Of a DNA stretch of 64,000 bases, positions 1-64,000 are shown piece by piece. The position numbers and the translations under genes are program-made. Location of the stretch: assembly GCA_018816865.1 (NCBI GenBank), contig JAHIUW010000017.1:1-64000 (forward strand), read 5' to 3'. This DNA comes from Pseudomonadota bacterium. GTDB lineage: Bacteria > Desulfobacterota > Desulfovibrionia > Desulfovibrionales > Desulfovibrionaceae. The notes under the pieces are model-generated. The model had not been told where the DNA came from. It made no database searches and was given only the letters and a program-made list of their open reading frames with translations. Each line of letters begins with the position of its first letter. Within the stretch, counting starts at the first letter, position 1.

Positions 1-17
1 TTCTTCCTCGTGGTCAT
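1..17 (-). CDS. 5' end of a gene running off the window start (partial)
   Basis: Only the first five to six codons are visible on the minus strand, beginning M-T-T-R-K. An ATG at 17-15 is preceded by a good Shine-Dalgarno sequence (GGAG, about 6 nt upstream). It has the same orientation as the other genes of the integrative element. The product cannot be identified. Confidence 0.4.
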
Positions 18-143
18 GACGTTCTCCTGTGTTGAGGTTCCGGTGAAGTTTTGCAACTCCAACCGTACCCCAGCCAAGGACGGCATGACCACTTTCACTT
101 TTGTGGCCAACTGTCAGGTGATAACCATCTCACTACACTCAAA

Positions 144-168
144 TGATAATTTCGCTCTCGGATTATCA
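144..168. promoter_or_regulatory. Candidate operator palindrome TGATAAT-N11-ATTATCA
   Basis: A perfect 7-bp inverted repeat (TGATAAT at 144-150, ATTATCA at 162-168) lies in the gap upstream of the minus-strand gene that starts at 17. A further TGATAA half-site lies at about 118-123. The rest of 18-224 shows no gene. The layout suits a dimeric repressor operator; this is inference from symmetry only. Confidence 0.35.
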
Positions 169-224
169 TAGGGCGCAGGGCCAGCCAGAACGACCAGCCC
201 CACGCCTGCCTTGGATGGGAGTAT

Positions 225-410
225 TTATTTCAGAGGCTTCCGGTAGGGCTTCCACCCAGCGGGACGGGCCTTCTCATGTCGCTCTCGGCTCTCAGCACAT
301 GTAGCGGCGCGACGTGCGGCGATTTCAGCTTCGACCTCTTCGACGCGCTCCAAGTGTTCCTCGTTAGCGCAGGGCAAATCTTTCAGCAGATCGGCAATGT
401 TACTGAGCAT
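225..410 (-). CDS. Small hypothetical protein, mobile element (61 aa)
   Basis: I do not recognise the product. It is a short, charged protein with a Glu/Arg-rich middle that looks alpha-helical and a basic C-terminus. I chose the ATG at 410 because a purine-rich GAGGGTGGG sequence sits directly upstream and the start overlaps the stop of the preceding gene (400-1065) by 11 bases, which suggests translational coupling. The longer upstream reading frame lies wholly inside that gene and is unlikely. It belongs to the minus-strand gene run of the integrative element. Confidence 0.5.
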   Translation of the reverse strand: MLSNIADLLKDLPCANEEHLERVEEVEAEIAARRAATCAESRERHEKARPAGWKPYRKPLK

Positions 411-1065
411 TCCCACCCTCGCGCAGGGCATTGAAGCGGTCAAAGGCGGCCTGGGCGTCCAGCTTCTCGCGGCCAACGGTCATCTTCTGCGCGGTACTGG
501 CATCGTCAAGTGCTTCCATGGCGGCAAGCTCAGTCTCCAGCAGCCGAGTCTCGATACCGCAGAGAATCGCGGCCTCTCTACAATCGATGAATTTAGCCTT
601 CATGCCTTCGATCTTGGATGCAAGTACCCTGTTGTCCTCACGCTCAAAACCATCTTCCCGGTCTTTAACGATGGGACCAAGCAATGCAACGGCGGCTGGG
701 CAACTGGAAGCAACGTCAAGAATTTTGTTCAGTACATTGACGTCTGCGCTCATCGCCAGCGCCAGAAGCGCCATCTTGGGCTGAGTAAGCTCATCTGCGC
801 GTTGCCATGCGACGGTAAATAATGCGATGTCTGCGTTAGTTGCATTTGAGCGGGCGGTCTGCACCTCAGCAAGGTCAGCCATCAGGCCACGGCGCAGCGC
901 GTTCAAATCGGTATCGCCCTCGCTGTACTTTTTCAAAATCCCATTCTTGAGCGAGGCAATCTTTTCGGGGATGTAGTCTTTCGAAACACCAGCAAGCTCT
1001 GTAGCGCGGGCGGCCATGGTTTTCTCGAAATGTGCAATCTTTTTAGTGACTTGATCGATGTCCAT
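400..1065 (-). CDS. Hypothetical helical protein of the mobile element (221 aa)
   Basis: I do not recognise a family. The sequence is rich in Ala, Leu, Glu and Lys with long predicted helices. There is no signal peptide and no membrane segment. Cysteines are few and do not form a metal motif. The ATG at 1065 follows a GGAG Shine-Dalgarno at a spacing of about 9 nt. The gene sits between two clusters of short genes in an element that also encodes an integrase, an excisionase-like protein and an ERCC4 nuclease, so a phage- or satellite-related role is likely but unspecified. Confidence 0.6.
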   Translation of the reverse strand: MDIDQVTKKIAHFEKTMAARATELAGVSKDYIPEKIASLKNGILKKYSEGDTDLNALRRGLMADLAEVQTARSNATNADIALFTVAWQRADELTQPKMALLALAMSADVNVLNKILDVASSCPAAVALLGPIVKDREDGFEREDNRVLASKIEGMKAKFIDCREAAILCGIETRLLETELAAMEALDDASTAQKMTVGREKLDAQAAFDRFNALREGGNAQ

Positions 1066-1108
1066 GATAATTTGCTCCGATGATTATAACGATTCGATAA
1101 TGGTGTGA

Positions 1109-1321
1109 TTACCAGCAAACAACGTGATTACTCATGACTGCAACAACACCGTCACAGCCACGATGTGCAAGCTCAACATCTGCAAAACTTTGATAAGCTC
1201 GCTCTTCAGAATCCCAAACAATACCGTCATCGCCTGTTGCAACGGCAACGAAGCTATGACCCTCATCATTAATAAGAGTTTCAACTTCCTTCAAAAGCTC
1301 TGTCAATCTAACATCAAGCAT
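1109..1321 (-). CDS. Small hypothetical acidic protein (70 aa)
   Basis: The product is unknown. The chosen start (ATG at 1321) has a GAGGGA Shine-Dalgarno and overlaps the stop of the upstream gene by 8 bases, as in the other small genes of this run. The protein is acidic, with a central alternating hydrophobic stretch (FVAVATGDDGIVW) that looks like a small beta-rich fold. A longer reading frame starts at 1363 but lies inside the neighbouring gene. Confidence 0.5.
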   Translation of the reverse strand: MLDVRLTELLKEVETLINDEGHSFVAVATGDDGIVWDSEERAYQSFADVELAHRGCDGVVAVMSNHVVCW

Positions 1322-1559
1322 CGGCTGTTCCCTCTTTTTCGCGTCTGTGGTCAACGGTTTCAACGACGATTACAAAGTCTATCGGTTTTATTCCCCGTGT
1401 GGCCTTCAATTCATCAATGGTCTGATAAGTTTCACCATCGATCGAATATGTCCCATCTATGCCGTGAATCAGTGAGACAACCGAACAAGGCTCACCGTCC
1501 GCGTGTGCTGCAACCTCAAGCCGCCTGAGCCGTCCATGAAGCCCGGCAAAACTAGGCAT
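1314..1559 (-). CDS. Small hypothetical protein (81 aa)
   Basis: The product is unknown. It starts MPSFAGLHGRLRRLE and carries a central stretch (SIDGETYQTIDEL) followed by a hydrophobic strand ending near residue 68. Its ATG at 1559 overlaps the stop of the upstream gene (1552) by 8 bases and its own stop overlaps the next start. It is therefore part of a translationally coupled chain of small mobile-element genes. Confidence 0.5.
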   Translation of the reverse strand: MPSFAGLHGRLRRLEVAAHADGEPCSVVSLIHGIDGTYSIDGETYQTIDELKATRGIKPIDFVIVVETVDHRREKEGTADA

Positions 1560-1791
1560 TTTTCACCTCCGTCTCTAGTGCCTCGATTCTGGCCTCTAAG
1601 TCGCTCGCTGTGAGGATGCCGCTCATGACCTGAGCCAGGTAGCCGTAAGCCCGAGCATCGCCCGCAGTGATCGTGCCCGTGCGCAATTCGTTAATGATTC
1701 TCGCCAAGAATCGCCGTAAATCCGCAGCGGTCCGGACACGAACCTTGCCGAGAACAGGGGGTGTGTCTGAATTCTCCTTTAATTTCGCCAT
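1552..1791 (-). CDS. Small hypothetical helical protein (79 aa)
   Basis: The product is unknown. The sequence is mostly helical with an Arg-rich segment (VRVRTAADLRRFLARI) and a C-terminal leucine/glutamate coiled-coil-like tail. It resembles small phage genes found near terminase or packaging functions, but I cannot assign a family. I chose the ATG at 1791 because AGGATGG lies about 9 nt upstream; an ATG at 1803 has no useful ribosome binding site. Confidence 0.5.
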   Translation of the reverse strand: MAKLKENSDTPPVLGKVRVRTAADLRRFLARIINELRTGTITAGDARAYGYLAQVMSGILTASDLEARIEALETEVKNA

Positions 1792-1838
1792 GCTATCAAC
1801 CATCCTATATGCAAAAAGTATAGGCTATTATCGCCTAG

Positions 1839-2438
1839 TCAAACCATATCTGCCGAAAATGGCTCCAGAGCCTCGTTAGTGCGCATCTGCATACCGACAT
1901 CCCCGGAACCCGATAAAAGGGCGTCCTGGCGCTTGTGACGCTCGCGGAGATACTTGGAGAGCAAGCTCTTGACCACGTAGCTCGCACCTTCGGGGGAGTC
2001 GGCCCAGATCACCGGCGTGCCGTATCTGACCATGAACGCGAACAAGGATTGCAACACGCTCTCGGGGCAAGCCCTGCTGGTGTAGTGATGCCTCGCAACG
2101 TCGCGCATGGAGCACTCGCAGACGACGGCGAACACCTCAAGCTCACGACCTCGTGCAAGCTCGGCTTCAAATCGATCACGTTGATGAATCACGGAGCCAA
2201 CCAAGTCATTGATGCTCTTGCGCTCAAGGGCGATACGATTTTCATAGCCAAAAACGGAGTAATCTCCGGTTGGCAGGCATCCGCGCACCGTCTCAATCTC
2301 CCACCTTGAGAAATCGAGGGGCCGCTGCTCCCGGCTATCGATAACGATTTTCAATAAGGCCTCCGATACGCCACTAGGTTCTGAGATGGGCAAGGGGTAG
2401 AACCGCCATCCGACCCCCTGCCCTGGGACCACCGCCAT
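1839..2438 (-). CDS. ERCC4-domain (XPF/Mus81-type) nuclease
   Basis: This is a structure-specific DNA nuclease of the ERCC4 superfamily (199 aa). The domain starts near residue 29. Visible signature residues are D34 (IDSREQRP), D59 (TGDYSV), E72-R73-K74 (LERKS) and a following Asp, matching the GDxxxERKxxxD core of XPF/Mus81 nucleases. R88 and E91 follow in a helix. No helicase domain is fused. The first ATG lies only 6 nt after the stop of a short upstream reading frame. Enzymes of this kind cut branched DNA; in an integrative element the substrate could be replication or recombination intermediates, which is inference. Confidence 0.75.
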   Translation of the reverse strand: MAVVPGQGVGWRFYPLPISEPSGVSEALLKIVIDSREQRPLDFSRWEIETVRGCLPTGDYSVFGYENRIALERKSINDLVGSVIHQRDRFEAELARGRELEVFAVVCECSMRDVARHHYTSRACPESVLQSLFAFMVRYGTPVIWADSPEGASYVVKSLLSKYLRERHKRQDALLSGSGDVGMQMRTNEALEPFSADMV

Positions 2439-2444
2439 ACAGGG

Positions 2445-2645
2445 TCAACCCGCGTCACCGACCACCACGCGAATTTCAAAATTTGCCTTTCCCTTCACTG
2501 GCCTGCCTTTCCGTGAGGCTATTGCACTGCCACAAGTGGTTGCGTGAGTGCTGGCCGTTGCGCTGCTACAATTGCCTTTCAAAAGATAGAAGAAAGAATA
2601 CACAGCGACCGAAAGGGAGCTTAACCACGCCGCAGGCGTAATCAA
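2445..2645 (-). CDS. Possible small protein upstream of the ERCC4 nuclease
   Basis: The frame has no ATG and would need a TTG or GTG start, so the N-terminus is unreliable. The C-terminal half (GRPVKGKANFEIRVVVGDAG) looks protein-like, and the stop falls 6 nt before the nuclease ATG, which suits translational coupling. The N-terminal half is low in complexity and may not be coding. I do not recognise the product. Confidence 0.3.
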   Translation of the reverse strand: MITPAAWLSSLSVAVYSFFYLLKGNCSSATASTHATTCGSAIASRKGRPVKGKANFEIRVVVGDAG

Positions 2646-2677
2646 GAAAATTCATCTTCTTTCTAACTCATATTTAG

Positions 2678-2758
2678 TGGGCATCTATTTCCCACTTATG
2701 GGAACCAATTTCCCATTTGATGGGCATCCATTTCCCATCGTTGGGCATCTATTTCCCA
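2678..2758. repeat. Four 17-bp iterons, consensus TGGGCATCTATTTCCCA
   Basis: Copies start at 2678, 2699, 2721 and 2742, a 21-22 bp period, so every copy falls on the same face of the helix. Copies 1 and 4 are identical; copy 3 differs by one base and copy 2 by three. Each copy has imperfect dyad symmetry (TGGG...CCCA). The array sits just beyond the 3' end of the helix-turn-helix gene at 2793-3623 in an otherwise non-coding A+T-rich gap. This is the classic look of a replication origin or of a cooperative operator bound by the neighbouring protein. Confidence 0.8.
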
Positions 2759-2792
2759 TCAACATTTTGCCGACTTTATTTTGATGCAGCAA

Positions 2793-3623
2793 CTAGACTG
2801 CAAAATCATCGTATGGTTCAAGACCCAACTTCTCATTAACCGCGATAATATCATTCCAGCGCTTGAGACGTATCAGCAGCTTGATAAGTCCGTCTTTTGT
2901 TATTTCTGCAAGGTGATTCATTTCGAGTGATTCTATTGCGGCGCTGAAGCTGCGTCGGTCTATGCCCGCGAAAGATGACAGCACACCAGGTCTACTGACG
3001 ATGTAATCTGCTTCCCGGCTAAGTAGAAATTTTCCTCTATGTGCCTTGGGAACTGCCGCGATAGACCCCATCCCCTCAAGATCAAGACGGATCCGCCCAA
3101 AATAGCGCAGGGACATATACAACGCCTTGGCGCTTGGCGTTAGCTCACGCCAGCAGCAACAATCCACAGCCTCCGTGGGGAGAAGTAAACCCTTCCGTTG
3201 AGGTTGCACCTGATACAATTTCCCTCCGCGAAAAGATGCGCCGAACCTGGGAGCGATTGTGAGGCATCTAGCTCGTTCCAACTCTCTAGCGGCCTTGCGG
3301 ACTGATTTGCGACACAGGCCAGCCTCCGCAGCTAGCCGCCCCTCAGAGGCCCAGCTTTGCCCGCCTGGGTTTGAGTGCCGGGTAATTACGGGGAGCAGTG
3401 CCTTTGCTGGGAGAGACAATTCGGACCACGGCCCCGGCTCATGTATGCTGTTTACCCTTTGCCCCACGAGGTTGCGCGGCAGCAGCTTGTAATGCCCTTC
3501 CGGTAGGAGTGGAAAAATAAAACCCTGGAATCCTGCAAAATCGCTCATGTTCCATGTCCCAACGTATGTCCCTTGAGAAACATTGCCAGGGCAGGGCGGC
3601 GGGACGTTCCGCCTTTTCAGCAT
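2793..3623 (-). CDS. Helix-turn-helix, replication-initiator-like protein
   Basis: A protein of about 276 aa with two winged-helix-like segments. One is near residues 85-135 (ASEGRLAAEAGLCRKSVRKA is a clear helix-turn-helix). The other is near residues 195-260 (GVLSSFAGIDRRSFSAAIES). This two-domain layout recalls plasmid and element Rep proteins and phage replication O-type proteins, though I cannot name a family. Four iterons lie just downstream, which supports a DNA-binding or replication role. I chose the ATG at 3623, with GGAG 9 nt upstream; an ATG at 3548 is an alternative. Confidence 0.6.
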   Translation of the reverse strand: MLKRRNVPPPCPGNVSQGTYVGTWNMSDFAGFQGFIFPLLPEGHYKLLPRNLVGQRVNSIHEPGPWSELSLPAKALLPVITRHSNPGGQSWASEGRLAAEAGLCRKSVRKAARELERARCLTIAPRFGASFRGGKLYQVQPQRKGLLLPTEAVDCCCWRELTPSAKALYMSLRYFGRIRLDLEGMGSIAAVPKAHRGKFLLSREADYIVSRPGVLSSFAGIDRRSFSAAIESLEMNHLAEITKDGLIKLLIRLKRWNDIIAVNEKLGLEPYDDFAV

Positions 3624-3660
3624 CGGTAGCAACTCCGATACCTAGCCCCGGCAAAAATCT

Positions 3661-3846
3661 TTACGCCGCTTCGACGCGCCCTTGCTCAATGAACTCCTGT
3701 AGGTCCGCGACTTTGTATCGAATGCTGCGACCCAGCTTGCAATACACAGGGCCTGTGCATTTCAGCCTCCACGCCCGCAGAGTACAGACACTCATGCCAA
3801 GGAGCTTCGCCGCCGCATGCTCATTAACCAATTCGACATTAATCAT
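3661..3846 (-). CDS. AlpA/MerR-like excisionase (helix-turn-helix)
   Basis: A 61-aa single-domain DNA-binding protein. Its N-terminal half carries the MerR-type helix-turn-helix (AAAKLLGMSVCTLRAWRL). It is followed by the wing strands GPVYCKLGRSIRYKVADL and an FIEQGR tail typical of AlpA and excisionase families. Such proteins direct integrase towards excision or activate element genes. GAGAGG precedes the ATG. It lies next to the integrase and heads the minus-strand gene run. Confidence 0.8.
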   Translation of the reverse strand: MINVELVNEHAAAKLLGMSVCTLRAWRLKCTGPVYCKLGRSIRYKVADLQEFIEQGRVEAA

Positions 3847-4080
3847 ATATTACCTCTCGTGTTTTTTATATCTATCGCAACATCAAAACGAATCATAAGC
3901 ACAATCCAAACCAGTTTTATAGGGGTAAAATTGGTATTGCGGCATCTTTCTGCAAAAAAGTTTCTGTAGTGGCGTTGAGCAAGGACGCAGTAACAACCGT
4001 GGCGGCAATCGGTAACATACTCAGATTTTGTGAAAGGCCAAGCGAAAACCCGCATTTGCTATGGTGGTGTGAGCCTGCGC

Positions 4081-4118
4081 AATAAAAAAGCCACTAGGAC
4101 GTTGAATCCTAGCGGCTT
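4081..4118 (-). terminator. Rho-independent terminator of the integrase gene
   Basis: On the minus strand the sequence reads AGCCGCTAGGA, a 6-nt loop, TCCTAGTGGCT and then a run of six T. The 11-bp stem has one G-T mismatch. It lies about 30 bases past the integrase stop. The stretch 3847-4080 between it and the excisionase gene holds no convincing gene and probably carries the promoter of the leftward operon. Confidence 0.8.
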
Positions 4119-4146
4119 GCACTACGTTTCTATAAATAGTGAGAGA

Positions 4147-5286
4147 CTATTGCTTCTGTTCGTCTGCCTGGACCACAGCTTGCGGCTGAAGGGTCATCAA
4201 ACCGCCAGCAAGTGTCGCGGCACTCTTTAGTGCAGCATCTGCTAAATGAGCATACCGTTCTGTCATTCTCGACGATTTATGCGTCAGTAGGGCTTGGACG
4301 GCGATTAGCGGCAACCCATTGCTCACCAGCCGACTAGCGTACGCATGTCTCAATCCGTGAAAGGGCCTGAAATCTTTAGGTAATCCTGCGGCGTCGCAAA
4401 TCTTGCGGGCAGCACGGACAACCTCGACACGCTTACCACCTCGTGGTCCAGGAAAAACAAACACAGATTTCTTGGGTAAGTCGCTCAATATGGTTCGTGC
4501 TTGCTCGTTCAAGGGCACTTGCGCATCTTTACCGCCCTTCGGGTCCCTGAGATGGACAAACCCCTTTTCAAAATCGATATCGCGCCACTCAAGTTTGAGC
4601 AGTTCACCACGCCGCAGACCTGTGACCATTGCCAGCCTCATAATCCGAGCAACGCCCTTGTTGGATGCGCTGTCTAGAGCCGCTAGCAGACGTGCAAGCT
4701 CTTCGTCACTGAGTGTCTCAAACGAAATGTTGTTGACCTCCGGCATTTCGAATTTCGCGCTACATGAACAGTCACGTTTTTCGATTGAAAATCTGATTAC
4801 CCTTCGAAGGATTTCCAAAACATTGCTGACCGTCTTGGGTTTCAAATTTTCTTCAAGGCGTTTTCTGAAGTCACTAACGGCAGTCGTGGTTATCTGCTCA
4901 GGCGTACGGCTTCCGAAGGCTGGTGATATGTGATTCCTGAAGCTATACGCCTCATGTCGCAATCCCTTCTTCTTTTCTCGCGCGGTCGTATATGCCACCC
5001 AAAGATTGTCGATTGTAGGACGGCTATCAACCGCATCCCTCTCGGCCTGCTCCGCTGCTCTGCGCTCCTTCGCTGGAAGTCGCTTGCCCTCGATCAGTTC
5101 CCCACGAATGTCACTTGCCTTACGCGGGGTCATATTGTTCTTGTGCTGCCTACCGACCATCTCCTCGTAAAGTTTTCCGTCCTTACGAAAAACGGCATAA
5201 TAGATCCTCTCGGTCCCTGCGCCTCCAATGCGCCGCCCCTCAAGGTAGAATACGCCGGGATACTTGGTCTTCGTTCGCGATGCCAT
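4147..5286 (-). CDS. int: Tyrosine recombinase / phage-type integrase
   Basis: Site-specific recombinase of 379 aa that integrates the element at its attachment site. An N-terminal Arm-binding segment is followed by a core-binding (SAM-like) domain at about residues 88-170 and the catalytic domain from about 190. Catalytic residues are visible: R225 (TGLRRGELL), K253, H310 and R313 (HGLRHAYASRL), H336 and the nucleophile Y345 (MTERYAHL). The ATG at 5286 has a strong GGGAGG site 7 nt upstream; the longer frame to 5346 has none. The gene marks the right edge of the element, with core genes starting at about 5,497. Confidence 0.92.
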   Translation of the reverse strand: MASRTKTKYPGVFYLEGRRIGGAGTERIYYAVFRKDGKLYEEMVGRQHKNNMTPRKASDIRGELIEGKRLPAKERRAAEQAERDAVDSRPTIDNLWVAYTTAREKKKGLRHEAYSFRNHISPAFGSRTPEQITTTAVSDFRKRLEENLKPKTVSNVLEILRRVIRFSIEKRDCSCSAKFEMPEVNNISFETLSDEELARLLAALDSASNKGVARIMRLAMVTGLRRGELLKLEWRDIDFEKGFVHLRDPKGGKDAQVPLNEQARTILSDLPKKSVFVFPGPRGGKRVEVVRAARKICDAAGLPKDFRPFHGLRHAYASRLVSNGLPLIAVQALLTHKSSRMTERYAHLADAALKSAATLAGGLMTLQPQAVVQADEQKQ

Positions 5287-5317
5287 TCTGGACCTCCCAG
5301 ATATGCCTAGTAAAATC

Positions 5318-5347
5318 TTCCCAACCGTCTTCCCAACATTTCCCAAC
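5318..5347. repeat. Three direct repeats of TTCCCAAC upstream of int
   Basis: TTCCCAAC occurs at 5318-5325, 5330-5337 and 5340-5347, just upstream of the integrase start. Short direct repeats here could be arm-type integrase sites or sites for autoregulation. They share the TTGGGAA core with the iterons at 2678-2758, which raises the possibility of a common binding protein. Function is inferred only. Confidence 0.45.
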
Positions 5348-5496
5348 TAAAATGGCGACATTTGATAGCAAACCATGTTAAGGGTGGATTCATGTTAAGT
5401 CAATGGGCAGTAAGGTTAGCAGCAAATAATAGCAAAGGGTGATAAGTATTGTTTCCGGGTGCCCACCCTGGACGCCTTTTTCATGGCGGCCTGACC
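5348..5496. other. Likely right junction of the integrated element
   Basis: This non-coding stretch separates the integrase promoter from the first core-type gene. It contains a 9-bp direct repeat CATGTTAAG (5374-5382 and 5391-5399) and A+T-rich sequence that gives way to G+C-rich sequence near 5,450. The attachment core should lie here, but the left end of the element is outside the window, so no repeat pair can be matched. No tRNA or tmRNA 3' end was recognised. Confidence 0.4.
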
Positions 5497-6306
5497 TTAC
5501 TGACTAAATACTTCTCCGGCGTTTCCAGCACAGTGGCAGTCGGAACGATAGTCGTTGCGGTAGACAAGCCTCTTGCGGGTACAGACCACCAGGCCATCCT
5601 TGTAGACCACCCAGATTTCGCCGTAGTTATGGCATTCGTAGGTCACAGTCATGCGGTCATTCAATTTCTTGACGCGCGGCGGACCGAGCAGCCCCTGCAC
5701 CTCGGGCATGGTCATCCCCGGTTCCACCACCTGCCGGGCAGCCTGTCCCAGACGCAGGACTTCATCCCGCAACTTGGCCTTATCCCGCTCCAGTTCCTCC
5801 AGACTCGGCAGAGGCTTGCGCACGCTCTGCCCCAAGGGGACGGCAGACTCGACACCACTATCCACCTCCAACTCCCCAGCGCGTTCGGCCAGACTCTCCA
5901 GCTGACGCTTGCGGGCTGGACTGGACGAAAACTCCACCAGCCGCCTCCCCAGGGTCTGGGTATCCACCGTCACACGAACCCGACACTTCACGCCAAAGGT
6001 TCCGCCGCTGACAAAGAATTCCTCGGAGATCAATTCGGCCTCCACAAGGGCCGAGGCAAAGGTCCGGATCTCGTCTCTTGAGAGCATCAGGTCGGCCACT
6101 TCCGTTACCGATTCAACAAAGGTTCCCGCCTGTTCCACGGCCTGTCGCTTGGCCTCCAGAAAGCAGACGCGCCGGGCCTGGGCCCGGGTGTCGCTTTCTC
6201 CCAGCACATAGGTGTATTCGCTTTCAATGGTCTTGCTGTCCGCCCTCGCAAGACAAGGACAAACCAAGACAAGAATCGCCGCAATGACGAGCAGTCGCTG
6301 GGGCAT
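5497..6306 (-). CDS. Secreted protein with LPP20/FlgT-like N-domain and BamE-like C-terminus
   Basis: A 269-aa exported protein with a signal peptide at residues 1-22 (hydrophobic core LLVIAAILVLVCPCL, cleavage after ARA). Residues of about 25-120 (YTYVLGESDTRAQARR, then KRQAVEQAGTFVES) resemble the alanine-rich helix-strand domain seen in LPP20/FlgT-type envelope proteins. The C-terminus (LGPPRVKKLNDRMTVTYEC onwards) resembles a small BamE/SmpA-like fold. The ATG at 6306 follows GGAGG. A role in the cell envelope is likely; the family matches are by eye. Confidence 0.6.
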   Translation of the reverse strand: MPQRLLVIAAILVLVCPCLARADSKTIESEYTYVLGESDTRAQARRVCFLEAKRQAVEQAGTFVESVTEVADLMLSRDEIRTFASALVEAELISEEFFVSGGTFGVKCRVRVTVDTQTLGRRLVEFSSSPARKRQLESLAERAGELEVDSGVESAVPLGQSVRKPLPSLEELERDKAKLRDEVLRLGQAARQVVEPGMTMPEVQGLLGPPRVKKLNDRMTVTYECHNYGEIWVVYKDGLVVCTRKRLVYRNDYRSDCHCAGNAGEVFSQ

Positions 6307-6380
6307 GACGGCCTCCGCAGATTGATTTCGGTAGGGGTCCCGATAACGGGATGAAGCAAGAACCGCTCCAAGGCGATTGT

Positions 6381-7223
6381 CTAAAGCGTGATTTCCTGAT
6401 CCTGAGCCATGGCGAAGATGTGCATCTCCACGCCGCGCTCCGCGGCAATGCGGCGGCAATCATGCACCATGGCGTCCACCTGGTCGTCAGTGCGATCCTG
6501 ATTGAGGTGAAACAGCCCGAAAGACTTAACCCGGGCGTCCATGGCCAGTTCCAGCGCACGGGTGTACATCGTATGGCCCCACCCGCGAGTCAGCTTCTCA
6601 TACTCGCCGGGCAGGTATTCGGCATCGTGTACCAGCAGGTCGGCCCCTGCACAAAAGGCGAGGTAGTCCTCGTAGGTCTTGCCACCTTCGTGCTCAAAAT
6701 CCAATTCGTTGTCCGTCAGAAAGACGAAGCTCTTCCCATTCTCCTCGAACTTGAAGCCCTGCCCCTTGTTGGGGTGGGACAACGGAATGGAAGAAATATG
6801 CAACGAGCCGACCTCAATCTCCAGATCGCAAGCCAAGGAATGGTTCCGGGTGGAAAGCAACTGTCCGTATTGCACGGGGAAATACGGGGCATTCATGACC
6901 TGCTGCAGGATTTCGAACAGGTCGCCCATTTCAAAAGGACAGCCATGAATCTGTAAAACTGATTGCGGCATATAGATGGGCTTGAAGAACGGCAACCCCA
7001 GGACATGGTCCCAATGGGCGTGCGTGAAGAGCATCGTGAGCTCAAAGCGCCCTTCCTTCAGCAACTGATTTCCCAGGCGCCTGATACCGGAACCCGCATC
7101 GACTATGATGATCTCGTCGTTTGAATTGCGGATTTCAATGCATGTCGTATCACCGCCAAACCTGACGCATTCAGGCCCGGAGATGGGGATCGATCCCCTT
7201 GAACCCCAGCAACGAATGAACAT
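6381..7223 (-). CDS. MBL-fold metallo-hydrolase
   Basis: A soluble metallo-beta-lactamase-fold hydrolase of 280 aa. The metal-binding motif is THAHWDH (H68, H70, D72, H73), with further ligands expected at the His near residue 149 (IPLSHPNKG) and the Asp of FLTDNELD. It starts with the MFIRCWGSRGSIP signature of the phosphodiesterase-like MBL subgroup, which includes cyclic-nucleotide and phosphonate-type esterases. The substrate cannot be read from sequence. It is a single gene with the same orientation as its downstream neighbour, 74 bases away. Confidence 0.8.
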   Translation of the reverse strand: MFIRCWGSRGSIPISGPECVRFGGDTTCIEIRNSNDEIIIVDAGSGIRRLGNQLLKEGRFELTMLFTHAHWDHVLGLPFFKPIYMPQSVLQIHGCPFEMGDLFEILQQVMNAPYFPVQYGQLLSTRNHSLACDLEIEVGSLHISSIPLSHPNKGQGFKFEENGKSFVFLTDNELDFEHEGGKTYEDYLAFCAGADLLVHDAEYLPGEYEKLTRGWGHTMYTRALELAMDARVKSFGLFHLNQDRTDDQVDAMVHDCRRIAAERGVEMHIFAMAQDQEITL

Positions 7224-7494
7224 CCGCTTCCCCTATCGTTGATTCGCGGATTCACACCTTCCCTACACCAATAGAATTCTATACTTATGCACCTCTTATA
7301 GTCCAATTTTCAAGGACAATCAACGACCAACAAAAAACCTCCTTTTTTCTCATGCCATTATATTCATCAACGCCATCACCCTCTCTGCCCTGGCAGGAGT
7401 GGGTATTCTCACAACCAGGGCGAAGGACAACAGGGTTGGCAGAATTTCCTGCGTAGCGTAGTATTGGCATTAAGAAGCCTTGTCTTTCAATAAC

Positions 7495-7881
7495 ATGGCA
7501 CGCCCTATCAACAAGCACGGTCAGCCAATGCAGCCGAACGCACAGCAGATGTTGGACATCGAATCGACCCTCCAGCGGCTTAAGGGTGACAGGGGTTTTC
7601 TGCATACCTTGTTTCGGGTTTTCCTGGATGACCTGCCAAAAAAGATCAATACCCTGGAAAAGGCTTTCCAAGACGGCGACCTGGAAACCATCCAACACGC
7701 AGCCCACTCCCTCAGGGGTGCCTGCGCAACCATCGGAGCCGACAGGCTGCGTGATGCGTCCTCCCTGGTGGAGCATGTCTCCGCCGGAAGCAGTCCAACA
7801 CAACAGACGGCGACCCTCAAGCAACTCAAGGAACTGGCCCATGAACTCTCGGTGCGCCTGCGCCAGGAAATTGAAGGCTGA
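7495..7881 (+). CDS. Hpt-domain phosphotransfer protein
   Basis: A small protein of about 128 aa made almost entirely of one histidine-containing phosphotransfer domain. The phospho-acceptor motif is HAAHSLRGACATIGA, where the second His followed by S-L-R-G is the acceptor. Hpt proteins pass phosphate between hybrid kinases and response regulators. No kinase or regulator adjoins it, so the partner is encoded elsewhere. The start is uncertain: ATG at 7495 or 7528, neither with a clear Shine-Dalgarno. Confidence 0.8.
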   Translation: MARPINKHGQPMQPNAQQMLDIESTLQRLKGDRGFLHTLFRVFLDDLPKKINTLEKAFQDGDLETIQHAAHSLRGACATIGADRLRDASSLVEHVSAGSSPTQQTATLKQLKELAHELSVRLRQEIEG

Positions 7882-7920
7882 CCCCCTTGCCAAAACAGCA
7901 GTGACACCTACCTCTCTTGC

Positions 7921-8136
7921 ATGACAACACTCAAGAATGAGGCGCAGTTGGAATACTGCGTCAACACGACGCAATGCAGCGGTTGCTTGGCCTGCATAGA
8001 GATGTGCCCCCAACTGTTCGGCTGGGACGACATCAATGAACAGGTCATCATAAAAAGAGACTGCGCCAGCGCCGATGAGGTGGAGCAGGCCATGGCCTAT
8101 TGCCCCAACGACTGCATTGAGGGCACAGCCAGATGA
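7921..8136 (+). CDS. Single-cluster 4Fe-4S ferredoxin
   Basis: A 71-aa cytoplasmic ferredoxin that carries electrons at low potential. Visible ligands are the CSGCLACIEMCP motif near residues 19-30 and a fourth segment CPND near residue 60. That is the one-cluster pattern of Desulfovibrio ferredoxin I. The spacing holds an extra Cys in the first motif, which could allow a 3Fe/4Fe change or a disulfide. Ferredoxins of this type could donate to the NuoEFG-less complex I encoded nearby, which is inference. Confidence 0.85.
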   Translation: MTTLKNEAQLEYCVNTTQCSGCLACIEMCPQLFGWDDINEQVIIKRDCASADEVEQAMAYCPNDCIEGTAR

Positions 8137-8355
8137 TCGACCAGTCCTTTGACGTCCCAAAGCACGGCCCCTCTTAGGTAAAGACACATTCAAAGCCTTG
8201 CGGCCCAGCCTTCTGACCAGCCTGCGAACCGCGTTCATGCCGGGGTTATCCCCCCCCCAGAACAGCGTCGACACAACCCCTGCGGCGACCTCATGTTCCC
8301 ACATCAGAAAATTGACTTGTCAATGCAGCGAGCATTGCCTGCGCAAGGCCCTTTG

Positions 8356-8389
8356 GACAACGACCAGTCTCACCGGACAGGTCGTTGTC
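8356..8389 (+). terminator. Candidate terminator hairpin (GACAACGACC / GGTCGTTGTC)
   Basis: A perfect 10-bp inverted repeat with a 14-nt loop is followed by GTTT. It lies 220 bases past the ferredoxin stop. The T-run is weak, so it may be a poor terminator or a processing hairpin. Confidence 0.4.
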
Positions 8390-8449
8390 GTTTAACCGCT
8401 GCTGGTCCAACAAAGCCCGAAAGGGATGGGTATTCAGCCCATGGCAAAC

Positions 8450-8489
8450 GTGAAGGCGTGAAGACGTGAAGGCGTGAAGGCGTGAAGGC
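8450..8489. repeat. Five tandem copies of an 8-bp unit GTGAAGGC
   Basis: Units 1, 3, 4 and 5 read GTGAAGGC and unit 2 reads GTGAAGAC. A partial sixth unit (GTGG) follows. The array is intergenic and not a multiple of three, so it is a likely slippage-prone microsatellite. Confidence 0.8.
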
Positions 8490-8538
8490 GTGGCAATGAT
8501 CAAAGACCTTCTGAGTGTCCAGAAAGAATTGCGGCCTG

Positions 8539-9105
8539 TCAGACCTTGGAAGGCTTAGGCGGGCAAGTGAAACAACAACTGCCGTAGATGAACTCGCTGT
8601 AGGTGAAAAGGATGCGCCGCTCGCGCTCCCGCCGTGCCTCGTCGAGCACCGGGGCAAGATGCTCGGCGGCCAGTTGGAGCAGATGGTCCCAGCGTGGGAT
8701 GGCCTCATCCAGGCCACTGCCCACAAGCTTGCCCTTGGCGGTCTCATGCAACACAGCCTGGGTGGTGTCCGTGGCCACCGCCAGCGGGGCGGGACCGCCC
8801 TCAATCAACCGCGCGGCGGCCACAATCTCGCGGTCAAAGGTGCCAGGTTGCCCGGCGGTGAAAAACAGCACTAGCAAGGGCCGCCCGTCGTCGCCGTAGG
8901 CGACTAGGTCAACCACCCGGCAGTAGTTTTTGCCGTCGATGGGAAAATTCACACCAACCTTGGGGCGCAGCTGCTCACGCGGATAACCGCGCTCTTCCAC
9001 CAACATCCGCGACAAGGCCTGACGGCAGTCCTCGTAGGTGGTCTCTTCGATCTCCTCTCCGGTCAGATAATCACAGAGGGTCTGCTTCAGGCTGGTCTCG
9101 TGCAT
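8539..9105 (-). CDS. Orphan HSDR_N (type I restriction R-subunit N-terminal-like) protein
   Basis: A 188-aa protein whose middle (QLRPKVGVNFPI, then YCRVVDLVAYGDDGRPLL) matches the HSDR_N_2 fold, the PD-(D/E)xK nuclease-like domain at the start of type I restriction R subunits. The Asp of VVDLVAY is present. The usual ExK is not obvious (LLVLFFTAGQP), so catalytic activity is doubtful. No helicase, methylase or specificity gene adjoins it. The ATG follows GGGAGA. Stand-alone copies are common in deltaproteobacteria and their role is unknown. Confidence 0.65.
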   Translation of the reverse strand: MHETSLKQTLCDYLTGEEIEETTYEDCRQALSRMLVEERGYPREQLRPKVGVNFPIDGKNYCRVVDLVAYGDDGRPLLVLFFTAGQPGTFDREIVAAARLIEGGPAPLAVATDTTQAVLHETAKGKLVGSGLDEAIPRWDHLLQLAAEHLAPVLDEARRERERRILFTYSEFIYGSCCFTCPPKPSKV

Positions 9106-9399
9106 GACGTCTCCCGTTCTCCTCTAAAGGTCCCTTGTGGATGATAACCATCATCCCGAACAAAAGGAAGACTGGCAATGCGTAGGAAGGCTGAGAATGA
9201 ACCCCCATTCCCGGCCGCTCAATACAAGGAGAATGCTTGGCCGAGTGACTGTTCAGATGACCGGCACCCTGAACAGCCAGATCAGCACCATTTGCTTCCC
9301 GTAGCTTGCCCCCCGCATCCAGCCCGCAGGGAAAGCAGAGTATCCTGGCACCGATTCATTTTTGCTGGCAATACAATCAGCCGGGGTACTCATGCCCAC

Positions 9400-9425
9400 A
9401 AAAAGGCCGCCCCTTGGGGCGGCCT
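9400..9425 (-). terminator. Rho-independent terminator of the nuo operon
   Basis: On the minus strand AGGCCGCCCC, a short loop and GGGGCGGCCT are followed by five T. It lies about 28 bases beyond the nuoN stop and closes the 12-kb operon. The flanking 9106-9399 shows no gene. Confidence 0.88.
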
Positions 9426-9452
9426 GAATAAGCTCATGCACAGGATTCCAGA

Positions 9453-10883
9453 TTAGGGCAACAGCTGCTTCCCCGCTTCCATGGCGATGCTGAACACCGG
9501 CCCAGGCATCACGCCCAGCAGCAGAATCACGGCGGCCAGCACCGTGCCCCAGACGATGTTCAAACCACCGACGTTCACGGGCACCAGTTGGCGCTTGTCA
9601 ACCGGCTCCACGGTGTAGGCATGCCGCACCAGGGACAGGTAATAGTAGATGGCGATGGCGGTATTCACCGCGGCGACGATGACGAACCAGTTGTAGCCGT
9701 GGTCCCAGGCACTGGTCAGCAAAAACAGCTTGCCGATGAATCCCGCCGTGGGCGGCAGACCGACCAGGGCAAAGGCCGACACAGCCAGAATCAGGGCCAT
9801 GTAGGGCGAACGTTTGTACAGTCCGTCCAGGTCATCCAGGGTCACGTTCTCACCCTTGGGGGAGATCTTGCAGATCACCCAGAAGCAGGTCAGATTCATC
9901 AGGATGTAGACCAGGCTGTAAAACGCTGCCGCCGCAAGCCCTCGGGACGTTCCGGCCACCAGACCCAGCATCACATATCCCGCATGGGACACGCTGGAAA
10001 AACCCAGCAGACGTTTCACGTCGCGCTGAGCCAGGGCCGAAAGGTTGCCGAAGGTCATGGACAACGCGCCCAGCACCGCGAAGATCAGGGTGACCTCGGT
10101 GTGCGGAGACAGGATGGAAGCCAGACGAATCAGCACCACGACTGCACCCAACTTGGGCAGGGTCGCCACATAGGCAGCGGTCTCGTTACTGGCCCCCTGG
10201 TACACGTCCGGGCACCAGAAGTGGAACGGGAACAGTGCCAGCTTGTAGAACATGCCCGCCAGGAACATGGACAGGCCGATGACCGCCATGGGGTTGGAAG
10301 CGAACTTCCAGTCCAGGCCATTGAGCATCGCCAGATAGCTGGTATGCTGGGAGGACAGGATAAAGGACAAGCCGTACAGGGAGATGGCCGTGGCCACCGC
10401 TCCGAACAGGATGTACTTGATGCCCGCCTCGGCGGCCTGCTTGTCCCGGGCGCGGATGGGGATCACGGCATACAGGGCGTAGGAGGAAATCTCCAGAGCC
10501 ACAAAGATCGTGATCAACTCCACGGAGGAGGCCAGGAACTGCAATCCCATGGCCGAGAAAGCCAGGAACAGGAAGTAGTCCGTCTCCTTCTCGTCATCCA
10601 GGGTGGACTGCTGCCTGGCGTTGAGCGTGGCGATGAAGAAGCCCACGGCAATGGCCACTTTGAAGAACTGCGAGAGCATGTCGATCTTGTAGGCATCGTG
10701 GAACAACATGCCATCGGCGGACAACGAGGCAACGGACACACCGATGCCAAGAGCCGCGGCCACCGGTACCCAGAACCCGTCATTGCGCAGGACCTGGGAT
10801 TTGCTGATGCTCTGGAAAAAGAGCATCAGCACCAGCACGATCTGGAACAGCTCGGGCAGGAATAAGTCTGGACGGATCGACAC
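9453..10883 (-). CDS. nuoN: NADH-quinone oxidoreductase subunit N
   Basis: A 476-aa antiporter-like membrane subunit of complex I with about 14 helices, one of the proton channels of the membrane arm. The conserved Lys/His-bearing helices are visible (KYILFGAVATAI, FPFHFWCPDVYQGA, LLGFSSVSHAGYVMLG). The length is normal. It starts with GTG at 10883 behind AGGAGAAAG. It is the last gene of the operon, 50 bases after nuoM. Confidence 0.93.
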   Translation of the reverse strand: MSIRPDLFLPELFQIVLVLMLFFQSISKSQVLRNDGFWVPVAAALGIGVSVASLSADGMLFHDAYKIDMLSQFFKVAIAVGFFIATLNARQQSTLDDEKETDYFLFLAFSAMGLQFLASSVELITIFVALEISSYALYAVIPIRARDKQAAEAGIKYILFGAVATAISLYGLSFILSSQHTSYLAMLNGLDWKFASNPMAVIGLSMFLAGMFYKLALFPFHFWCPDVYQGASNETAAYVATLPKLGAVVVLIRLASILSPHTEVTLIFAVLGALSMTFGNLSALAQRDVKRLLGFSSVSHAGYVMLGLVAGTSRGLAAAAFYSLVYILMNLTCFWVICKISPKGENVTLDDLDGLYKRSPYMALILAVSAFALVGLPPTAGFIGKLFLLTSAWDHGYNWFVIVAAVNTAIAIYYYLSLVRHAYTVEPVDKRQLVPVNVGGLNIVWGTVLAAVILLLGVMPGPVFSIAMEAGKQLLP

Positions 10884-10933
10884 TTGTTCTTTCTCCTGGT
10901 TACGCTACTTCGCTTGGTCCAACGGGATCCCGC

Positions 10934-12481
10934 CTAATTCTCGGCCACCGTCACCGGCAGTTCGGGGGCGTAGTCCGCAAGGCTCTTGTCTTCCATCTGC
11001 ACCTGGGCAACGTCCTTGCGGAAGTCGCTCAAGAGCTTCTCCAGCGAGGGGTCGATGACGCGCATGCACAGGCCCGGCGCCAGCCCGATGTAGAACACCA
11101 GGGCCGCCAACGGAGCCAGATAGGCCCACTCGCGGGCACTGAGATCATACCAGTGCCCATGCCCGCTCGCGGGGGACGCCGGCTGGCCCCAGGCCATCTT
11201 CAGGCCCAGACGCAGCATGTAGGCCGCGGCGATCATGGCTCCCGGGATGGTGATGGCACCGATCCAGGGGTTGAAACCGAAGGCTCCGAACAGCACCAGG
11301 GCCTCACTCACAAAACTGTTGGTCCCGGGAAAGCCGAAGCTCGCCAGGGCGAACAGCCCGAAGAAACCCATGTAGGCCGGAAGGTATTTACCCAGGCCGC
11401 TGTTGTCCGCCATTTCACGGCTGTGGCTGCGCTCGTAGACCGCACCCACGAGCATGAACAGCGCGCCGGTGACGATCCCGTGGTTCAGCATCTGCATGAT
11501 GGCGCCTTCGGCGCCCCGCAGATTGAAGATGAAGATGCCCAGCGTCACAAAGCCCATGTGAGACACGGACGAATAGGCGATCAACTTCTTGATGTCGGTC
11601 TGGCCCAAGGCCGTCAGGCCACCGTAGATGATACTGGCCAGGGAGACAGCGATCATCAGCGGCGCGAAGTACTGGCTGGCCAAGGGAGTGATGGGCAGAC
11701 AGAACCGCAGGAACCCGTAGGTGCCCATCTTCAACAGGATGGAAGCCAGATACACAGAGCCCGCGCTCGGCGCCTGAACGTGCGCCGCCGGAAGCCAGGT
11801 GTGGAACGGGAACATCGGCACCTTGATGGCAAACGCCAGGGCCATGGCCCCAAAGACCCAACACTGGAACTCAAAACCGTATCCGCGATGCATCAGCTCG
11901 GGGATGGAGAACGTCCCGGTCTGATAATACAGGGCGATGATGGCCACCAAAAGCAGCGTGGACCCGGCCAGGGTATACAGGAAGAACTTGATGGAAGCGT
12001 AACGCTTCTCCGGCCCGCCCCAGACCGCGATGAGCAGGTACATGGGCACGAGCATGGCTTCCCAGAAGATATAGAACAGCACGAAGTCCATGGCCACGAA
12101 GACACCCACACAGGCCGCCGTCATCAACAGCAGACAGATGTGGAACTCCTTCACGCGCTTGGAGATATACGTCCAAGAGCAGAGGGTGCACAGGGGCAGG
12201 AGCAGCACCGTCAAGAGCACCATGAACAGACTGATGCCGTCCACAGCCAGGTAGTAGTTGAGGTTCCATTCAGGCACCCAGGGTGCCAATTCAACAAACT
12301 GCATCTCGGCCGACCCCAAGGCGAAGGTCAGCAGCGGGGCCGCCAGCAGCATTTCGCAAAATCCGATTGCCAGCATGTACCAACGGATCATCTTCTCTGT
12401 TTTGTACAGCAGCAGCGGCAGCGTGGCCGCCAGCGGGAAGAAGATGAGAGTCGTCAGAACCGGATAGCCTGCGTCAAACAT
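10934..12481 (-). CDS. nuoM: NADH-quinone oxidoreductase subunit M
   Basis: A 515-aa antiporter-like proton-pumping subunit of complex I. Motifs include the Glu-bearing helix IFWEAMLVPMYLLI, the segment FPFHTWLPAAHVQAPSAGS and KKLIAYSSVSHMGFV. It has the family's usual length and about 14 transmembrane helices. It sits between nuoL and nuoN in the canonical order. The C-terminal 40 residues are soluble and acidic (EDKSLADYAPELPV). Confidence 0.93.
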   Translation of the reverse strand: MFDAGYPVLTTLIFFPLAATLPLLLYKTEKMIRWYMLAIGFCEMLLAAPLLTFALGSAEMQFVELAPWVPEWNLNYYLAVDGISLFMVLLTVLLLPLCTLCSWTYISKRVKEFHICLLLMTAACVGVFVAMDFVLFYIFWEAMLVPMYLLIAVWGGPEKRYASIKFFLYTLAGSTLLLVAIIALYYQTGTFSIPELMHRGYGFEFQCWVFGAMALAFAIKVPMFPFHTWLPAAHVQAPSAGSVYLASILLKMGTYGFLRFCLPITPLASQYFAPLMIAVSLASIIYGGLTALGQTDIKKLIAYSSVSHMGFVTLGIFIFNLRGAEGAIMQMLNHGIVTGALFMLVGAVYERSHSREMADNSGLGKYLPAYMGFFGLFALASFGFPGTNSFVSEALVLFGAFGFNPWIGAITIPGAMIAAAYMLRLGLKMAWGQPASPASGHGHWYDLSAREWAYLAPLAALVFYIGLAPGLCMRVIDPSLEKLLSDFRKDVAQVQMEDKSLADYAPELPVTVAEN

Positions 12482-12505
12482 ACGTTCTGCTCCGTTCGTC
12501 GTGGC

Positions 12506-14341
12506 CTAAGCCGTAAACCAAATGAGGGCGAAGATGCCAAGCCCCAGGAGCACCGCAAACGCGAGGTAGTCCTGAAGCACACCGGTCTGGGCCTTGGCGG
12601 CGATGCGGCTCACGCCGCGCACCGTATAGGCGGAACCATCCACGACTCCGTCGATGGCTCTCCGGTCGAAGATGCTTGCGCCCTTGGCGAAGCCCATCAG
12701 CCACTTGAGGCCCACCAAACGGTAGACCGAGGTCCAGACGCCATCGATGGCGGCCAGCGGCAGACTGATCAGCCTGCGCACCATGTTGCCGATCACGCGG
12801 TACAGGTAGTCGAAGTCCAGGTTCCGCGACGGATGCGGCGCAATGATGTTGCGCACGTTGTAGAAAGCGATCGCCGTGAAGCCCAGCAGCAGCACCGAGG
12901 CCAGTACGTGGCCCACGGTCCAGGGGGTGTAGCCCACGTCGAAGGCCGCCAGGACATGGCTGGGTTCAGGGATAGCGCCATGGCCTGCCACCAACTCATA
13001 CGGCAAGAGGTCATAGAGCATGCCCGGGAAGATACCCTGCAGCACACACAGGCCTGCGCCCATGAACATGGCCACATACATATTGGTCGGAATGGGCTTC
13101 AACTGGCGGGTCTTATCCACCGGCTTCTTGCCCCAGAAGGCATAGTACGGCAGCTTGATGCCCACCGAAAGGAACGTACCCACCGCAGCGACCTCCATGC
13201 CCAGGGCCAACCAGGTGTGGTGCGCCTCGGCGGCACCGGTGATGGTCATGGTCTTGGAGATGAAGCCGTTGAACAGCGGCATGCCCGAGATGGAGAATCC
13301 GGCTACCAGATAGCAGATCATCACCAGGGGCATGCGCGAGGCCAGCCCGCCAAGCTCCGAGAGTTTGGCCGTGCCGCAGGAGTACAGCAGCACACCCGTG
13401 GTCATGAACAACAGGCCTTTATACAGGATATGGGCATAGGCGTGGGCACAGGCACCATTCATGGTCATGGCCGTGCCGATGCCGATGCCCGCCACCATGT
13501 AACCCACCTGGGATACGATGTGATAGGACAGGATCCTGCGGGCGTTGTTCTCGATGGTAGCGTAGAAGACACCGTAGAGACACATCACCACGCCGGCCAC
13601 GCCCAGGATCTCCCAGCCGCCGAAAGCGCGCGCCAGGACATAGACCGCGGTCTTGGTGGTGAAGGCGCTCATGAACACCGAGCCGGTGACGGATCCTTCG
13701 GGGTAGGTGTCAGGCAGCCAGGCGTGCAGGGGCACGACGGCCGCGTTGACACAGAAGCCCAACATGATCAGCCAGTCGTAGTACTGGGCATCCAGGGGGT
13801 TGATTGCCGTGAAGGCAAAGGTCCCAATGTCGCCGAAGCGCAGCAGCAGGCCCGCCAGCAGCAGCAATCCGCCCAGGGTGTGGAATGCGAAGTACCGGAA
13901 ACCGGCCCGGGTGCTGACGGAACTCATGTTCAGCCAGACCAGGACGGTGGAGGCCACACTCATCAGCTCCCAGAAGATGAACAGGGTCAGATAGTCCCCG
14001 GCGAACACGCAGCCGAAGGCCCCGGCAATATACAGCGAGGCGGCGATGTGCTGGTATTTATCCCGGAGATGCAGGGCAAAGATGAACCCGATGAGCGCCT
14101 GCACCGCAAAGACATGGGCGAAGATCACGGACAACTTGTCCACGCGCCCGAGCGTCAGGTCCACTCCCAGGTAATTGAACTGCCAGAACGTGCCCGAGTC
14201 CATGCCCAGCACGGCCGCGATGGCGATGATCGGTGGCAGCAGGATCAGCCACCTCCAGCCACGGGCCTGCCACAGGGGCAGCAGCACGGCCAGGGCGATG
14301 AAGCCAATGGCCGGATGAAGAAAGCTACTTGTCGCGATCAT
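12506..14341 (-). CDS. nuoL: NADH-quinone oxidoreductase subunit L (antiporter-like)
   Basis: A 611-aa membrane subunit. The antiporter core carries IFWELMSVASTVLVW, VPLHAWLPDTYPEGS and RILSYHIVSQVGYM. The extra C-terminal part ends in an amphipathic segment and a final helix (residues of about 500-611, with FDRRAIDGVVDG and QTGVLQDYLAFA), as in NuoL's lateral-helix tail. Its start overlaps the preceding 86-aa gene by 17 bases. The length and tail separate it from the shorter MrpD-like subunit two genes upstream. Confidence 0.88.
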   Translation of the reverse strand: MIATSSFLHPAIGFIALAVLLPLWQARGWRWLILLPPIIAIAAVLGMDSGTFWQFNYLGVDLTLGRVDKLSVIFAHVFAVQALIGFIFALHLRDKYQHIAASLYIAGAFGCVFAGDYLTLFIFWELMSVASTVLVWLNMSSVSTRAGFRYFAFHTLGGLLLLAGLLLRFGDIGTFAFTAINPLDAQYYDWLIMLGFCVNAAVVPLHAWLPDTYPEGSVTGSVFMSAFTTKTAVYVLARAFGGWEILGVAGVVMCLYGVFYATIENNARRILSYHIVSQVGYMVAGIGIGTAMTMNGACAHAYAHILYKGLLFMTTGVLLYSCGTAKLSELGGLASRMPLVMICYLVAGFSISGMPLFNGFISKTMTITGAAEAHHTWLALGMEVAAVGTFLSVGIKLPYYAFWGKKPVDKTRQLKPIPTNMYVAMFMGAGLCVLQGIFPGMLYDLLPYELVAGHGAIPEPSHVLAAFDVGYTPWTVGHVLASVLLLGFTAIAFYNVRNIIAPHPSRNLDFDYLYRVIGNMVRRLISLPLAAIDGVWTSVYRLVGLKWLMGFAKGASIFDRRAIDGVVDGSAYTVRGVSRIAAKAQTGVLQDYLAFAVLLGLGIFALIWFTA

Positions 14342-14585
14342 AATAATCCTCGGGCTTCTTCAGGATGGGGAAGACGATCTTTTTGAGCACGATGGTCATG
14401 ACCACCGCCGTGACCCAGCCGAAGACCGCCCAGAACACGTAAAGTGTGTCCAGGCCGAAGTGCGGACTATGGTTGGGCTTCAGGGCACCCACCACGGCCA
14501 GCGCGCCGAGCACGCTGAACATGAGATTTCTCCATGCCTTGGCCTTGGTAATCTGCCATTCCAACCAGTTTCCTAACCTACTCAT
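14325..14585 (-). CDS. Small two-helix membrane protein within the nuo operon (86 aa)
   Basis: I do not recognise a named family. Two hydrophobic segments (about residues 21-36 and 48-68) are joined by a short loop, with a charged C-terminus (LKKPEDYYDRDK). It overlaps nuoL by 17 bases and follows the MrpD-like gene by 3, so it is tightly coupled to two antiporter-like subunits. Mrp systems carry small membrane subunits beside MrpD, so an accessory or assembly role at the junction of the extra antiporter subunit is plausible but unproven. Confidence 0.7.
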   Translation of the reverse strand: MSRLGNWLEWQITKAKAWRNLMFSVLGALAVVGALKPNHSPHFGLDTLYVFWAVFGWVTAVVMTIVLKKIVFPILKKPEDYYDRDK

Positions 14586-14588
14586 CGG

Positions 14589-16082
14589 CTAGTACCCCCC
14601 AAACACGTTGATGAATTGGAAGAACGTTTCAGGATACAGCCCCAGGAACACGGAGATGACTGCGGTCAAACACAAGGGGATGACCATGGTCTTGGGGGCT
14701 TCCTTCATTTCATGCAGGTGGTTCCCCGGCGCAGGTTTGCCGAAGAAGGCCTGGATGGTGATCGGCACGAAATAGGCCACGTTCAGGATGGTGGAGGCCA
14801 AGAGCGCGCAGAGCAGGATCAAGCGATTGATCTCCACCGCGCCGTTGACCATGTACCATTTGGACACGAACCCGCAGACCGGCGGCACACCGATCATGGA
14901 CAGGGAGGCGATGGCGAAGGCCCCGAAGGTCCAGGGCATTTTCCAGCCGTACCCGCCCATCTCACTGATCTTTTTATTGTGCGAGACCACATAGATGGCG
15001 CCAGCGGCCATAAACAAGGTGATCTTGGCGAAGGCATGGTGCGCGATGTGCACCAGTCCGCCCTTGACCGCCAGCGGCGTGAGCATGGTCACACCGATGA
15101 TGATGTATGACAGCTGACTGACCGTGGAATAGGCCAGCCGAGCCTTGAGATCGTCTTTGGTCATGGCGATGAGTGAGGCCGCCACGATGGTGAAGGCCGC
15201 CAAGTACGCCGTGGGGATGCCCAGAAACAGATGGTCCATGACGTCCACGCCGAAGCCCGAGAGGACCACGCGCGAGACGCTGAACACACCGGCCTTCACA
15301 ACCGCCACCGCATGCAGCAAGGCCGAGACCGGGGTGGGCGCGACCATGGCCGAAGGCAGCCAGTTATGGAACGGCATCAGCGCGGCCTTGGCCAGACCGG
15401 CGATGTACAGCACGTACGTAATGGTGACCATCATCGGATGTTCAGCCACCACCTGGGCCGAGAACATGCCGTGCACCACATCGTTCAGGTTGAAGTCCAG
15501 GGTTCCACAGAGCACGTAGGTCATGACCATGGCGGGCAGCAGGAACAGCTTGGAGGTACCCATCAAGTACACCATGTACTTACGAGCCCCGCTGAAGCCC
15601 TCCTCATCCTGATGGTGCGCGACCAGGGGATACGTGAAGACCGAGATGACTTCGTAGAACAGGTACAGGGTGAACACGTTGGCGCTCATGGCCACGCCCA
15701 CCGCGCCGAAGATGGCCACGGCGAAGCAGAAGTAATAGCGGGTCTGGGCGTGCTCGTTCAAGCTGCGCATGTAACCGATATTGTAGCTGGTGACCCAAAA
15801 CCATAGGAAGGTGGCGATGAGCCCGAAGATCATGGTCAGGCCGTCGGCACAAAACTTGACATGGATGCCCGGCAGCAACGTGAACAGGGTCAGGGTCTTG
15901 ACCTCTCCCGCAAGAACGCCGGGAACGAAACTCAACATTCCCATGAAGGCCAGGGCCGCACCGATGAAGGACACGGCCTCGCGATGGTTCTGATTGCGCC
16001 TGAAGACCCAGATCAAAAACGGGGCTGCGAAGGTCGCGGCCAAGGGGAGAAGGAGTTGCAGACTTTCAGTATGAGCGGTCAT
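14589..16082 (-). CDS. Extra MrpD/NuoL-like proton-translocating subunit
   Basis: A 497-aa antiporter-like membrane protein with the diagnostic helices LYLFYEVISVFTYPL, MPFHNWLPSAMVAPTPVS and RLAYSTVSQLSYIIIG. It is shorter than NuoL and lacks the lateral-helix tail, resembling MrpD/HyfF-type subunits. Together with NuoL, NuoM and NuoN it gives the operon four antiporter-type subunits where canonical complex I has three. It lies between nuoK and the 86-aa gene with 3-base gaps. It may add a proton or sodium channel to the complex, which is inference. Confidence 0.85.
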   Translation of the reverse strand: MTAHTESLQLLLPLAATFAAPFLIWVFRRNQNHREAVSFIGAALAFMGMLSFVPGVLAGEVKTLTLFTLLPGIHVKFCADGLTMIFGLIATFLWFWVTSYNIGYMRSLNEHAQTRYYFCFAVAIFGAVGVAMSANVFTLYLFYEVISVFTYPLVAHHQDEEGFSGARKYMVYLMGTSKLFLLPAMVMTYVLCGTLDFNLNDVVHGMFSAQVVAEHPMMVTITYVLYIAGLAKAALMPFHNWLPSAMVAPTPVSALLHAVAVVKAGVFSVSRVVLSGFGVDVMDHLFLGIPTAYLAAFTIVAASLIAMTKDDLKARLAYSTVSQLSYIIIGVTMLTPLAVKGGLVHIAHHAFAKITLFMAAGAIYVVSHNKKISEMGGYGWKMPWTFGAFAIASLSMIGVPPVCGFVSKWYMVNGAVEINRLILLCALLASTILNVAYFVPITIQAFFGKPAPGNHLHEMKEAPKTMVIPLCLTAVISVFLGLYPETFFQFINVFGGY

Positions 16083-16085
16083 GTC

Positions 16086-16394
16086 CTACCCCTTGAGTTC
16101 CGAGATTTCATCGCTGACGCCGGAGCCGAAGCGCTTGACCACCACCAGGATGATGGCCAGGACCAGGGTCGCCTCCGCGGCGGCCAGGCCCATGATCAAG
16201 AGCGTGGTCAGCTGTCCCTGAACGGCAGGGGCCGGGGTCAGCTGGCCGGCGGCTACAATGGCCAGTCCTGCGCCGTTGAGCATCAGCTCCACGCAGATCA
16301 GCATCCCCACCAGGGATTTACGATACATGATGCCGAACAGCCCGATGCCGAACAGGGCAATGGCCACAAGCTGGTATAAGACGAGCGGTGTCAT
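16086..16394 (-). CDS. nuoK: NADH-quinone oxidoreductase subunit K
   Basis: A three-helix membrane subunit of complex I, about 102 aa. The conserved membrane glutamates are visible in LICVELMLNGAGL and AAAEATLVLAIIL. The ATG at 16394 overlaps the nuoJ stop (ATGA) and has GGAGG about 8 nt upstream. An ATG-like start at 16415 is less likely. Confidence 0.93.
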   Translation of the reverse strand: MTPLVLYQLVAIALFGIGLFGIMYRKSLVGMLICVELMLNGAGLAIVAAGQLTPAPAVQGQLTTLLIMGLAAAEATLVLAIILVVVKRFGSGVSDEISELKG

Positions 16395-16909
16395 CCTTGT
16401 TTCCTCCTCTCCCATCCCAGCAGGACCGCGCCTGCCATGGCGATGAGCAGCACCACGGAAATCAGTTCGAAGGCCAGCACGAAGTCCTCCAGCAATCCCT
16501 TGCCGAGGTATTCAATACCGATCTCGACGGGCTGGCCAGTAGTGACCTGGGGCACGTTCAGGACCATGGCCCCGAGGACCACGGCGGGGAAGAGCCCACC
16601 CAACAGCGCAAACAAGAGCTTGCGCGCACCAGCCTTTTTCATGCCCTCTTCGCTGCCCGAAGGGCCCTTGGTAAGCATGATGGCGAAGAAGATCAGGATC
16701 ACCACCGCGCCCACGTAGATGAGCAGTTGCATGAATGCGATGAACGGTGCGTTCATGAGCAGATACATCCCGGCGACCCCGAACAGGGTCAGGATGAGAC
16801 CAACCATGGCCCGGACGAGGCTCTTGGCGAGCACCGCTATGCATCCGCCCAGCAGTACGGCCACCGCATACAGGGCGAACAGTATCTTGGCGACGACTAA
16901 GTATTCCAT
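16391..16909 (-). CDS. nuoJ: NADH-quinone oxidoreductase subunit J
   Basis: A 172-aa subunit with five transmembrane helices. The conserved third helix LLIYVGAVVILIFFAIML holds the pi-bulge and Tyr typical of NuoJ. Its stop overlaps the nuoK start. The length and position in the operon are as expected. Confidence 0.92.
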   Translation of the reverse strand: MEYLVVAKILFALYAVAVLLGGCIAVLAKSLVRAMVGLILTLFGVAGMYLLMNAPFIAFMQLLIYVGAVVILIFFAIMLTKGPSGSEEGMKKAGARKLLFALLGGLFPAVVLGAMVLNVPQVTTGQPVEIGIEYLGKGLLEDFVLAFELISVVLLIAMAGAVLLGWERRKQG

Positions 16910-16971
16910 CGGCTACCGGCCCTCTCTTCCTTGTTGCGCACCGGAGCTGCCCGGTGCTTGAAGCTCAAAAT

Positions 16972-17583
16972 CTATGCCTCCGCCGGCTCGGCGGTTTCCT
17001 TTTCCACGGCCTTGGCGGCCTTCTTGGGTGCAGGTGCGGGCATCTTGGCAGCCCGCTCTTTGAGGTCGACCAGCAGGTCGTACTCAAATTCCTTGCGGCT
17101 GTATCCCGCAAGGTAGACATCGCTGGAATACTCGATGGATTTCACCGGGCAGACCTCGACACAGGTGCCGCACAGGCTGCACAGGTTGAAATCCAGAGTC
17201 CACTTGGAAGGCGTCTTGGGTGCCTTGTCCTTGGGCGGAGCCTGCTTCTCAGGCTGGATTCCACCAGGCATGTCCTTGGCAGCCACGGCCTCGGAAATGG
17301 GGTCTTCCTTGGGCGGCTTCATCTTGACGACCTTGATGCAGCTCGACGGACAACTGGTCACGCAGAGCATGCAGCAAATGCACTTGGCCACATCGGGCTG
17401 CTTGGGTTTGCCCACCAGTTGCACATGCCCCTTGAAAGTGGAGATGTTATCCACTGTCTGGCGGGGGTAATGCACGGTGATCTGCGGCAGGACGAAGTTC
17501 TTACCAGTGACCTTGAGACCGACCACCAGGCTCCATTGCCTTTTGACGGTTTCCCAAAATGTCAGCTTTTTCCGTTCTTTCAT
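16972..17583 (-). CDS. nuoI: NADH-quinone oxidoreductase subunit I (2x 4Fe-4S)
   Basis: A 203-aa peripheral subunit carrying clusters N6a and N6b, which lead electrons towards N2 in NuoB. Both motifs are visible: CICCMLCVTSCP near residue 78 and CSLCGTCVEVCP near residue 138. A Lys/Pro-rich insert of about 40 residues (PEKQAPPKDKAPKTP) separates them, longer than in the E. coli protein. The C-terminus is an Ala/Glu/Lys-rich tail, echoing the NuoC tail. Confidence 0.92.
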   Translation of the reverse strand: MKERKKLTFWETVKRQWSLVVGLKVTGKNFVLPQITVHYPRQTVDNISTFKGHVQLVGKPKQPDVAKCICCMLCVTSCPSSCIKVVKMKPPKEDPISEAVAAKDMPGGIQPEKQAPPKDKAPKTPSKWTLDFNLCSLCGTCVEVCPVKSIEYSSDVYLAGYSRKEFEYDLLVDLKERAAKMPAPAPKKAAKAVEKETAEPAEA

Positions 17584-17638
17584 TGTCCGGCACCCTCGTT
17601 TGTATCGGGTTGGCCAGCCCTTGCGGGCTTGGCCTGTC

Positions 17639-18652
17639 CTACATCATCGGCAGATTCAGCCCAATGATCTTAATGTACAGGGCAGTGGCCAGCAGATTGA
17701 TGATGGCCAGGGGAATCAGCCACTTCCATGCGATGTTCAAGAGCTGGTCGAAGCGCACACGCGGATAGGTCCAGCGGAACCACATCATGGTGAAGATCAG
17801 GAAATAGACCTTGATCAGGAACCACCAGGGGCCATCCATCACCGGGCCCTTCCAGCCGCCCAGGAACAGGGCGGTGGCGACACTGCTGACCACGATCATG
17901 TTGGCGTACTCGGCCAGGAAGAACAGACCGAAACCCATGCCCGAATACTCGGTATGGAAGCCTGCGGTCAGCTCGCTTTCGGCCTCGGGCAGGTCGAAAG
18001 GCGCGCGATTGGTCTCGGCCAGGGCGCAGATGAAGTAGATCAGGAAGGCGAAGGGCTGCATGGCGCCCAGCCACATCCAAGGCCAGCTGCCCTGGCTGTT
18101 CACGATGGTCGAGAGGTTCATGGAACCGGTCATCATGACCACCGCCAGCAGCGACAGCAGCATGGGGATCTCGTAAGCCACGGACTGCGCCACCGCACGA
18201 GCGGCGCCCAAAAGCGACCACTTGTTGTTGGAGCTCCAGCCGGCCAGACACAGAGAAAGCACGCCGAGCCCGGCAAAAGCCAGGATCAGCAGGATACCCA
18301 GATTGACCTCGTGGGCGACGATCACTTCTCCCCAGGGAATGGGCAAGAGCGTCACGAACACGGGCAAAAATGCCAGGAACGGCGCAGCCCAGAACAGAAT
18401 CCTGTCCGCACCCTTGGGCATGAACAACTGCTTGGCGATCAGCTTGATTGCGTCGGCCACGGTTTGCAGCAGGCCGTGAGGACCCACTTCAAAGGGACCT
18501 GGCCGGCGCTGGAAATGACCTGCAACCTTGCGCTCCATCCAGACCAGAAGCACCGCGTTCAGTCCCACGAAAGCAGCCAGGCAAACCAGTCCGATTGCGA
18601 TCTGGAGCAGTTCCACGGGGATTCCACCCATCATTGTGCTGAGTTCGTTCAT
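17639..18652 (-). CDS. nuoH: NADH-quinone oxidoreductase subunit H
   Basis: A 337-aa membrane subunit forming the quinone chamber. Diagnostic sequences are MERKVAGHFQRRPGP, the acidic loop ALAETNRAPFDLPEAESEL and MWFRWTYPRVRFDQL. It has eight or more helices and normal length. Its ATG overlaps the nuoD stop by 4 bases. Confidence 0.94.
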   Translation of the reverse strand: MNELSTMMGGIPVELLQIAIGLVCLAAFVGLNAVLLVWMERKVAGHFQRRPGPFEVGPHGLLQTVADAIKLIAKQLFMPKGADRILFWAAPFLAFLPVFVTLLPIPWGEVIVAHEVNLGILLILAFAGLGVLSLCLAGWSSNNKWSLLGAARAVAQSVAYEIPMLLSLLAVVMMTGSMNLSTIVNSQGSWPWMWLGAMQPFAFLIYFICALAETNRAPFDLPEAESELTAGFHTEYSGMGFGLFFLAEYANMIVVSSVATALFLGGWKGPVMDGPWWFLIKVYFLIFTMMWFRWTYPRVRFDQLLNIAWKWLIPLAIINLLATALYIKIIGLNLPMM

Positions 18653-19815
18653 CGGTCGATCTCCGGGATAACCAAGTCAATACTTCCCAGGATGGACACC
18701 GCGTCCGCCAGGATGGTCCCGGTCGCCAGTTCGGCAAACAGGGACAGGTTGCAGTAGCCGGGGGCCCGCAACTTGATACGGTACGGCGTCTTGGACCCGT
18801 CGCTGACAAGATGGATGCCGATCTTGCCGCGTGCTCCCTCGGTGGCCATGTAGACCTCGCCCGCCTCGGGCTTGTAGGTAGGCTTGGGGGCCTTCTTGAC
18901 GATATGGCCGCCCTCGGCCTTGTCGATCTGATCCAGGGCCTGCTCGATGATGCGCAGGCTCTGCTCCATCTCCTCGACGCGCACCAGGTAGCGGGCAAAG
19001 GCGTCGCCTTCCTGGTACACGGGGATGTCGAAATCGAAACGGTCATAGACAGAATAAGGCTCGTCCCTGCGGCAATCGTAGTTGACGCCTGAACCTCGGG
19101 CCACCGGGCCGGTAGCGCCATAGCGAATGGCCATGTCCCTATCTATAACGCCGATATTCTCAACACGGCCCCGCAGGATGACGTTGTCGGTGACAAGGTC
19201 CTTGTACATGGGCCAGCGTTCGCGTTGGTACTTAACCCAGTCACGGATGCTTTCCAGCACCGCGGGGGACAGGTCCTTGAGTACGCCGCCGAAGCGGTGG
19301 AAACAGTATGTCAGGCGGGATCCTGTGGGATCCTGCATGATATCCAGCATCTTTTCGCGATCCGCAAAGGCGTACATGATGGGCGTGAAAGCCCCGAGGT
19401 CAAGCAGGTAGGCCCCCCACCACAAGAGGTGCGAGGCAATCCTGTTCATCTCGGTCATGATCACGCGGATGTACTCAGCCCGTTCCGGCACCTCGATGCC
19501 GCCCAGCTTTTCCACCGCCATCACATAGGTATGGGCCCAACCCATGGCATGCAGGTAATCCACCCGCCCCATATTGGGCAGGAACTGCCAATAGGTCTTG
19601 GACTCGCCCATCTTCTCGTGCATCCGATGGATGTAGCCCAGCACCGGCTCGGCCCGCTTGATGTACTCGCCGTCGAGCTCGCACACCACGCGCAGTACGC
19701 CGTGGGTGGACGGATGCTGAGGTCCCATGTTGATGACCATGGTGTCATCGTCTGGGCCTCTCTCGAAATGCCTGCAATAGGCATCCCCAAGAATCTGATC
19801 GTCAAATTTGAGCAT
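18649..19815 (-). CDS. nuoD: NADH-quinone oxidoreductase subunit D (49-kDa)
   Basis: A 388-aa subunit related to the large subunit of NiFe hydrogenases that lines the quinone site with NuoB. Visible signatures are MGPQHPSTHGVLR and YIHRMHEKMGESKTYWQF near the N-terminus and the terminal IDLVIPEIDR. It is separate from NuoC, unlike the fused NuoCD of enterobacteria. Confidence 0.94.
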   Translation of the reverse strand: MLKFDDQILGDAYCRHFERGPDDDTMVINMGPQHPSTHGVLRVVCELDGEYIKRAEPVLGYIHRMHEKMGESKTYWQFLPNMGRVDYLHAMGWAHTYVMAVEKLGGIEVPERAEYIRVIMTEMNRIASHLLWWGAYLLDLGAFTPIMYAFADREKMLDIMQDPTGSRLTYCFHRFGGVLKDLSPAVLESIRDWVKYQRERWPMYKDLVTDNVILRGRVENIGVIDRDMAIRYGATGPVARGSGVNYDCRRDEPYSVYDRFDFDIPVYQEGDAFARYLVRVEEMEQSLRIIEQALDQIDKAEGGHIVKKAPKPTYKPEAGEVYMATEGARGKIGIHLVSDGSKTPYRIKLRAPGYCNLSLFAELATGTILADAVSILGSIDLVIPEIDR

Positions 19816-19876
19816 GGCGCATTCCCGTTTTGGGCGTTGACAGCCTTGCGGCCGTTCCCGGTCGCAGGTCCGTTAT

Positions 19877-20530
19877 CTACTCCGCCTCGTCCTCGACAGC
19901 GGCGTCACCTTCAGCAGCCTCAGCGGCTTCCTTCTCGGCTACAGCGGCGGCTTCTGCAGCTTCCTTCTCGGCCACAGCGGCGGCTTCGGCGGCCTCCGCC
20001 TCTGCCCGAATGGCTGCGAGCCGTTCCTCCAGCTGCCCGAGCAGGGGATAATCCCCGGCGCAGGGGTCCAGCTCCGTGAACCGCAACAGCCCCAGCATGG
20101 ATTGGCGCTTGCCATCCGCCTTGACCAGGGGCTTTTCCTCCATGTCATCGGGCAAAAGCAGCCGCGAAGGATTGGGGTTGCCCTTGAAGACCACCGGATA
20201 AAAGTCCATGCACTCGCGCTCGTGCCATTCCGCACCCTGATAGATGTCGGCGATGGACGGCACAGTGGGGTCTTCCCGGTCCGCAATCACCCGGACCGTG
20301 ATGCGCCCGGGTGAATCGAAATGGTCGAAGTGATAAAGGACGACATAACCTTCCTCCATGTCGAGGCAGGTCACGTCCTCCAGGAAAAATCCTTGTTTGT
20401 AAAACCTCTTCGCCGCCGCCTTGATCCAGGCCCCGTCGAGGAAGATGCTGGCATTTTCGCCAGTCACACCAAAGTCGCTTGTCGCGATACAGACCGTTGT
20501 CAGGCCTTCGAGCCACTGCATGTCTCGCAT
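19877..20530 (-). CDS. nuoC: NADH-quinone oxidoreductase subunit C with Ala/Glu repeat tail
   Basis: The 30-kDa subunit, 217 aa. The signature is visible at residues of about 85-125 (PSIADIYQGAEWHERECMDF, then YPVVFKGNPNPSRLLLPDD). The C-terminal 45 residues consist of AEAAEAA and AVAEKEAAE units, two copies of AAAVAEKEAAE and degenerate relatives, giving a single charged helix. This tail is not part of the core fold. A similar but shorter tail is present on NuoI. Confidence 0.9.
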   Translation of the reverse strand: MRDMQWLEGLTTVCIATSDFGVTGENASIFLDGAWIKAAAKRFYKQGFFLEDVTCLDMEEGYVVLYHFDHFDSPGRITVRVIADREDPTVPSIADIYQGAEWHERECMDFYPVVFKGNPNPSRLLLPDDMEEKPLVKADGKRQSMLGLLRFTELDPCAGDYPLLGQLEERLAAIRAEAEAAEAAAVAEKEAAEAAAVAEKEAAEAAEGDAAVEDEAE

Positions 20531-20535
20531 CCCCC

Positions 20536-21060
20536 CTAGCCCTGGTCCGGCTCAGGCCAAAAACGGCGGCCGGTGATCTTTTCCTGCAGCTTGAACAGCC
20601 CTTCGAGCAGCCCTTCCGGACGCGGCGGGCAGCCGGGGACGTACACATCCACGGGGATCAGCTGGTCAACACCTTCAATGATGCCGTACTGGCCTTTGAA
20701 CTTGAACGGACCGCCGGAGATGGCGCAGTTGCCCATGGCGATGACGTACTTGGGCGCAGGCATCTGTTCGTACAGCCGGATCACCGCCGGGGCCATCTTC
20801 TTGGACACCGTGCCGGCTACGATCATCAGGTCGGCCTGACGCGGCGAGGGACGAAAGACCTCGGCCCCGAAGCGTGCGATGTCGAACCGGGCCATGCCCA
20901 CGGACATCATTTCAATGGCGCAGCAGGCCAAGCCGAAAGTCATTGGCCACAACGACATGGCCCGACAAAGGTCCAACGCCTTGCCCACGAGCTTCAGGTT
21001 GACCATCGGGTCGTCCTGCGTCGTGATGGCCTCTCTTATTGCGAAATTTTGCGCGGCCAT
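20536..21060 (-). CDS. nuoB: NADH-quinone oxidoreductase subunit B (N2 cluster)
   Basis: A 174-aa subunit holding the terminal N2 cluster. The tandem Cys pair ([13 protein letters not shown]), the third Cys ([12 protein letters not shown]) and the fourth ([11 protein letters not shown]) are all present. The start overlaps nuoA by 25 bases and follows AGGGAG. Confidence 0.95.
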
Positions 21061-21419
21061 TCAAACACTCCCTTCTTCCAAAAATAGACACATCCCAATC
21101 CAAGCACGACGATGAAGATCAACGTCTTGAAGAACGGCCACCAGCCTTGAGAGAACGGATAGTAGGCCGCCACGGGGAACAGGTAGAGGACGTCGACGTC
21201 AAAGGCCAGGAACAGGAGGGCGTAAATCCAGTAGTTGATGCCGAATCGGATCCAGGAAGTCTGGCCGTGGGGCTGCATGCCGCACTCGTAGGGCTCAAGA
21301 TGATCCCCGCCCCGGACCCGGGGAGCCAAAATGACAGAGCCGAGAATCGGTCCTAAACCAAAAACGACGGCAAGCAACAATGCCAGCACGATCGCGAGGT
21401 TCAGCCAAGTAAAGACCAT
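21036..21419 (-). CDS. nuoA: NADH-quinone oxidoreductase subunit A
   Basis: A 127-aa three-helix membrane subunit and first gene of the operon. The conserved loop [10 protein letters not shown] and the acidic helix [15 protein letters not shown] identify it. AAGGAGG precedes the ATG by 9 nt, the strongest ribosome binding site in the operon. Confidence 0.94.
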
Positions 21420-22095
21420 ATGCCTCGTCCTCCTTATGGATTGAGGCGCTCTGCATGATCGACCGGCAAGGGAACGGCCCTGACCGGCGACCTACATCAA
21501 GCCTGAAACACAGACATTTTTAAACTCTGAGGCTCGACATCCGAACCATATTTGAACACAATATGTCAAGCCGATAAATTTCCAAATCGCATTTAACATG
21601 CGCTCGTCTTATATCTATATTAAAGCCAAAACTACTTCAGCGTGCATTATCTATGCACTGCTGGCGACTTGTTTCATACTGCGGAGGTCGTGTACTGTTT
21701 GTCCATTCAAACACTGTCCCCAATCCAGGTACAACGTAGCTTTCGCTGTTTCAACGCACCGCCTTCTCTTGGCCTGTCCCGGCAAAAATCCCGACCGGCC
21801 ACCCAGGCTAATCAGAACCCCTCCCCGCATCGCCCTCATTTTCTCTGGGCAATAAACCAGGATGGTGCAAGGACTGGCACTTAATCACGACAAGTTGTTG
21901 AACAACATGCTCCAAGGGATAACAAGGGCTATTTTATATTGTTATTTATTTCACAAGGGCAGCAGGCTTTGTTGCACCCTCCCAAGGCGCAGTAATTTTG
22001 CTTGAGCGTGGTTGGCCCATTTGTCCGGAACCCGCCATTATCTAACCCCCTCGCGGAGACTCCGCATCATTCTTGAAAACCAGGGAGAAGCAACC
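21420..22095. other. Intergenic region holding the nuo promoter
   Basis: About 676 bases separate nuoA (minus) from the remnant gene at 22096 (plus). It is A+T-richer than its surroundings. No credible gene is seen: short frames near 21598-21884 lack ribosome binding sites and look random. A TTGACA-like -35 for nuo lies on the minus strand at 21569-21564, next to a palindrome listed separately. Further on are GTTGTT-G-AACAAC at about 21893-21905 and three CAAGGG copies at about 21913-21960. The span may include decayed sequence. Confidence 0.5.
21547..21565. promoter_or_regulatory. Palindrome CATATT-N7-AATATG overlapping the presumed nuo promoter
   Basis: A perfect 6-bp inverted repeat with a 7-bp spacer overlaps the minus-strand TTGACA (21564-21569), about 130-150 bases upstream of nuoA. 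A repressor or global regulator site is plausible. No good -10 at standard spacing was found, so the promoter assignment is weak. Confidence 0.4.
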
Positions 22096-22308
22096 ATGGG
22101 CATGGATACCGTGTACAGCACTTGTGGAATGTGTACCGTCCGCTGTCCCATCATGGTCAAGGTGGAAAACGTGGATGTGACCTCCATCCAGGGCAACCCG
22201 CACGACGCCGGCATGAAAGGCGGCCTGGAGAAATGCAACCAGACGGGCGGCGGCCTCGCCATGCAGGAACACTTCATCTCCGTGCACAAGTCCATGCACA
22301 GGGTCTAG
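22096..22308 (+). pseudogene. N-terminal remnant of a molybdopterin oxidoreductase (4Fe-4S domain only)
   Basis: A 70-codon frame that begins exactly like the catalytic subunit of PsrA/PhsA-type molybdopterin oxidoreductases. VYSTCGMCTVRCPIMVKVEN is followed by IQGNPHDAGMKGGL and a fourth Cys, giving the FS0 4Fe-4S site. It then meets TAG at 22306-22308. Reading on in frame gives about 20 residues (PVLDRTDKIRERASGTSIYL) that still look family-like, then another stop. The remaining 600 or more residues are absent. A good AGGGAGA site precedes the ATG, so a short Fe-S peptide may still be made. Confidence 0.75.
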
Positions 22309-22445
22309 CCCGTCCTGGACCGCACAGACAAAATCCGCGAGCGCGCCTCAGGTACGTCCATTTATTTGTAGTTTGCACTCCCACAGCTCGGGAGGGTATA
22401 AATACTCAAGCCTCCATTCACCTCCGCCGCAAAGGATTGCACCTC

Positions 22446-23213
22446 ATGCCTCAGTTCATCGCCCTGCTGACCCTCCTGTCCTGCCTGCTTACCTCACCCG
22501 CCTGGGCCGGGGCGACCGTGCCCTTCTGCCCCGGCGAAAAGCTGACCTACCGCCTGAGCTGGGAAGCTGTGCCCGCCGGCGAGGCCTGCATCGAGGTCAT
22601 GCCCCCGGCCGAGATGGACGGCCAGCAAGCCCGACATTTTCGGATGACAGCCCGCACCAACAGCTTTGCGGACCTCTTCTACAAGGTGCGCGACCAGGTG
22701 GACTCCTACACCGATGCGGGCATGACCAGATCCTTGCTCTATCTCCAGAACCAGCGCGAAGGCTCCTACAAGCGCAACATCACGGTGAACTTCTTCTGGG
22801 ACCGAGGCCGGGCCCAATACTCCAACATCATCAACGGCCCCAAGAAACCCATCGTCATTCTCCCCGGCACCTTCGACCCGCTGTCCATTTTCTACGCCTT
22901 CCGCTTCATGGATATCCGTGAAGGGGCCTCGGTGACCTGCCCGGTGACCGATGGCGTGAAATGCGTCATCGGCGGGGCCGAGGTCATCGGCCGCGAGACC
23001 ATCAAGGTCCCCGCCGGGACCTTCGACACCTTCGTGGTCCAGCCCGAGTTGCAACACATTGGCGGGGTGTTCAAAAAAAGCAAGGACGCCAAGCTGCTGA
23101 TCTGGGTCACCGCAGACGAGCGCCTGCTCCCGGTCAGGATCTCCAGCAAGGTCATTGTCGGGCGATTCTACGCCGAACTCAGTGTTGCGGATATTCCTGA
23201 TGGCTGCCCCTGA
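22446..23213 (+). CDS. Secreted DUF3108 protein
   Basis: A 255-aa protein with a signal peptide (LLTLLSCLLTSPAWAG, cleavage near residue 22). The mature part starts with PFCPGEKLTYRLSWEAVPAGEA and contains LPGTFDPLSIFYAFRF and a terminal segment VTADERLLPVRISSKV, the pattern of the DUF3108 envelope family. Its function is unknown; a beta-rich periplasmic or outer-membrane-associated role is likely. The ATG at 22446 follows AAAGGA; the longer frame upstream overlaps the remnant gene and is not used. Confidence 0.8.
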   Translation: MPQFIALLTLLSCLLTSPAWAGATVPFCPGEKLTYRLSWEAVPAGEACIEVMPPAEMDGQQARHFRMTARTNSFADLFYKVRDQVDSYTDAGMTRSLLYLQNQREGSYKRNITVNFFWDRGRAQYSNIINGPKKPIVILPGTFDPLSIFYAFRFMDIREGASVTCPVTDGVKCVIGGAEVIGRETIKVPAGTFDTFVVQPELQHIGGVFKKSKDAKLLIWVTADERLLPVRISSKVIVGRFYAELSVADIPDGCP

Positions 23214-23338
23214 AACCAATCAAGATTTTCAATCATTCCTGAATTATATTAAAACAGTAGCAGCTTTGCTTTTTGTCTGATATCTGCGAACTGGAACAAG
23301 CACTTAGACCTCTATCGCGGACAGCCCAAAGCAAGTTC

Positions 23339-25579
23339 ATGAACAATCAGCTCCCGTCGATTCTCGTCGTTGACGATGAATACATCACCCTGAGACTGGT
23401 CGAAAGCGACCTCAGCGAACACGGTTACAGCGTAACCACCGCCCTCAGCGGACAGCAGGCACTGGACATGGCACTGGACAGCCCACCGGATCTGATCCTG
23501 CTGGATGCGGCCATGCCGGACATGGACGGTTTCGAGACCTGCCGCAAGCTCAAGGAACACGAGACCCTGGCCACCATCCCGATCCTGTTTCTCTCCGCCA
23601 ACGACAACTCGAACTGCAAGGTCAGGGCCTTCGAAGCCGGAGCCGTCGATTTCGTAGCCAAGCCCTTTGAGATGAACGAGCTCCTGGTCCGCATCCAGAC
23701 CCACCGGACCATCCGTGACCAGAAGGAATTGATCCAGCTATACACCAGACATCTTGAAGAGATGGTCGACCAGCGGGCCCGGAAACTCTCCGAGGCCCAG
23801 AACGAACTGGCCCGCGACTTCGACATCCAGAAGACCTTGAAGGGACTGATGGAACTCTCGCTCCACGAAAACTCCCTGCTTGAGACCCTGGAGCAGGCGC
23901 TGACCATCGCGCTGTCCGTCGAATGGCTCACAGCCAGTTCCGTGGGGGCCATTTTCCTGGCCAACGCCGAAAGCGGGCAACTGAGCATGGCCGTTCATTC
24001 CCAGCTGCCCCTGGAAATCCTGCGCCAATGCTCCACGGTCCCCCTGGGCACTTGCGTCTGCGGTCGGGCAGCCGAGCGCCGCACCATCCAGGTCAACACC
24101 AACCAATCCACCGGGCACGAACGACACTGCGTCGGTCTGGGCAACCACAGCAACGTCAGCGTGCCCATCTGCACGGATGACAGGCTGCTGGGCGTGCTGA
24201 CCCTGGTCATTGCCGAAACGGAAGAACTCGACGCCAAGGCGCACCAGTTTCTCGAAGGGGTAGCGGACGTGCTGGCTGCCCTGATCCGGCAAAAGCGCAC
24301 AGAAGCCGACCTGCGAAGGCATGCCTATTCCGACGTGCTCACCGGTCTGTCCAACCGCACCAGCCTGCTCGCCTGGCTGGACAAGACCCTGGCTGTGGGC
24401 AAATCCGTGACCATCTGCACACTGAACCTGGACAAGTTCCACATCATCAACGATGGCCTGGGCCATGGCATGGGTGACCAGTTGCTGCAGTCGTTCGCCT
24501 CCAGGCTCTCGGACTTCCGAGCCGGCAACACCATCGTCGCCCGACTGGGCGGAGACGAATTCGCCCTGGCCCTCTCCGGCGGCATCACCCAGACGGCAGC
24601 CATAAGCTTCGCCAAGGCCGTGCAGGCGTCCATGGCCGAACCGCTGACCGTAGCCGGACAGAGCTTCTATATCACCGCCTGCGTGGGTATTTCCCAGGCC
24701 GATTCGGGCGATGACGCACAGACCATTCTGCGCGACACGCACATTGCCCTGCATCTGGCCAAGCGCCAGGGACCGGGCAGCATCGCCGCGTTCGACCCCA
24801 TCATGCATGAGCGGGCGGGGAAGGTGATGCGCACAGCCACGGACCTGCGCAAGGCCCTGATGAAGGACGAATTCGTCATCCACTTCCAACCCATCGTGGC
24901 CCTGGCCACCAGAAAGGTCATCGGAGCCGAGGCCCTGGTGCGCTGGAACCATCCCCTGCGAGGCCTGACCGCCCCGGACGAGTTCATTCCCATCGCCGAG
25001 GACACCGGCCAGATCGGACTGTTGGGCGAATGGGTACTGCGCAACGCCTGCAAGCGCTACTTTGAGCTGGCAGCGCGGGCAAATCATGAGCGCTTCACGC
25101 TGGCGGTCAACATCTCCGGACTGCAACTGAGCAAAAGCGGGCTTGTGCAGCAGGTGGAAACAATCCTCCGAGAAACAGGGGTCCCCGCGCAGATGCTCAA
25201 GCTGGAAATCACGGAAACAGCGGCCATGGGCAATGCGGAAAAGACCATTCCCAAGCTGAACCGCCTGCGCGAACTGGGCGTGGGCCTGTCCATCGACGAT
25301 TTCGGCACCGGGTACTCCTCACTCTCCTACCTGCACCGTTTCCCCATCGACACCATCAAGATCGACCGGTCATTCGTGGGCGCCATGTCCCCGGACAACG
25401 AAAACATGGAGATCGTGCGAACCGTGCTGACCCTGGCCGACGTGCTGGGGCTGGACGTGGTGGCCGAAGGCGTGGAAACCGAGGAGCAGGCCCAGCTCCT
25501 CAATTCCATGGGCTGCCGCAGAGGCCAGGGCTATCTCTTCGCCCGGCCCCTGCCCTTCGAGGACTTCGGACCATTCTAG
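23339..25579 (+). CDS. Response regulator with GAF, GGDEF and EAL domains
   Basis: A cyclic-di-GMP signalling protein of 746 aa. The receiver domain (about residues 5-125) has the acidic pocket, D56 (LILLDAAMPD) and K107 (AKPFE). A coiled coil follows, then a GAF domain (about 165-330). The GGDEF domain (about 345-500) carries an intact GGDEF (RLGGDEFALAL), and the EAL domain (about 515-745) carries EALVRW, DDFGTGYSS and AEGVETEEQ. Both catalytic motifs look intact, so it may make and degrade c-di-GMP. The start chosen is MNNQ at 23339; a TTG at 23273 is an alternative. It appears monocistronic. Confidence 0.9.
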   Translation: MNNQLPSILVVDDEYITLRLVESDLSEHGYSVTTALSGQQALDMALDSPPDLILLDAAMPDMDGFETCRKLKEHETLATIPILFLSANDNSNCKVRAFEAGAVDFVAKPFEMNELLVRIQTHRTIRDQKELIQLYTRHLEEMVDQRARKLSEAQNELARDFDIQKTLKGLMELSLHENSLLETLEQALTIALSVEWLTASSVGAIFLANAESGQLSMAVHSQLPLEILRQCSTVPLGTCVCGRAAERRTIQVNTNQSTGHERHCVGLGNHSNVSVPICTDDRLLGVLTLVIAETEELDAKAHQFLEGVADVLAALIRQKRTEADLRRHAYSDVLTGLSNRTSLLAWLDKTLAVGKSVTICTLNLDKFHIINDGLGHGMGDQLLQSFASRLSDFRAGNTIVARLGGDEFALALSGGITQTAAISFAKAVQASMAEPLTVAGQSFYITACVGISQADSGDDAQTILRDTHIALHLAKRQGPGSIAAFDPIMHERAGKVMRTATDLRKALMKDEFVIHFQPIVALATRKVIGAEALVRWNHPLRGLTAPDEFIPIAEDTGQIGLLGEWVLRNACKRYFELAARANHERFTLAVNISGLQLSKSGLVQQVETILRETGVPAQMLKLEITETAAMGNAEKTIPKLNRLRELGVGLSIDDFGTGYSSLSYLHRFPIDTIKIDRSFVGAMSPDNENMEIVRTVLTLADVLGLDVVAEGVETEEQAQLLNSMGCRRGQGYLFARPLPFEDFGPF

Positions 25580-25782
25580 CCCCCCCCCGCAGCCAAACAA
25601 AACGCAGTGGACCCAACCCTTGCCAGCCCACCCTTTCCGGGGCAAATGCCCCAACCCTTCATGACGAACTTGAATTCTCCCCCCTTGTAGAGCAGACAAT
25701 TAATGGCGTACGAATTGCAAACAGCAATCCGCACCGTCGGTGGATTGACTCCCGCCGACCTGTCCACCAGGGGGAAGCACTC

Positions 25783-26604
25783 ATGAACGACAACGACAAC
25801 GGCAACATTCCGGGCGCGCCCGGCCAGGGCGGCCTGACTTCCAAGCCGGGGGCAAGACCCTGGATGGAAGACCTGACGCCACGTGACGACATGCCCACCT
25901 TCCATTGGTCAGTGCCCTGGTCGGACCTGATGATGACCATGTTCGTGCTGTTCACGGTGCTGTTTGTCTATGCCAGCGCCAAGGTGGACTACATGAAGGC
26001 CTTCCGTGGGCATGTGGAATTCGAGAACGTGGAGCAGATCTCCGAGGTTGGGACCCGTGAAGGCGATGTGGCGGCCTATGAAAAGCACGTGCCTGGCATC
26101 CTGCCGGACGTGGGGCCACAGCAGCTGTATGAGATGGTGTCTGCCGCCGTCACCGAGACCGGACTCCAGGACGTCACCATGGAGATGGAGGACGGCACCA
26201 TCCGCATCAGCATGCACGGGCCCATGCTCTTTGACCGCTTCAGCGCCACCCTGAACCCCGGAGCCGACGCATTTCTGACAACCGTGGCAGGCGTCATCGC
26301 CAAGGCACGCTACAACGTGACCATCCACGGACACACGGACTCCACCCCCGTGCACACTCCCGAATTCAACACCAACTGGGAGCTGTCCACCCAGCGCGCC
26401 GTCAATGTGGCCCAACGGCTGCTGGCCACGGCCCGCATCGATCCCGGACAGATCACCGTCGCCGGGCATTCCATGTACAAGCCCAGGACACCGAACCTCT
26501 CGCCTGACGGCAGGTTGCGCAACCGCCGGGTGGAGATTGAACTGACCCGGCCGGACTCCCCGCCTCCGGCCCAGCCCCGTCCGGCCCAAGGAGGCCCCCA
26601 ATGA
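25783..26604 (+). CDS. MotB-like OmpA-domain stator protein
   Basis: A 273-aa inner-membrane protein. A cytoplasmic N-terminus is followed by one transmembrane segment at about residues 44-64. It holds D48 (VPWSDLMMTM), the counterpart of the proton-carrying Asp of MotB. The C-terminal OmpA/peptidoglycan-binding domain (about 170-260) shows GHTDSTP, LSTQRAVNVAQ and RLRNRRVEIEL. It is coupled to the MotA-like gene by an ATGA overlap. The tail is Pro-rich. No flagellar genes adjoin, so it may power flagella or another ion-driven machine. Confidence 0.82.
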   Translation: MNDNDNGNIPGAPGQGGLTSKPGARPWMEDLTPRDDMPTFHWSVPWSDLMMTMFVLFTVLFVYASAKVDYMKAFRGHVEFENVEQISEVGTREGDVAAYEKHVPGILPDVGPQQLYEMVSAAVTETGLQDVTMEMEDGTIRISMHGPMLFDRFSATLNPGADAFLTTVAGVIAKARYNVTIHGHTDSTPVHTPEFNTNWELSTQRAVNVAQRLLATARIDPGQITVAGHSMYKPRTPNLSPDGRLRNRRVEIELTRPDSPPPAQPRPAQGGPQ

Positions 26605-27482
26605 TCCGTGCCAACATCATCGGCGTGGCCATCTGCGCCGTCATCTTCATCGCCGCGTTCCTGATCACCGGCAACGCTGCCGCCTACCTGAACGTCGAAG
26701 CCTGCATGGTCGTTGTCTCGGGCACCTTTGGTGCGGCACTGCTATCCTATCCCTACGACCACCTCAAAACGGCCTATTACGTGGCCAAGGGCACCTATAC
26801 CCACCCAGGTACCGACCCGGATGCGGTCATCGGCGTTTTGCTGGACACGGCCATCCGCTCGCGCCTGGACGGCCTGGCCGCCATGGAAAAGGCAGGTGAG
26901 CAGACGACCATGCACTTTCTGCGCGGCGCACTGAACATGCTGGCGGACAACTATCCCGAGCATGAGATCCGGGACATCCTGGCCACGGAAATCCACTTTT
27001 TCAGAACCCGACGGATGCAGCAAGAACGGGTCTTCCGCTCCATGGCCACCTACGCCCCGGCCTTCGGCCTGGCGGGGTCGGTCATCGGCCTGATCGGCCT
27101 GCTCATCGGCCTGGGAGACACGGGCGAGGTCCTGCGCTTCATCCCCATTGCCCTGATTTCTACCCTCTACGGCATCCTGTTCGGTAACTTCGTACTGACC
27201 CCCGTGGCCGAGAACATCCGGGGCAAGACCGACCGCGAGGTCCTGGTGCAGCAGCTGATCATCGAGGGTGTCTGCGCCATCAAGACCGAAGCCAACCCGC
27301 ACATCCTGGAAAAACGCCTGACCTCGTTTTTGACCCCGGCCTCACGCCGCGACTCTCAGGAAAACTTCGCCGAGTTGCGCAAGAAGTATGTCAAGATCGC
27401 CCAACAGCGGCGAGAAGCCGAAGAATTGGCGGCCCGGACCGCAGCGGGCGGAGCAAGCGCCAAGACCCAGGCCCGACGTTGA
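26601..27482 (+). CDS. MotA/TolQ/ExbB-like proton channel protein
   Basis: A 293-aa inner-membrane protein with four hydrophobic segments. The last two flank YAPAFGLAGSVIGLIGLLIG and IALISTLYGILFGNF, the MotA/ExbB proton-channel signature. A large cytoplasmic loop lies between helices 2 and 3. The order motB then motA is reversed from the usual operon. The C-terminus is Lys/Arg/Ala-rich and cytoplasmic. It ends just before a strong terminator. Confidence 0.85.
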   Translation: MIRANIIGVAICAVIFIAAFLITGNAAAYLNVEACMVVVSGTFGAALLSYPYDHLKTAYYVAKGTYTHPGTDPDAVIGVLLDTAIRSRLDGLAAMEKAGEQTTMHFLRGALNMLADNYPEHEIRDILATEIHFFRTRRMQQERVFRSMATYAPAFGLAGSVIGLIGLLIGLGDTGEVLRFIPIALISTLYGILFGNFVLTPVAENIRGKTDREVLVQQLIIEGVCAIKTEANPHILEKRLTSFLTPASRRDSQENFAELRKKYVKIAQQRREAEELAARTAAGGASAKTQARR

Positions 27483-27501
27483 GCAGCCCCTTTCATGCAT
27501 T

Positions 27502-27538
27502 CAAAAGCGCCCCGGCAGGTCATGCCGGGGCGCTTTTG
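27502..27538. terminator. Bidirectional terminator, 16-bp perfect stem
   Basis: CAAAAGCGCCCCGGCA and its exact complement enclose a 5-nt loop. A and T tracts at the two ends let it work for the plus-strand motBA-like pair and for the convergent solute-binding gene. Confidence 0.93.
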
Positions 27539-27557
27539 AGTGTACAAGCCGCTGCCC

Positions 27558-28394
27558 TTATTCCAGTGCGGGCAAGAACTCCTGCCGCAAACGTCTGTAT
27601 GCCCCATTGATGATCAGCTTGCGGGCCTGCATCTGAAACTCGTCCAGCCGCCCGACCAGTGGTGACAACTTGGAAAAGACCACATAGACCGGCTGTTCCT
27701 CGCGGTAGCCATAGGGTGCTTTTTCGATCTCGGCTTCCAGCCCCAGACTCCTGATGCGGTAGTCCGTGGCTGCTTCGGTACCGATGAAGGCGTCAACCCG
27801 ACCATGGATCAACATATTGATCTCCTGAAAGGCCTTACCGAAAAGCACCTTGCGAAGGAGCTCGTCACGATCGAATTTCTCAAAATAGGACGCGCCCCGC
27901 CCCACCCCGATCGTCAGGCCGTACAAATCCTCATAACACTGGATCAAATGAGCCCGCCCGCGCTTCAAGTAGAACGCCTTGTTCGTATCCCAACGATACG
28001 GAGGATTGATGAAGTGCAGATAAAGCTCCCGCTCCGGGCGGTGCAGCATCCCCACCATGCAATCAAGATCGCCGGTTTCCATCATTCGCAATGCCCGCAC
28101 GAACGGGCACTCCACAATCTGAACCTCCAGCCCCATCTTCTCGGCGATCAAGCGCACGAATTCAATATCCACGCCAGAGTATTGACCGTCCGGGGTCACG
28201 ATTTTCCAGGGCGGCAGTTCGTTGAAGGCCAGCCGCAGCACGGCCTTGTCCATAGCCCCCGCATGGGCAACCCCGAGGAGCAGCCACACAAGCAGCAAAA
28301 CGCAAGCATTGCGCACCATTATTTTTGTACCGCCAGCCATGAGCTTGTCGTTCGGCAAAACGTGACTCCACTTTTTTAATCGGTTCCTCAGCAT
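27558..28394 (-). CDS. Periplasmic solute-binding protein family 3 (paralogue 1)
   Basis: An SBP_bac_3-type protein of 278 aa with a signal segment VRNACVLLLVWLLLGVAHAG. The fold markers are LRLAFNELPPWK, SGVDIEFVRLIAEKMGLE and GVGRGASYFEKFDRDELL. It is closely similar to the next gene upstream (28530-29294), indicating tandem duplication. No ABC permease or ATPase adjoins, so it may be an orphan receptor or sensor for a small polar ligand. The ATG at 28394 has GGAAGGG upstream but gives a long n-region; M at 28319 would start right at the signal peptide. Confidence 0.8.
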   Translation of the reverse strand: MLRNRLKKWSHVLPNDKLMAGGTKIMVRNACVLLLVWLLLGVAHAGAMDKAVLRLAFNELPPWKIVTPDGQYSGVDIEFVRLIAEKMGLEVQIVECPFVRALRMMETGDLDCMVGMLHRPERELYLHFINPPYRWDTNKAFYLKRGRAHLIQCYEDLYGLTIGVGRGASYFEKFDRDELLRKVLFGKAFQEINMLIHGRVDAFIGTEAATDYRIRSLGLEAEIEKAPYGYREEQPVYVVFSKLSPLVGRLDEFQMQARKLIINGAYRRLRQEFLPALE

Positions 28395-28470
28395 AACACC
28401 CTTCCCAGTATCAGCAAACAGTTACCGAATAAAACAGACCACCAGCCAAGCCTGTTCCCGCAGCCCAGCA

Positions 28471-28501
28471 AAACAAAAACCCCGTGCGACATCGCCCGGG
28501 G
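28471..28501 (-). terminator. Rho-independent terminator of solute-binding paralogue 2
   Basis: On the minus strand GCCCCG, a loop and CGGGG are followed by TTTTTG. It lies about 30 bases past the stop at 28530. The stem is short (5-6 bp) with a 12-nt loop. Confidence 0.6.
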
Positions 28502-28529
28502 CTTCTGAGATCAATCTGGAGAAACGATC

Positions 28530-29294
28530 CTAGTGCGGCAGATACTTCCAGCGGAGCCGGTCATATTCCCCGCTCTGCAGCAGTTCCCGCACGATGCAGC
28601 TCAGTTCTGCCCTGCGTTCGGCCAGGGGAGAGAGCTTGGAGATCACGATGTAGACAGGCTGAACCTTGCGATAGACGAACGGAGCCTTCTCGATCTGATC
28701 CTCAAGCCCCATTTCCCGAATCAGGTAGTCGGCAGCGGCTTCGGTCTGAATAAAGGCATCGAAACGACCGTGTAGCAGTTTCTTGATATTCAGACGCCCG
28801 TTGCTCACAGCCTCCTTGTGGATCAGGGGATCATGATCGAACGTCGGAAAATACTTCTCCTCACGCCCCACGCCAATGGTCAGATCGTACAGATCCGTAT
28901 AGCAGCGTATCAACTGTCCCTGGCCTTTCTTCAGATAGAAGGCCTTGTTCGAATACCTTCTGTAGGGCGGTTCCACAAAATCCAGATACGTCTCCCGATC
29001 CGCGCGTCGCAGGACACCGGTCATCACATCGACGGTTCCGTTTTCCAGCATCCTGAGACCTCGCACAAACGGAGCCTCCACAAACTCCAAATGCAGATCC
29101 ATCCGCTCGGCTACGAGTCGAAACAGCTCCGTGTCGATTCCTTCCTTACTCCCGTTAGGTCCTGCAATCTTCCACGGCGGAAGCTCACTGAAGGCAACGC
29201 GCAGCGATTGCTGGGCAGCATATCCAGAAGGGCAGAACACCATAAGAACAAAAATAGCCAAAAAACTCAGACAACGGCAAACAGACGTAGGCAC
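28530..29294 (-). CDS. Periplasmic solute-binding protein family 3 (paralogue 2)
   Basis: A 254-aa SBP_bac_3-type protein with a signal peptide (FLAIFVLMVFCPSGYAA). It shares the run LPPWKI, the ligand-site region FVRGLRM and YSNKAFYLKKG with the neighbouring paralogue. I chose a GTG start at 29294 because GAAGGA lies 7 nt upstream and it places the signal peptide at the N-terminus. No transporter genes adjoin either copy. Confidence 0.78.
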   Translation of the reverse strand: MPTSVCRCLSFLAIFVLMVFCPSGYAAQQSLRVAFSELPPWKIAGPNGSKEGIDTELFRLVAERMDLHLEFVEAPFVRGLRMLENGTVDVMTGVLRRADRETYLDFVEPPYRRYSNKAFYLKKGQGQLIRCYTDLYDLTIGVGREEKYFPTFDHDPLIHKEAVSNGRLNIKKLLHGRFDAFIQTEAAADYLIREMGLEDQIEKAPFVYRKVQPVYIVISKLSPLAERRAELSCIVRELLQSGEYDRLRWKYLPH

Positions 29295-29501
29295 ACTGGA
29301 ATCCTTCTCTTGCTGTGATATATCAGAATAGCCATCCAAGCACAGGGATATTCCGAACGGCATGGATATGATGCTCTCTCCCAAACAACAAGCCTAAATT
29401 GAACTGATTTTCATTGATTGAGCCCCTCGCGACCAATCATCAGGGCGCCCCGCGGATCACTCCACGGGGCGCCCATGCCGGCGACGTTGCAGACAATGAC
29501 A

Positions 29502-30161
29502 TCAGGCCCGTTCGGACTTCTTCTCCCATTCCTGGACCGAATCCACGTCCTCGACCTCCTCCCAGCCAGTGAACATCGCGATGATGTGCGCGGACACGGC
29601 GTGGCCCGTGGTGGTCATGTAGACGTGGACCACCAGGAAGGCCAAAAAGCCAAAGGCTCCGGCCATGTGCAGCAGGGCCACCATATCCAGGGACAGGGAG
29701 GTGGCAATGCCGAGTTCCGCCCACTGGTTGTAGAACAGGTACAGAAGCCCCGTGCCGATCTGGAAGGGGATGAGCACCGCGGAGATGGAGACGTAGGTCA
29801 GGCGTTGCAGGGGATTGTGCTTGCGCCGCACCGTCTTGGGCACGGGATGCGGTTCGCCCCTGAAGATACCGCTGACGTAATACATCGCCACCTCATAGAT
29901 CTTCTCCATGGTGAGGATGTACTGCTTCCATTCACCCGTGGTGGCCAGCCAGAAGACGATGAACACATACAGGCCAAGCCAGCTCCAGGCACAGAAGTCG
30001 TGGATGGCCACGGCCTTCTCGAACCCGAAGAGGTCGATGGTCCCATGGACCTCGAACCCGGTCAGGGCCAAGGTCACGATCAGCGCCCCCTGGGCCCAGT
30101 GCCAGAAACGCTCGAACCGGGTATAGAGGTAGATCTTCTTCATTCCTTGTTTCATGGGCAT
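29502..30161 (-). CDS. Cytochrome b (hydrogenase/formate-dehydrogenase type) membrane subunit
   Basis: A 219-aa di-heme b-type membrane anchor. Histidines expected to bind heme are visible in RFERFWHWAQGALI, KAVAIHDFCAW, ALLHMAGAFG and VVHVYMTTTGH, arranged in four or five helices as in HyaC/FdnI. It starts 4 bases after the octaheme cytochrome stop, with the ribosome binding site inside that gene's end. It should link the periplasmic cytochrome to the quinone pool. Confidence 0.85.
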   Translation of the reverse strand: MPMKQGMKKIYLYTRFERFWHWAQGALIVTLALTGFEVHGTIDLFGFEKAVAIHDFCAWSWLGLYVFIVFWLATTGEWKQYILTMEKIYEVAMYYVSGIFRGEPHPVPKTVRRKHNPLQRLTYVSISAVLIPFQIGTGLLYLFYNQWAELGIATSLSLDMVALLHMAGAFGFLAFLVVHVYMTTTGHAVSAHIIAMFTGWEEVEDVDSVQEWEKKSERA

Positions 30162-30164
30162 GAG

Positions 30165-31847
30165 CTAGTCCTCCTTCCCGTTGCGTCTGCGCGAGGCCAT
30201 ACGTAGCCCGCCGTGGATGAACACACCGACGAATGAGGCCAGCACAACCAGCCAACCCGCTAAATCCAGACCCGCCTGGGAATCACGACCGGGCATGTAG
30301 AATCCGGCCAGGTTGGCCAGGCGGCTGGTGTTGGAATGACATTCGTTGCAGGAGACCGCGTTGTCCTTGGGAGCCACCATGTGCGTGGTGGGGAAGACCC
30401 ACTCGGTTTCCACAAAGCCATACTCACCGGAATAGTCCAGGGAGGCATAGGCCATGCCCGCCTTGATGGCGCGGCCCCAGTCATAGGTCTTCCAGTAGGC
30501 GTCGTCATCCTTGCCGAACAGATGCGCGAGCACCATGTTCTTGTTCACCGGGTCGTAGGGTGTCTTGCCGCGGTGCACCTTGAAGGGCATGATGCGCGAC
30601 TTGGGATCATTCCTCTCGCCCACGGGCCAGGACAGCTTGACCACTCCGGAATCGTCGATCTTGTCCGTGGCCCGGATGCTCTCGATGGTGCCATTGAACC
30701 AGAAATACTCGGGCACCACGTTCATCTCCCAGCGGAAATCACCCTTCTTGCTGTCGTAGGAATGCTTGCCCAGCGGACCATCGAGCACATAGGGCTTGCC
30801 GTCCTTCATCTTGCCCGCAGTTGACCAGTCCCATTCCATCTTGGTGGGTTTTTCACGGGCGAATTCGGGGATGTGGCAGGCCTGGCAGGCCACCTTGTCT
30901 GTATGGTCATTGGCCTTGTGCCCGGCCCTGTGCGGGGTGGCGCTGTGGCAGGACTCGCAGGTGATCTTGGTCGCCAGATCATCCTCCAGCAGACTCTTGC
31001 GCTCCTCGGCAGCAGGATGGGAATAGATGCGCCCCGCAATATTGTGGACCGACGTGGTGTGGCAGCGGGTGCAGTCGAAGTTCTGACCGTCCACGCCCAT
31101 GTGCACGTCCAGCTTCTTGGACGGCTTGAGCAGGGACGAATCCAGGTCGCCGTGCTTGACCCCATCGCCGCCGCCGCCGTTGAAATGGCAGGAACCGCAA
31201 TTGGAGCGTGAGGGGCGGCCCAGACTGGCCACGATGGTCTTGTAGTCCGGGGGATAGAACTGCTCGGCGCCCGCGAACTTCTTGGGTTCCTTGACCGGAT
31301 ACCCGGCCATGGTGGGGAACTTTTTGTAGGTCCCGGACTGATCATGGCAGACCAGACAGTCCACCTTGCTCTGGTCCGTGAAATCGAAGTTCTTGTCCTT
31401 CCAGCCATACCCTGCATGACAACTTGTGCAACGAGCCTCGTTGCTTTGAATATTCATTCAAAAATTGTTGATCACAAGGCCGCCCTTGCCGACCTGTTCT
31501 TCCTTGGGCAGGTTGGGGTCCAACCACGTCCAGTGGATGGTCTTGTGGAATTGGATGGCGGCCTCGGTGTGGCAGGTCAGGCAGGCCTTGGTCAGGTCCT
31601 CGGGAGTCTTGAAATCCTGTTTCAGGATCTCGTGCTTGGAGTGGTCCGAAGTGATCCAGAGCTGCTGTTCCTTCACGGCCTGGCGCGCCAACTGGCGACC
31701 AGGGGCCGCATCGTCGTCACCCGCCGGGGTGGACGTGTCCACTGCGGCGAGCGACGGCAGCACCAACAGCAGCGTCAGCATCAAGGAGGAAGCAACGGTA
31801 AGCGCCGCGTGAAGTGCGGCGCGGGCCAAAGACAGGCATACGGTCAT
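30165..31847 (-). CDS. Octaheme tetrathionate-reductase-family cytochrome c with in-frame TGA (predicted selenocysteine 130)
   Basis: A periplasmic multiheme reductase of 560 aa read through one TGA at 31460-31458. There is a signal peptide (about 18-35), eight CxxCH heme sites at residues 89, 140, 164, 217, 259, 297, 321 and 500, and a C-terminal helix anchor at about 527-548. The frame is unbroken apart from the TGA, and heme 1 lies upstream of it with hemes 2-8 downstream. The TGA falls in VINNF-TGA-MNIQSNEARCTSC, where family members, as I recall, have Cys after NNF near the active-site heme. A hairpin fitting a bacterial SECIS follows. A gene caller would split it at 31458. The ATG at 31847 follows AGGGGG. 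Relatives reduce tetrathionate, nitrite or hydroxylamine; the substrate here is unknown. Confidence 0.85.
31428..31444 (-). promoter_or_regulatory. Candidate bacterial SECIS hairpin
   Basis: On the mRNA, GCAACGA-GGC-UCGUUGC forms a perfect 7-bp stem with a 3-nt loop. The stem starts 13 nt and the loop 20 nt after the UGA. Known bacterial SECIS elements have the loop 16-37 nt after UGA and a G among the first two loop bases; both hold. The AGG-CU apex resembles the AGGUCU apex of E. coli fdhF. Codons in this stretch are unusually A/T-ending for the gene, as expected if the RNA structure is selected. Confidence 0.75.
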
Positions 31848-31933
31848 ACAGACACCCCCTGGGGTTCCCAATCCTTGCGGCGTCCCAGCGTGGACACCGC
31901 AAGCGGTTGCAACGGGGGGTGTTGTGCCCCCCG

Positions 31934-32347
31934 CTAGGAGCTGCAGTTCTCGTAGTTGATCTGCGAGATGGTGATCGAATCAAGAATGTCGTTCATGGCC
32001 TTGGTGGCCTCGACCCAGACATTCCTGACGTTGCACTGGGGCGACCGCGTGCAGAACTCCTGGTCGCCAACACAGTCCGTCAGATTGATTCCACCCTCCA
32101 GCAACCGGACCACTTCGCCCACCGTAATTTCGCTCGGTGACTTGGTCAGAACATGCCCGCCCTTGGGGCCGCGCACGCTGTCCAGGTACCCACCGCGCTT
32201 GAGCGGACGAATCAACTGCTCAAGATACTTCACCGAGACACCAAGTCTCTTGGAAATATCACTCACGGACACGGGTTTTCCGTTGGAGTTCTCCGCGATA
32301 TCCAGCAGCATTCTGGTTCCGTAACGGCTACGAGTTGACAGCTTCAT
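31934..32347 (-). CDS. Rrf2-family Fe-S transcription regulator
   Basis: A 137-aa winged-helix regulator. The N-terminus MKLSTRSRYGTRMLLDIAEN and the helix-turn-helix SDISKRLGVSVKYLEQLI followed by RGPKGGHVL are typical of Rrf2/IscR. Three cysteines in the pattern C-x6-C-x5-C (DCVGDQEFCTRSPQC) are suited to bind an iron-sulfur cluster. It lies between the cytochrome b gene and the octaheme gene on the same strand, so it probably senses redox, NO or a sulfur species and controls this operon. AGGTAAAGG precedes the ATG. Confidence 0.9.
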   Translation of the reverse strand: MKLSTRSRYGTRMLLDIAENSNGKPVSVSDISKRLGVSVKYLEQLIRPLKRGGYLDSVRGPKGGHVLTKSPSEITVGEVVRLLEGGINLTDCVGDQEFCTRSPQCNVRNVWVEATKAMNDILDSITISQINYENCSS

Positions 32348-32356
32348 CCTTTACCT

Positions 32357-32429
32357 CCCGGCATGGAGTGATTTCAATGGGTTACGCCTAATTATCTTGG
32401 TTTAGCGCACACGTTACACCCATGCCGGG
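32357..32429. promoter_or_regulatory. 10-bp inverted repeat framing the Rrf2 promoter
   Basis: CCCGGCATGG (32357-32366) and CCATGCCGGG (32420-32429) are exact complements 53 bases apart. They bracket the likely Rrf2 promoter (minus-strand GATAAT near 32395), and the inner arm overlaps its ribosome binding site. Inside, GGGTTACG and CGTTACACCC form an imperfect second pair. Two operator arms with looping, or an mRNA hairpin hiding the ribosome binding site, are both possible. Confidence 0.5.
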
Positions 32430-32496
32430 TTATTTCCAATACTTTTCCCTGATAAAATGTAGGTGATTAAATGCATCTATACCCCGCTGCTAGGCA

Positions 32497-32967
32497 TCAA
32501 TCCATACGGGGCGGGCGCTTCTCCATGATCTGTACGAGATACGGCTGGGACAGCCTGCGGGCGGTCAAGGCCAGAACCCCGAAAAGCATCATTGCAGCGA
32601 GGTGCGCCCAGTCCACTGCCATGACCACGGACGGACTGTACCAGAGGTCCGGGTCGTTCTTGGACACCCTCACCAAGCCGGTCACCACCAGCAGCGCCAG
32701 CGCCAGTACCCGCCAGCGCCCCGTGGACGTCAGGCCCCAGCCCCTCGCAAAACAGGTATTAGCAATCCAATAACACACCTGGAACAAAAAGACAGCCGCC
32801 GCCAGGTAATGCAGGGAATGGGTCAACCCGAAATCTCCCAGCCAGGACAACCCCGGAATGCTGGTCATGTAATAACGGTTGAACAGCGGCATCTGCGCCA
32901 GGCCGGTCACCGCCAGCAGCGAGAGACTGGCGGTCCAGAGGCGGGACATCCAGGGGCTAGCGTTCAT
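32497..32967 (-). CDS. Four-helix cytochrome b-like membrane subunit
   Basis: A 156-aa membrane protein with four hydrophobic helices. Candidate heme ligands lie in LTHSLHYLAAAVFLF and DWAHLAAMMLFG, one His-bearing helix in each half. It overlaps the upstream Fe-S subunit gene by 11 bases, so the two products probably form one complex that moves electrons between quinone and the periplasm. I do not recognise a precise named family. Confidence 0.7.
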   Translation of the reverse strand: MNASPWMSRLWTASLSLLAVTGLAQMPLFNRYYMTSIPGLSWLGDFGLTHSLHYLAAAVFLFQVCYWIANTCFARGWGLTSTGRWRVLALALLVVTGLVRVSKNDPDLWYSPSVVMAVDWAHLAAMMLFGVLALTARRLSQPYLVQIMEKRPPRMD

Positions 32968-33976
32968 GACCGCCCTCCCCGCCTTTCATGCCATGCACAA
33001 AGGTCAGCAGCCCGGCGGCCAGCCCCATGAACGGGGCGGCGGCAACCACAGTCGCCAGACTCTCGTCCCGGGCCATGACATCCTCTGCCGGACCAAGGTG
33101 CGGTTGGCCTGGCCCCTTGGCGATGGCCTCGTTCAGGACATCGAAGGGCACGGGTGAGACATAGAGGGTATTGGTGCCGCCGCCTTCTTCCAGACCGTAG
33201 AGAAAGCCGCCGGTCTCGGCGACCAGGGCCTTGGCGCGGGCGATGATTTCCGAACGCGGGCCGATGCTCTGCACGCCCTCGGGACAGGCCTCGATACATG
33301 CGGGCAACTCGCCTTGGGCAACACGGTCGTAGCAGCGGTCGCACTTGTACATCACCCCATTGCCCGCATATTCGGGCAAGAGATCCAGGTACAACCCAAC
33401 GCCGGACTGGCGCTGGGGGATGCCCCAGGGGCAGACCTTGCGGCACTTGGCCCCGCCCAGGCAAATGGCCTCGTTGATGCGCACGATGCCGTTGTCCTGC
33501 TTCAGGGCCGCGCCAAAGGGGCAGAGGTCGGCACAGGGCGGGTTCACGCAATGCATGCAGCGCCGGGGGATATTCACTTCCAGAGACTCGCCGTCCTTTT
33601 GGACTTCGGCAGTCTGGATGGTCAGCCAGTTGTAGGGGGTCAGGCGGTCCGTCACATCGCGGCGGCCCGACCAGTCCTCGACCCTGGTGCGCGAATGCGG
33701 TCTGGGGCGTGGAATCGCCCCCTGGGGCTCGGGCTTCTTATGGGCATTGGCCTCGGCGCAGGCCTCCACGCAGGCCCCGCAGCCAATGCATTTGGACAAG
33801 TCCAGCAGGGTGGCCAAGTCCTCACCCCGGGACGAGATCGACCCCGTCCCATCCGTGCCGGTTGTCGCACCGGTCTTTGCGGCAGCGTGGACAGCCGAGG
33901 CCGCAGCCCCGGCAGGTGCGGCAGCCACCGCGGCGCCACCCACACCCAAGGCCTTGAGGAATTTTCTTCGATTCAT
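32957..33976 (-). CDS. Tat-exported 4Fe-4S electron-transfer subunit
   Basis: A 339-aa periplasmic ferredoxin-like protein of the HybA/DmsB type. The Tat motif NRRKFLKALG is at residues 2-11. Four cluster motifs are visible: CIGCGACVEAC, CMHCVNPPCADLCP, CLGGAKCRKVCP and CDRCYDRVAQGELPACIEACP split across its ligands. The C-terminus has a hydrophobic helix (VVAAAPFMGLAAGLLTFV) that may anchor it. I chose the ATG at 33976, directly before the Tat motif; 33997 is possible. It is the first gene of the respiratory operon. Confidence 0.87.
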   Translation of the reverse strand: MNRRKFLKALGVGGAAVAAAPAGAAASAVHAAAKTGATTGTDGTGSISSRGEDLATLLDLSKCIGCGACVEACAEANAHKKPEPQGAIPRPRPHSRTRVEDWSGRRDVTDRLTPYNWLTIQTAEVQKDGESLEVNIPRRCMHCVNPPCADLCPFGAALKQDNGIVRINEAICLGGAKCRKVCPWGIPQRQSGVGLYLDLLPEYAGNGVMYKCDRCYDRVAQGELPACIEACPEGVQSIGPRSEIIARAKALVAETGGFLYGLEEGGGTNTLYVSPVPFDVLNEAIAKGPGQPHLGPAEDVMARDESLATVVAAAPFMGLAAGLLTFVHGMKGGEGGHER

Positions 33977-34160
33977 GCGCGGAGTCTCTTTTGTCATGGG
34001 TCCGGAACCATCACCCGTCACGGGCGTTTCAATCCAGAGTCAGTCATAGCAGTTGCCGTGCCGATTCCGGCGCAGAACCGAGGACTCCTGTTCAAGCCAT
34101 GCAGGATCTAGGCTCCCGGAACATCTCCCCTTCAGGACCAGTGCCTTGCCAAGCAAATAA

Positions 34161-34201
34161 TTAAGCACTATTTAAGCATGTGATGAAGCAACTGCTTAAA
34201 T
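34161..34201. promoter_or_regulatory. Operator-like repeats TTAAGCA upstream of the sigma-54 activator
   Basis: A perfect 9-bp inverted repeat, ATTTAAGCA (34170-34178) and TGCTTAAAT (34193-34201), is preceded by an extra TTAAGCA at 34161-34167. It lies 15 bases upstream of the activator gene and about 190 bases upstream of the divergent Fe-S operon. That is a suitable place for autoregulation and for an enhancer. No convincing GG-N10-GC sigma-54 promoter was found in 33977-34160. Confidence 0.55.
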
Positions 34202-34216
34202 ACTGTTGAGGATAGA

Positions 34217-35617
34217 ATGAATCAGGATTCCGTAAAGAACTATCTGGAAGGCATTATCGAGACCATGAGCGAGGGCCTGCTCATCGTGGGTCGCGACGGC
34301 CGCATCTCCATGGTCAACGAGGCCCTAGAAAAGCTCACGGGCTTCAAACGCCAGGAGTTGTTGGGCAAGCCCTGCACGGTCCTGCAATGCGATGCCTGCA
34401 AGCTGTCCATCAAGGAGGGCCGCGACCATTGGTGCAGGCTGTTCGACACCAAGAAGGAATCCCGCCAGCACTGCCGCATCCTGCGCAAGGACGGGACCAC
34501 GGTGGAGGTCATCAAGAACGCCACCCTGCTCAGCGAGGGCGGCGAGGTCCTGGCCAGCGTGGAGACCCTGACGGACATCAGCGCCATCACCGAGCGCGAC
34601 CGCAGGATCGAAGAACTGTCGCGACTGTTCGGCACGGGTTTCCACGGCATGGTGGGCAATTCTGCCCCCATGCGCCGCCTATTCTCCATCCTGGAACGCG
34701 CCGCGCGCTCGGACGCGCCGGTGATCATCTACGGGGAATCGGGCACGGGCAAGGAGCTGGCGGCCCAGGCCATTCACGACATGGGGCCCCGCTCGGACAA
34801 GCCCTTCGTACAGTTCAACTGCGCGGCGCTCAACGAGTCCCTGCTGGAAAGCGAACTCTTCGGCCACGTCAAGGGGGCCTTCACCGGGGCCATCCGCCAC
34901 CGCCAGGGCCGCTTCGAGGCCGCGCATCAGGGCGACATCTTCCTGGACGAGATCGGGGACGTCCCCCTGAACACTCAGGTCAAGCTGTTGCGAGTGCTGG
35001 AGAACAAGACCCTGGAGCGGGTGGGCGACCATCGTCCCGTGGAGGTGGACGTGCGCATCATCACCGCCACCAACCGCAACCTGCAGGACCTTGTGAGCCA
35101 GGGCCGGTTCCGCGAGGACTTCTTCTACCGCATCAACGTCATCCCCATCCATATTACGCCGCTGCGCGAGCGCGTGGCGGACATCCCCTTGCTGGCGCGG
35201 CACTTCATGACCGAGATCTCGGCACGCTTTGACAAAAAGGCCTGCGGGGCCACCCCGGAGGCCATGCGCCTGCTGGCGCGCTACCCCTGGCCGGGCAACG
35301 TGCGCGAACTGAAAAGCGCCCTGGAATACGCCTGTATGATCACGGATCAGGGACCTCTGGCCCCGGAGCACCTGCCCCCGCAAGTCCAGGAGGTAGCCCG
35401 TCCTGAGGACATTAAAAAAGGCCCCGGATACAAGTCTGAAGCCGATACCAAGGCCACTAATGCCTATTTCAGCCCTAGGGAGGCACTTCTTGACGCCCTG
35501 AGACGCTCAGGAGGCAACCAATCCCAGGCGGCTCGCATCCTGGGCGTCAACCGCGGCACCGTGCTCAATCGGATGCGCAAATACGGGGTGGATCTGAAAA
35601 AGGTCATTGATTCGTAG
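34217..35617 (+). CDS. Sigma-54-dependent activator with Cys-containing PAS domain
   Basis: A 466-aa enhancer-binding protein. The PAS domain (about residues 8-125) carries a cysteine-rich loop (LQCDACKLSIKEG, then HWC and QHC) that could bind a metal or cluster or sense redox. The AAA+ domain (about 140-375) has Walker A GESGTGKE, the sigma-54 loop GAFTGA and Walker B FLDEIGD. A Fis-type helix-turn-helix ends the protein (SQAARILGVNRGTVLNRM). It is divergent from the Fe-S/octaheme operon and probably activates it. GAGGATAGA precedes the ATG. Confidence 0.92.
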   Translation: MNQDSVKNYLEGIIETMSEGLLIVGRDGRISMVNEALEKLTGFKRQELLGKPCTVLQCDACKLSIKEGRDHWCRLFDTKKESRQHCRILRKDGTTVEVIKNATLLSEGGEVLASVETLTDISAITERDRRIEELSRLFGTGFHGMVGNSAPMRRLFSILERAARSDAPVIIYGESGTGKELAAQAIHDMGPRSDKPFVQFNCAALNESLLESELFGHVKGAFTGAIRHRQGRFEAAHQGDIFLDEIGDVPLNTQVKLLRVLENKTLERVGDHRPVEVDVRIITATNRNLQDLVSQGRFREDFFYRINVIPIHITPLRERVADIPLLARHFMTEISARFDKKACGATPEAMRLLARYPWPGNVRELKSALEYACMITDQGPLAPEHLPPQVQEVARPEDIKKGPGYKSEADTKATNAYFSPREALLDALRRSGGNQSQAARILGVNRGTVLNRMRKYGVDLKKVIDS

Positions 35618-35657
35618 ACACCCGATCTCGATTCCGTGCGTTGTTCCATTCGCCCTC

Positions 35658-35784
35658 CAGGCTGTCCAAAAAGGTGCGAGTGCATGGCGCAAGCTGAAAA
35701 AGACTCCGAAGCGTACTTTTTACCGTACGTGAGGAGTCTTGTTCATCGCAGCAACGCAGCAATCGTGCGTTTTTCAACAGCCTG
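35658..35784. repeat. 127-bp palindromic element with nested inverted repeats
   Basis: Outer arms CAGGCTGT and ACAGCCTG are exact complements. Inner arms AAGACTCC and GGAGTCTT are exact complements too and enclose GTAC...GTAC. A/T runs (AAAAA / TTTTT) sit inside the outer arms. The element fills the gap between two convergent genes and resembles dispersed REP/MITE-like repeats of this bacterial group. It may also act as a bidirectional terminator. Confidence 0.7.
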
Positions 35785-35785
35785 C

Positions 35786-36085
35786 CTACTTGGGCAAGGC
35801 CCCGGTGAGAATGGTCTCGATAATGCGCGGGGCATCGCTCTCATCGTGATAGATGGAAACGATGTCCGTCAGTCTGGCCACGACCTCGCCGTAGTCCCTG
35901 CACTCATGCTCGATGCTTTCCCGGATCGGCACGGTCTCGTTGGCGCGGCGCTCCAGGCGCACCACAAACTTGTCCCGTTCGTTCAGAAACAGGACGGAAT
36001 AGCCCTTGGCGTCGTCCTCATACCTGATCTCGTCCGCACAACCAAAAAGGGCATCCAAACAGGTCTGGACTTTGATCTTGTCCAC
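35786..36085 (-). CDS. Hypothetical protein (99 aa)
   Basis: I do not recognise a family. The protein is soluble and acidic with a mixed strand and helix pattern (SVLFLNERDKFVVRLERR) and no metal motif. It starts with GTG at 36085 behind a G-rich AGGGGGG sequence. It follows the 125-aa gene by 28 bases and probably shares its transcript. Its stop lies within 2 bases of the palindromic element. Confidence 0.6.
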   Translation of the reverse strand: MDKIKVQTCLDALFGCADEIRYEDDAKGYSVLFLNERDKFVVRLERRANETVPIRESIEHECRDYGEVVARLTDIVSIYHDESDAPRIIETILTGALPK

Positions 36086-36113
36086 ACACCCCCCCTTGAT
36101 GAATCATTCCCGG

Positions 36114-36491
36114 TCAGCGGCCCACCAGCTCACTGATGAACCGCTCCAGGTCATTGGGCTGCCCCTGCTCATAATCATCAGGATAGAGCAGATTGCGCAT
36201 CCAGAACACGCTGCCCTGGTTCAGGGCCATCATGCCCCGCTGGGCAAAGCCGTCCGCTCCGCTCTCGACCTTGGCCCGAAGTTCCCCGTCCAGATCGCCC
36301 AGCAACGGTTCCAGCACCTCTGGTATCTCGCTCAACAGTTCGGCCTTGCGACGCATATTGGCCTCGGAGCCATCGGGGTCGTTGTGCGTGTGCAGCAGGA
36401 TCTCGGCCTCGGCTTCCAGGGTCCTGATCTGGACGGCGATGTCATCCAGCCGACTGACAATCCCGGCCAGGGCCGTAGGTTGATCGTTCAT
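36114..36491 (-). CDS. Hypothetical helical protein (125 aa)
   Basis: I do not recognise a family. It is acidic, with two long predicted helices (VSRLDDIAVQIRTLEAEAEI and the RRKAELLSEIPEVLEPLLG region). There is no signal peptide. The ATG at 36491 has GGAGG 7 nt upstream; the longer frame to 36518 has no site. It forms a two-gene unit with the 99-aa gene downstream. Confidence 0.6.
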   Translation of the reverse strand: MNDQPTALAGIVSRLDDIAVQIRTLEAEAEILLHTHNDPDGSEANMRRKAELLSEIPEVLEPLLGDLDGELRAKVESGADGFAQRGMMALNQGSVFWMRNLLYPDDYEQGQPNDLERFISELVGR

Positions 36492-36693
36492 GCAATCCTC
36501 CGTGTATTTCAGTACCAATCAGCATACCTCTTGTGCGCTGGCCTGAAAAGGGAAAGCGGCCATTCCTGGCCAAGCCATGCCCTGCGCGACCGGGTCCTTG
36601 ACCCCGGTCAAAGACGGTGGCAAGCGATACGACCACACTCGCCCCACGAGTCATCACCGCCCAACGGCCCAACCATTCAACCAGCGACGCCAC

Positions 36694-37671
36694 ATGAACC
36701 GACACCTGACCCCCAAGCGACTCCGACTACTGATCCAAGCCGTCTTCTGCCTATTCTGCATCTGGACCGGAGTCCGCTTCCAGCAATTTCTGCTCTGGGC
36801 AAGCGCAAAGACCGAAGTCTTCAGCCCGCGCCCGCCCGCGGTGGAGGGCTTTCTGCCCATCAGCGCCTTCATGGCACTGAAGCAGTTCCTGCTGACCGGA
36901 GTCTGGGACCAGATCCACCCCGCCGGGCTGACCCTGCTCCTGACCGCTCTGGGCATTGCCTTCATCCTGCGCAAGGGCTTCTGCGCCACCATCTGCCCCG
37001 TGGGCTTTCTCCACAATCTGCTGGAACGCGTCGGACGCGCCCTGGGCTTCTCGCGCACCCCCGGCCCCCGGCTGTCCACGGCCCTGACCGTCCCCAAATA
37101 CCTGCTGCTGGGGTTCTTTGTCTGGATTACATGGATGCAGATGGATGTCCCAAGCATCCGCCAGTTTCTGACGGGGTCCTACAATCTGACCGCCGACGCC
37201 CGGATGCTCGATTTTTTCCTAGCTCCGTCCACGATCGCCCTCACCGTGCTCGGTGTCCTGGCCCTGCTGGCCCTGATCGTACCCTCCTTCTGGTGCCGGG
37301 CCCTGTGCCCCTACGGCGCGCTGCTGGGACTGGCGTCCATGCTCTCGCCCCTGGCCGTGCACCGCGCACAGGACAAGTGCATCGACTGCGGCAAGTGCAA
37401 CCAGGCCTGCCCTTCGGGCATCGACGTCAAGACCAAGGATCGCGTGGGCAGCCCGGAATGCATCGGCTGCATGCAGTGCGTCGGGGCCTGCCCGGTAGAG
37501 GGCTGCCTGGAGGCGCGGATCGCAGGGCGCTGGCGTGTTTCCCCCTTGCTGGTACTGGCCGCTGCGGCAGCCCTGCTGCTGGCGGCCTGGGCCTTGGCCG
37601 AAGCCACGGGCCACTGGGATAATGCCATACCGCCCACGATGCTCAAACGGATATACATGCCCAAGGGCTAG
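36694..37671 (+). CDS. NapH-type membrane polyferredoxin
   Basis: A 325-aa inner-membrane protein with about five helices and two cytoplasmic 4Fe-4S motifs, CIDCGKCNQACP and CIGCMQCVGACP, near residues 230-275. Two Cys-x3-Cys-Pro loops characteristic of NapH/NosR/RdxA proteins are also visible (FCATICPVG and WCRALCPYG). Such proteins pass electrons from quinol or cytoplasmic donors to periplasmic acceptors. No ribosome binding site is obvious at the ATG. The partner is not clear from the neighbours. Confidence 0.85.
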   Translation: MNRHLTPKRLRLLIQAVFCLFCIWTGVRFQQFLLWASAKTEVFSPRPPAVEGFLPISAFMALKQFLLTGVWDQIHPAGLTLLLTALGIAFILRKGFCATICPVGFLHNLLERVGRALGFSRTPGPRLSTALTVPKYLLLGFFVWITWMQMDVPSIRQFLTGSYNLTADARMLDFFLAPSTIALTVLGVLALLALIVPSFWCRALCPYGALLGLASMLSPLAVHRAQDKCIDCGKCNQACPSGIDVKTKDRVGSPECIGCMQCVGACPVEGCLEARIAGRWRVSPLLVLAAAAALLLAAWALAEATGHWDNAIPPTMLKRIYMPKG

Positions 37672-37764
37672 GCGCGGCTTGACAGCACCCGGCCCTTGGC
37701 GTTACCCGGCACCCCTGTCTGCCGTACCTTGGTCGGGACAATGCGGCGACAAGGAGACTCCTCA

Positions 37765-38538
37765 ATGCCTATCCGCGTGCTCATCGTGGACGACGAGCCA
37801 CCGGCCCGGGACGAACTGGCGTATCTGCTTTCCGCATCCAGCGACATCGAGGTCGTGGCCCAAGCAGGCTCGGCCCGCGAGGCCATCGAGCAGATCATGG
37901 CCTGTGCTCCGGACTTGGTGTTCCTGGACATCGAGATGCCCGGGGGCAACGGCTTCGACGTGGTCTCCGCCACCCTGGACATGGAAAACCCTCCGCTGAT
38001 CACCTTTGCCACGGCCTTTGACCAATACGCCCTGCGGGCGTTCGAAGAAAACGCCGTAGACTACCTGCTCAAACCCGTGACCGAGGGTCGGCTCTCCAAG
38101 AGCCTGGCCCGAGCGCGCGAGGCCATGTCCGCCCGCGAGCCGCGCGCACGGGCCCAGGCCAGCCTGGAGCGACTCCTGGCCGGGGTGGGCGCTCCCATGT
38201 TCAGCCGCATCCCCGTGGAACGGGGCGGGCGCATCGCACTGCTCAAACCCCAAGAGGTGGTGTTCTGCGCCACCGAATCGCGCAGACTGATGATCCACAC
38301 CAGCGACGGGGCCTGGCCCTGCCACGGCATCTGCACCATGGAATCCCTGGAGCAGCGCCTGGGTTCGGGGTCCTTTTTCCGGGCCGGCCGCGGGGTGCTG
38401 GTCAACCTGGAGCGCATCCGGGAGTTCTCGCCCTGGTTCAACGGCAAATACAATCTCGTGCTGGACGATGCCGAGGGCACCGAACTCACCATCAGCCGCG
38501 GTCGCGTCCAACAGTTCAAGGACCGTCTGGGCCTGTAA
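37765..38538 (+). CDS. btsR: LytTR response regulator, BtsR-like
   Basis: A 257-aa regulator. The receiver domain (residues 1-120) has DDE near the N-terminus, phospho-acceptor D53 (LVFLDIEMPGG) and K106 (LLKPV). The LytTR DNA-binding domain (about 150-255) carries FSRIPVERGGRI, FFRAGRGVLVNL and the end GRVQQFKDRL. AAGGAGA precedes the ATG. It lies 75 bases before a BtsS-like kinase and upstream of a CstA-type transporter, the arrangement of pyruvate-sensing BtsSR systems. Confidence 0.85.
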   Translation: MPIRVLIVDDEPPARDELAYLLSASSDIEVVAQAGSAREAIEQIMACAPDLVFLDIEMPGGNGFDVVSATLDMENPPLITFATAFDQYALRAFEENAVDYLLKPVTEGRLSKSLARAREAMSAREPRARAQASLERLLAGVGAPMFSRIPVERGGRIALLKPQEVVFCATESRRLMIHTSDGAWPCHGICTMESLEQRLGSGSFFRAGRGVLVNLERIREFSPWFNGKYNLVLDDAEGTELTISRGRVQQFKDRLGL

Positions 38539-38613
38539 GCCCTCAGCACGTCTTCGCCCCGTAGCGACCCTGCCCGGGGAGTACGGCGCAGACGCCACAA
38601 GGATATCTCAGCC

Positions 38614-40311
38614 ATGCCCATTCTCGATTTACTGCTGGTGCTGGTCGAACGCTTCGGCCTGATGATCACCGCCGCGTTCCTGATCATGACCTTCGGCTCC
38701 ATCCGCAACCTGGACCTGCGGCCCACCAGCCGCCGCAACACGGTCCTGTTGACCCTGCTGTTCGGCGGGTTGGGCATCCTGGGCACCTACACCGGGGGCA
38801 CGGTGCACCTTTCCGTGGCCAATCTGCGGGCCATGAGCGTGATCACCGCCGGGCTGGTGGGTGGCCCCCTGGTGGGGGCCGGGGCCGGATTCATCGCCGG
38901 ACTGCACCGCAACCTGATCGACCCCTCGGGTTTTTCGGCCCTGCCCTGCGGGCTGGCGACCTTCCTGGAAGGCACCGTGGCCGGACTCATCGCCATGCGC
39001 CTGAAGGACCCACTGCACTGGAAGCCCGCCGCGCTCATCGCCCTGGTGGGCGAATGCTTCCACATGCTGCTGGTGCTGACCCTGTCCCGACCCTTTGCGG
39101 ACGCCTGGGCCCTGGTCAGGGTCATTGCCGTGCCCATGATCGCGGTCAACACCGTGGGAGCGGCCCTGTTCGTGCAGACCATCCGTCTGGTGGGCCTGCA
39201 TCGCGAAAAACAGGACTCCAGCCAAGCCCAACACATCCTGGCCATCGCCGACGCCACGGTCTCGCACCTGCGCCACGGCCTGTCCCAGAAGACCGCCGGG
39301 GCCGTGGCCGCGCTGATCTTTGACCGGGTGCGCGTGGCCGCCGTGGCCATCACCGACGCCACCCAGGTCCTGGCGCACCTCGGGGAAGGGGCCGACCACC
39401 ATCTCCCGGGCCAGCACATCGTGACCAGCGCAACGCGCAAGGCGCTGCACAACACAGCCCCGGTCTTCATCAAGGACCGCGCAGGCATCGGCTGCGGCCA
39501 CCCCCGCTGCCCGTTCACCTCGGCCATCGTGGTCCCCCTGAGCAAGGGCGGGCGCATCGTGGGCACCCTGAAATTCTACGGCTCCCGCCAATGCGAGTTG
39601 GACAACATCCGTTTCGAGATCGCCAAGGGCCTGGCCGCCCTGTTCTCCACACAGCTGGAACTGGAGGATATCCAGATCAAGGAACGCCTCCTGGCCCGCG
39701 AAGAGATCCGCCGCCTCCAGGCCCAGATCAACCCGCACTTCCTGTTCAACGCCCTGAACACCATCGCCTCCTATTGCCGCACCAACTCGGCCCAGGCCAG
39801 GGTGCTGCTCCAGGACCTGGCCCTGTTCATGCGCAAGAACCTGCATTCCAGTGCCGGTGTGGTACCCCTGTCCGAGGAGCTGGAGCATGTACGCGCCTAT
39901 CTGGCCATCGAACAGGCCCGCCACGGCGGACGCATCAATGCCGACATCCGGGTGGACGACGCCTGCGCGGACTGGCCCGTGCCCTCGTTCCTGATCCAGC
40001 CCTTGGTGGAGAACGGCATCCGCCACGGCATCTCCGGGCGCGAGCAGGGCGGCACCGTGACCCTCACCGCCAGCGTGCGCGACCACGAGCTGCACATCCT
40101 GGTGGAGGACGATGGCGTGGGCATGCCCCTGGGCCGCCCGGACGAACTGCTGGCCTCGGACGGCAACGGCGAGTGCATTGGCGTGGCCAACTGCAACCTG
40201 CGCCTCAAACAGATCTATGGCTCCAGTTTCGGGCTGCAGATCCAGTCGGCACCAGACCAGGGGACCCTGGTGGCGTTGCGCATCCCCCGGGCCCACCCCC
40301 TGACGACCTGA
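38614..40311 (+). CDS. btsS: LytS/BtsS-type sensor histidine kinase
   Basis: A 565-aa membrane kinase. The N-terminal 5TM-LYT sensor (residues 5-195) includes GGPLVGAGAGFIAGLHR. A GAF domain follows (about 205-345) with CGHPRCPF. The His-kinase segment has QINPHFLFNALNTI, where the His is the phospho-acceptor, and the ATPase part has LVENGIRHGI and EDDGVGM. In E. coli the BtsS homologue binds pyruvate and turns on the BtsT/CstA importer; the same gene set here suggests the same ligand. Confidence 0.86.
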   Translation: MPILDLLLVLVERFGLMITAAFLIMTFGSIRNLDLRPTSRRNTVLLTLLFGGLGILGTYTGGTVHLSVANLRAMSVITAGLVGGPLVGAGAGFIAGLHRNLIDPSGFSALPCGLATFLEGTVAGLIAMRLKDPLHWKPAALIALVGECFHMLLVLTLSRPFADAWALVRVIAVPMIAVNTVGAALFVQTIRLVGLHREKQDSSQAQHILAIADATVSHLRHGLSQKTAGAVAALIFDRVRVAAVAITDATQVLAHLGEGADHHLPGQHIVTSATRKALHNTAPVFIKDRAGIGCGHPRCPFTSAIVVPLSKGGRIVGTLKFYGSRQCELDNIRFEIAKGLAALFSTQLELEDIQIKERLLAREEIRRLQAQINPHFLFNALNTIASYCRTNSAQARVLLQDLALFMRKNLHSSAGVVPLSEELEHVRAYLAIEQARHGGRINADIRVDDACADWPVPSFLIQPLVENGIRHGISGREQGGTVTLTASVRDHELHILVEDDGVGMPLGRPDELLASDGNGECIGVANCNLRLKQIYGSSFGLQIQSAPDQGTLVALRIPRAHPLTT

Positions 40312-40477
40312 GAAGTTCAGAGGGGACAGGCCCCCGGCCCGCAGCGGGCTGCGTGCATTTCAAACGGCCAAAACGACACTTGGGCCAGAGGCCATTGAAA
40401 ACAGATCCTGCCTGCGCGTAAGGACTCGCACGTCCCGGAATACGACCGGGATGAGTCAACCGCACAGGGAGGATCTA

Positions 40478-41905
40478 GTGCTGTATTTCTTTGTCTGCCT
40501 TTTCGCGCTGGTTATCGGCTATTACACCTACGGCAAGATTGTTGACCGTATCATGGCGCCCGACGCCAATGTCATCACCCCGGCCTGCCGCCTGGAAGAC
40601 GGCGTGGACTTCGTGCCCATGCCCAAATGGAAGCTGTTGCTGATCCAGGTCCTGGACATCGCGGGCATCGGCCCCATCTTCGGCCCCATCCTGGGCGCAC
40701 TCTACGGCCCGGTGGCCCTGCTCTGGATCGTCTTCGGCTGCATCTTCGCGGGCGGAGTGCACGACTACATGAGCGGCATGCTCTCCATGCGCAACAACGG
40801 TGCCAGCGTGCCCGAGTTGGTGGGCGAATACATGGGCATGTCCGCCCGCCAGGTCATGCGCGTCTTCTCCGTGATCCTGCTGCTGCTGGTGGGCGTGGTC
40901 TTCGTGCTGGCCCCGGCCAAGCTGCTGGCCGGCATCACCGGGATGCACGTGGGCATCTTCGTGGCCTGCATCTTCGGCTACTATTTCCTGGCCACCATCC
41001 TGCCCATCGACAAGCTCATCGGCCGCTGCTACCCGTTCATGGGCGGCCTGCTGATCGTCATGACCGCGGCCCTGGCCATCGCGCTGCTGACAGGCGACTA
41101 CGCCATCCTGCCCAACATGGACTTCACCATGAGCACCCACCCCGGCGACAAGCCCATCTGGCCGCTGTTGTTCATCACCCTGTCCTGTGGCGCGCTGTCG
41201 GGGTTCCACTCCACCCAGTCCCCACTCATGGCCCGCTGCTGCACCAGTGAGCGCGAAGGCCGCCAGATCTTCTACGGGGCCATGATCATCGAGGGCATCA
41301 TTGCCCTGATCTGGGCCACCATCGGCATGTCCTTTTACAACTCCCCCGAGGCCCTGCAGGCCGTGATCAGCGCCGGCAGCCCCGCCGCCGTGGTCAAGGA
41401 AGTCTCGCACACCCTGCTCGGACCCATCGGCGGCACCCTGGCCGTGCTGGCCATCATCGTGCTGCCCATCACCTCGGGCGACACGGCCTTCCGCAGCACC
41501 CGCTTGATCCTGGCCGAGACCTTCAAGATCGACCAGAAGGCCATCGCCAAGCGCCTGATGATCGCCGTGCCGCTGTTTCTCATCGGCTACGTGATCTCCA
41601 CCCAGAACTTCAGCACCATCTGGCGCTACTTCGGTTTCTCCAACCAGGCCCTGGCCACCATGGTCCTCTGGGCCGGTGCGGTGTACCTGGCCAAGACGGC
41701 CAAGCTCCACTGGATCTGCACACTGCCCGCGACCTTCATGACCGCGGTCTGCGCGACCTTCATCGCCCAGGCCGAGATCGGCTTCGGCCTGCCCATGGAC
41801 ACGTCCATCCTCATCGGAGCCGGCAGTGCCCTGGTGGCCCTGGTGATCTTCATGGCCAAGTTCGGCTTCACCAACGGCAAGGTCGCCTTGGATTCCGCCA
41901 AGTAG
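40478..41905 (+). CDS. cstA: CstA/BtsT-family carbon-starvation (pyruvate or peptide) transporter
   Basis: A 475-aa inner-membrane transporter with about 14 helices, of the short CstA subtype. Conserved stretches include FGPILGALYGP, GGVHDYMSGMLSMRNNG, SGFHSTQSPLMARC and PITSGDTAFRSTRL. I chose the GTG at 40478 because GGGAGG lies 5 nt upstream; an ATG at 40451 is an alternative. It is 166 bases downstream of the BtsS-like kinase and a likely target of that system. A TCCCGG-N7-CCGGGA palindrome lies at about 40433-40451. Confidence 0.87.
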   Translation: MLYFFVCLFALVIGYYTYGKIVDRIMAPDANVITPACRLEDGVDFVPMPKWKLLLIQVLDIAGIGPIFGPILGALYGPVALLWIVFGCIFAGGVHDYMSGMLSMRNNGASVPELVGEYMGMSARQVMRVFSVILLLLVGVVFVLAPAKLLAGITGMHVGIFVACIFGYYFLATILPIDKLIGRCYPFMGGLLIVMTAALAIALLTGDYAILPNMDFTMSTHPGDKPIWPLLFITLSCGALSGFHSTQSPLMARCCTSEREGRQIFYGAMIIEGIIALIWATIGMSFYNSPEALQAVISAGSPAAVVKEVSHTLLGPIGGTLAVLAIIVLPITSGDTAFRSTRLILAETFKIDQKAIAKRLMIAVPLFLIGYVISTQNFSTIWRYFGFSNQALATMVLWAGAVYLAKTAKLHWICTLPATFMTAVCATFIAQAEIGFGLPMDTSILIGAGSALVALVIFMAKFGFTNGKVALDSAK

Positions 41906-42139
41906 TTCATAGACAGACCCATCCCATCCCGACCAGCCAGGCCGCTACGCATCGTGCGTGGCGGCCTGTGTCTGTATCAGGCCGAACGCAACCTCGCCCC
42001 GCTCCCCAGAGTGACCTCAGCCCAAGGTTCGCCTCGTGCGGGCCAACGCCTTGCCCGGGCTCCTGCGTCCGGGCCACAATCCGGGCCTTTGCGCACCCGC
42101 CCCTTGGCATCTGGGGCAGCCCGCGCTACAACACCGCGC

Positions 42140-43633
42140 ATGGATTCCGCCATCATTTCACTCGAACACTGCGCCGTGCGCCTGGGTCCAGGGCATGCCC
42201 TCAAGGATGTCAGCTGGCAGATCATGCCCGGGCAGCACTGGGCGCTGCTGGGCGGCAACGGCGCGGGCAAGACAACCCTGATGCGTCTGCTGCGCGGCGA
42301 GGTCCATCCGGCCCAAGGCCGCCCCTTCGGGCACGAAGGCAGACGCAGCTGGAATTTCGGAAACGACCCCACCGCAAGCGCTCTGGACGCCCGAGCCAAC
42401 ATCGCGCTGATCTCATCCGACGACCAGGACGCCTGGGTACGATCCGACCGGGGCTACACTGGCGAGGAACTGGTCTGCACCGGCATCTATGACACCCTGG
42501 CCCTGTGGGGCGAGCCCATGCCCGAAGACCGGGACCGGGCGCGGGCGCAGCTTGAAGCCATCGGCGCAGGTGAATTTGCGGACCGCAACGTCCTTGAACT
42601 CTCACGCGGACAGGGTCGGCTGGTGCACATCGCCCGGGCCATGGTGCGCAGGCCCCGCATCCTGCTTCTGGACGAGGCCTTGGAAGGTCTGGACGAACGC
42701 ATGCGCCAGCGCATCCTGGAGACCCTGTCCACCGTGGCCGCAAGCGGCACCCAGGTCATCCTGAGCACCCACCACCTGCCGGAATGCCCCCCCTTTTTGA
42801 CCCATGCCGCCGTGGTCCGCGACGGTCGCCTGGAACGCTGCGGCCCGGCTGCCGAGGTTCTGACCCGGGACGAACCCCAGGCCAGCTCTGCGGCCCTGAG
42901 CATCGAACCTCCCCGGCCCACGACGGACAGCGAAGCAGGCACACTGCTGCATCTGGAGGCCGTCTCGGTGACGCGCAGCGGTCGCCAAGTCCTGACCAAC
43001 GTCAACTGGACGGTGCGCCCCAGGGAACACTGGGCCGTGCTGGGGGCCAATGGCGCGGGCAAATCCACCCTGGCCGCCCTGGCCATGGGCAGCGTACTCC
43101 CATCCACAGGCAGCATCGCCTGGTTCGGGCAGTCCGGCCTGGTCAACATCTGGACGATCCGCAAGCGCATCGGGCTGGTCTCGCCGGAATTACAGGCCGG
43201 ATACCGCTACAACGTGACGGGCCTGGAGTTGGTGACCTCGGGCTTCTTTTCCAGCATCGGACTCTATGACCGGGCCGAGGCCCGCCAAAAGGACCGGGCG
43301 CGCCAGTGCATGGCCCTGATCGGAATGCAGGGCTTCGAGGATCGCCCCATCCGCAGCCTGTCTTATGGCCAGGTACGCAGGCTGATCATCGCCCGCGCCC
43401 TGGTGACGCGCCCGGCCCTGCTCATCCTGGACGAACCCTGCGCCGGATTGGACAGCGAATCACGCGCAGGCTTCCTGGCGGGACTCGCGGCCCTGGAAGA
43501 CACGGGGGTGACCCTGGTCTGCATCAGCCACCGCCCCGAGGAAATTCCCGCCAATATCAAGCAGGCCCTGGTCCTGGAGCAAGGACTCGTCACCTACTGC
43601 GGGCCACTGGACCGCGCCCGGCCCGGCAATTGA
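42140..43633 (+). CDS. modF: Double ATP-binding cassette protein, ModF-like
   Basis: A 497-aa soluble ATPase with two ABC domains. Domain 1 has Walker A GGNGAGKTT, a signature LSRGQGRLVHIARA and Walker B ILLLDEAL. Domain 2 has GANGAGKST, LSYGQVRRLIIARAL and LLILDEPCAGLD. ModF/PhrA proteins are linked to molybdenum uptake, but no mod transporter adjoins here, so the link is by similarity only. The start is the ATG at 42140; the upstream part of the frame is low-complexity and lacks a ribosome binding site. Confidence 0.72.
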   Translation: MDSAIISLEHCAVRLGPGHALKDVSWQIMPGQHWALLGGNGAGKTTLMRLLRGEVHPAQGRPFGHEGRRSWNFGNDPTASALDARANIALISSDDQDAWVRSDRGYTGEELVCTGIYDTLALWGEPMPEDRDRARAQLEAIGAGEFADRNVLELSRGQGRLVHIARAMVRRPRILLLDEALEGLDERMRQRILETLSTVAASGTQVILSTHHLPECPPFLTHAAVVRDGRLERCGPAAEVLTRDEPQASSAALSIEPPRPTTDSEAGTLLHLEAVSVTRSGRQVLTNVNWTVRPREHWAVLGANGAGKSTLAALAMGSVLPSTGSIAWFGQSGLVNIWTIRKRIGLVSPELQAGYRYNVTGLELVTSGFFSSIGLYDRAEARQKDRARQCMALIGMQGFEDRPIRSLSYGQVRRLIIARALVTRPALLILDEPCAGLDSESRAGFLAGLAALEDTGVTLVCISHRPEEIPANIKQALVLEQGLVTYCGPLDRARPGN

Positions 43634-43677
43634 CCCGCTTTGCTCCGCAAGCCGGCTCTGATAGGCTGCTGTCCACC

Positions 43678-45309
43678 ATGCCAATGACAATCCACTCCCC
43701 TTGCAAAGGCCTCGACCAGACTCCTCTTTCACGGCTGCTGAGGGCCGGGGTCCTGTGCCTGACGCTCCTGGCCGCAGGCTGCATCCCCGGCCAGCACGAA
43801 TTCGACATGCCCGCTCTGGACACCGAAGCCCGCGAGACGGCCATCCTGGCCCAGAGTTCCAATGCAGAACTGCTGGAAAAAGGCAGGGAGCTCTTCGACG
43901 CCGGACGCTTTGACGCCGCGGTCAGACGCTTCGAGGCCTTGCGCCAGCGCCAGCCCGAGCACCTCGAAACCACGGTCAGACTGGGGCTCGCCCTGTGGTT
44001 TTTCGGGCGACCCGCCCAGACCGAGGACCTCTGGCGTCATTTTTCCGCACCCGGCAACCCCGCCCTGGAGCAGCAACTCATCCAGCGGGCCTCAGCCCTG
44101 CGCATCCTGTCCTACCGCCTGGGCGCTCGGCGCATCCTGGAGGATCACCGCCGGGGGCAGCTGCTGCCCGCCGTTCCCGAAAGTGTGGTCATCCTGCCCG
44201 CCCTGCCCGAGACCGATCAGCGCCAAGCCCTGCCGAACATGGACCGCGCCCTGCATTTCCTGTTGCTTGAGGCCCTGGCCGGAGCCAAGACCCTGCAACC
44301 CGCGCCCCGCGAACTGATCTTCGCCCTGCGGGCCGAATCCGGTTCCGACCTGCCCGCCACCCTGGACCAAACCCTGGAACTGGCGCGCATCCTTGGGTCC
44401 GACCACGCCGTAACCCTGTCCTCGGCCATTCCCGAAGATGAACCCGACGTGCTGCGCACCACCCTAGCCGTGCAGCTCACGGAATCGCTCCAGAAACGGG
44501 CCAAACGTCTGATGGATGAACGCCAGCGTGCCGAAAACGCCTGGGCCACGGGCGAATCGCAGCTCCGTCAGCTGCAGGAACAGCAGGAGCGTTGCTCCGA
44601 AATTCTGGAATACTTCGACGCCGTCCACGAACTGTCGCCCCTGGTGCAACGCCGCGACCAGCAGGCAGAGACCGCCACCAGACTGAACCGGGAGGGCAAG
44701 GTCGCCCAGGCCATTCAGGCCATGGGGCAACACCGTGCGACCGTGGCAGAACTGGCCGCTCTCCAGGGGCGGATCAAGGACTATGAGCGCCGCCTGGTGC
44801 TGGGCATGGAAGGGGTCCGACGTTTCACCCCCGAGGCCTTCCGGGAACGGCGCGAACAGCTGGGGCAACAGCGCCAGGCCCTGGAAGAACACCTGACGGT
44901 GCTGCGCAAGACGGCCTGGGCCGCCGTGGCCCGTGCATCCAACCCCTGGCCCGCCCAGGGCAGGAGCATCACCTTCGACGTGCCCCTGTCCGAGTTGGCC
45001 TCCTGGCCCAGCCGCGCCGTGGAGCGGCTCGCAAGGCTCACCGGAGAACCCGTGCCGCAGGAACAATCCGCTGGACATTGGGGGCTGGCGGAACTCCAAG
45101 CTTTGGACAAGGCGCTCATGGCCTGGGACAACGGCGAGTACGACGACGCCAGCCGTCTGTTCGAGCAAGCGGGACAAGCCTGCCCACAGCCTCCCCCGCA
45201 TCCGGGGCCGGGCTTTGACGTGCTCCGCAAGGCCGAGCAGCACCCCTCGGCCATCTCCAATTTCTTCCTCAACGATTTCAGCCTGGAGGGAGGCGACAGC
45301 CATGATTGA
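43678..45309 (+). CDS. Lipoprotein with TPR-like N-terminus and coiled coil
   Basis: A 543-aa lipoprotein with lipobox LLAAGC at about residues 30-35. After it comes a TPR-like helix pair (AELLEKGRELFDAGRFDAAV). A long coiled-coil-prone region follows at about 260-430 (TESLQKRAKRLMDERQRAEN, then REQLGQQRQALEEHL), and a final TPR-like repeat near residue 480. I do not recognise a named family. It is translationally coupled to the trpF-like gene, whose start overlaps its stop. Confidence 0.65.
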   Translation: MPMTIHSPCKGLDQTPLSRLLRAGVLCLTLLAAGCIPGQHEFDMPALDTEARETAILAQSSNAELLEKGRELFDAGRFDAAVRRFEALRQRQPEHLETTVRLGLALWFFGRPAQTEDLWRHFSAPGNPALEQQLIQRASALRILSYRLGARRILEDHRRGQLLPAVPESVVILPALPETDQRQALPNMDRALHFLLLEALAGAKTLQPAPRELIFALRAESGSDLPATLDQTLELARILGSDHAVTLSSAIPEDEPDVLRTTLAVQLTESLQKRAKRLMDERQRAENAWATGESQLRQLQEQQERCSEILEYFDAVHELSPLVQRRDQQAETATRLNREGKVAQAIQAMGQHRATVAELAALQGRIKDYERRLVLGMEGVRRFTPEAFRERREQLGQQRQALEEHLTVLRKTAWAAVARASNPWPAQGRSITFDVPLSELASWPSRAVERLARLTGEPVPQEQSAGHWGLAELQALDKALMAWDNGEYDDASRLFEQAGQACPQPPPHPGPGFDVLRKAEQHPSAISNFFLNDFSLEGGDSHD

Positions 45310-46003
45310 TCGCCGTTGCCCACGCATCCAGATTGCCGGGGTCCTGGACCGGGAGGAGGCCTTGCTGCTGGCCCGACTGGGGGTGGACTCCATCGGCCTG
45401 CCCCTGCGCCTGGCCGTGCACCCCGAGGACATCAGCGAGGCCGAGGCCGCGAGCATTGTCCACACCCTGCCGGGGGGCGTCCGCGCCGTGCTCATCACCT
45501 ACCTCACCGCCCCGGACGAGATCAGCGCGCTCTGCGACACACTCGGAGTCACGTGTGTGCAACTGCATGCGGACATGACCGCCGCGACTCTGGCAACACT
45601 CAAAGCCACACGCCCAGAGCTGTACGTCATCAAGAGTCTCATCGTGCCCCCCGCCCCTGATGCCAAGGCCATGCGGCGCATGGAGCAACGGGTCCTCGCC
45701 CTGGCCGGGCACTGCGACGCCTTTCTGACCGACACCTTCGACCCCTCCACCGGAGCCACGGGAGCCACGGGCAAGGTCCATGACTGGGCCGTGAGCCGCC
45801 GCCTGGCCGAGCTGTCTCCCCTCCCGCTGATCCTGGCTGGAGGGCTGAACCCGGACAATGTCCGCCAAGCCATCCTCGCCGTCCGCCCTGCCGGGGTGGA
45901 CGCGCACACCGGGGTCGAGTCTCGTGATGGGCGCAAGGACCCCGTGCTGGTTGCGGCCTTCGTGGAGCAGGCCTTGGCCGGATTCGAGACGCTCCTGCAT
46001 TGA
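45302..46003 (+). CDS. TrpF-like (phosphoribosylanthranilate isomerase) barrel lacking the catalytic Cys
   Basis: A 233-aa beta/alpha barrel related to phosphoribosylanthranilate isomerase. It keeps the phosphate-binding region ILAGGLNPDNVRQAI, GVDAHTGVESRDGRKD and an Asp in the FLTDTFDPSTG loop. The N-terminal KICGI motif, whose Cys is the general base in TrpF, is replaced by QIAGV (Ala12). No trp genes adjoin. It may have changed its activity. Its ATG overlaps the lipoprotein stop by 8 bases and has GGAGGGAGG upstream. Confidence 0.7.
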   Translation: MIDRRCPRIQIAGVLDREEALLLARLGVDSIGLPLRLAVHPEDISEAEAASIVHTLPGGVRAVLITYLTAPDEISALCDTLGVTCVQLHADMTAATLATLKATRPELYVIKSLIVPPAPDAKAMRRMEQRVLALAGHCDAFLTDTFDPSTGATGATGKVHDWAVSRRLAELSPLPLILAGGLNPDNVRQAILAVRPAGVDAHTGVESRDGRKDPVLVAAFVEQALAGFETLLH

Positions 46004-46082
46004 TCCGCCCTGGTTGCGCCCCCCCCCGTTGCACGGCTTTCGCATTTGAGGCATGCTTGCAGGACCATCCAAGGAGGCCCAC

Positions 46083-46934
46083 GTGAGCGACAATGCACAT
46101 CCCAGCCAGCCGTTCGTCGTCGAACATGCGGCATTCACCGCCCGCGAGACCGAACTGACCTGGAGCTTCAGCTTTGGCTACGATGCCGTATGGGAAGCCG
46201 TGAACAGCGCCGTCTCGCGCCTGGGGCTGACCGCGCTCTCGGCTGACAGACGGGTGGGGCTGACCGTGGTCAAACCTCCGTTTTCACTCTTGAACCTCGG
46301 GCGACGCATCGCCGTGACCTTCCTCAGGCTCGAGGACGGCCGCACCCTGGTGCGCGGCGTCTACCTGCACGGGGCGATGTGTCTGGAAAGCCGCCATTCC
46401 CGCCAGCAGACCCTGGACACCCTGTTCCGTTCGGCCCTGCAGTCCCTGGACAAACCGCGTGCGGTGCCACAACCGGGGCCCTCGGCCCGCCCGGCCCCGC
46501 ACGCCGCCAGCGCATCTGAATCCGGACGCAGTTCAGCAGCCATAGCGGCCACTGCGGACAATGCCCAGCCAGGCGCAACGACCCAGGACGACCCCACGGC
46601 CCCAACAGGGGGCTCCAAACAGCCAGACTCCCCGCAGACCGCCCCTGCGACGAAGGCCATCAAAAAAAACCACACCGACCCCCAACCGCCTGGACAGCAG
46701 GATCATGCCCAGTCCGGGACCGTGCAGCTTGACGCCCTGGACTTCCGCCATGCGGATTTCAACTCGCTGCCCCTGACCCCGCCCACGGGGCCCGAGGCCT
46801 CCAGATACCGTCTGCGCCCACCGCTGCAACGCTCATCCGGGCTGGCAAGATCAGCGGGCTGGTTTGCCCTTGGACTCGGGATCGCCATCCTGGCCTTCAT
46901 TCTGTCCGACGGACTCTCGCTTCTGATGGAGTAG
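46083..46934 (+). CDS. Tail-anchored hypothetical protein with Pro/Ala/Gln-rich linker
   Basis: A 283-aa protein. Residues 1-110 form a small globular domain (LTWSFSFGYDAVWEAVNSAV...). Residues of about 120-215 are a low-complexity linker rich in Pro, Ala, Ser and Gln. A transmembrane helix ends the protein (GWFALGLGIAILAFILSDG). It starts with GTG at 46083 behind AAGGAGG. I do not recognise a family. It is 80 bases after the trpF-like gene and may share its transcript. Confidence 0.6.
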   Translation: MSDNAHPSQPFVVEHAAFTARETELTWSFSFGYDAVWEAVNSAVSRLGLTALSADRRVGLTVVKPPFSLLNLGRRIAVTFLRLEDGRTLVRGVYLHGAMCLESRHSRQQTLDTLFRSALQSLDKPRAVPQPGPSARPAPHAASASESGRSSAAIAATADNAQPGATTQDDPTAPTGGSKQPDSPQTAPATKAIKKNHTDPQPPGQQDHAQSGTVQLDALDFRHADFNSLPLTPPTGPEASRYRLRPPLQRSSGLARSAGWFALGLGIAILAFILSDGLSLLME

Positions 46935-47125
46935 CATCCCCCCGCCATCAGCCCTTACATCCCCTTGATTTGTTTTCAATTTATAGCCAACGACAATCTG
47001 ATAAAGACCGCTCACAAAGAAATCCTTAACCCGGTTGCAGCGCTCACAAAAATGGAATAAACTCGTGAGGCTTTTGGTCTTCAGAGCATTAGCCGAGTTC
47101 AGCAAACGCTATCCGAGGGGGATCA

Positions 47126-48046
47126 ATGGGAGTTGCTGACGCTCAAGCAGACGTGAAACTGTACGACCTTGTGGACATCGCAGATCCATCGGCATTGCTG
47201 GCAGAAGTTCATCTCCTCGTCGAGGCCATCCATCCAGATTTCGACTTTGGATTCATGGATCGTATCTATGCCGATGCCGAACGCCTCTTTCAGGGCGAAT
47301 ACCCCGGATATCGTTCCAGCACGACCATGTATCACAACCTCCAGCACACGGTGGAGGTCTTCCTGTGTTCCGCGAGACTGCTGCACGGTGCGGCCCAGGA
47401 GGGCAAAACAGTCAACGCCCGGTTGACCGAACTGACCCTGGCCAGTTCCCTGTTGCACGACGTGGGCCTCATCCAGGAGGAAACCGACCTGGAAGGGACC
47501 GGAGCCAAATACACCGTGGGCCATGAGCAGCGCAGCATCGCCTTCATGAAGGACTATTTCCGCAAGTCAGGACGCCCGGGCTTCGACATCCACGACGCCA
47601 CAAAAATGATCGACTGCACCTGCCTGGGGGTGGACACCGCAAAGATCGCTTTTGGCGGCGAGGCCACCAAATTCTGCGCCCAGATCCTGGGCACCGGCGA
47701 TCTGCTGGCCCAGATGGCCGACCGCGAATACCTTGAGAAGCTGGTTCTGCTGTATCTGGAGTTCGAGGAAGCGGGACTGCCCTACGACTCTCCCAGAGAT
47801 CTTCTTGAGAAGACGCATGGCTTTTATGACATGATGCGGGGCCGTATGGATGGTCCCCTCGGAGGCGTCCGGCGATTCTTAAAGGCCCATTTTGCTGCCC
47901 GTTGGGACGTAAAGGAAGACTTGTACGAGAAGTCCATCCAAGCTAACATGAACTACCTGTACCTGGTTCTTGAAGAGGAACAGGACAACTACCTGAACAA
48001 ACTCAAACGGGGCGGTATCGTGCAACGCATCGAGCCGCTGCTCTGA
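47126..48046 (+). CDS. HD-domain metal-dependent phosphohydrolase
   Basis: A 306-aa soluble enzyme. Metal ligands of the HD fold are visible: H70 and H74 (YHNLQHTVEVF) and H111-D112 (SSLLHDVGL), plus a later conserved-looking Asp in the region after residue 150. HD enzymes cleave phosphodiesters or nucleotides; the H-x3-H spacing recalls the cyclic-nucleotide phosphodiesterase pattern, but the substrate is not certain. GAGGGGGATCA precedes the ATG. It is followed after 3 bases by a TPR protein. Confidence 0.75.
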   Translation: MGVADAQADVKLYDLVDIADPSALLAEVHLLVEAIHPDFDFGFMDRIYADAERLFQGEYPGYRSSTTMYHNLQHTVEVFLCSARLLHGAAQEGKTVNARLTELTLASSLLHDVGLIQEETDLEGTGAKYTVGHEQRSIAFMKDYFRKSGRPGFDIHDATKMIDCTCLGVDTAKIAFGGEATKFCAQILGTGDLLAQMADREYLEKLVLLYLEFEEAGLPYDSPRDLLEKTHGFYDMMRGRMDGPLGGVRRFLKAHFAARWDVKEDLYEKSIQANMNYLYLVLEEEQDNYLNKLKRGGIVQRIEPLL

Positions 48047-48049
48047 GAA

Positions 48050-48859
48050 ATGATGCCCGCCCAAGACGAAAAAAGCCAACGCGACCCCATCCACGGCGTG
48101 TTCTCCACCATGGAGACACGAAAGATCGGTACGGGCGCGACCCAGCGCAAGACCAAGGTCAAGCAATTCTGGCTCGTACACGAGCAGGAAGACGAACTGG
48201 CCGAGGTCCAGCCCATCAACGAGAACCTGATCCCCACAGGCAAGAAGCGCACGATTTCCATCGGCACCCTGCTGGACCGCTTCGCCCCCGAACCCGAGTT
48301 CTTCATCACCTCCGAAGTCCCCGAACCGGGCACAGGCAATGGGTCGATGCTGGACATGGGCGAACCGCCCTCGACACGCCCCGAAACACCTCCCCCCACG
48401 CCCCTCACCGGACCGCAGATCGAAGGATTCGACCTGTTCGGCACCCCCGAAGACGTGGAAAAGAGCGCCCGAGCCAGCTTCGGTCTCGGCCTGACCTATC
48501 TGAAGCGCGGGAACATGAACAAGGCCGTGGACATCTTCACCAGGCTGGCCGAGGCCGACGCCACCTTCGACCCCGCCCACAAGCACATGTTCAACGAGTT
48601 CGGCATCTCCCTGCGCAAGGAGCGCCTCCTGGACACAGCGCTCAAGCACTACCTGCGCGCCCTGGATCTGGCCTCTGATGAGGATGAGAACCTGCACCAC
48701 AACATCGCCCGCGCCTATTTCGAGAAAAAGGACATCAACAACGCGGTCAAATTCCTGGAACAGTCTCTGGAAATCAACCCCGGGCTCAAGGAATCCAGGC
48801 TGTTTCTCAACTACCTGCGCCGTAAACACGAATCCGCTTTCAAACCCATTTCCTTCTGA
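48050..48859 (+). CDS. TPR-repeat protein
   Basis: A 269-aa cytoplasmic protein. The N-terminal 100 residues are a low-complexity basic-to-acidic segment. The C-terminal half (about 140-260) holds three tetratricopeptide repeats (RASFGLGLTYLKRGNMNKAV, then KERLLDTALKHYLRALDLA and ARAYFEKKDINNAVKFLEQS). It probably mediates protein contacts for the HD enzyme encoded immediately upstream. Confidence 0.75.
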   Translation: MMPAQDEKSQRDPIHGVFSTMETRKIGTGATQRKTKVKQFWLVHEQEDELAEVQPINENLIPTGKKRTISIGTLLDRFAPEPEFFITSEVPEPGTGNGSMLDMGEPPSTRPETPPPTPLTGPQIEGFDLFGTPEDVEKSARASFGLGLTYLKRGNMNKAVDIFTRLAEADATFDPAHKHMFNEFGISLRKERLLDTALKHYLRALDLASDEDENLHHNIARAYFEKKDINNAVKFLEQSLEINPGLKESRLFLNYLRRKHESAFKPISF

Positions 48860-49006
48860 TCTCCAGGCCCCAACGTCAGGCCTTCAATCCTCACCAGAAG
48901 GCCTCTCCCTCCCGCACCGGGTACAGACTTGGCTTGATTATTGTTTTTCAAATTGTAATGCTGACTTAGAATTGCTATCCATTGAGTCACTACCTGGGAG
49001 AAATTC

Positions 49007-49321
49007 ATGGAAAAGAAAATAAACGACTTGTTCGAGATGTATGTCGTGGGCACTTCCAACCTGTTTTTCATTCGCAACAAGAATGAAAAACGGGTCATCG
49101 ACGCCATGCGTCGCGTTCTGCCTGAATACCCGAAGTTCGAGCCCAACGACCTCGATATCCAAGATATTTATGCCTTGAGCCTCAATTCCCTGCCGCCCCG
49201 ATATGTCCAACAGGGCACCATCGTCCTGCGTGAACCGGTGCGTCCAGATGAAATCAACGACGCCGTGCGTGAAGCCGTGAATACGGTTCGTTCCCGCCCC
49301 AACTACTCCAGCGACGAGTAA
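49007..49321 (+). CDS. ComFB-family late competence-like protein
   Basis: A 104-aa protein resembling the late competence ComFB family: a short helical N-terminus and the segment VIDAMRRVLPEYPKFEPNDL followed by DIYALSLNSLPPRY. ComFB-like proteins of other bacteria have been linked to binding cyclic dinucleotides. That would fit the c-di-GMP enzymes of this genome but is inference. GGGAG precedes the ATG. An A+T-rich promoter-like stretch lies at 48935-48975. Confidence 0.65.
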   Translation: MEKKINDLFEMYVVGTSNLFFIRNKNEKRVIDAMRRVLPEYPKFEPNDLDIQDIYALSLNSLPPRYVQQGTIVLREPVRPDEINDAVREAVNTVRSRPNYSSDE

Positions 49322-49360
49322 CCGGGAGCACGACGCAAGTGCATGGAGGGCCCAAGTCCC

Positions 49361-49837
49361 ATGATGAAGGACTATCCCGAGATTCTTGACCGGCTCCAGA
49401 AAGGCCTGGGCAAAGCCTACCGCGACTCGGCCCTGATCCTTGGCATCCCCGGGGTTTCAGTGGCCGTCAAGATCGACCCCCAATACTATCTGGCCGTCAT
49501 GCCTGCATTCATGTCCCGAGTGGCCGAATGGGGCGGCATGTTCCCGGACACCGCAGAACAGGCACTGATTCGCACCGGCAATCTGATCACCGGCCATCAG
49601 GGCACGCATCTGACCCAGGTCACCGTGGTCTGGGGTTCCCCCCCCATCTCCCGACGCATCAACGCTTCCTTTATCCTGGCCGACTTCGTGGACAGGGCGC
49701 TTCGCCTCTATGGGGGCCATTCCGCTCCCATGTCCGTGGCCGACCTGCGCATCACCGCCGAGGACCAGGATTCCGTTATCGCGTTCTTCGACACGAAAAC
49801 CTGTGTTGACAAAACCGCATTCACTCAGCCAGTGTAG
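49361..49837 (+). CDS. Hypothetical protein (158 aa)
   Basis: I do not recognise a family. It is a soluble protein with an N-terminal helix, a central beta-rich part (VSVAVKIDPQYYLAVMPAFM) and a segment TGNLITGHQGTHLTQVTVVW. I chose the ATG at 49361 because GGAGGG lies about 9 nt upstream; an ATG at 49343 is possible. It is 39 bases after the ComFB-like gene on the same strand. Confidence 0.6.
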   Translation: MMKDYPEILDRLQKGLGKAYRDSALILGIPGVSVAVKIDPQYYLAVMPAFMSRVAEWGGMFPDTAEQALIRTGNLITGHQGTHLTQVTVVWGSPPISRRINASFILADFVDRALRLYGGHSAPMSVADLRITAEDQDSVIAFFDTKTCVDKTAFTQPV

Positions 49838-49882
49838 CCCGCATGTTGGCGGGCAACCGCCCGTACAGCTGAAGGAATCCTT

Positions 49883-50368
49883 ATGAGACGCTCTGCCGCC
49901 ACCTTGCGCCGCACCCTGCTGACGGCCCTCGCCGCGATGTTGTTCATCGCCGCCTTGGCTGTGGCTCAGGACCTCCCGGCGAGCAAGGCCCTTCCAAACA
50001 CGCCTTCCGCGGCCAAGAAAAACGCGACCCCGGTGGCCGTCATCCACAGCAACGACGACCAGTTAGGCTCTCGTCTGGCCTACCAGCTCAAGGAGATCTT
50101 CAACACCTCCAGCCTGTTCACGCTCACGGCCAAGGACGAGGCCAAGATCAAGCTCCTCGTGTCCACCAAGCCCGAATTTCCCAGCCGTCCGCAGGTGGGT
50201 AGCGTCTATTCCGTGATCTGGATCTTCTCTGCCAGTGAGAACGTGTTGACCCATTATCTGGCCTCCGAGACCGACATCATCGATGCCGCCAACGTGGCAG
50301 CAGCAGCAGAGGCCCTGGCGGGTCGAACTACCGCCGTGGCCGACCAATACGCCTACCTTTTCGAGTAG
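49883..50368 (+). CDS. Secreted hypothetical protein (161 aa)
   Basis: A small exported protein with a clear signal peptide (RRTLLTALAAMLFIAALAVAQ, cleavage near residue 28). The mature part has an alternating strand and helix pattern (ATPVAVIHSNDDQLGSRLAY). I do not recognise the family. GAAGGAATCC precedes the ATG. It may form a unit with the upstream 158-aa gene. Confidence 0.6.
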   Translation: MRRSAATLRRTLLTALAAMLFIAALAVAQDLPASKALPNTPSAAKKNATPVAVIHSNDDQLGSRLAYQLKEIFNTSSLFTLTAKDEAKIKLLVSTKPEFPSRPQVGSVYSVIWIFSASENVLTHYLASETDIIDAANVAAAAEALAGRTTAVADQYAYLFE

Positions 50369-50517
50369 GCGGCCCCTCCCCCGCCCCACCCCGGTTTCAC
50401 CCCCCGGCCTAAGTGCGGGGGGATAAACTTGTTCGCGGATGCTTTGACAAGGGCATCATCGCACCACTAACATGCGCGGACGCAGCAACCACCCTGGCGG
50501 GACAAAAAGGAGAGGAC

Positions 50518-51699
50518 ATGGATCAATTCCCACGAGTACACCGGCTTCCCCCGTATGTGTTCGCCGTGGTCAACGAACTCAAGATGAAGATGCGCCACCA
50601 GAACATCGATATCGTTGACTTCGGCATGGGCAACCCCGACATTGGCACCCCGCAGCACATTGTGGACAAGATGGTCGAGGCCGCGCAGAAACCCATCAAC
50701 CACCGCTATTCGGCCTCCAAAGGCATTCCCAACCTGCGCCGGGCCATCTCATCCTGGTACGAGCGCCGTTACGACGTGCACATCGATCCGGATCAGGAAG
50801 CCGTGGTCACCATGGGTGCCAAGGAAGGGCTCGCCCACCTGGCCATGGTCATGCTCTCCCCGGGTGACGTGGTCTTTGCCCAGGACCCGACCTACCCCAT
50901 CCATCCCTTTGCCAGCATCATCGCCGGCGCGGACGTGCGACGCATCCCCATGGACCCCGAGCGCGACTTCATCGCGGACCTGGAGCTGGCCATGCGTCAG
51001 ACCTGGCCCAAGCCCAAGCTTTTGGTGCTCAGCTTCCCGCACAATCCCACCACCGAGGTGGTGGACCTCGAATTCTTCCAACGCATCGTGGACTTCGCCA
51101 AGGAGCACGGCATCTACGTCATCCACGACCTGGCCTACGCTGACCTGGTCTTTGATGGCTACAAGGCCCCCAGTTTCCTGCAGGCCAAGGGCGCCAAGGA
51201 CGTGGGCGTGGAATTCTTCTCCATGTCCAAGAGTTATTCCATGGCCGGCTGGCGCGTGGGCTACTGCTGCGGCAACCGCGACATGGTCCAGGCCCTGACC
51301 CGCATCAAGAGCTACCTGGACTACGGCATCTTCCAGCCCATCCAGATCGCCTCAATCATCGCCCTGAATGAAGACCAGTCCTGCGTCAAGGAGATCGTGG
51401 ACACCTACCAGCACCGCCGCGACGTTCTGTGCGAAGGGTTGAATCGCGTGGGCTGGGAGATCGTCCCCCCCAAGGCGACCATGTTCGTCTGGGCCAAGAT
51501 TCCCGAACCCTTCCGCAAGCTGGGTTCCGTGGAATTCTCCAAGCTGCTGCTGCGCGAAGGCCATGTGGCCGTGGCCCCGGGTCTTGGTTTCGGCAGCTAC
51601 GGCGACGATCACGTCCGCTTTGCGCTCATCGAGAACGACAACCGCACCAAGCAGGCCATCAAGGGCATCAAACACGTACTGGAGAATCATTCATGCTAG
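50518..51699 (+). CDS. alaC: Alanine-type aminotransferase (class I/II)
   Basis: A PLP-dependent aminotransferase of 393 aa. The Schiff-base lysine lies in [24 protein letters not shown] and the Arg of VRFAL near the end bind the cofactor and carboxylate. It is closest to the AlaC/YfdZ subgroup that makes alanine from pyruvate and glutamate. AAAGGAGAGG precedes the ATG. Its stop overlaps the hom start by 7 bases, so amino acid synthesis genes are coupled here. Confidence 0.87.
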
Positions 51700-52976
51700 A
51701 GCCCCTGAAAATCGGCATCGCCGGTTTCGGCACGGTAGGCAGCGGGTTGGCCGAGGTCCTCAAATCCGGTCGCCAGCGCGTCATGGATCGTACGGGACGA
51801 GACATCGTCATCTCCATGGTGGCCGAGCGCAACGAAGCACTGCGCCCCGCCATCGAATCCCATGGCGCGACCATGACCACCGACTGGAAACAGATGGTGG
51901 CCAACCCGGATATCCAGGTCATCGTCGAGCTCATCGGCGGAACCACCGTGGCCCGTGAGTTGATCATCGCCGCCCTGAATGCCGGCAAACATGTGGTCAC
52001 CGCCAACAAGGCTCTCCTGGCCGAATACGGCAACGAGCTCTTCCCCCTGGCCACCAAGAGTGGTGTGCACCTGGGATTCGAGGCCAGCGTGGCGGGCGGC
52101 ATCCCGGTGCTGGACGCCCTGCGCGGCGGTCTGGCGGGCAACCGCATCCGCTCGCTCATCGGCATCCTGAACGGCACGGCCAACTTCATCCTGACCGAGA
52201 TGTCCACCCGCGGGCTGGACTTCGGCACCGCCCTCAAGATGGCCCAGGACAAGGGCTTTGCCGAGGCCGATCCGACGCTGGACATTGAAGGCATCGATGC
52301 GGCCCACAAGCTGACCCTGCTCATCCAGCTGGCCCTGGGCCGCTATTACGCCCTGGACAAGCTGCCCGTGACCGGCGTGACCGTTGTCGATTCCATGGAC
52401 ATCGGCTTTGCCAAGGAATTCGGCTATGCCGTGAAGCTCATTGCCCAAGCCAAGGAAGTGGACGGCAAGATCGAGGCCGGGGTGTATCCTGCGCTGGTGC
52501 CTCAGGACTACCTGCTGGCCGCTGTGCAGGGCTCGTTCAACGCCATCCGCTTTGACGGCGACGCCGGTCCTGTGCTGCTGCACGGCCATGGAGCGGGCGA
52601 CCTGCCCACGGGCAGCGCCGTGCTGGCGGACATCATGTCCATTGCCCGCGGCGAAGCCCCGAACATCCTGGGCTTCATCGGCACCTCCTTGCCCGACGCC
52701 GAGATCCTGGACCTGGACGAGGCCGTCAGCCAGCACTACGTGCGTTTCATCGTCCCGGACCAGCCGGGTGTGCTGCGCGACATCGCCGGCATCCTGGCGG
52801 ACAACGACATCAGCCTGCATCAGGTCATCCAGAAGGGCCGCGCCGAAGACGACGAGAGTGTGCCCCTGGTCTTCCTGACGCACGAGGCCACCGCCAACGC
52901 GGTGCACAACGCCATGCGCCAGGCCGACGAGCAGGGCCTCACCCGCGGCAAGACCATGCATTACCGCATTCTGTAA
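51693..52976 (+). CDS. hom: Homoserine dehydrogenase with ACT domain
   Basis: A 427-aa enzyme reducing aspartate semialdehyde to homoserine for threonine and methionine. The Rossmann motif [13 protein letters not shown] starts the protein. The catalytic region ([48 protein letters not shown]) is complete. A C-terminal ACT domain (about 350-427; [17 protein letters not shown]) probably mediates feedback control. Its ATG lies within the end of alaC. Confidence 0.95.
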
Positions 52977-53049
52977 GGATAACCGCTCCTACACGATTAA
53001 CCACAGGATCAGGCCATCCATACTGCCCCAGGCGGAGTAGGCCATTCAA

Positions 53050-53077
53050 ATTGAGTCAGGCGTATTGAGTCAGACGT
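53050..53077. repeat. 14-bp tandem duplication ATTGAGTCAG(G/A)CGT
   Basis: Two adjacent copies with one base difference lie in the 260-bp gap between hom and the dehydrogenase gene. The rest of that gap (52977-53239) shows no gene. Function is unknown; it could be a pair of binding sites or a recent duplication. Confidence 0.55.
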
Positions 53078-53239
53078 GAGGCCCAAGAATCAATCAGGCT
53101 CGCCGCGTATGATTTGAGACGTAACAACTTGAATGATTTGCAGGACACCCAAGGCGCAAGGTCTTGTAAGTTCGCAAAAGAACTAACAATTCACGTAAAG
53201 AAACAGATGGCTTGATTTCTACGGCCCGGGAGAAGCAAG

Positions 53240-54406
53240 ATGCAGAGCTTTGTGTACCACAACCCGACCAAGATCATCTTCGGCGTGGGCGTTTTGGACC
53301 GAACAGGGGCCGAGGCCTCGGTGTTGGGCAAACGTGCGTTGCTGGTCACCGGTGGCGGCAGCATCCGCAGGAGCGGCGTCTACGGCACGATCCGGGCCTC
53401 CCTGGAAGCCGCCGGGGTGGAAGTCGTGGACTTCTCCGGGGTGGAGCCCAACCCCAAGCTCTCTCATCTGCGCCAGGGCATTGAGCTGGCCAAGTCCTCC
53501 GGGGCCGAACTCATCGTGGCCGCCGGGGGCGGCAGCGTCATGGACGAGGCCAAGGCCATCGCCGCCGGGGCCTGCATGGACTCGGACTTCAACGACTATC
53601 TCACGGGCAAGGCGTCCCTCTCCGCTGCCCTGCCCGTGATCACCGTGCCCACCGTGGCCGCCACCGGCTCGGAGATGAACGGGGTTTTCGTGATCACCAA
53701 CGACGAGACCCGGGTCAAGAACGGCATGGCCCACGACCTGGTGCGCCCCATGGCCTCAATCATGGATCCCGCGACCACGGCCACCATTCCTTTGGACTAC
53801 ACCGTGCTGGCCGCAGTGGATATCGTCTCCCACGCCACCGAGGGTACCCTGACCCAGACCGACAGCGAGACCCCACTGCAGGACGGCCTGGCCGACACCG
53901 TGGTGCGCACGGTCATGGATTGCATCCAGAGGCTGATGGCCGACCCGGGCGACCTTGCCGCGCGGACCAACATGATGTGGGCCTCGACCCTGGCCTGGAA
54001 CGGCCTGTGCCCGGCGGGCATCGGGCCTTGGGCCAAACCCTGCCACATGCTCGGGCACCCCATCGGTGCCATGTACAACACCTTGCATGGGGCGACCCTG
54101 TCCATCGTGACCCCGGCCTGGATGGAGCATCAGGCCGAAATCGATCCTGCGCGCATCGCCCGCTGGGGACGCAGCATCTTCGGCCTGACGGGGGGCGACG
54201 ACCGCACCCTTGCCCTGACCACGGCCACGGCCCTGCGTGGTTGGTACCAGAACCTCGGCGCACCCCTGACCTTTGCCCAGGCGGGCATCCAAAGCCCCGA
54301 CCTGGGAGGACTGGCCGAACGATCCATGAACATCGCCCGCTCCAAGGGCGAGGACAAGGGCTGGAGCACGGCCACCCTGCGCTCGGTGCTGGAGCGCTGC
54401 GTCTAA
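53240..54406 (+). CDS. Iron-containing alcohol dehydrogenase
   Basis: A 388-aa group III alcohol dehydrogenase. The NAD(P) loop GGGSVMDEAKAIA is present. Metal ligands are expected at D194 and H198 (AAVDIVSHATEG), then H265 and H279 (CHMLGHPIGAMYNTLHGATL), close to the butanol/1,3-propanediol dehydrogenase pattern. It reduces aldehydes or oxidises alcohols; the substrate is not predictable. GGGAGAAGCAAG precedes the ATG. No neighbouring pathway gene explains it. Confidence 0.88.
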   Translation: MQSFVYHNPTKIIFGVGVLDRTGAEASVLGKRALLVTGGGSIRRSGVYGTIRASLEAAGVEVVDFSGVEPNPKLSHLRQGIELAKSSGAELIVAAGGGSVMDEAKAIAAGACMDSDFNDYLTGKASLSAALPVITVPTVAATGSEMNGVFVITNDETRVKNGMAHDLVRPMASIMDPATTATIPLDYTVLAAVDIVSHATEGTLTQTDSETPLQDGLADTVVRTVMDCIQRLMADPGDLAARTNMMWASTLAWNGLCPAGIGPWAKPCHMLGHPIGAMYNTLHGATLSIVTPAWMEHQAEIDPARIARWGRSIFGLTGGDDRTLALTTATALRGWYQNLGAPLTFAQAGIQSPDLGGLAERSMNIARSKGEDKGWSTATLRSVLERCV

Positions 54407-54520
54407 CCGACGATGAAGGCCGACACAACGGGCCGCTGCGGCCAGCCTGCACGGACTTGGCCTTTCCCTTTAGCGCGGCATCGTGCTATGGGTTTTGCAA
54501 GGCAAAGGGGGGCAAACGCC

Positions 54521-54655
54521 ATGATCCACACCGTCCTCGCGACTTTTTTTCGCAAGGTTCTCTCTCAGGGCAGTCAGCATCCCCTGGTCCTGTGGTTTAC
54601 TTGCGCGGTCTTTCTGGCATTCCTGGTCGCCGCCCTGCTGCCGCTCTTTTTCTGA
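54521..54655 (+). CDS. Small single-pass membrane protein (44 aa)
   Basis: A short frame preceded by a strong AGGGGGG site 9 nt upstream. The C-terminal half is one hydrophobic helix (LVLWFTCAVFLAFLVAALLP). The N-terminus is short and basic. I do not recognise it. It lies 49 bases before the phosphoglycerate mutase gene and could be expressed with it. Confidence 0.5.
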   Translation: MIHTVLATFFRKVLSQGSQHPLVLWFTCAVFLAFLVAALLPLFF

Positions 54656-54703
54656 CAACCCGCCGGATTCCGGCACGATCCCAATACCGTGATGGAACGA
54701 CAC

Positions 54704-55894
54704 ATGAAACTACTCTTTCTGATTGCCGACGGCATGGGCGACTGGCCCGTGAAGGAACTGGACGGCCTGACTCCCCTGGAGGCCGCGCCCACCCCGCACA
54801 TGGATCGCCTGGCCCGAAGCTGCGTGGCTGGTCTGATCCGCACCGTGCCTCTGGGCATGGCCCCCGGCTCGGACGTGGCCAACATGAGCCTGGTGGGCTT
54901 TGACCCCGCCCTGCACCACACCGGGCGCGGGCCCATCGAGGCCGCGGCCCAGGGCCTGACTCTGGACCCGGACGACCTGGTCTGGCGGCTGAACCTGGTG
55001 CGCGCAACCAGCCCCGACGAATCCGGCACCATGCTGGATTACTCCTCGGGGCACATCACTACCGAACAGTCCACCCCGCTCATCGAGGATCTTCAGGCCC
55101 ACCTGGGCGACGACGACTTCAAGTTCATCCCCGGCATCCAGTACCGTCACCTGCTGGTGCACAAGGGCGGAGCAAACGAACCCGAGGCGGGGCTGGCCAT
55201 CCGCCCGCCCCACGACATCACCGACCAGCCCATGGGCCCGGACATCGCCGCCTACGCCACCTCCGCGCGCATGAAGGCCCTGTTCGACGCGGCGGCCAAG
55301 CGGCTGGCCCAGCCCGACAACACGAGCCGCGCCAACGCCATCTGGCCCTGGGGCCAGGGCCGCCCACTGATCCTGCCGGACTTCACCCGGACCTACGGCC
55401 TCAAGGCTGCGGTCATCTCCGCCGTGGACCTGGTCAAGGGCCTGGGCCGGGCCTCGGGCATGGAGGTCATCGACATCCCCGGCGCAACGGGTCTGCTGGA
55501 CACAAACTACCAGGGCAAGGTGGACGCCGCCCTGGACTTCCTGAACAACGGCGGGGACTACGTATACCTGCATGTGGAAGCCCCGGACGAATGCGGGCAC
55601 TCGGGCATCGTGGCCGACAAGGTCAAGGCCATCGCCCAGTTCGATGAGCACATCGTGGGCCCCCTGACCCGGGCCCTGGAGGGCCAGGACGCGGCCTTCG
55701 TGATCACCTGCGACCACTTCACCCCGCTCATCGAGCGCACCCACACCACGGACCCGGTCCCGTTCCTGATCTCGCATCCATCCTGCACCATGCACGGCCT
55801 GCCCACCTTTTCCGAAGCCAATGCCGCAGGCACGGGGGTACTCATCGAGCAGGGGCACGAGGCCCTCAAGTACACCCTTGAGGTGCTGTCATGA
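54704..55894 (+). CDS. apgM: Cofactor-independent phosphoglycerate mutase, archaeal type (ApgM)
   Basis: A 396-aa alkaline-phosphatase-fold enzyme that interconverts 3- and 2-phosphoglycerate. The N-terminal metal Asp lies in LLFLIADGMGDWP and the catalytic Ser region in PGSDVANMSLVG. Further metal ligands occur in LHVEAPDECGHSG, ITCDHFTP and the ERTHTTDPVPFLI segment. The length fits the archaeal class rather than GpmI. The start chosen is MKLL at 54704; an ATG at 54692 is possible. It overlaps the thioesterase gene (ATGA). Confidence 0.9.
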   Translation: MKLLFLIADGMGDWPVKELDGLTPLEAAPTPHMDRLARSCVAGLIRTVPLGMAPGSDVANMSLVGFDPALHHTGRGPIEAAAQGLTLDPDDLVWRLNLVRATSPDESGTMLDYSSGHITTEQSTPLIEDLQAHLGDDDFKFIPGIQYRHLLVHKGGANEPEAGLAIRPPHDITDQPMGPDIAAYATSARMKALFDAAAKRLAQPDNTSRANAIWPWGQGRPLILPDFTRTYGLKAAVISAVDLVKGLGRASGMEVIDIPGATGLLDTNYQGKVDAALDFLNNGGDYVYLHVEAPDECGHSGIVADKVKAIAQFDEHIVGPLTRALEGQDAAFVITCDHFTPLIERTHTTDPVPFLISHPSCTMHGLPTFSEANAAGTGVLIEQGHEALKYTLEVLS

Positions 55895-56301
55895 GCGACT
55901 TCCCCAGCTCCGAGACCTGGTACCAGCACCGCGTGTCCTATGGCGAGACCGATGCCATGCAGGTCCTCTATTACGCCGAATATCTGCACCTCTTCGAGCG
56001 CTCGCGCAGCCAGTTCATCCGTGAACGCGGCATGAGCTACAACACAGTGGAAGAGCGCGGCATTTTTTTGCCCGTGCGCGAGGCACAGGCCCGTTATCGA
56101 CGGCCTGCACGCTACGACGACCTGCTCCAGGTCCGGGTGGGCATCTCCGACTGGGGCCGGGCCTCGGTGACCTTCAGCTACGAGGTCTATGACGAGTCCA
56201 GGGAAACCTTGCTGACCACGGGCATGACCCAGCACGCCTGCACGAGCACCGAGGGCCGCCCGGTGAAGGTCCCCGACTGGCTGAGGGAACTGTTCACCTG
56301 A
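55891..56301 (+). CDS. YbgC/FadM-type acyl-CoA thioesterase
   Basis: A hot-dog-fold thioesterase of 136 aa. The catalytic Asp lies in VSYGETDAMQVLYYAEYL, the family's usual position, followed by FERSRSQFI and a terminal VTFSYEVYD strand. It hydrolyses acyl-CoA or related thioesters. It is coupled to apgM by a 4-base overlap, with a terminator right behind it. Confidence 0.88.
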   Translation: MSDFPSSETWYQHRVSYGETDAMQVLYYAEYLHLFERSRSQFIRERGMSYNTVEERGIFLPVREAQARYRRPARYDDLLQVRVGISDWGRASVTFSYEVYDESRETLLTTGMTQHACTSTEGRPVKVPDWLRELFT

Positions 56302-56315
56302 TCGACGACCAGCAA

Positions 56316-56337
56316 AAGGCCCGCGTTAGCGGGCCTT
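56316..56337 (+). terminator. Terminator after the apgM-thioesterase unit
   Basis: A 9-bp perfect stem AAGGCCCGC / GCGGGCCTT with a 4-nt loop is followed by GGTTTATT. It lies 15 bases past the stop and may also serve the convergent gene at 56367. Confidence 0.8.
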
Positions 56338-56366
56338 GGTTTATTCCTTTCGCCTGTCCGAGGCGA

Positions 56367-56864
56367 TCACTGGCACAGGGCTTCGTAACTGAACGCCTCC
56401 TGCGGCATGTCCCCGCAATAGACGTAGGGCGCGCCGATCACCGCCCCAAAGGTTCCATAACAATAATTGCCATCGATCTTGGCTCTGATGAAATACAATG
56501 GCCCGCCGTCCTTCCCGAAGACCACAGCCCCCTTGGGGGCCTTAGTGGCCGAACCCTTGCACCATCTGGCTGCGGGCAGGTAAACGTGATAATCCTGCAC
56601 CGCCGTCTTGGAGGCCTGGGTAAAGATCTCCGCACCATCGCTGCCCTTAACCACCACACCTGGATAGGTCGCCGACCCGCTGTAGGTCTGGACATCGCCC
56701 TTCACGGCATAGACCCCCTTTTCCACTGCATGAGCGGACTTGGGCACGTCACCACCGCTCGCCTTGGCCCACTCCTGGGCTTGGGCGTTTCCTGCCACAG
56801 CCAGCATCAGCAACATCCCGCCCACGGCGGCCAGCATCAAGCCCTTCGTACGCATCCTTCGCAT
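56367..56864 (-). CDS. Secreted DM9/DUF3421-like protein (paralogue 1)
   Basis: A 165-aa exported protein with a signal peptide (GLMLAAVGGMLLMLAVAGNAQA). Two repeated beta motifs, PKGAVVFGKDGGPLYFIRAK and a following strand with APYVYCGD, resemble DM9/DUF3421 repeats. Paired cysteines near the end may form disulfides. The ATG at 56864 follows GGGAG. It is a clear paralogue of the next gene upstream. Its role is unknown. Confidence 0.62.
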   Translation of the reverse strand: MRRMRTKGLMLAAVGGMLLMLAVAGNAQAQEWAKASGGDVPKSAHAVEKGVYAVKGDVQTYSGSATYPGVVVKGSDGAEIFTQASKTAVQDYHVYLPAARWCKGSATKAPKGAVVFGKDGGPLYFIRAKIDGNYCYGTFGAVIGAPYVYCGDMPQEAFSYEALCQ

Positions 56865-56944
56865 GGTCCACTCCCTGCCGGTCAAACCGGCGGCCAACTT
56901 GTTTCCCTTTCGGGGAGGCAGGCGAAGGACGTGCGGGTCTTCCG

Positions 56945-57457
56945 TCAACGAACCACGGCGCACAGCACTTCGCATTCCGGAACCGGGGCCCAGATCTTGC
57001 CGCTGTACACATAGGGGACTTGATTGGCTTGGCTCAGCACCCCGTATGCGTAGTCACCCCCTGAGGCCAGCTGCGTCCGGACCAGATACAGTTCTCCGCC
57101 GTCGTCTCCGAATTCCACCGCGCCGTGGGGCAAGGGCGTCCCGGCCAAGGCCGGAATCCACCGCGAGGGCGGAAGATAGACCTGGTACTTCGAGGTCCTC
57201 AAGACCTCAGAGCCGAAGCATTGCCTGCAAACCATGGCGGAATCGCCCGGTTTGAGTATCCCCGGATACCAGGCCTTCCCATCGGGCACATCGATTCGGG
57301 CGCGCACCGCAAACACTCCTTCGGCCACGGGAACGGCTGCCGCGGGTACGGATCCGCCGCCCCCCTCGCCCCAATCGCGACTGCCCAGCAAACATCCGAC
57401 GGCCAAGACAACGACAGCGAAAACCAGCCCCATTCCAGCAGTGCGAAGAATGCGCAT
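56945..57457 (-). CDS. DM9/DUF3421-like lipoprotein (paralogue 2)
   Basis: A 170-aa paralogue of the downstream gene. It has a lipobox (VVVLAVGC, Cys22) in place of the signal peptidase I site. Shared motifs include WYPGILKPGD, YQVYLPPSRW, PHGAVEFGDDGGELYLVRTQ and VPYVYSGK. A CRQC motif near residue 77 is extra. GGGGAGG precedes the ATG. The pair probably arose by tandem duplication and encodes envelope proteins with different anchoring. Confidence 0.6.
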   Translation of the reverse strand: MRILRTAGMGLVFAVVVLAVGCLLGSRDWGEGGGGSVPAAAVPVAEGVFAVRARIDVPDGKAWYPGILKPGDSAMVCRQCFGSEVLRTSKYQVYLPPSRWIPALAGTPLPHGAVEFGDDGGELYLVRTQLASGGDYAYGVLSQANQVPYVYSGKIWAPVPECEVLCAVVR

Positions 57458-57562
57458 TGCTTTCCTCCCCGGTTGGCATTTCTCTTGGGAACCTATAACT
57501 TTGATACCCCCACTATATAGACAAGTTAATATCCTGCGTCAACAACAAAGGAAATTCGACGC

Positions 57563-57591
57563 AAAAAAAACGGCGGGGCAAAGCCCCGCCG
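57563..57591 (-). terminator. Terminator of the deaD gene
   Basis: On the minus strand CGGCGGGGC, a 3-nt loop and GCCCCGCCG are followed by eight T. It lies about 34 bases past the helicase stop. It is one of the strongest intrinsic terminators in the window. Confidence 0.93.
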
Positions 57592-57624
57592 TGATGATCA
57601 TTCTATGGCTGGTATGAATCGACC

Positions 57625-59262
57625 TTAGGCTGCGCGATAATTGCTACGGCCCTTGCGCTGGTATCCGGAATTCCTGGGTGCGGCGCCGCCACCAACACGG
57701 TCGCGACGGACCAGGGGTCTGCCGCTGTCGGCATTCTTGAAGTGGCGCAACAGCACATCGGCGTCCTGCGGGGCAGTCGCAAAGGTGCAATGCTTGGGGT
57801 AGAGGCGAACATCCTGGATCTTGTTTTTGAAGATACCGGTCTCATCATGGATGAAGTCCAGCAGCTTCTGCAGGGTCAGTCCGTCGCCACGACCGGAGGC
57901 CATGAACAAATCCACCTTGCCACCGGGGCCACGGCCCTCGGAACGCTCGGAATCGGTGATCACGGAATAACTGGCGGGATCAAGACCACCGGCGCCGACC
58001 TTCTGCAGCACCGCGGCAAGCACCGCTTGCGGCTCGCCCTGCTCCAACAGGAAAGCGGCCAGATCCATGCAGCTCTCATAGCCTTCGTTCTCCAGGCAGG
58101 CCTGGACCTCGACGGCGATGCGCGCCTTGCGTGCATTGACCACGTCCTCGCCGCTGGGCAGCTGACGCTTGGGCAGGGACACACCGGCAGCCCGGGCCAT
58201 CCAACGCAGCTTGCCGAACTCGCGCGGAGCGATGATGGTCACGGCGGTACCGGTCTTGCCGGCACGGCCGGTGCGGCCGATGCGATGGACATAGGATTCG
58301 GAATCCTGCGGCAGTCCCAGGTTGATCACATGGGTCAAATCAGGCACGTCGATACCGCGCGACGCCACGTCCGTGGCCACGAGGATCTGCGTGCTCTTGC
58401 GGCGGAAGGATCCAAGGATCTTCTCGCGCCGGATCTGCGTGATGTCGCCATGCAGAGCCTCCGCGGGATAGCCCTTGGAGGTCAGGCGTTCGGCCACTTC
58501 GTCCACGTCGGCCTTGGTGCGGCAAAAGACCAGGCCATAGAAGTCATCCACGCAGTCGATGACGCGGGTCAGGGCGTCGAACCGGGAAGACTCGGGAACC
58601 TCATGGAAATACTGTTCAGTCAGGCACTCTTCCTCTTTGCCCTGGACCGAGACAACCTTGTGCTCGCGCATGAATTCACGGGCGATGCGCATGATGTCGC
58701 GGGACATGGTGGCAGAGAACAACAGGGTCCGCTTATCGGACGCAGAGGCGGCCATGACTTCCTGGATGTCCTCGATGAAGCCCATGTCGAGCATCTCGTC
58801 GGCCTCATCCAGCACCAGAAAGGTCAATTTGGACAGGTTCAGGGTGCCGCGGCGCAGATGGTCCAGCACACGACCGGGGGTACCGACAACGACGTTGGAA
58901 CCGTCGCGCAGACCCTTCAACTGCGGGGCAAAGGGCTGTCCGCCGTAGATGGTGAGCACCTTCAGGCGTTTGGAGCCACGAAGAGAGCCTATCTCGCGAG
59001 CGACCTGCACGGCCAACTCGCGGGTCGGGCACAGGACCAGCGCCTGCACGGCGCCGACATTTTCATCGACCAATTCGACGATGGGCAGGCCAAAGGCCGC
59101 CGTCTTGCCGGTGCCGGTGGCGGCCAAGCCGACCACGTCGAGCTCGCCGGCCATCAACAACGGGATTGTGGCTTCCTGGATGGGGGTCGGCTCGGTGAAA
59201 CCTTTGCGAACCAGGGCTTCGATTGTCGAATCGGACAGGCCCAGGGCTTTGAATGAATCCAT
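57625..59262 (-). CDS. deaD: DEAD-box RNA helicase (DeaD/CsdA-like)
   Basis: A 545-aa ATP-dependent RNA helicase for ribosome assembly and RNA turnover. All motifs are present: Q motif (FTEPTPIQ), I (ATGTGKT), Ia (PTRELA), II (LDEADEML), III (SATMS), V (ATDVASRGID) and VI (HRIGRTGRAG). The C-terminal part (about 370-520) includes a DbpA-type RNA-binding domain (KVDLFMASGRGDGLTLQKLL). The tail is basic and Gly-rich. The ATG at 59262 follows AAGGA. It has a long 5' leader. Confidence 0.93.
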   Translation of the reverse strand: MDSFKALGLSDSTIEALVRKGFTEPTPIQEATIPLLMAGELDVVGLAATGTGKTAAFGLPIVELVDENVGAVQALVLCPTRELAVQVAREIGSLRGSKRLKVLTIYGGQPFAPQLKGLRDGSNVVVGTPGRVLDHLRRGTLNLSKLTFLVLDEADEMLDMGFIEDIQEVMAASASDKRTLLFSATMSRDIMRIAREFMREHKVVSVQGKEEECLTEQYFHEVPESSRFDALTRVIDCVDDFYGLVFCRTKADVDEVAERLTSKGYPAEALHGDITQIRREKILGSFRRKSTQILVATDVASRGIDVPDLTHVINLGLPQDSESYVHRIGRTGRAGKTGTAVTIIAPREFGKLRWMARAAGVSLPKRQLPSGEDVVNARKARIAVEVQACLENEGYESCMDLAAFLLEQGEPQAVLAAVLQKVGAGGLDPASYSVITDSERSEGRGPGGKVDLFMASGRGDGLTLQKLLDFIHDETGIFKNKIQDVRLYPKHCTFATAPQDADVLLRHFKNADSGRPLVRRDRVGGGAAPRNSGYQRKGRSNYRAA

Positions 59263-59595
59263 GTTTTTTCCTTGGTGATCAGCCAGCCCCGGCGATACGA
59301 CATACTCAAAACCTGTAACCCTACAGTCCTTGCAGCCAATCGGTCGGATCATTGAGGCAGAAGGGGGATAAACGCCCTTGATCGGTGGGATGTTGTGGTG
59401 AACCGGGCTTCTTAGCCTCTTTAGAGAAGCTTGGCAAGACAAATCTCTGGAATATTTTACCAGCGACTCCTGAATCCTCCTGCCCAGTGGTGCGCTCAAG
59501 GAGATTGCGTCCCCGGGCTGCACAATCCATTGCGCCCGCAAACAACTCAGCGAATTGTTGATTTCCGTGGTCAGTGGCGTACAACAGCCCTCGCC
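59263..59595. other. Divergent intergenic region and deaD leader
   Basis: 333 bases lie between deaD (minus) and the amidohydrolase (plus). No gene is seen. A small inverted repeat (GCTTCT 59407-59412, AGAAGC 59425-59430) is present. Cold-shock helicases often carry long regulatory leaders, so the deaD transcript may start well upstream. Confidence 0.45.
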
Positions 59596-60384
59596 ATGCT
59601 CTACGATGTCCACACACACGCCTTTCACCCCAAGATCGCTCACAAGGTCCTGGGACAATTGAACGGCCATTACGGGATCCAACCCGTGGGCGACGGCACG
59701 ATTGAAGACCTGGCGGCAAGGGTTGCCGCAGCGGGCCTGGACCGTTTCGTTGTCCACACCGCAGCCACGGCCCCTGATCAGGTCATTCCGGCCAACAACT
59801 GGGCCATCGACCTGGCCCAAAGATTCGAGCAGGCCGTACCCTTCGGGTCGGTGCATCCCGATTTCAAGGGCTGGGAGGCTCAGTTGGACCGGCTGGAGGC
59901 CCATGGCATCAGAGGCCTCAAGATCCATCCAGAGTTCCAGCAATTCTGGCTGGACGACCCGGCGCTGGGGCCCATCTTCGAGGCCGCGCGCGGACGCTTC
60001 ACCGTCATGGTCCACGTGGGCGACAAGGCCCACCCCCAGGACAATCCCTCCTGCCCGTACAAGTTGATGCAGGTGGCCAAGAACTTCCCGGGGCTGACGC
60101 TCATCGCCGCGCACATGGGCGGGTATCTGCACTGGAAATGGGCCCTGGACGAACTCATCGGTTCCGAGGTGTACATCGACACCTCCAGCACCATGCCCTA
60201 CATCGATGACGCCACCCTGGCCGAGATCATCCGCCGCCACCCACGCGAGCGCATCTTGTTCGGCAGCGACTATCCGCTGTTCGACCCAGGGATCGAGGCC
60301 GAACGCCTGAAGTTACGCCTGGGGTTCAGCCAGGCCGAGGTGGAGGAGTTGATGACCAACCCGGGACAGCTGTTCGAAACCTAG
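59596..60384 (+). CDS. Amidohydrolase family 2 metal-dependent hydrolase
   Basis: A 262-aa TIM-barrel hydrolase. The first metal site is YDVHTHAFHP (residues 3-12). A His in KIHPEFQQ, a His in IAAHMGGY and the Asp of LFGSDYPLF near residue 235 complete the pattern of the ACMSD-like amidohydrolase subfamily. The substrate is unknown. The ATG at 59596 has no clear ribosome binding site. Confidence 0.8.
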   Translation: MLYDVHTHAFHPKIAHKVLGQLNGHYGIQPVGDGTIEDLAARVAAAGLDRFVVHTAATAPDQVIPANNWAIDLAQRFEQAVPFGSVHPDFKGWEAQLDRLEAHGIRGLKIHPEFQQFWLDDPALGPIFEAARGRFTVMVHVGDKAHPQDNPSCPYKLMQVAKNFPGLTLIAAHMGGYLHWKWALDELIGSEVYIDTSSTMPYIDDATLAEIIRRHPRERILFGSDYPLFDPGIEAERLKLRLGFSQAEVEELMTNPGQLFET

Positions 60385-60550
60385 GCCACCCCGCTCCTGC
60401 CCCGTCCGTCGGCCCTGTGCCCGCTCTCCCCTAAACTCTCGCAGCGCAGCAGCAGCAGCCCCCGGGGACCCTGTGGCCCGCTACGTGTCCTCCCCCTACA
60501 CTCCCGCATCGGGCTATGCTATACTGCGCCCACAACACAGGAGGAAATGC

Positions 60551-61864
60551 ATGTCCGCCACCATGAACCGCAGGCAATTCCTATATACCGGGGCCGTGGC
60601 AACCGCCGGGATACTGGCCGGTTGCGCCGTGAACCCCGTGACCGGTCAGAGCCAGTTGATGCTCATGTCCCCGCAGCAGGAGATCGAGGTCGACCGGCAG
60701 AACGCACCCCACCAATTCTCCGCCGACTACGGCAAGGCCGACGACAAGGCCCTGCAGAACTATGTCAATTCCGTGGGCAAAGACCTGGCAAAGCACACGC
60801 ACAGACCCGACATGCCCTACAATTTCAGCGTGGTGAACGCCACCTACGTCAACGCCTATGCCTTTCCAGGCGGCAGCATCGCCGCCACGCGCGGCATCAT
60901 GGTGTCCCTGGAGAACGAGGCCGAACTCGGCGCGCTCCTGGGCCACGAGGTGGGGCACGTCAATGCCCGACATACCTCCTCGCGCATGTCCAAGGCCCTG
61001 GTCCTTCAGGGACTGGCCGCCGGTCTGACCATCGGCGTCTCGGCCTCGGAATACAAATCCCTGACCCCGCTGGCCGCCGGACTGGGGGCCATCGGCGCAG
61101 GCGCCCTGCTGGCCCACTATTCGCGTGAGGACGAGCGCCAGGCCGATGCCCTGGGCATGGAATACATGGTCAAGACGGGCTACAGCCCACAAGGCATGGT
61201 GGGCCTGCAACAGCATCTAGTGGATATGCACGACCGCACCCCCTCGGCCCTGGAGGTCATGTTCTCATCGCATCCCATGAGCGAGGAACGACGCGACACG
61301 GCCCAGCATGAAGCCCAGACCACCTACGCCTCATCCCGCAGCCTGCCGCTGCAACGCGAACGCTACATGGACAGCACGGCTCCCCTGCGCAAGCTGAAGC
61401 CCGCCATCGAGGAGATGCAGGCCGGGGAAAAATTCATGAGCAAGAAGCAGTATGCCGAGGCCGAGAAACACTTCAATCAGGCCCTGAAGCTAGCGCCGGA
61501 CGATTACACTGGGCTGCTGCTGATGTCCAAGTGCCAGCTGGCCCTAGGCAACAAGCGCGAGGGCGAACGCTATGCCGAACTGGCCAAGCAGGCCAACCCC
61601 GGCGAGGCCCAGGCCCTGCACGTGGCGGGGCTGGCCAAGCTCCAGCAGGGAAACTATGATGCCGCCCTGTCGCAGTTCAGCCGCTACGAGCGGGCCCTGC
61701 CCGGCAACCCCAACACCCTCTACTACGAGGCCCGGGCTTTGGACGGCATGGGCCGCCGCGACGAAGCGGCCCGCCAGTATTACCGCTACCTGCAAAGTGG
61801 CAGCAAGGACGCCAACGCCAAACAATCTTACTCGCGCCTCCAGTCCTGGGGCTATATCAAGTAA
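60551..61864 (+). CDS. M48 family zinc metalloprotease lipoprotein with TPR tail
   Basis: A 437-aa envelope protease resembling BepA/LoiP. The N-terminus has a Tat-like NRRQFLYTG and a lipobox ILAGC (Cys25). The protease domain shows LLGHEVGHVNARH, the zinc-binding HExxH, and the third ligand region EDERQADALG. The C-terminal 150 residues are TPR repeats (KKQYAEAEKHFNQALKLAPD). Such enzymes assist outer membrane protein quality control. AGGAGGAAAT precedes the ATG. Confidence 0.88.
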   Translation: MSATMNRRQFLYTGAVATAGILAGCAVNPVTGQSQLMLMSPQQEIEVDRQNAPHQFSADYGKADDKALQNYVNSVGKDLAKHTHRPDMPYNFSVVNATYVNAYAFPGGSIAATRGIMVSLENEAELGALLGHEVGHVNARHTSSRMSKALVLQGLAAGLTIGVSASEYKSLTPLAAGLGAIGAGALLAHYSREDERQADALGMEYMVKTGYSPQGMVGLQQHLVDMHDRTPSALEVMFSSHPMSEERRDTAQHEAQTTYASSRSLPLQRERYMDSTAPLRKLKPAIEEMQAGEKFMSKKQYAEAEKHFNQALKLAPDDYTGLLLMSKCQLALGNKREGERYAELAKQANPGEAQALHVAGLAKLQQGNYDAALSQFSRYERALPGNPNTLYYEARALDGMGRRDEAARQYYRYLQSGSKDANAKQSYSRLQSWGYIK

Positions 61865-61883
61865 CCAACCTCCCCGCCGATGC

Positions 61884-61911
61884 AAAGCCGCCCTTGGGGC
61901 GGCTTTTTTTT
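61884..61911 (+). terminator. Terminator of the M48 protease gene
   Basis: AAGCCGCC, a 4-nt loop and GGGCGGCTT run into eight T. It lies about 20 bases past the stop. Confidence 0.93.
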
Positions 61912-62003
61912 GGATCAACAACGGGTACAGAGATAATCCCCTTGACTTTGGCTCAATTTTTATTAGTAATGTTTATTAATAAACCCTCAGGCAGGAGTGA
62001 ACC

Positions 62004-62210
62004 ATGGACGAACTGCAGCAATTCACCGAGACGATCATCATCTGCGATGAGGACTGCCCCTACGACCCCGTGCGCAAAGTGGCCCTTGTAAGATGTGAGA
62101 ACTGCAGCAATGAGGAAGAGGTCGATGTCGTGTCCCTGGAAAATGGCAGGGGCACCGTTTACGGCTTCATGTGCACCCAGTGCGGGCACTTCAACCAACC
62201 CTGCGAATAG
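62004..62210 (+). CDS. Small zinc-ribbon-like protein (68 aa)
   Basis: A small acidic protein with two CxxC-type pairs (RCENCSNEEE and MCTQCGHF) that could bind one zinc ion, plus an N-terminal CDEDC. GGCAGGAG precedes the ATG. It is followed after 14 bases by a second small Cys-pair protein. The function is unknown; DNA, RNA or protein contact is typical for such folds. Confidence 0.65.
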   Translation: MDELQQFTETIIICDEDCPYDPVRKVALVRCENCSNEEEVDVVSLENGRGTVYGFMCTQCGHFNQPCE

Positions 62211-62224
62211 CTAAGGAGAGTCCC

Positions 62225-62452
62225 ATGACCAAGAAAAAATACGAGGTTCAGGCCAGCTGCCCCCACTGCGGCAAGCCGCAGATGCTGCACATCGAGGCCT
62301 CGAACTTCGCAGCCCTGCCCCAGGGCAAGGCCCCTGAAGCCCTGACCGGCTGCCCGGATTGCGGCAAGCCCTTCAACGCCCCCGTGAATCCTGACAGCTG
62401 TGCCGAATGGGACGACTTCTGCAACGAGATTCATCCCGTGCCCCAGGTCTAG
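62225..62452 (+). CDS. Small zinc-ribbon protein (75 aa)
   Basis: A small protein with two knuckles, SCPHCGKPQM near residue 12 and GCPDCGKPF near residue 43, that should form a single zinc ribbon. CTAAGGAGAG precedes the ATG. It is probably co-transcribed with the 68-aa zinc-ribbon gene. I do not recognise a named family. Confidence 0.68.
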   Translation: MTKKKYEVQASCPHCGKPQMLHIEASNFAALPQGKAPEALTGCPDCGKPFNAPVNPDSCAEWDDFCNEIHPVPQV

Positions 62453-62610
62453 CAACAACCTTGAAGACGGCGGTCAGCGCCCCCTCGAACAACACGATCC
62501 GACCCTGTCGGCAAAGGGTGAAACGCGCCGGTCGAGGCCTTGAGCCTGTGCCGCAACCCACTCCCTTCCGGCGGGAAAAGGCCCGGCCCGCGGGGGCTTC
62601 GTTGCATATA

Positions 62611-64000
62611 TCAAGACCCGGTGCCCGTCCTGTCCACCTTCGATCTGTTGCGGCCCTTGTCCTTGGCCAGATACATGGCGGCATCGGCCCGGCGCAGCAG
62701 ATCGTCCAGGGTTTCGTCCTCAAGGGCCTGGGCCACCCCGATACTCACGGTGCAGCTGACCTCCACTGAACCCCGAACCTTCACCGGCGTCTGCTCCACA
62801 CTCGCACGCAGACGTTCAGCCGCGCCCTGGGCCTCATCGATGCCTGTCTCGGGGAGCAGCACGGCGAACTCCTCACCTCCCATGCGGCCCATGATATCCA
62901 CATTGCGCAGCACCTTGAGTCCGGTCTGCGCCAAGGACTGGAGCACGTGGTCCCCCACCTCGTGACCGTACGTGTCGTTGACCTCCTTAAAATGATCCAC
63001 ATCCAGCATCAGCAGGGACAAAGCGGCCCCATAACGTTTGGCCCGCCTGAACTCCCGCTCGGCTTCCTCAAGAAAACACCGTCTGTTGACCAGGCCGGTC
63101 AGGCTGTCCGTCGTGGCGAGTTCGCGCAACCGTTCCTCGCTCTTCTTACGCTCGGTGATGTCCTGGACCACCCCGAGCGAGCGCAGCGCCTTGCCCTGCT
63201 CATCGTGCTCCACGATCCGACCCTGCACGAGAATCCAGCGCCATTGGCCGTCAGCGTCCCGGATCCTGAACTCATGCTTCAGGGATAGTTCATCACCCCG
63301 CAGGTACCGGAGCAGTATCTCCTTGGCGGCCTGCAGGTCGTCCGGATGCACCAGTTCGGTCCAGGTCTTGAGATCCATGGGCAGATCAGCAGCAGGGTAG
63401 CCGAAGCTGTCCTGAAACACCTTGGGTGGCAGTTCGAGCTTGCCACTTTGCGGCCACAGCTCCCACAGCCCATACTCCGTGCTGTCCAGGGCCATCTGCA
63501 ACCGTTCCTCGTTCTTGCGCAGGCGCTGCTCCCCATAGTGCCGTTCCGTCATGTCGCGGATCTGCACCAGGATGCACGGCTGTCCATCATAGTGGATCAC
63601 CGACCGGGAGTTCTCCACAAACAACAGGCTGCCATCCCTGGCGATCATCCTCACCTCGTAGTTGAAGCTCCCGGCAGTACCGATGAACGAGGCGATCCTG
63701 GGCCAATCCTCGGCATGGAAGAAACGCTCGACACTGGCTCCCTTGACCTCATGCAGCCGGTACCCGAACAGCTCCTCGGAGGCGGGGTTGCCGTACATCA
63801 GCTCACCCTTCATGGAGCCGATGACAATGGCGTCCTTGGACTGTTCCACCACCACACGATATCGCTCCTCGCTGGACTTCAGTTCCTCTTCTGCACGATA
63901 GCGGTCGCTGACATCAATGATGCAGCAGGCCACCCCCTGCACTAGCCCAAAGGCGTCCACATGCGGCGAATAGAAGGCTGTGAAACGACCCTGCCGCCGG
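62611..64000 (-). CDS. PAS-PAS-GGDEF diguanylate cyclase (N-terminus beyond window)
   Basis: At least 463 residues are visible; the frame is open to the window edge at 64000. The first visible part is the end of a PAS domain (YSPHVDAFGLVQGVACCIID). Two more PAS domains follow (RYRVVVEQSKDAIVIGSMKG and RLQMALDSTEYGLWELWPQS). The GGDEF domain has TTDSLTGLVNRR, the metal-binding LDVDHFKEVND and an intact GGEEF (RMGGEEFAVLL). It should make cyclic-di-GMP under control of its sensor domains. The true start lies outside the window. Confidence 0.9.
   Translation of the reverse strand, partial: RRQGRFTAFYSPHVDAFGLVQGVACCIIDVSDRYRAEEELKSSEERYRVVVEQSKDAIVIGSMKGELMYGNPASEELFGYRLHEVKGASVERFFHAEDWPRIASFIGTAGSFNYEVRMIARDGSLLFVENSRSVIHYDGQPCILVQIRDMTERHYGEQRLRKNEERLQMALDSTEYGLWELWPQSGKLELPPKVFQDSFGYPAADLPMDLKTWTELVHPDDLQAAKEILLRYLRGDELSLKHEFRIRDADGQWRWILVQGRIVEHDEQGKALRSLGVVQDITERKKSEERLRELATTDSLTGLVNRRCFLEEAEREFRRAKRYGAALSLLMLDVDHFKEVNDTYGHEVGDHVLQSLAQTGLKVLRNVDIMGRMGGEEFAVLLPETGIDEAQGAAERLRASVEQTPVKVRGSVEVSCTVSIGVAQALEDETLDDLLRRADAAMYLAKDKGRNRSKVDRTGTGS

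Follow-up and report, generated by a model that had tools for sequence, protein, structure and literature searches.

A predicted selenocysteine in place of a conserved cysteine in an octaheme cytochrome c of the tetrathionate reductase family

A locus on contig JAHIUW010000017.1 of a Desulfovibrionaceae genome (assembly GCA_018816865.1, deposited as Pseudomonadota bacterium) very probably encodes, judging from sequence comparison, one recoded octaheme reductase of the tetrathionate reductase family (TIGR04315) in which the cysteine of the INNFC motif is replaced by selenocysteine (Sec). The locus lies in a window of 64,000 nucleotides, which is the whole stretch of DNA analysed here (positions 1 to 64,000 of the contig, forward strand), and the features under discussion are collected in Table 1. 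The only in-frame stop before the end of the reading frame is the TGA at codon 130 of 560, and the frame holds eight CXXCH motifs (residues 89, 140, 164, 217, 259, 297, 321, and 500), one of them N-terminal and seven C-terminal to the TGA. Under the standard code, the gene is cut in two, giving a piece with a single heme motif and another with seven. An earlier note, made from the letters alone, had described a frame open save for one TGA, with motif 1 before it and motifs 2–8 after it, one signal peptide and one membrane anchor, and had expected automated annotation to split the gene; the frame, the motif positions and the split are borne out, and the hydrophobic N-terminal segment, recognized by eye, and the helix at residues 525–555 fit the proposed signal peptide and anchor.

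Table 1. Positions in the window of the reductase gene, elements within it and neighbouring genes
Feature	Position	Strand	Remarks
Sec octaheme cytochrome c, tetrathionate reductase family (predicted)	30165..31847	(-)	560 residues via one TGA readthrough
TGA codon 130, predicted to be read as selenocysteine	31458..31460	(-)	Equivalent to Cys64 of 1SP3
Signal-peptide-like hydrophobic N-terminus, residues 1-35	31743..31847	(-)	Sequence by eye; model helix 2-34
C-terminal membrane helix, residues 525-555	30183..30275	(-)	Sequence and model
SECIS-like hairpin type I, GCAACGA-GGC-TCGTTGC	31428..31444	(-)	Stem nt 17-23/27-33, loop nt 24-26 (T of TGA = nt 1)
Cytochrome b561-type membrane subunit	29502..30161	(-)	PF01292 E 1.9e-24; directly downstream of the reductase
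Rrf2-family regulator	31934..32347	(-)	TIGR00738 134.5 bits, PF02082; immediately upstream
HybA-like ferredoxin-type Fe-S protein, Tat-like leader	32957..34021	(-)	Profile matches
Small membrane protein, paired with the Fe-S protein	32497..32967	(-)	No Pfam/NCBIfam match
PAS/sigma-54-dependent activator, divergent	34217..35617	(+)	PF00158 and PAS

The translation read through the TGA matches the TIGR04315 profile with 634.6 bits (cut-off 375) over profile positions 2–440 of 440, and the genome-wide family search also returns the window protein above the cut-off with one TGA inside. The octaheme cytochrome of Shewanella oneidensis (1SP3) was matched both by phmmer (E 3.7e-128) and, using the predicted model, by Foldseek (E 2.2e-48). 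The model, built by AlphaFold2 with Cys at position 130, has a mean pLDDT of 82.4, with low confidence in residues 35–63 and parts of 269–312, and superposes on 1SP3 with a Z of 40.1 and an rmsd of 2.3 over 420 aligned residues (49% identity); the remaining rows of the VIA-align comparison had Z < 4 and were left unused. As modelled, the window protein has the fold of the octaheme tetrathionate reductase (OTR).

In the alignment, the window TGA falls on the Cys of the INNFC motif of 1SP3 (Cys64, counted along the chain), ten residues ahead of the heme 2 motif (C74-T-S-C77-H78 in OTR, CTSCH 140–144 in the window protein). Among 80 loci (kept of 91 that six short peptide patterns had retrieved, and hence a biased sample) and the window gene, the codon at this site is TGC in 42, TGT in 32, and TGA in seven, with the six TGA loci other than the window titled Desulfobacterales, Salidesulfovibrio, Thermodesulfobacteriales, Thermodesulfatator, Thermodesulfobacteriaceae, and Deltaproteobacteria. 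A survey of the window’s phylum (395 genomes, with scoring limited to four candidates in each) returned 78 matches above the cut-off, spread over 69 genomes, and in-frame TGA occurs in 31 of these matches, TAA or TAG in none. The 78 survey matches and the 80 loci were brought together in a full alignment, for which 164 hits and the window were used as input and the 158 rows with summed BLAST bits >280 were counted, with the window gene entering once (as L001) and six hits below 280 bits left out (two of L180 and one each of L181, L182, L062, and L117). Site 130 is Cys in 120 of these rows, TGA in 37 (window included), and Thr in one (L179). In each of the 37 TGA rows, there are eight CXXCH motifs, with a single TGA between the outermost two, and the 36 rows besides the window become 33 once near-copies are removed. 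Three genomes (G134, G184, and G331) possess both the Sec and the Cys form. In the phylum of G414, the genome of L035 (titled Acidobacteria), TGA was found in none of the 37 single-stretch rows above the cut-off, nor in the split match in G543. The placement of TGA on a column that is otherwise Cys (157/158 rows for the two together), with no TAA or TAG in the survey, is more than chance.

Downstream of the TGA, the window RNA can form a hairpin that begins 13 nt past the stop and has a 7-bp stem and a GGC loop (type I). This hairpin is identical letter for letter in six Sec rows, the window included, and the other 31 Sec rows possess a second hairpin (type II), mostly CTGGTGC-AGGT-GCACCAG, with the loop AGTT in three. 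The full seven pairs are present in the type I register in all six type I Sec rows vs 2 of 120 Cys rows (L027, discussed below, and L153), and in the type II register in all 31 type II Sec rows vs none of the 120 Cys rows; the pairs in L153, which has a different sequence, were taken as chance. Within type II, L166 has a C-G pair replaced by U-A, with both sides changed, and two rows have G-U where others have G-C, while in L163 and L164, for which the hairpin finder returned a competing hairpin, the fixed register shows a complete type II stem. The mean folding energy of nt 4–42 is −12.2 kcal/mol for the 37 Sec rows vs −6.7 kcal/mol for the 120 Cys rows. Compared with shuffled sequences, the stability of the window hairpin is modest (z −2.45, with 4 of 200 shuffles as stable; z −2.07, with 6 of 200), and a search of Rfam returned no match in positions 28500–35000 at E up to 1. 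Both formate dehydrogenases of the host have a stem after their TGA with the same GGC loop, at nt 27–29, and the host selD (G000:C21:41386-42303, L011) has a post-TGA hairpin in the register of the window with the loop GGA.

The type II hairpin also leaves a mark on the coding sequence. Once near-copies are excluded, Arg139 is encoded by AGG in all 25 type II rows with Arg at this position vs 3 of the 73 Cys rows that have Arg (Fisher p 2.4e-20, kinship ignored), a choice of codon that goes along with the hairpin RNA. Cys138 occurs in 31 of the 37 Sec rows, all of type II, and in none of the 121 other rows, and its TGC codon lies inside the hairpin. A role for Cys138 as a selenenyl-sulfide partner of Sec was considered and set aside because the six type I Sec proteins, including that of the window, have Ala; based on the sequences, hitchhiking of Cys138 on the hairpin RNA would be at least as likely as a partner role.

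Against this distribution, a recent nonsense mutation or a miscalled base in a Cys gene is a highly improbable origin of the TGA, even though TGA is one base from both Cys codons and the genome is a draft, and this reading was rejected: the TGA recurs at the same codon in other genomes, in rows that each retain eight CXXCH motifs, the survey that found TGA found neither TAA nor TAG, and both the hairpin and the choice of codon are constrained. Equally hard to credit is a locus with two proteins, in which a fragment with one heme would be followed by a seven-heme protein whose translation restarts at the ATG next to the stop (TGAATG). The next codon is indeed ATG in the window, and among the 37 Sec rows it is ATG in 5 and GTG, a possible start, in 8, but it is ATC, ATT, ATA, or GTC in the other 24. 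Further, the attachment of c-type heme takes place in the periplasm and needs an export signal, which the second piece does not have; the restart was rejected based on the 24 rows without a start codon and the missing signal.

The host genome (3.64 Mb, 42 contigs) has the components needed to insert Sec, including selA (606 bits), selB (392 bits), selD (345 bits), and tRNA-Sec (76 bits), the last also called by ARAGORN with the anticodon TCA, and in-frame TGA codons are present in its selD and both formate dehydrogenases. Across the family, selB was above the cut-off in all seven genomes that hold the six TGA loci of the 80-locus set and L027, though only as a piece in the genome of L027. Among 71 genomes with the family or near relatives (the 68 other survey genomes with matches above the cut-off, G154, G268, and G044), selA was found in 67, Sec and Cys holders alike, and so its presence is of no use in discriminating between the two forms; it was not found in G394, G300, G288, and G095, and the first two of these hold Sec rows. 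The earlier note had proposed to look for a conserved Cys at position 130, for homologues with TGA at the same site and for the Sec machinery in the host, all three of which were found, and its central claim that Sec replaces the conserved Cys is very probably right given the alignment, the machinery, the TGA homologues, and the SECIS-like hairpin.

The Sec and Cys forms are interspersed in the phylogeny. A quick maximum-likelihood tree of 153 rows (the 158 rows minus five near-copies >98% identical, with the columns around the site excluded and SH-aLRT as the only support) contains a minimum of six changes between Sec and Cys, or five if only starred branches are believed, and the type I Sec rows are scattered through a clade that comprises 26 rows with Cys and 6 with Sec. 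A direction of change is suggested by a single locus. L027 (titled Desulfatitalea, a metagenome-assembled genome (MAG); L027:5070-5105) has TGT at the site, followed by the 17-nt type I hairpin unchanged, and in the tree forms a pair with the Sec row L109 inside the type I clade. This hairpin is a probable SECIS fossil in a Cys gene, and the simplest reading is that a recent Sec-to-Cys change left the SECIS element behind, with a base error in the MAG as the alternative.

Beyond the family proper, there are indications of a further Sec lineage amongst more distant relatives. Genomes G154 and G268 have relatives (L180:2790-4703 (+)/L193 and L181 (-)/L194, respectively) that are 69% identical to each other and, for the G154 copy, score 199 bits against TIGR04315, under the family cut-off. 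In both, a TGA aligns with codon 130, in a gapped stretch of the alignment, and nine other distinct frames aligned with them have Cys there. The RNA past the TGA forms neither the type I nor the type II hairpin. This branch probably represents a further Sec lineage, with less support than the main family.

Several genes around the reductase may have a role in its supply of electrons and its regulation (Table 1). A homologue of the cytochrome b561 subunit is found on the same strand and closely downstream in 33 of the 37 Sec rows, and downstream in 70 of the 121 other rows (anywhere in the available stretch, with three about 2 kb off); this subunit is the likely quinol-linked electron donor. 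In Thermosulfurimonas dismutans, the OTR gene is likewise beside a cytochrome b gene (TDIS_1882/1883; PMC4911364), though the available part of that report, unlike the window gene, gives no sign of Sec, which is not mentioned there. Given the gene directly downstream and the like pair in T. dismutans, quinol is the most likely source of electrons, with cytochrome b passing them on to the octaheme protein. The HybA-like Fe-S protein is a possible further electron input; a close homologue (61–62%) together with one of the small membrane protein was found only in L112 and L114, where the two precede the reductase gene, in a collection where many loci have little upstream DNA. Homologues of the PAS/sigma-54 activator are near several Sec and Cys members of the family, often divergent, which suggests that the activator may regulate the reductase. 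Neighbourhood was also considered as a clue to the substrate and abandoned, as proteins picked from six Sec loci (L030, L061, L081, L137, L163, and L166) belong to housekeeping, signalling, and transport families; a sigma-54 activator was among them at L166, and three of the proteins matched no NCBIfam entry. Elsewhere in the window, two adjacent and similar frames on the reverse strand (27558-28394 and 28530-29384) look, by eye, like periplasmic solute-binding proteins.

The proposed mechanism begins with UGA 130, which would be decoded by SelB and Sec-tRNA-Sec under the guidance of the GGC-loop hairpin 13 nt downstream, yielding a reductase that is predicted to be periplasmic and membrane-anchored. 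Electrons would move from the quinone pool to the downstream cytochrome b561 and along the heme chain to heme 2, the putatively lysine-ligated heme of CTSCH 140–144. There, the selenolate of Sec130 may attack or protonate the substrate, which could be an S–S compound such as tetrathionate, or nitrite or hydroxylamine, and the heme would re-reduce the resulting selenenyl intermediate. All three of these compounds have been given as OTR substrates (PMC4911364, citing Atkinson 2007).

Whether the catalytic step is indeed carried out by Sec130 at the lysine-ligated heme is an evenly balanced question. Somewhat short of even, and offered tentatively, is the wider proposal that heme-selenolate catalysis, with Sec130 as a nucleophile or a transient iron ligand, goes together with repeated Sec/Cys exchange, two SECIS hairpins, and Sec in the distant L180/L193 and L181/L194 branch. 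Sec may instead be inserted without being catalytic, either shielding the pocket from oxidation or substituting for Cys with no functional consequence, a reading that is on the unlikely side and yet has the pattern of exchange in its favour: the tree of 153 rows switches between Sec and Cys at least six times, L027 points to a replacement of Sec by Cys, and the Thr of L179 counts against the residue being required in every member. Against it, the near-universal presence of Cys or Sec ten residues ahead of the heme 2 motif suggests that a chalcogen is required at this position.

Heme group II of OTR, bound by C74-XX-C77-H78, is lysine-ligated, with Lys56 named as the ligand (PMC3769277, in the portion available), and a lysine ligand at the active-site heme is also given in the accessible text of PMC12285233. 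A second candidate for the ligand is Lys153. Both lysines are conserved in the family: K121, the counterpart of Lys56, occurs in 157 of the 158 rows, with an X in the remaining row, while all 158 have K231, the counterpart of Lys153. In the window protein, either K121 or K231 may be the ligand.

The status of TIGR04315 as a selenoprotein family has already been annotated, and what is new here is where the Sec lies, the pair of SECIS hairpins, the number of Sec/Cys exchanges and, more tentatively, the probable fossil and the possible second branch. In the open-access papers covered by the search, no earlier description was found of where the Sec is placed, of either SECIS type, of the fossil, or of a possible second Sec branch, and the available portions of PMC12013277, PMC8318568, and PMC2628731 hold nothing closer to a Sec octaheme cytochrome. 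With the gene split under the standard code, it is easy to overlook or miscount a respiratory enzyme. Additionally, the family offers a natural series of Cys and Sec at one site near a catalytic heme, to which the genomes with both forms belong, and in which the contribution of selenium to multiheme catalysis can be tested; the probable fossil suggests the direction of one of the changes in this series.

The closest known systems include an entry in a 2026 review (PMC13188914) that, in its available part, lists a TIGR04315 octaheme c-type cytochrome amongst the selenoprotein families as ‘GenBank annotated’, with the motif not available. Its example, WP_331457571.1, is from the same family as the window protein and has one Sec; as the entry gives no motif, position or SECIS element in that part, the same Sec site as in the window is assumed. 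A cytochrome c selenoprotein, ExtKL, has been predicted in Geobacter (gsu2937-gsu2936, NF040886; PMC5877670 and PMC13188914, as far as their available text goes) and is, like the window protein, a multiheme cytochrome c whose frame continues across a Sec codon. It represents a different family, the window protein having no match to NF040886 at E up to 0.001. An older listing includes a ‘cytochrome c family protein, pfam13435’ selenoprotein (PMC9312934, available part), and entries of this type may touch the TIGR04315 family, given that the window protein has a weak match to PF13435 (22.3 bits, cut-off 20.8).

A further close system is the OTR of S. oneidensis (1SP3; primary paper Mowat 2004). 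Both proteins possess the heme domain with eight CXXCH motifs, and residues 66–524 of the model span chain 1–437 of 1SP3, which leaves the solved chain without space for a C-terminal anchor. Next to the family members from Shewanella and Ferrimonas (L087, L092, and L093), no homologue of the cytochrome b561 at the window locus was found. The window protein has counterparts of Lys153 and Asp150, pocket residues of OTR, and where the Shewanella enzyme has Cys64, the window protein is predicted to have Sec at the equivalent position.
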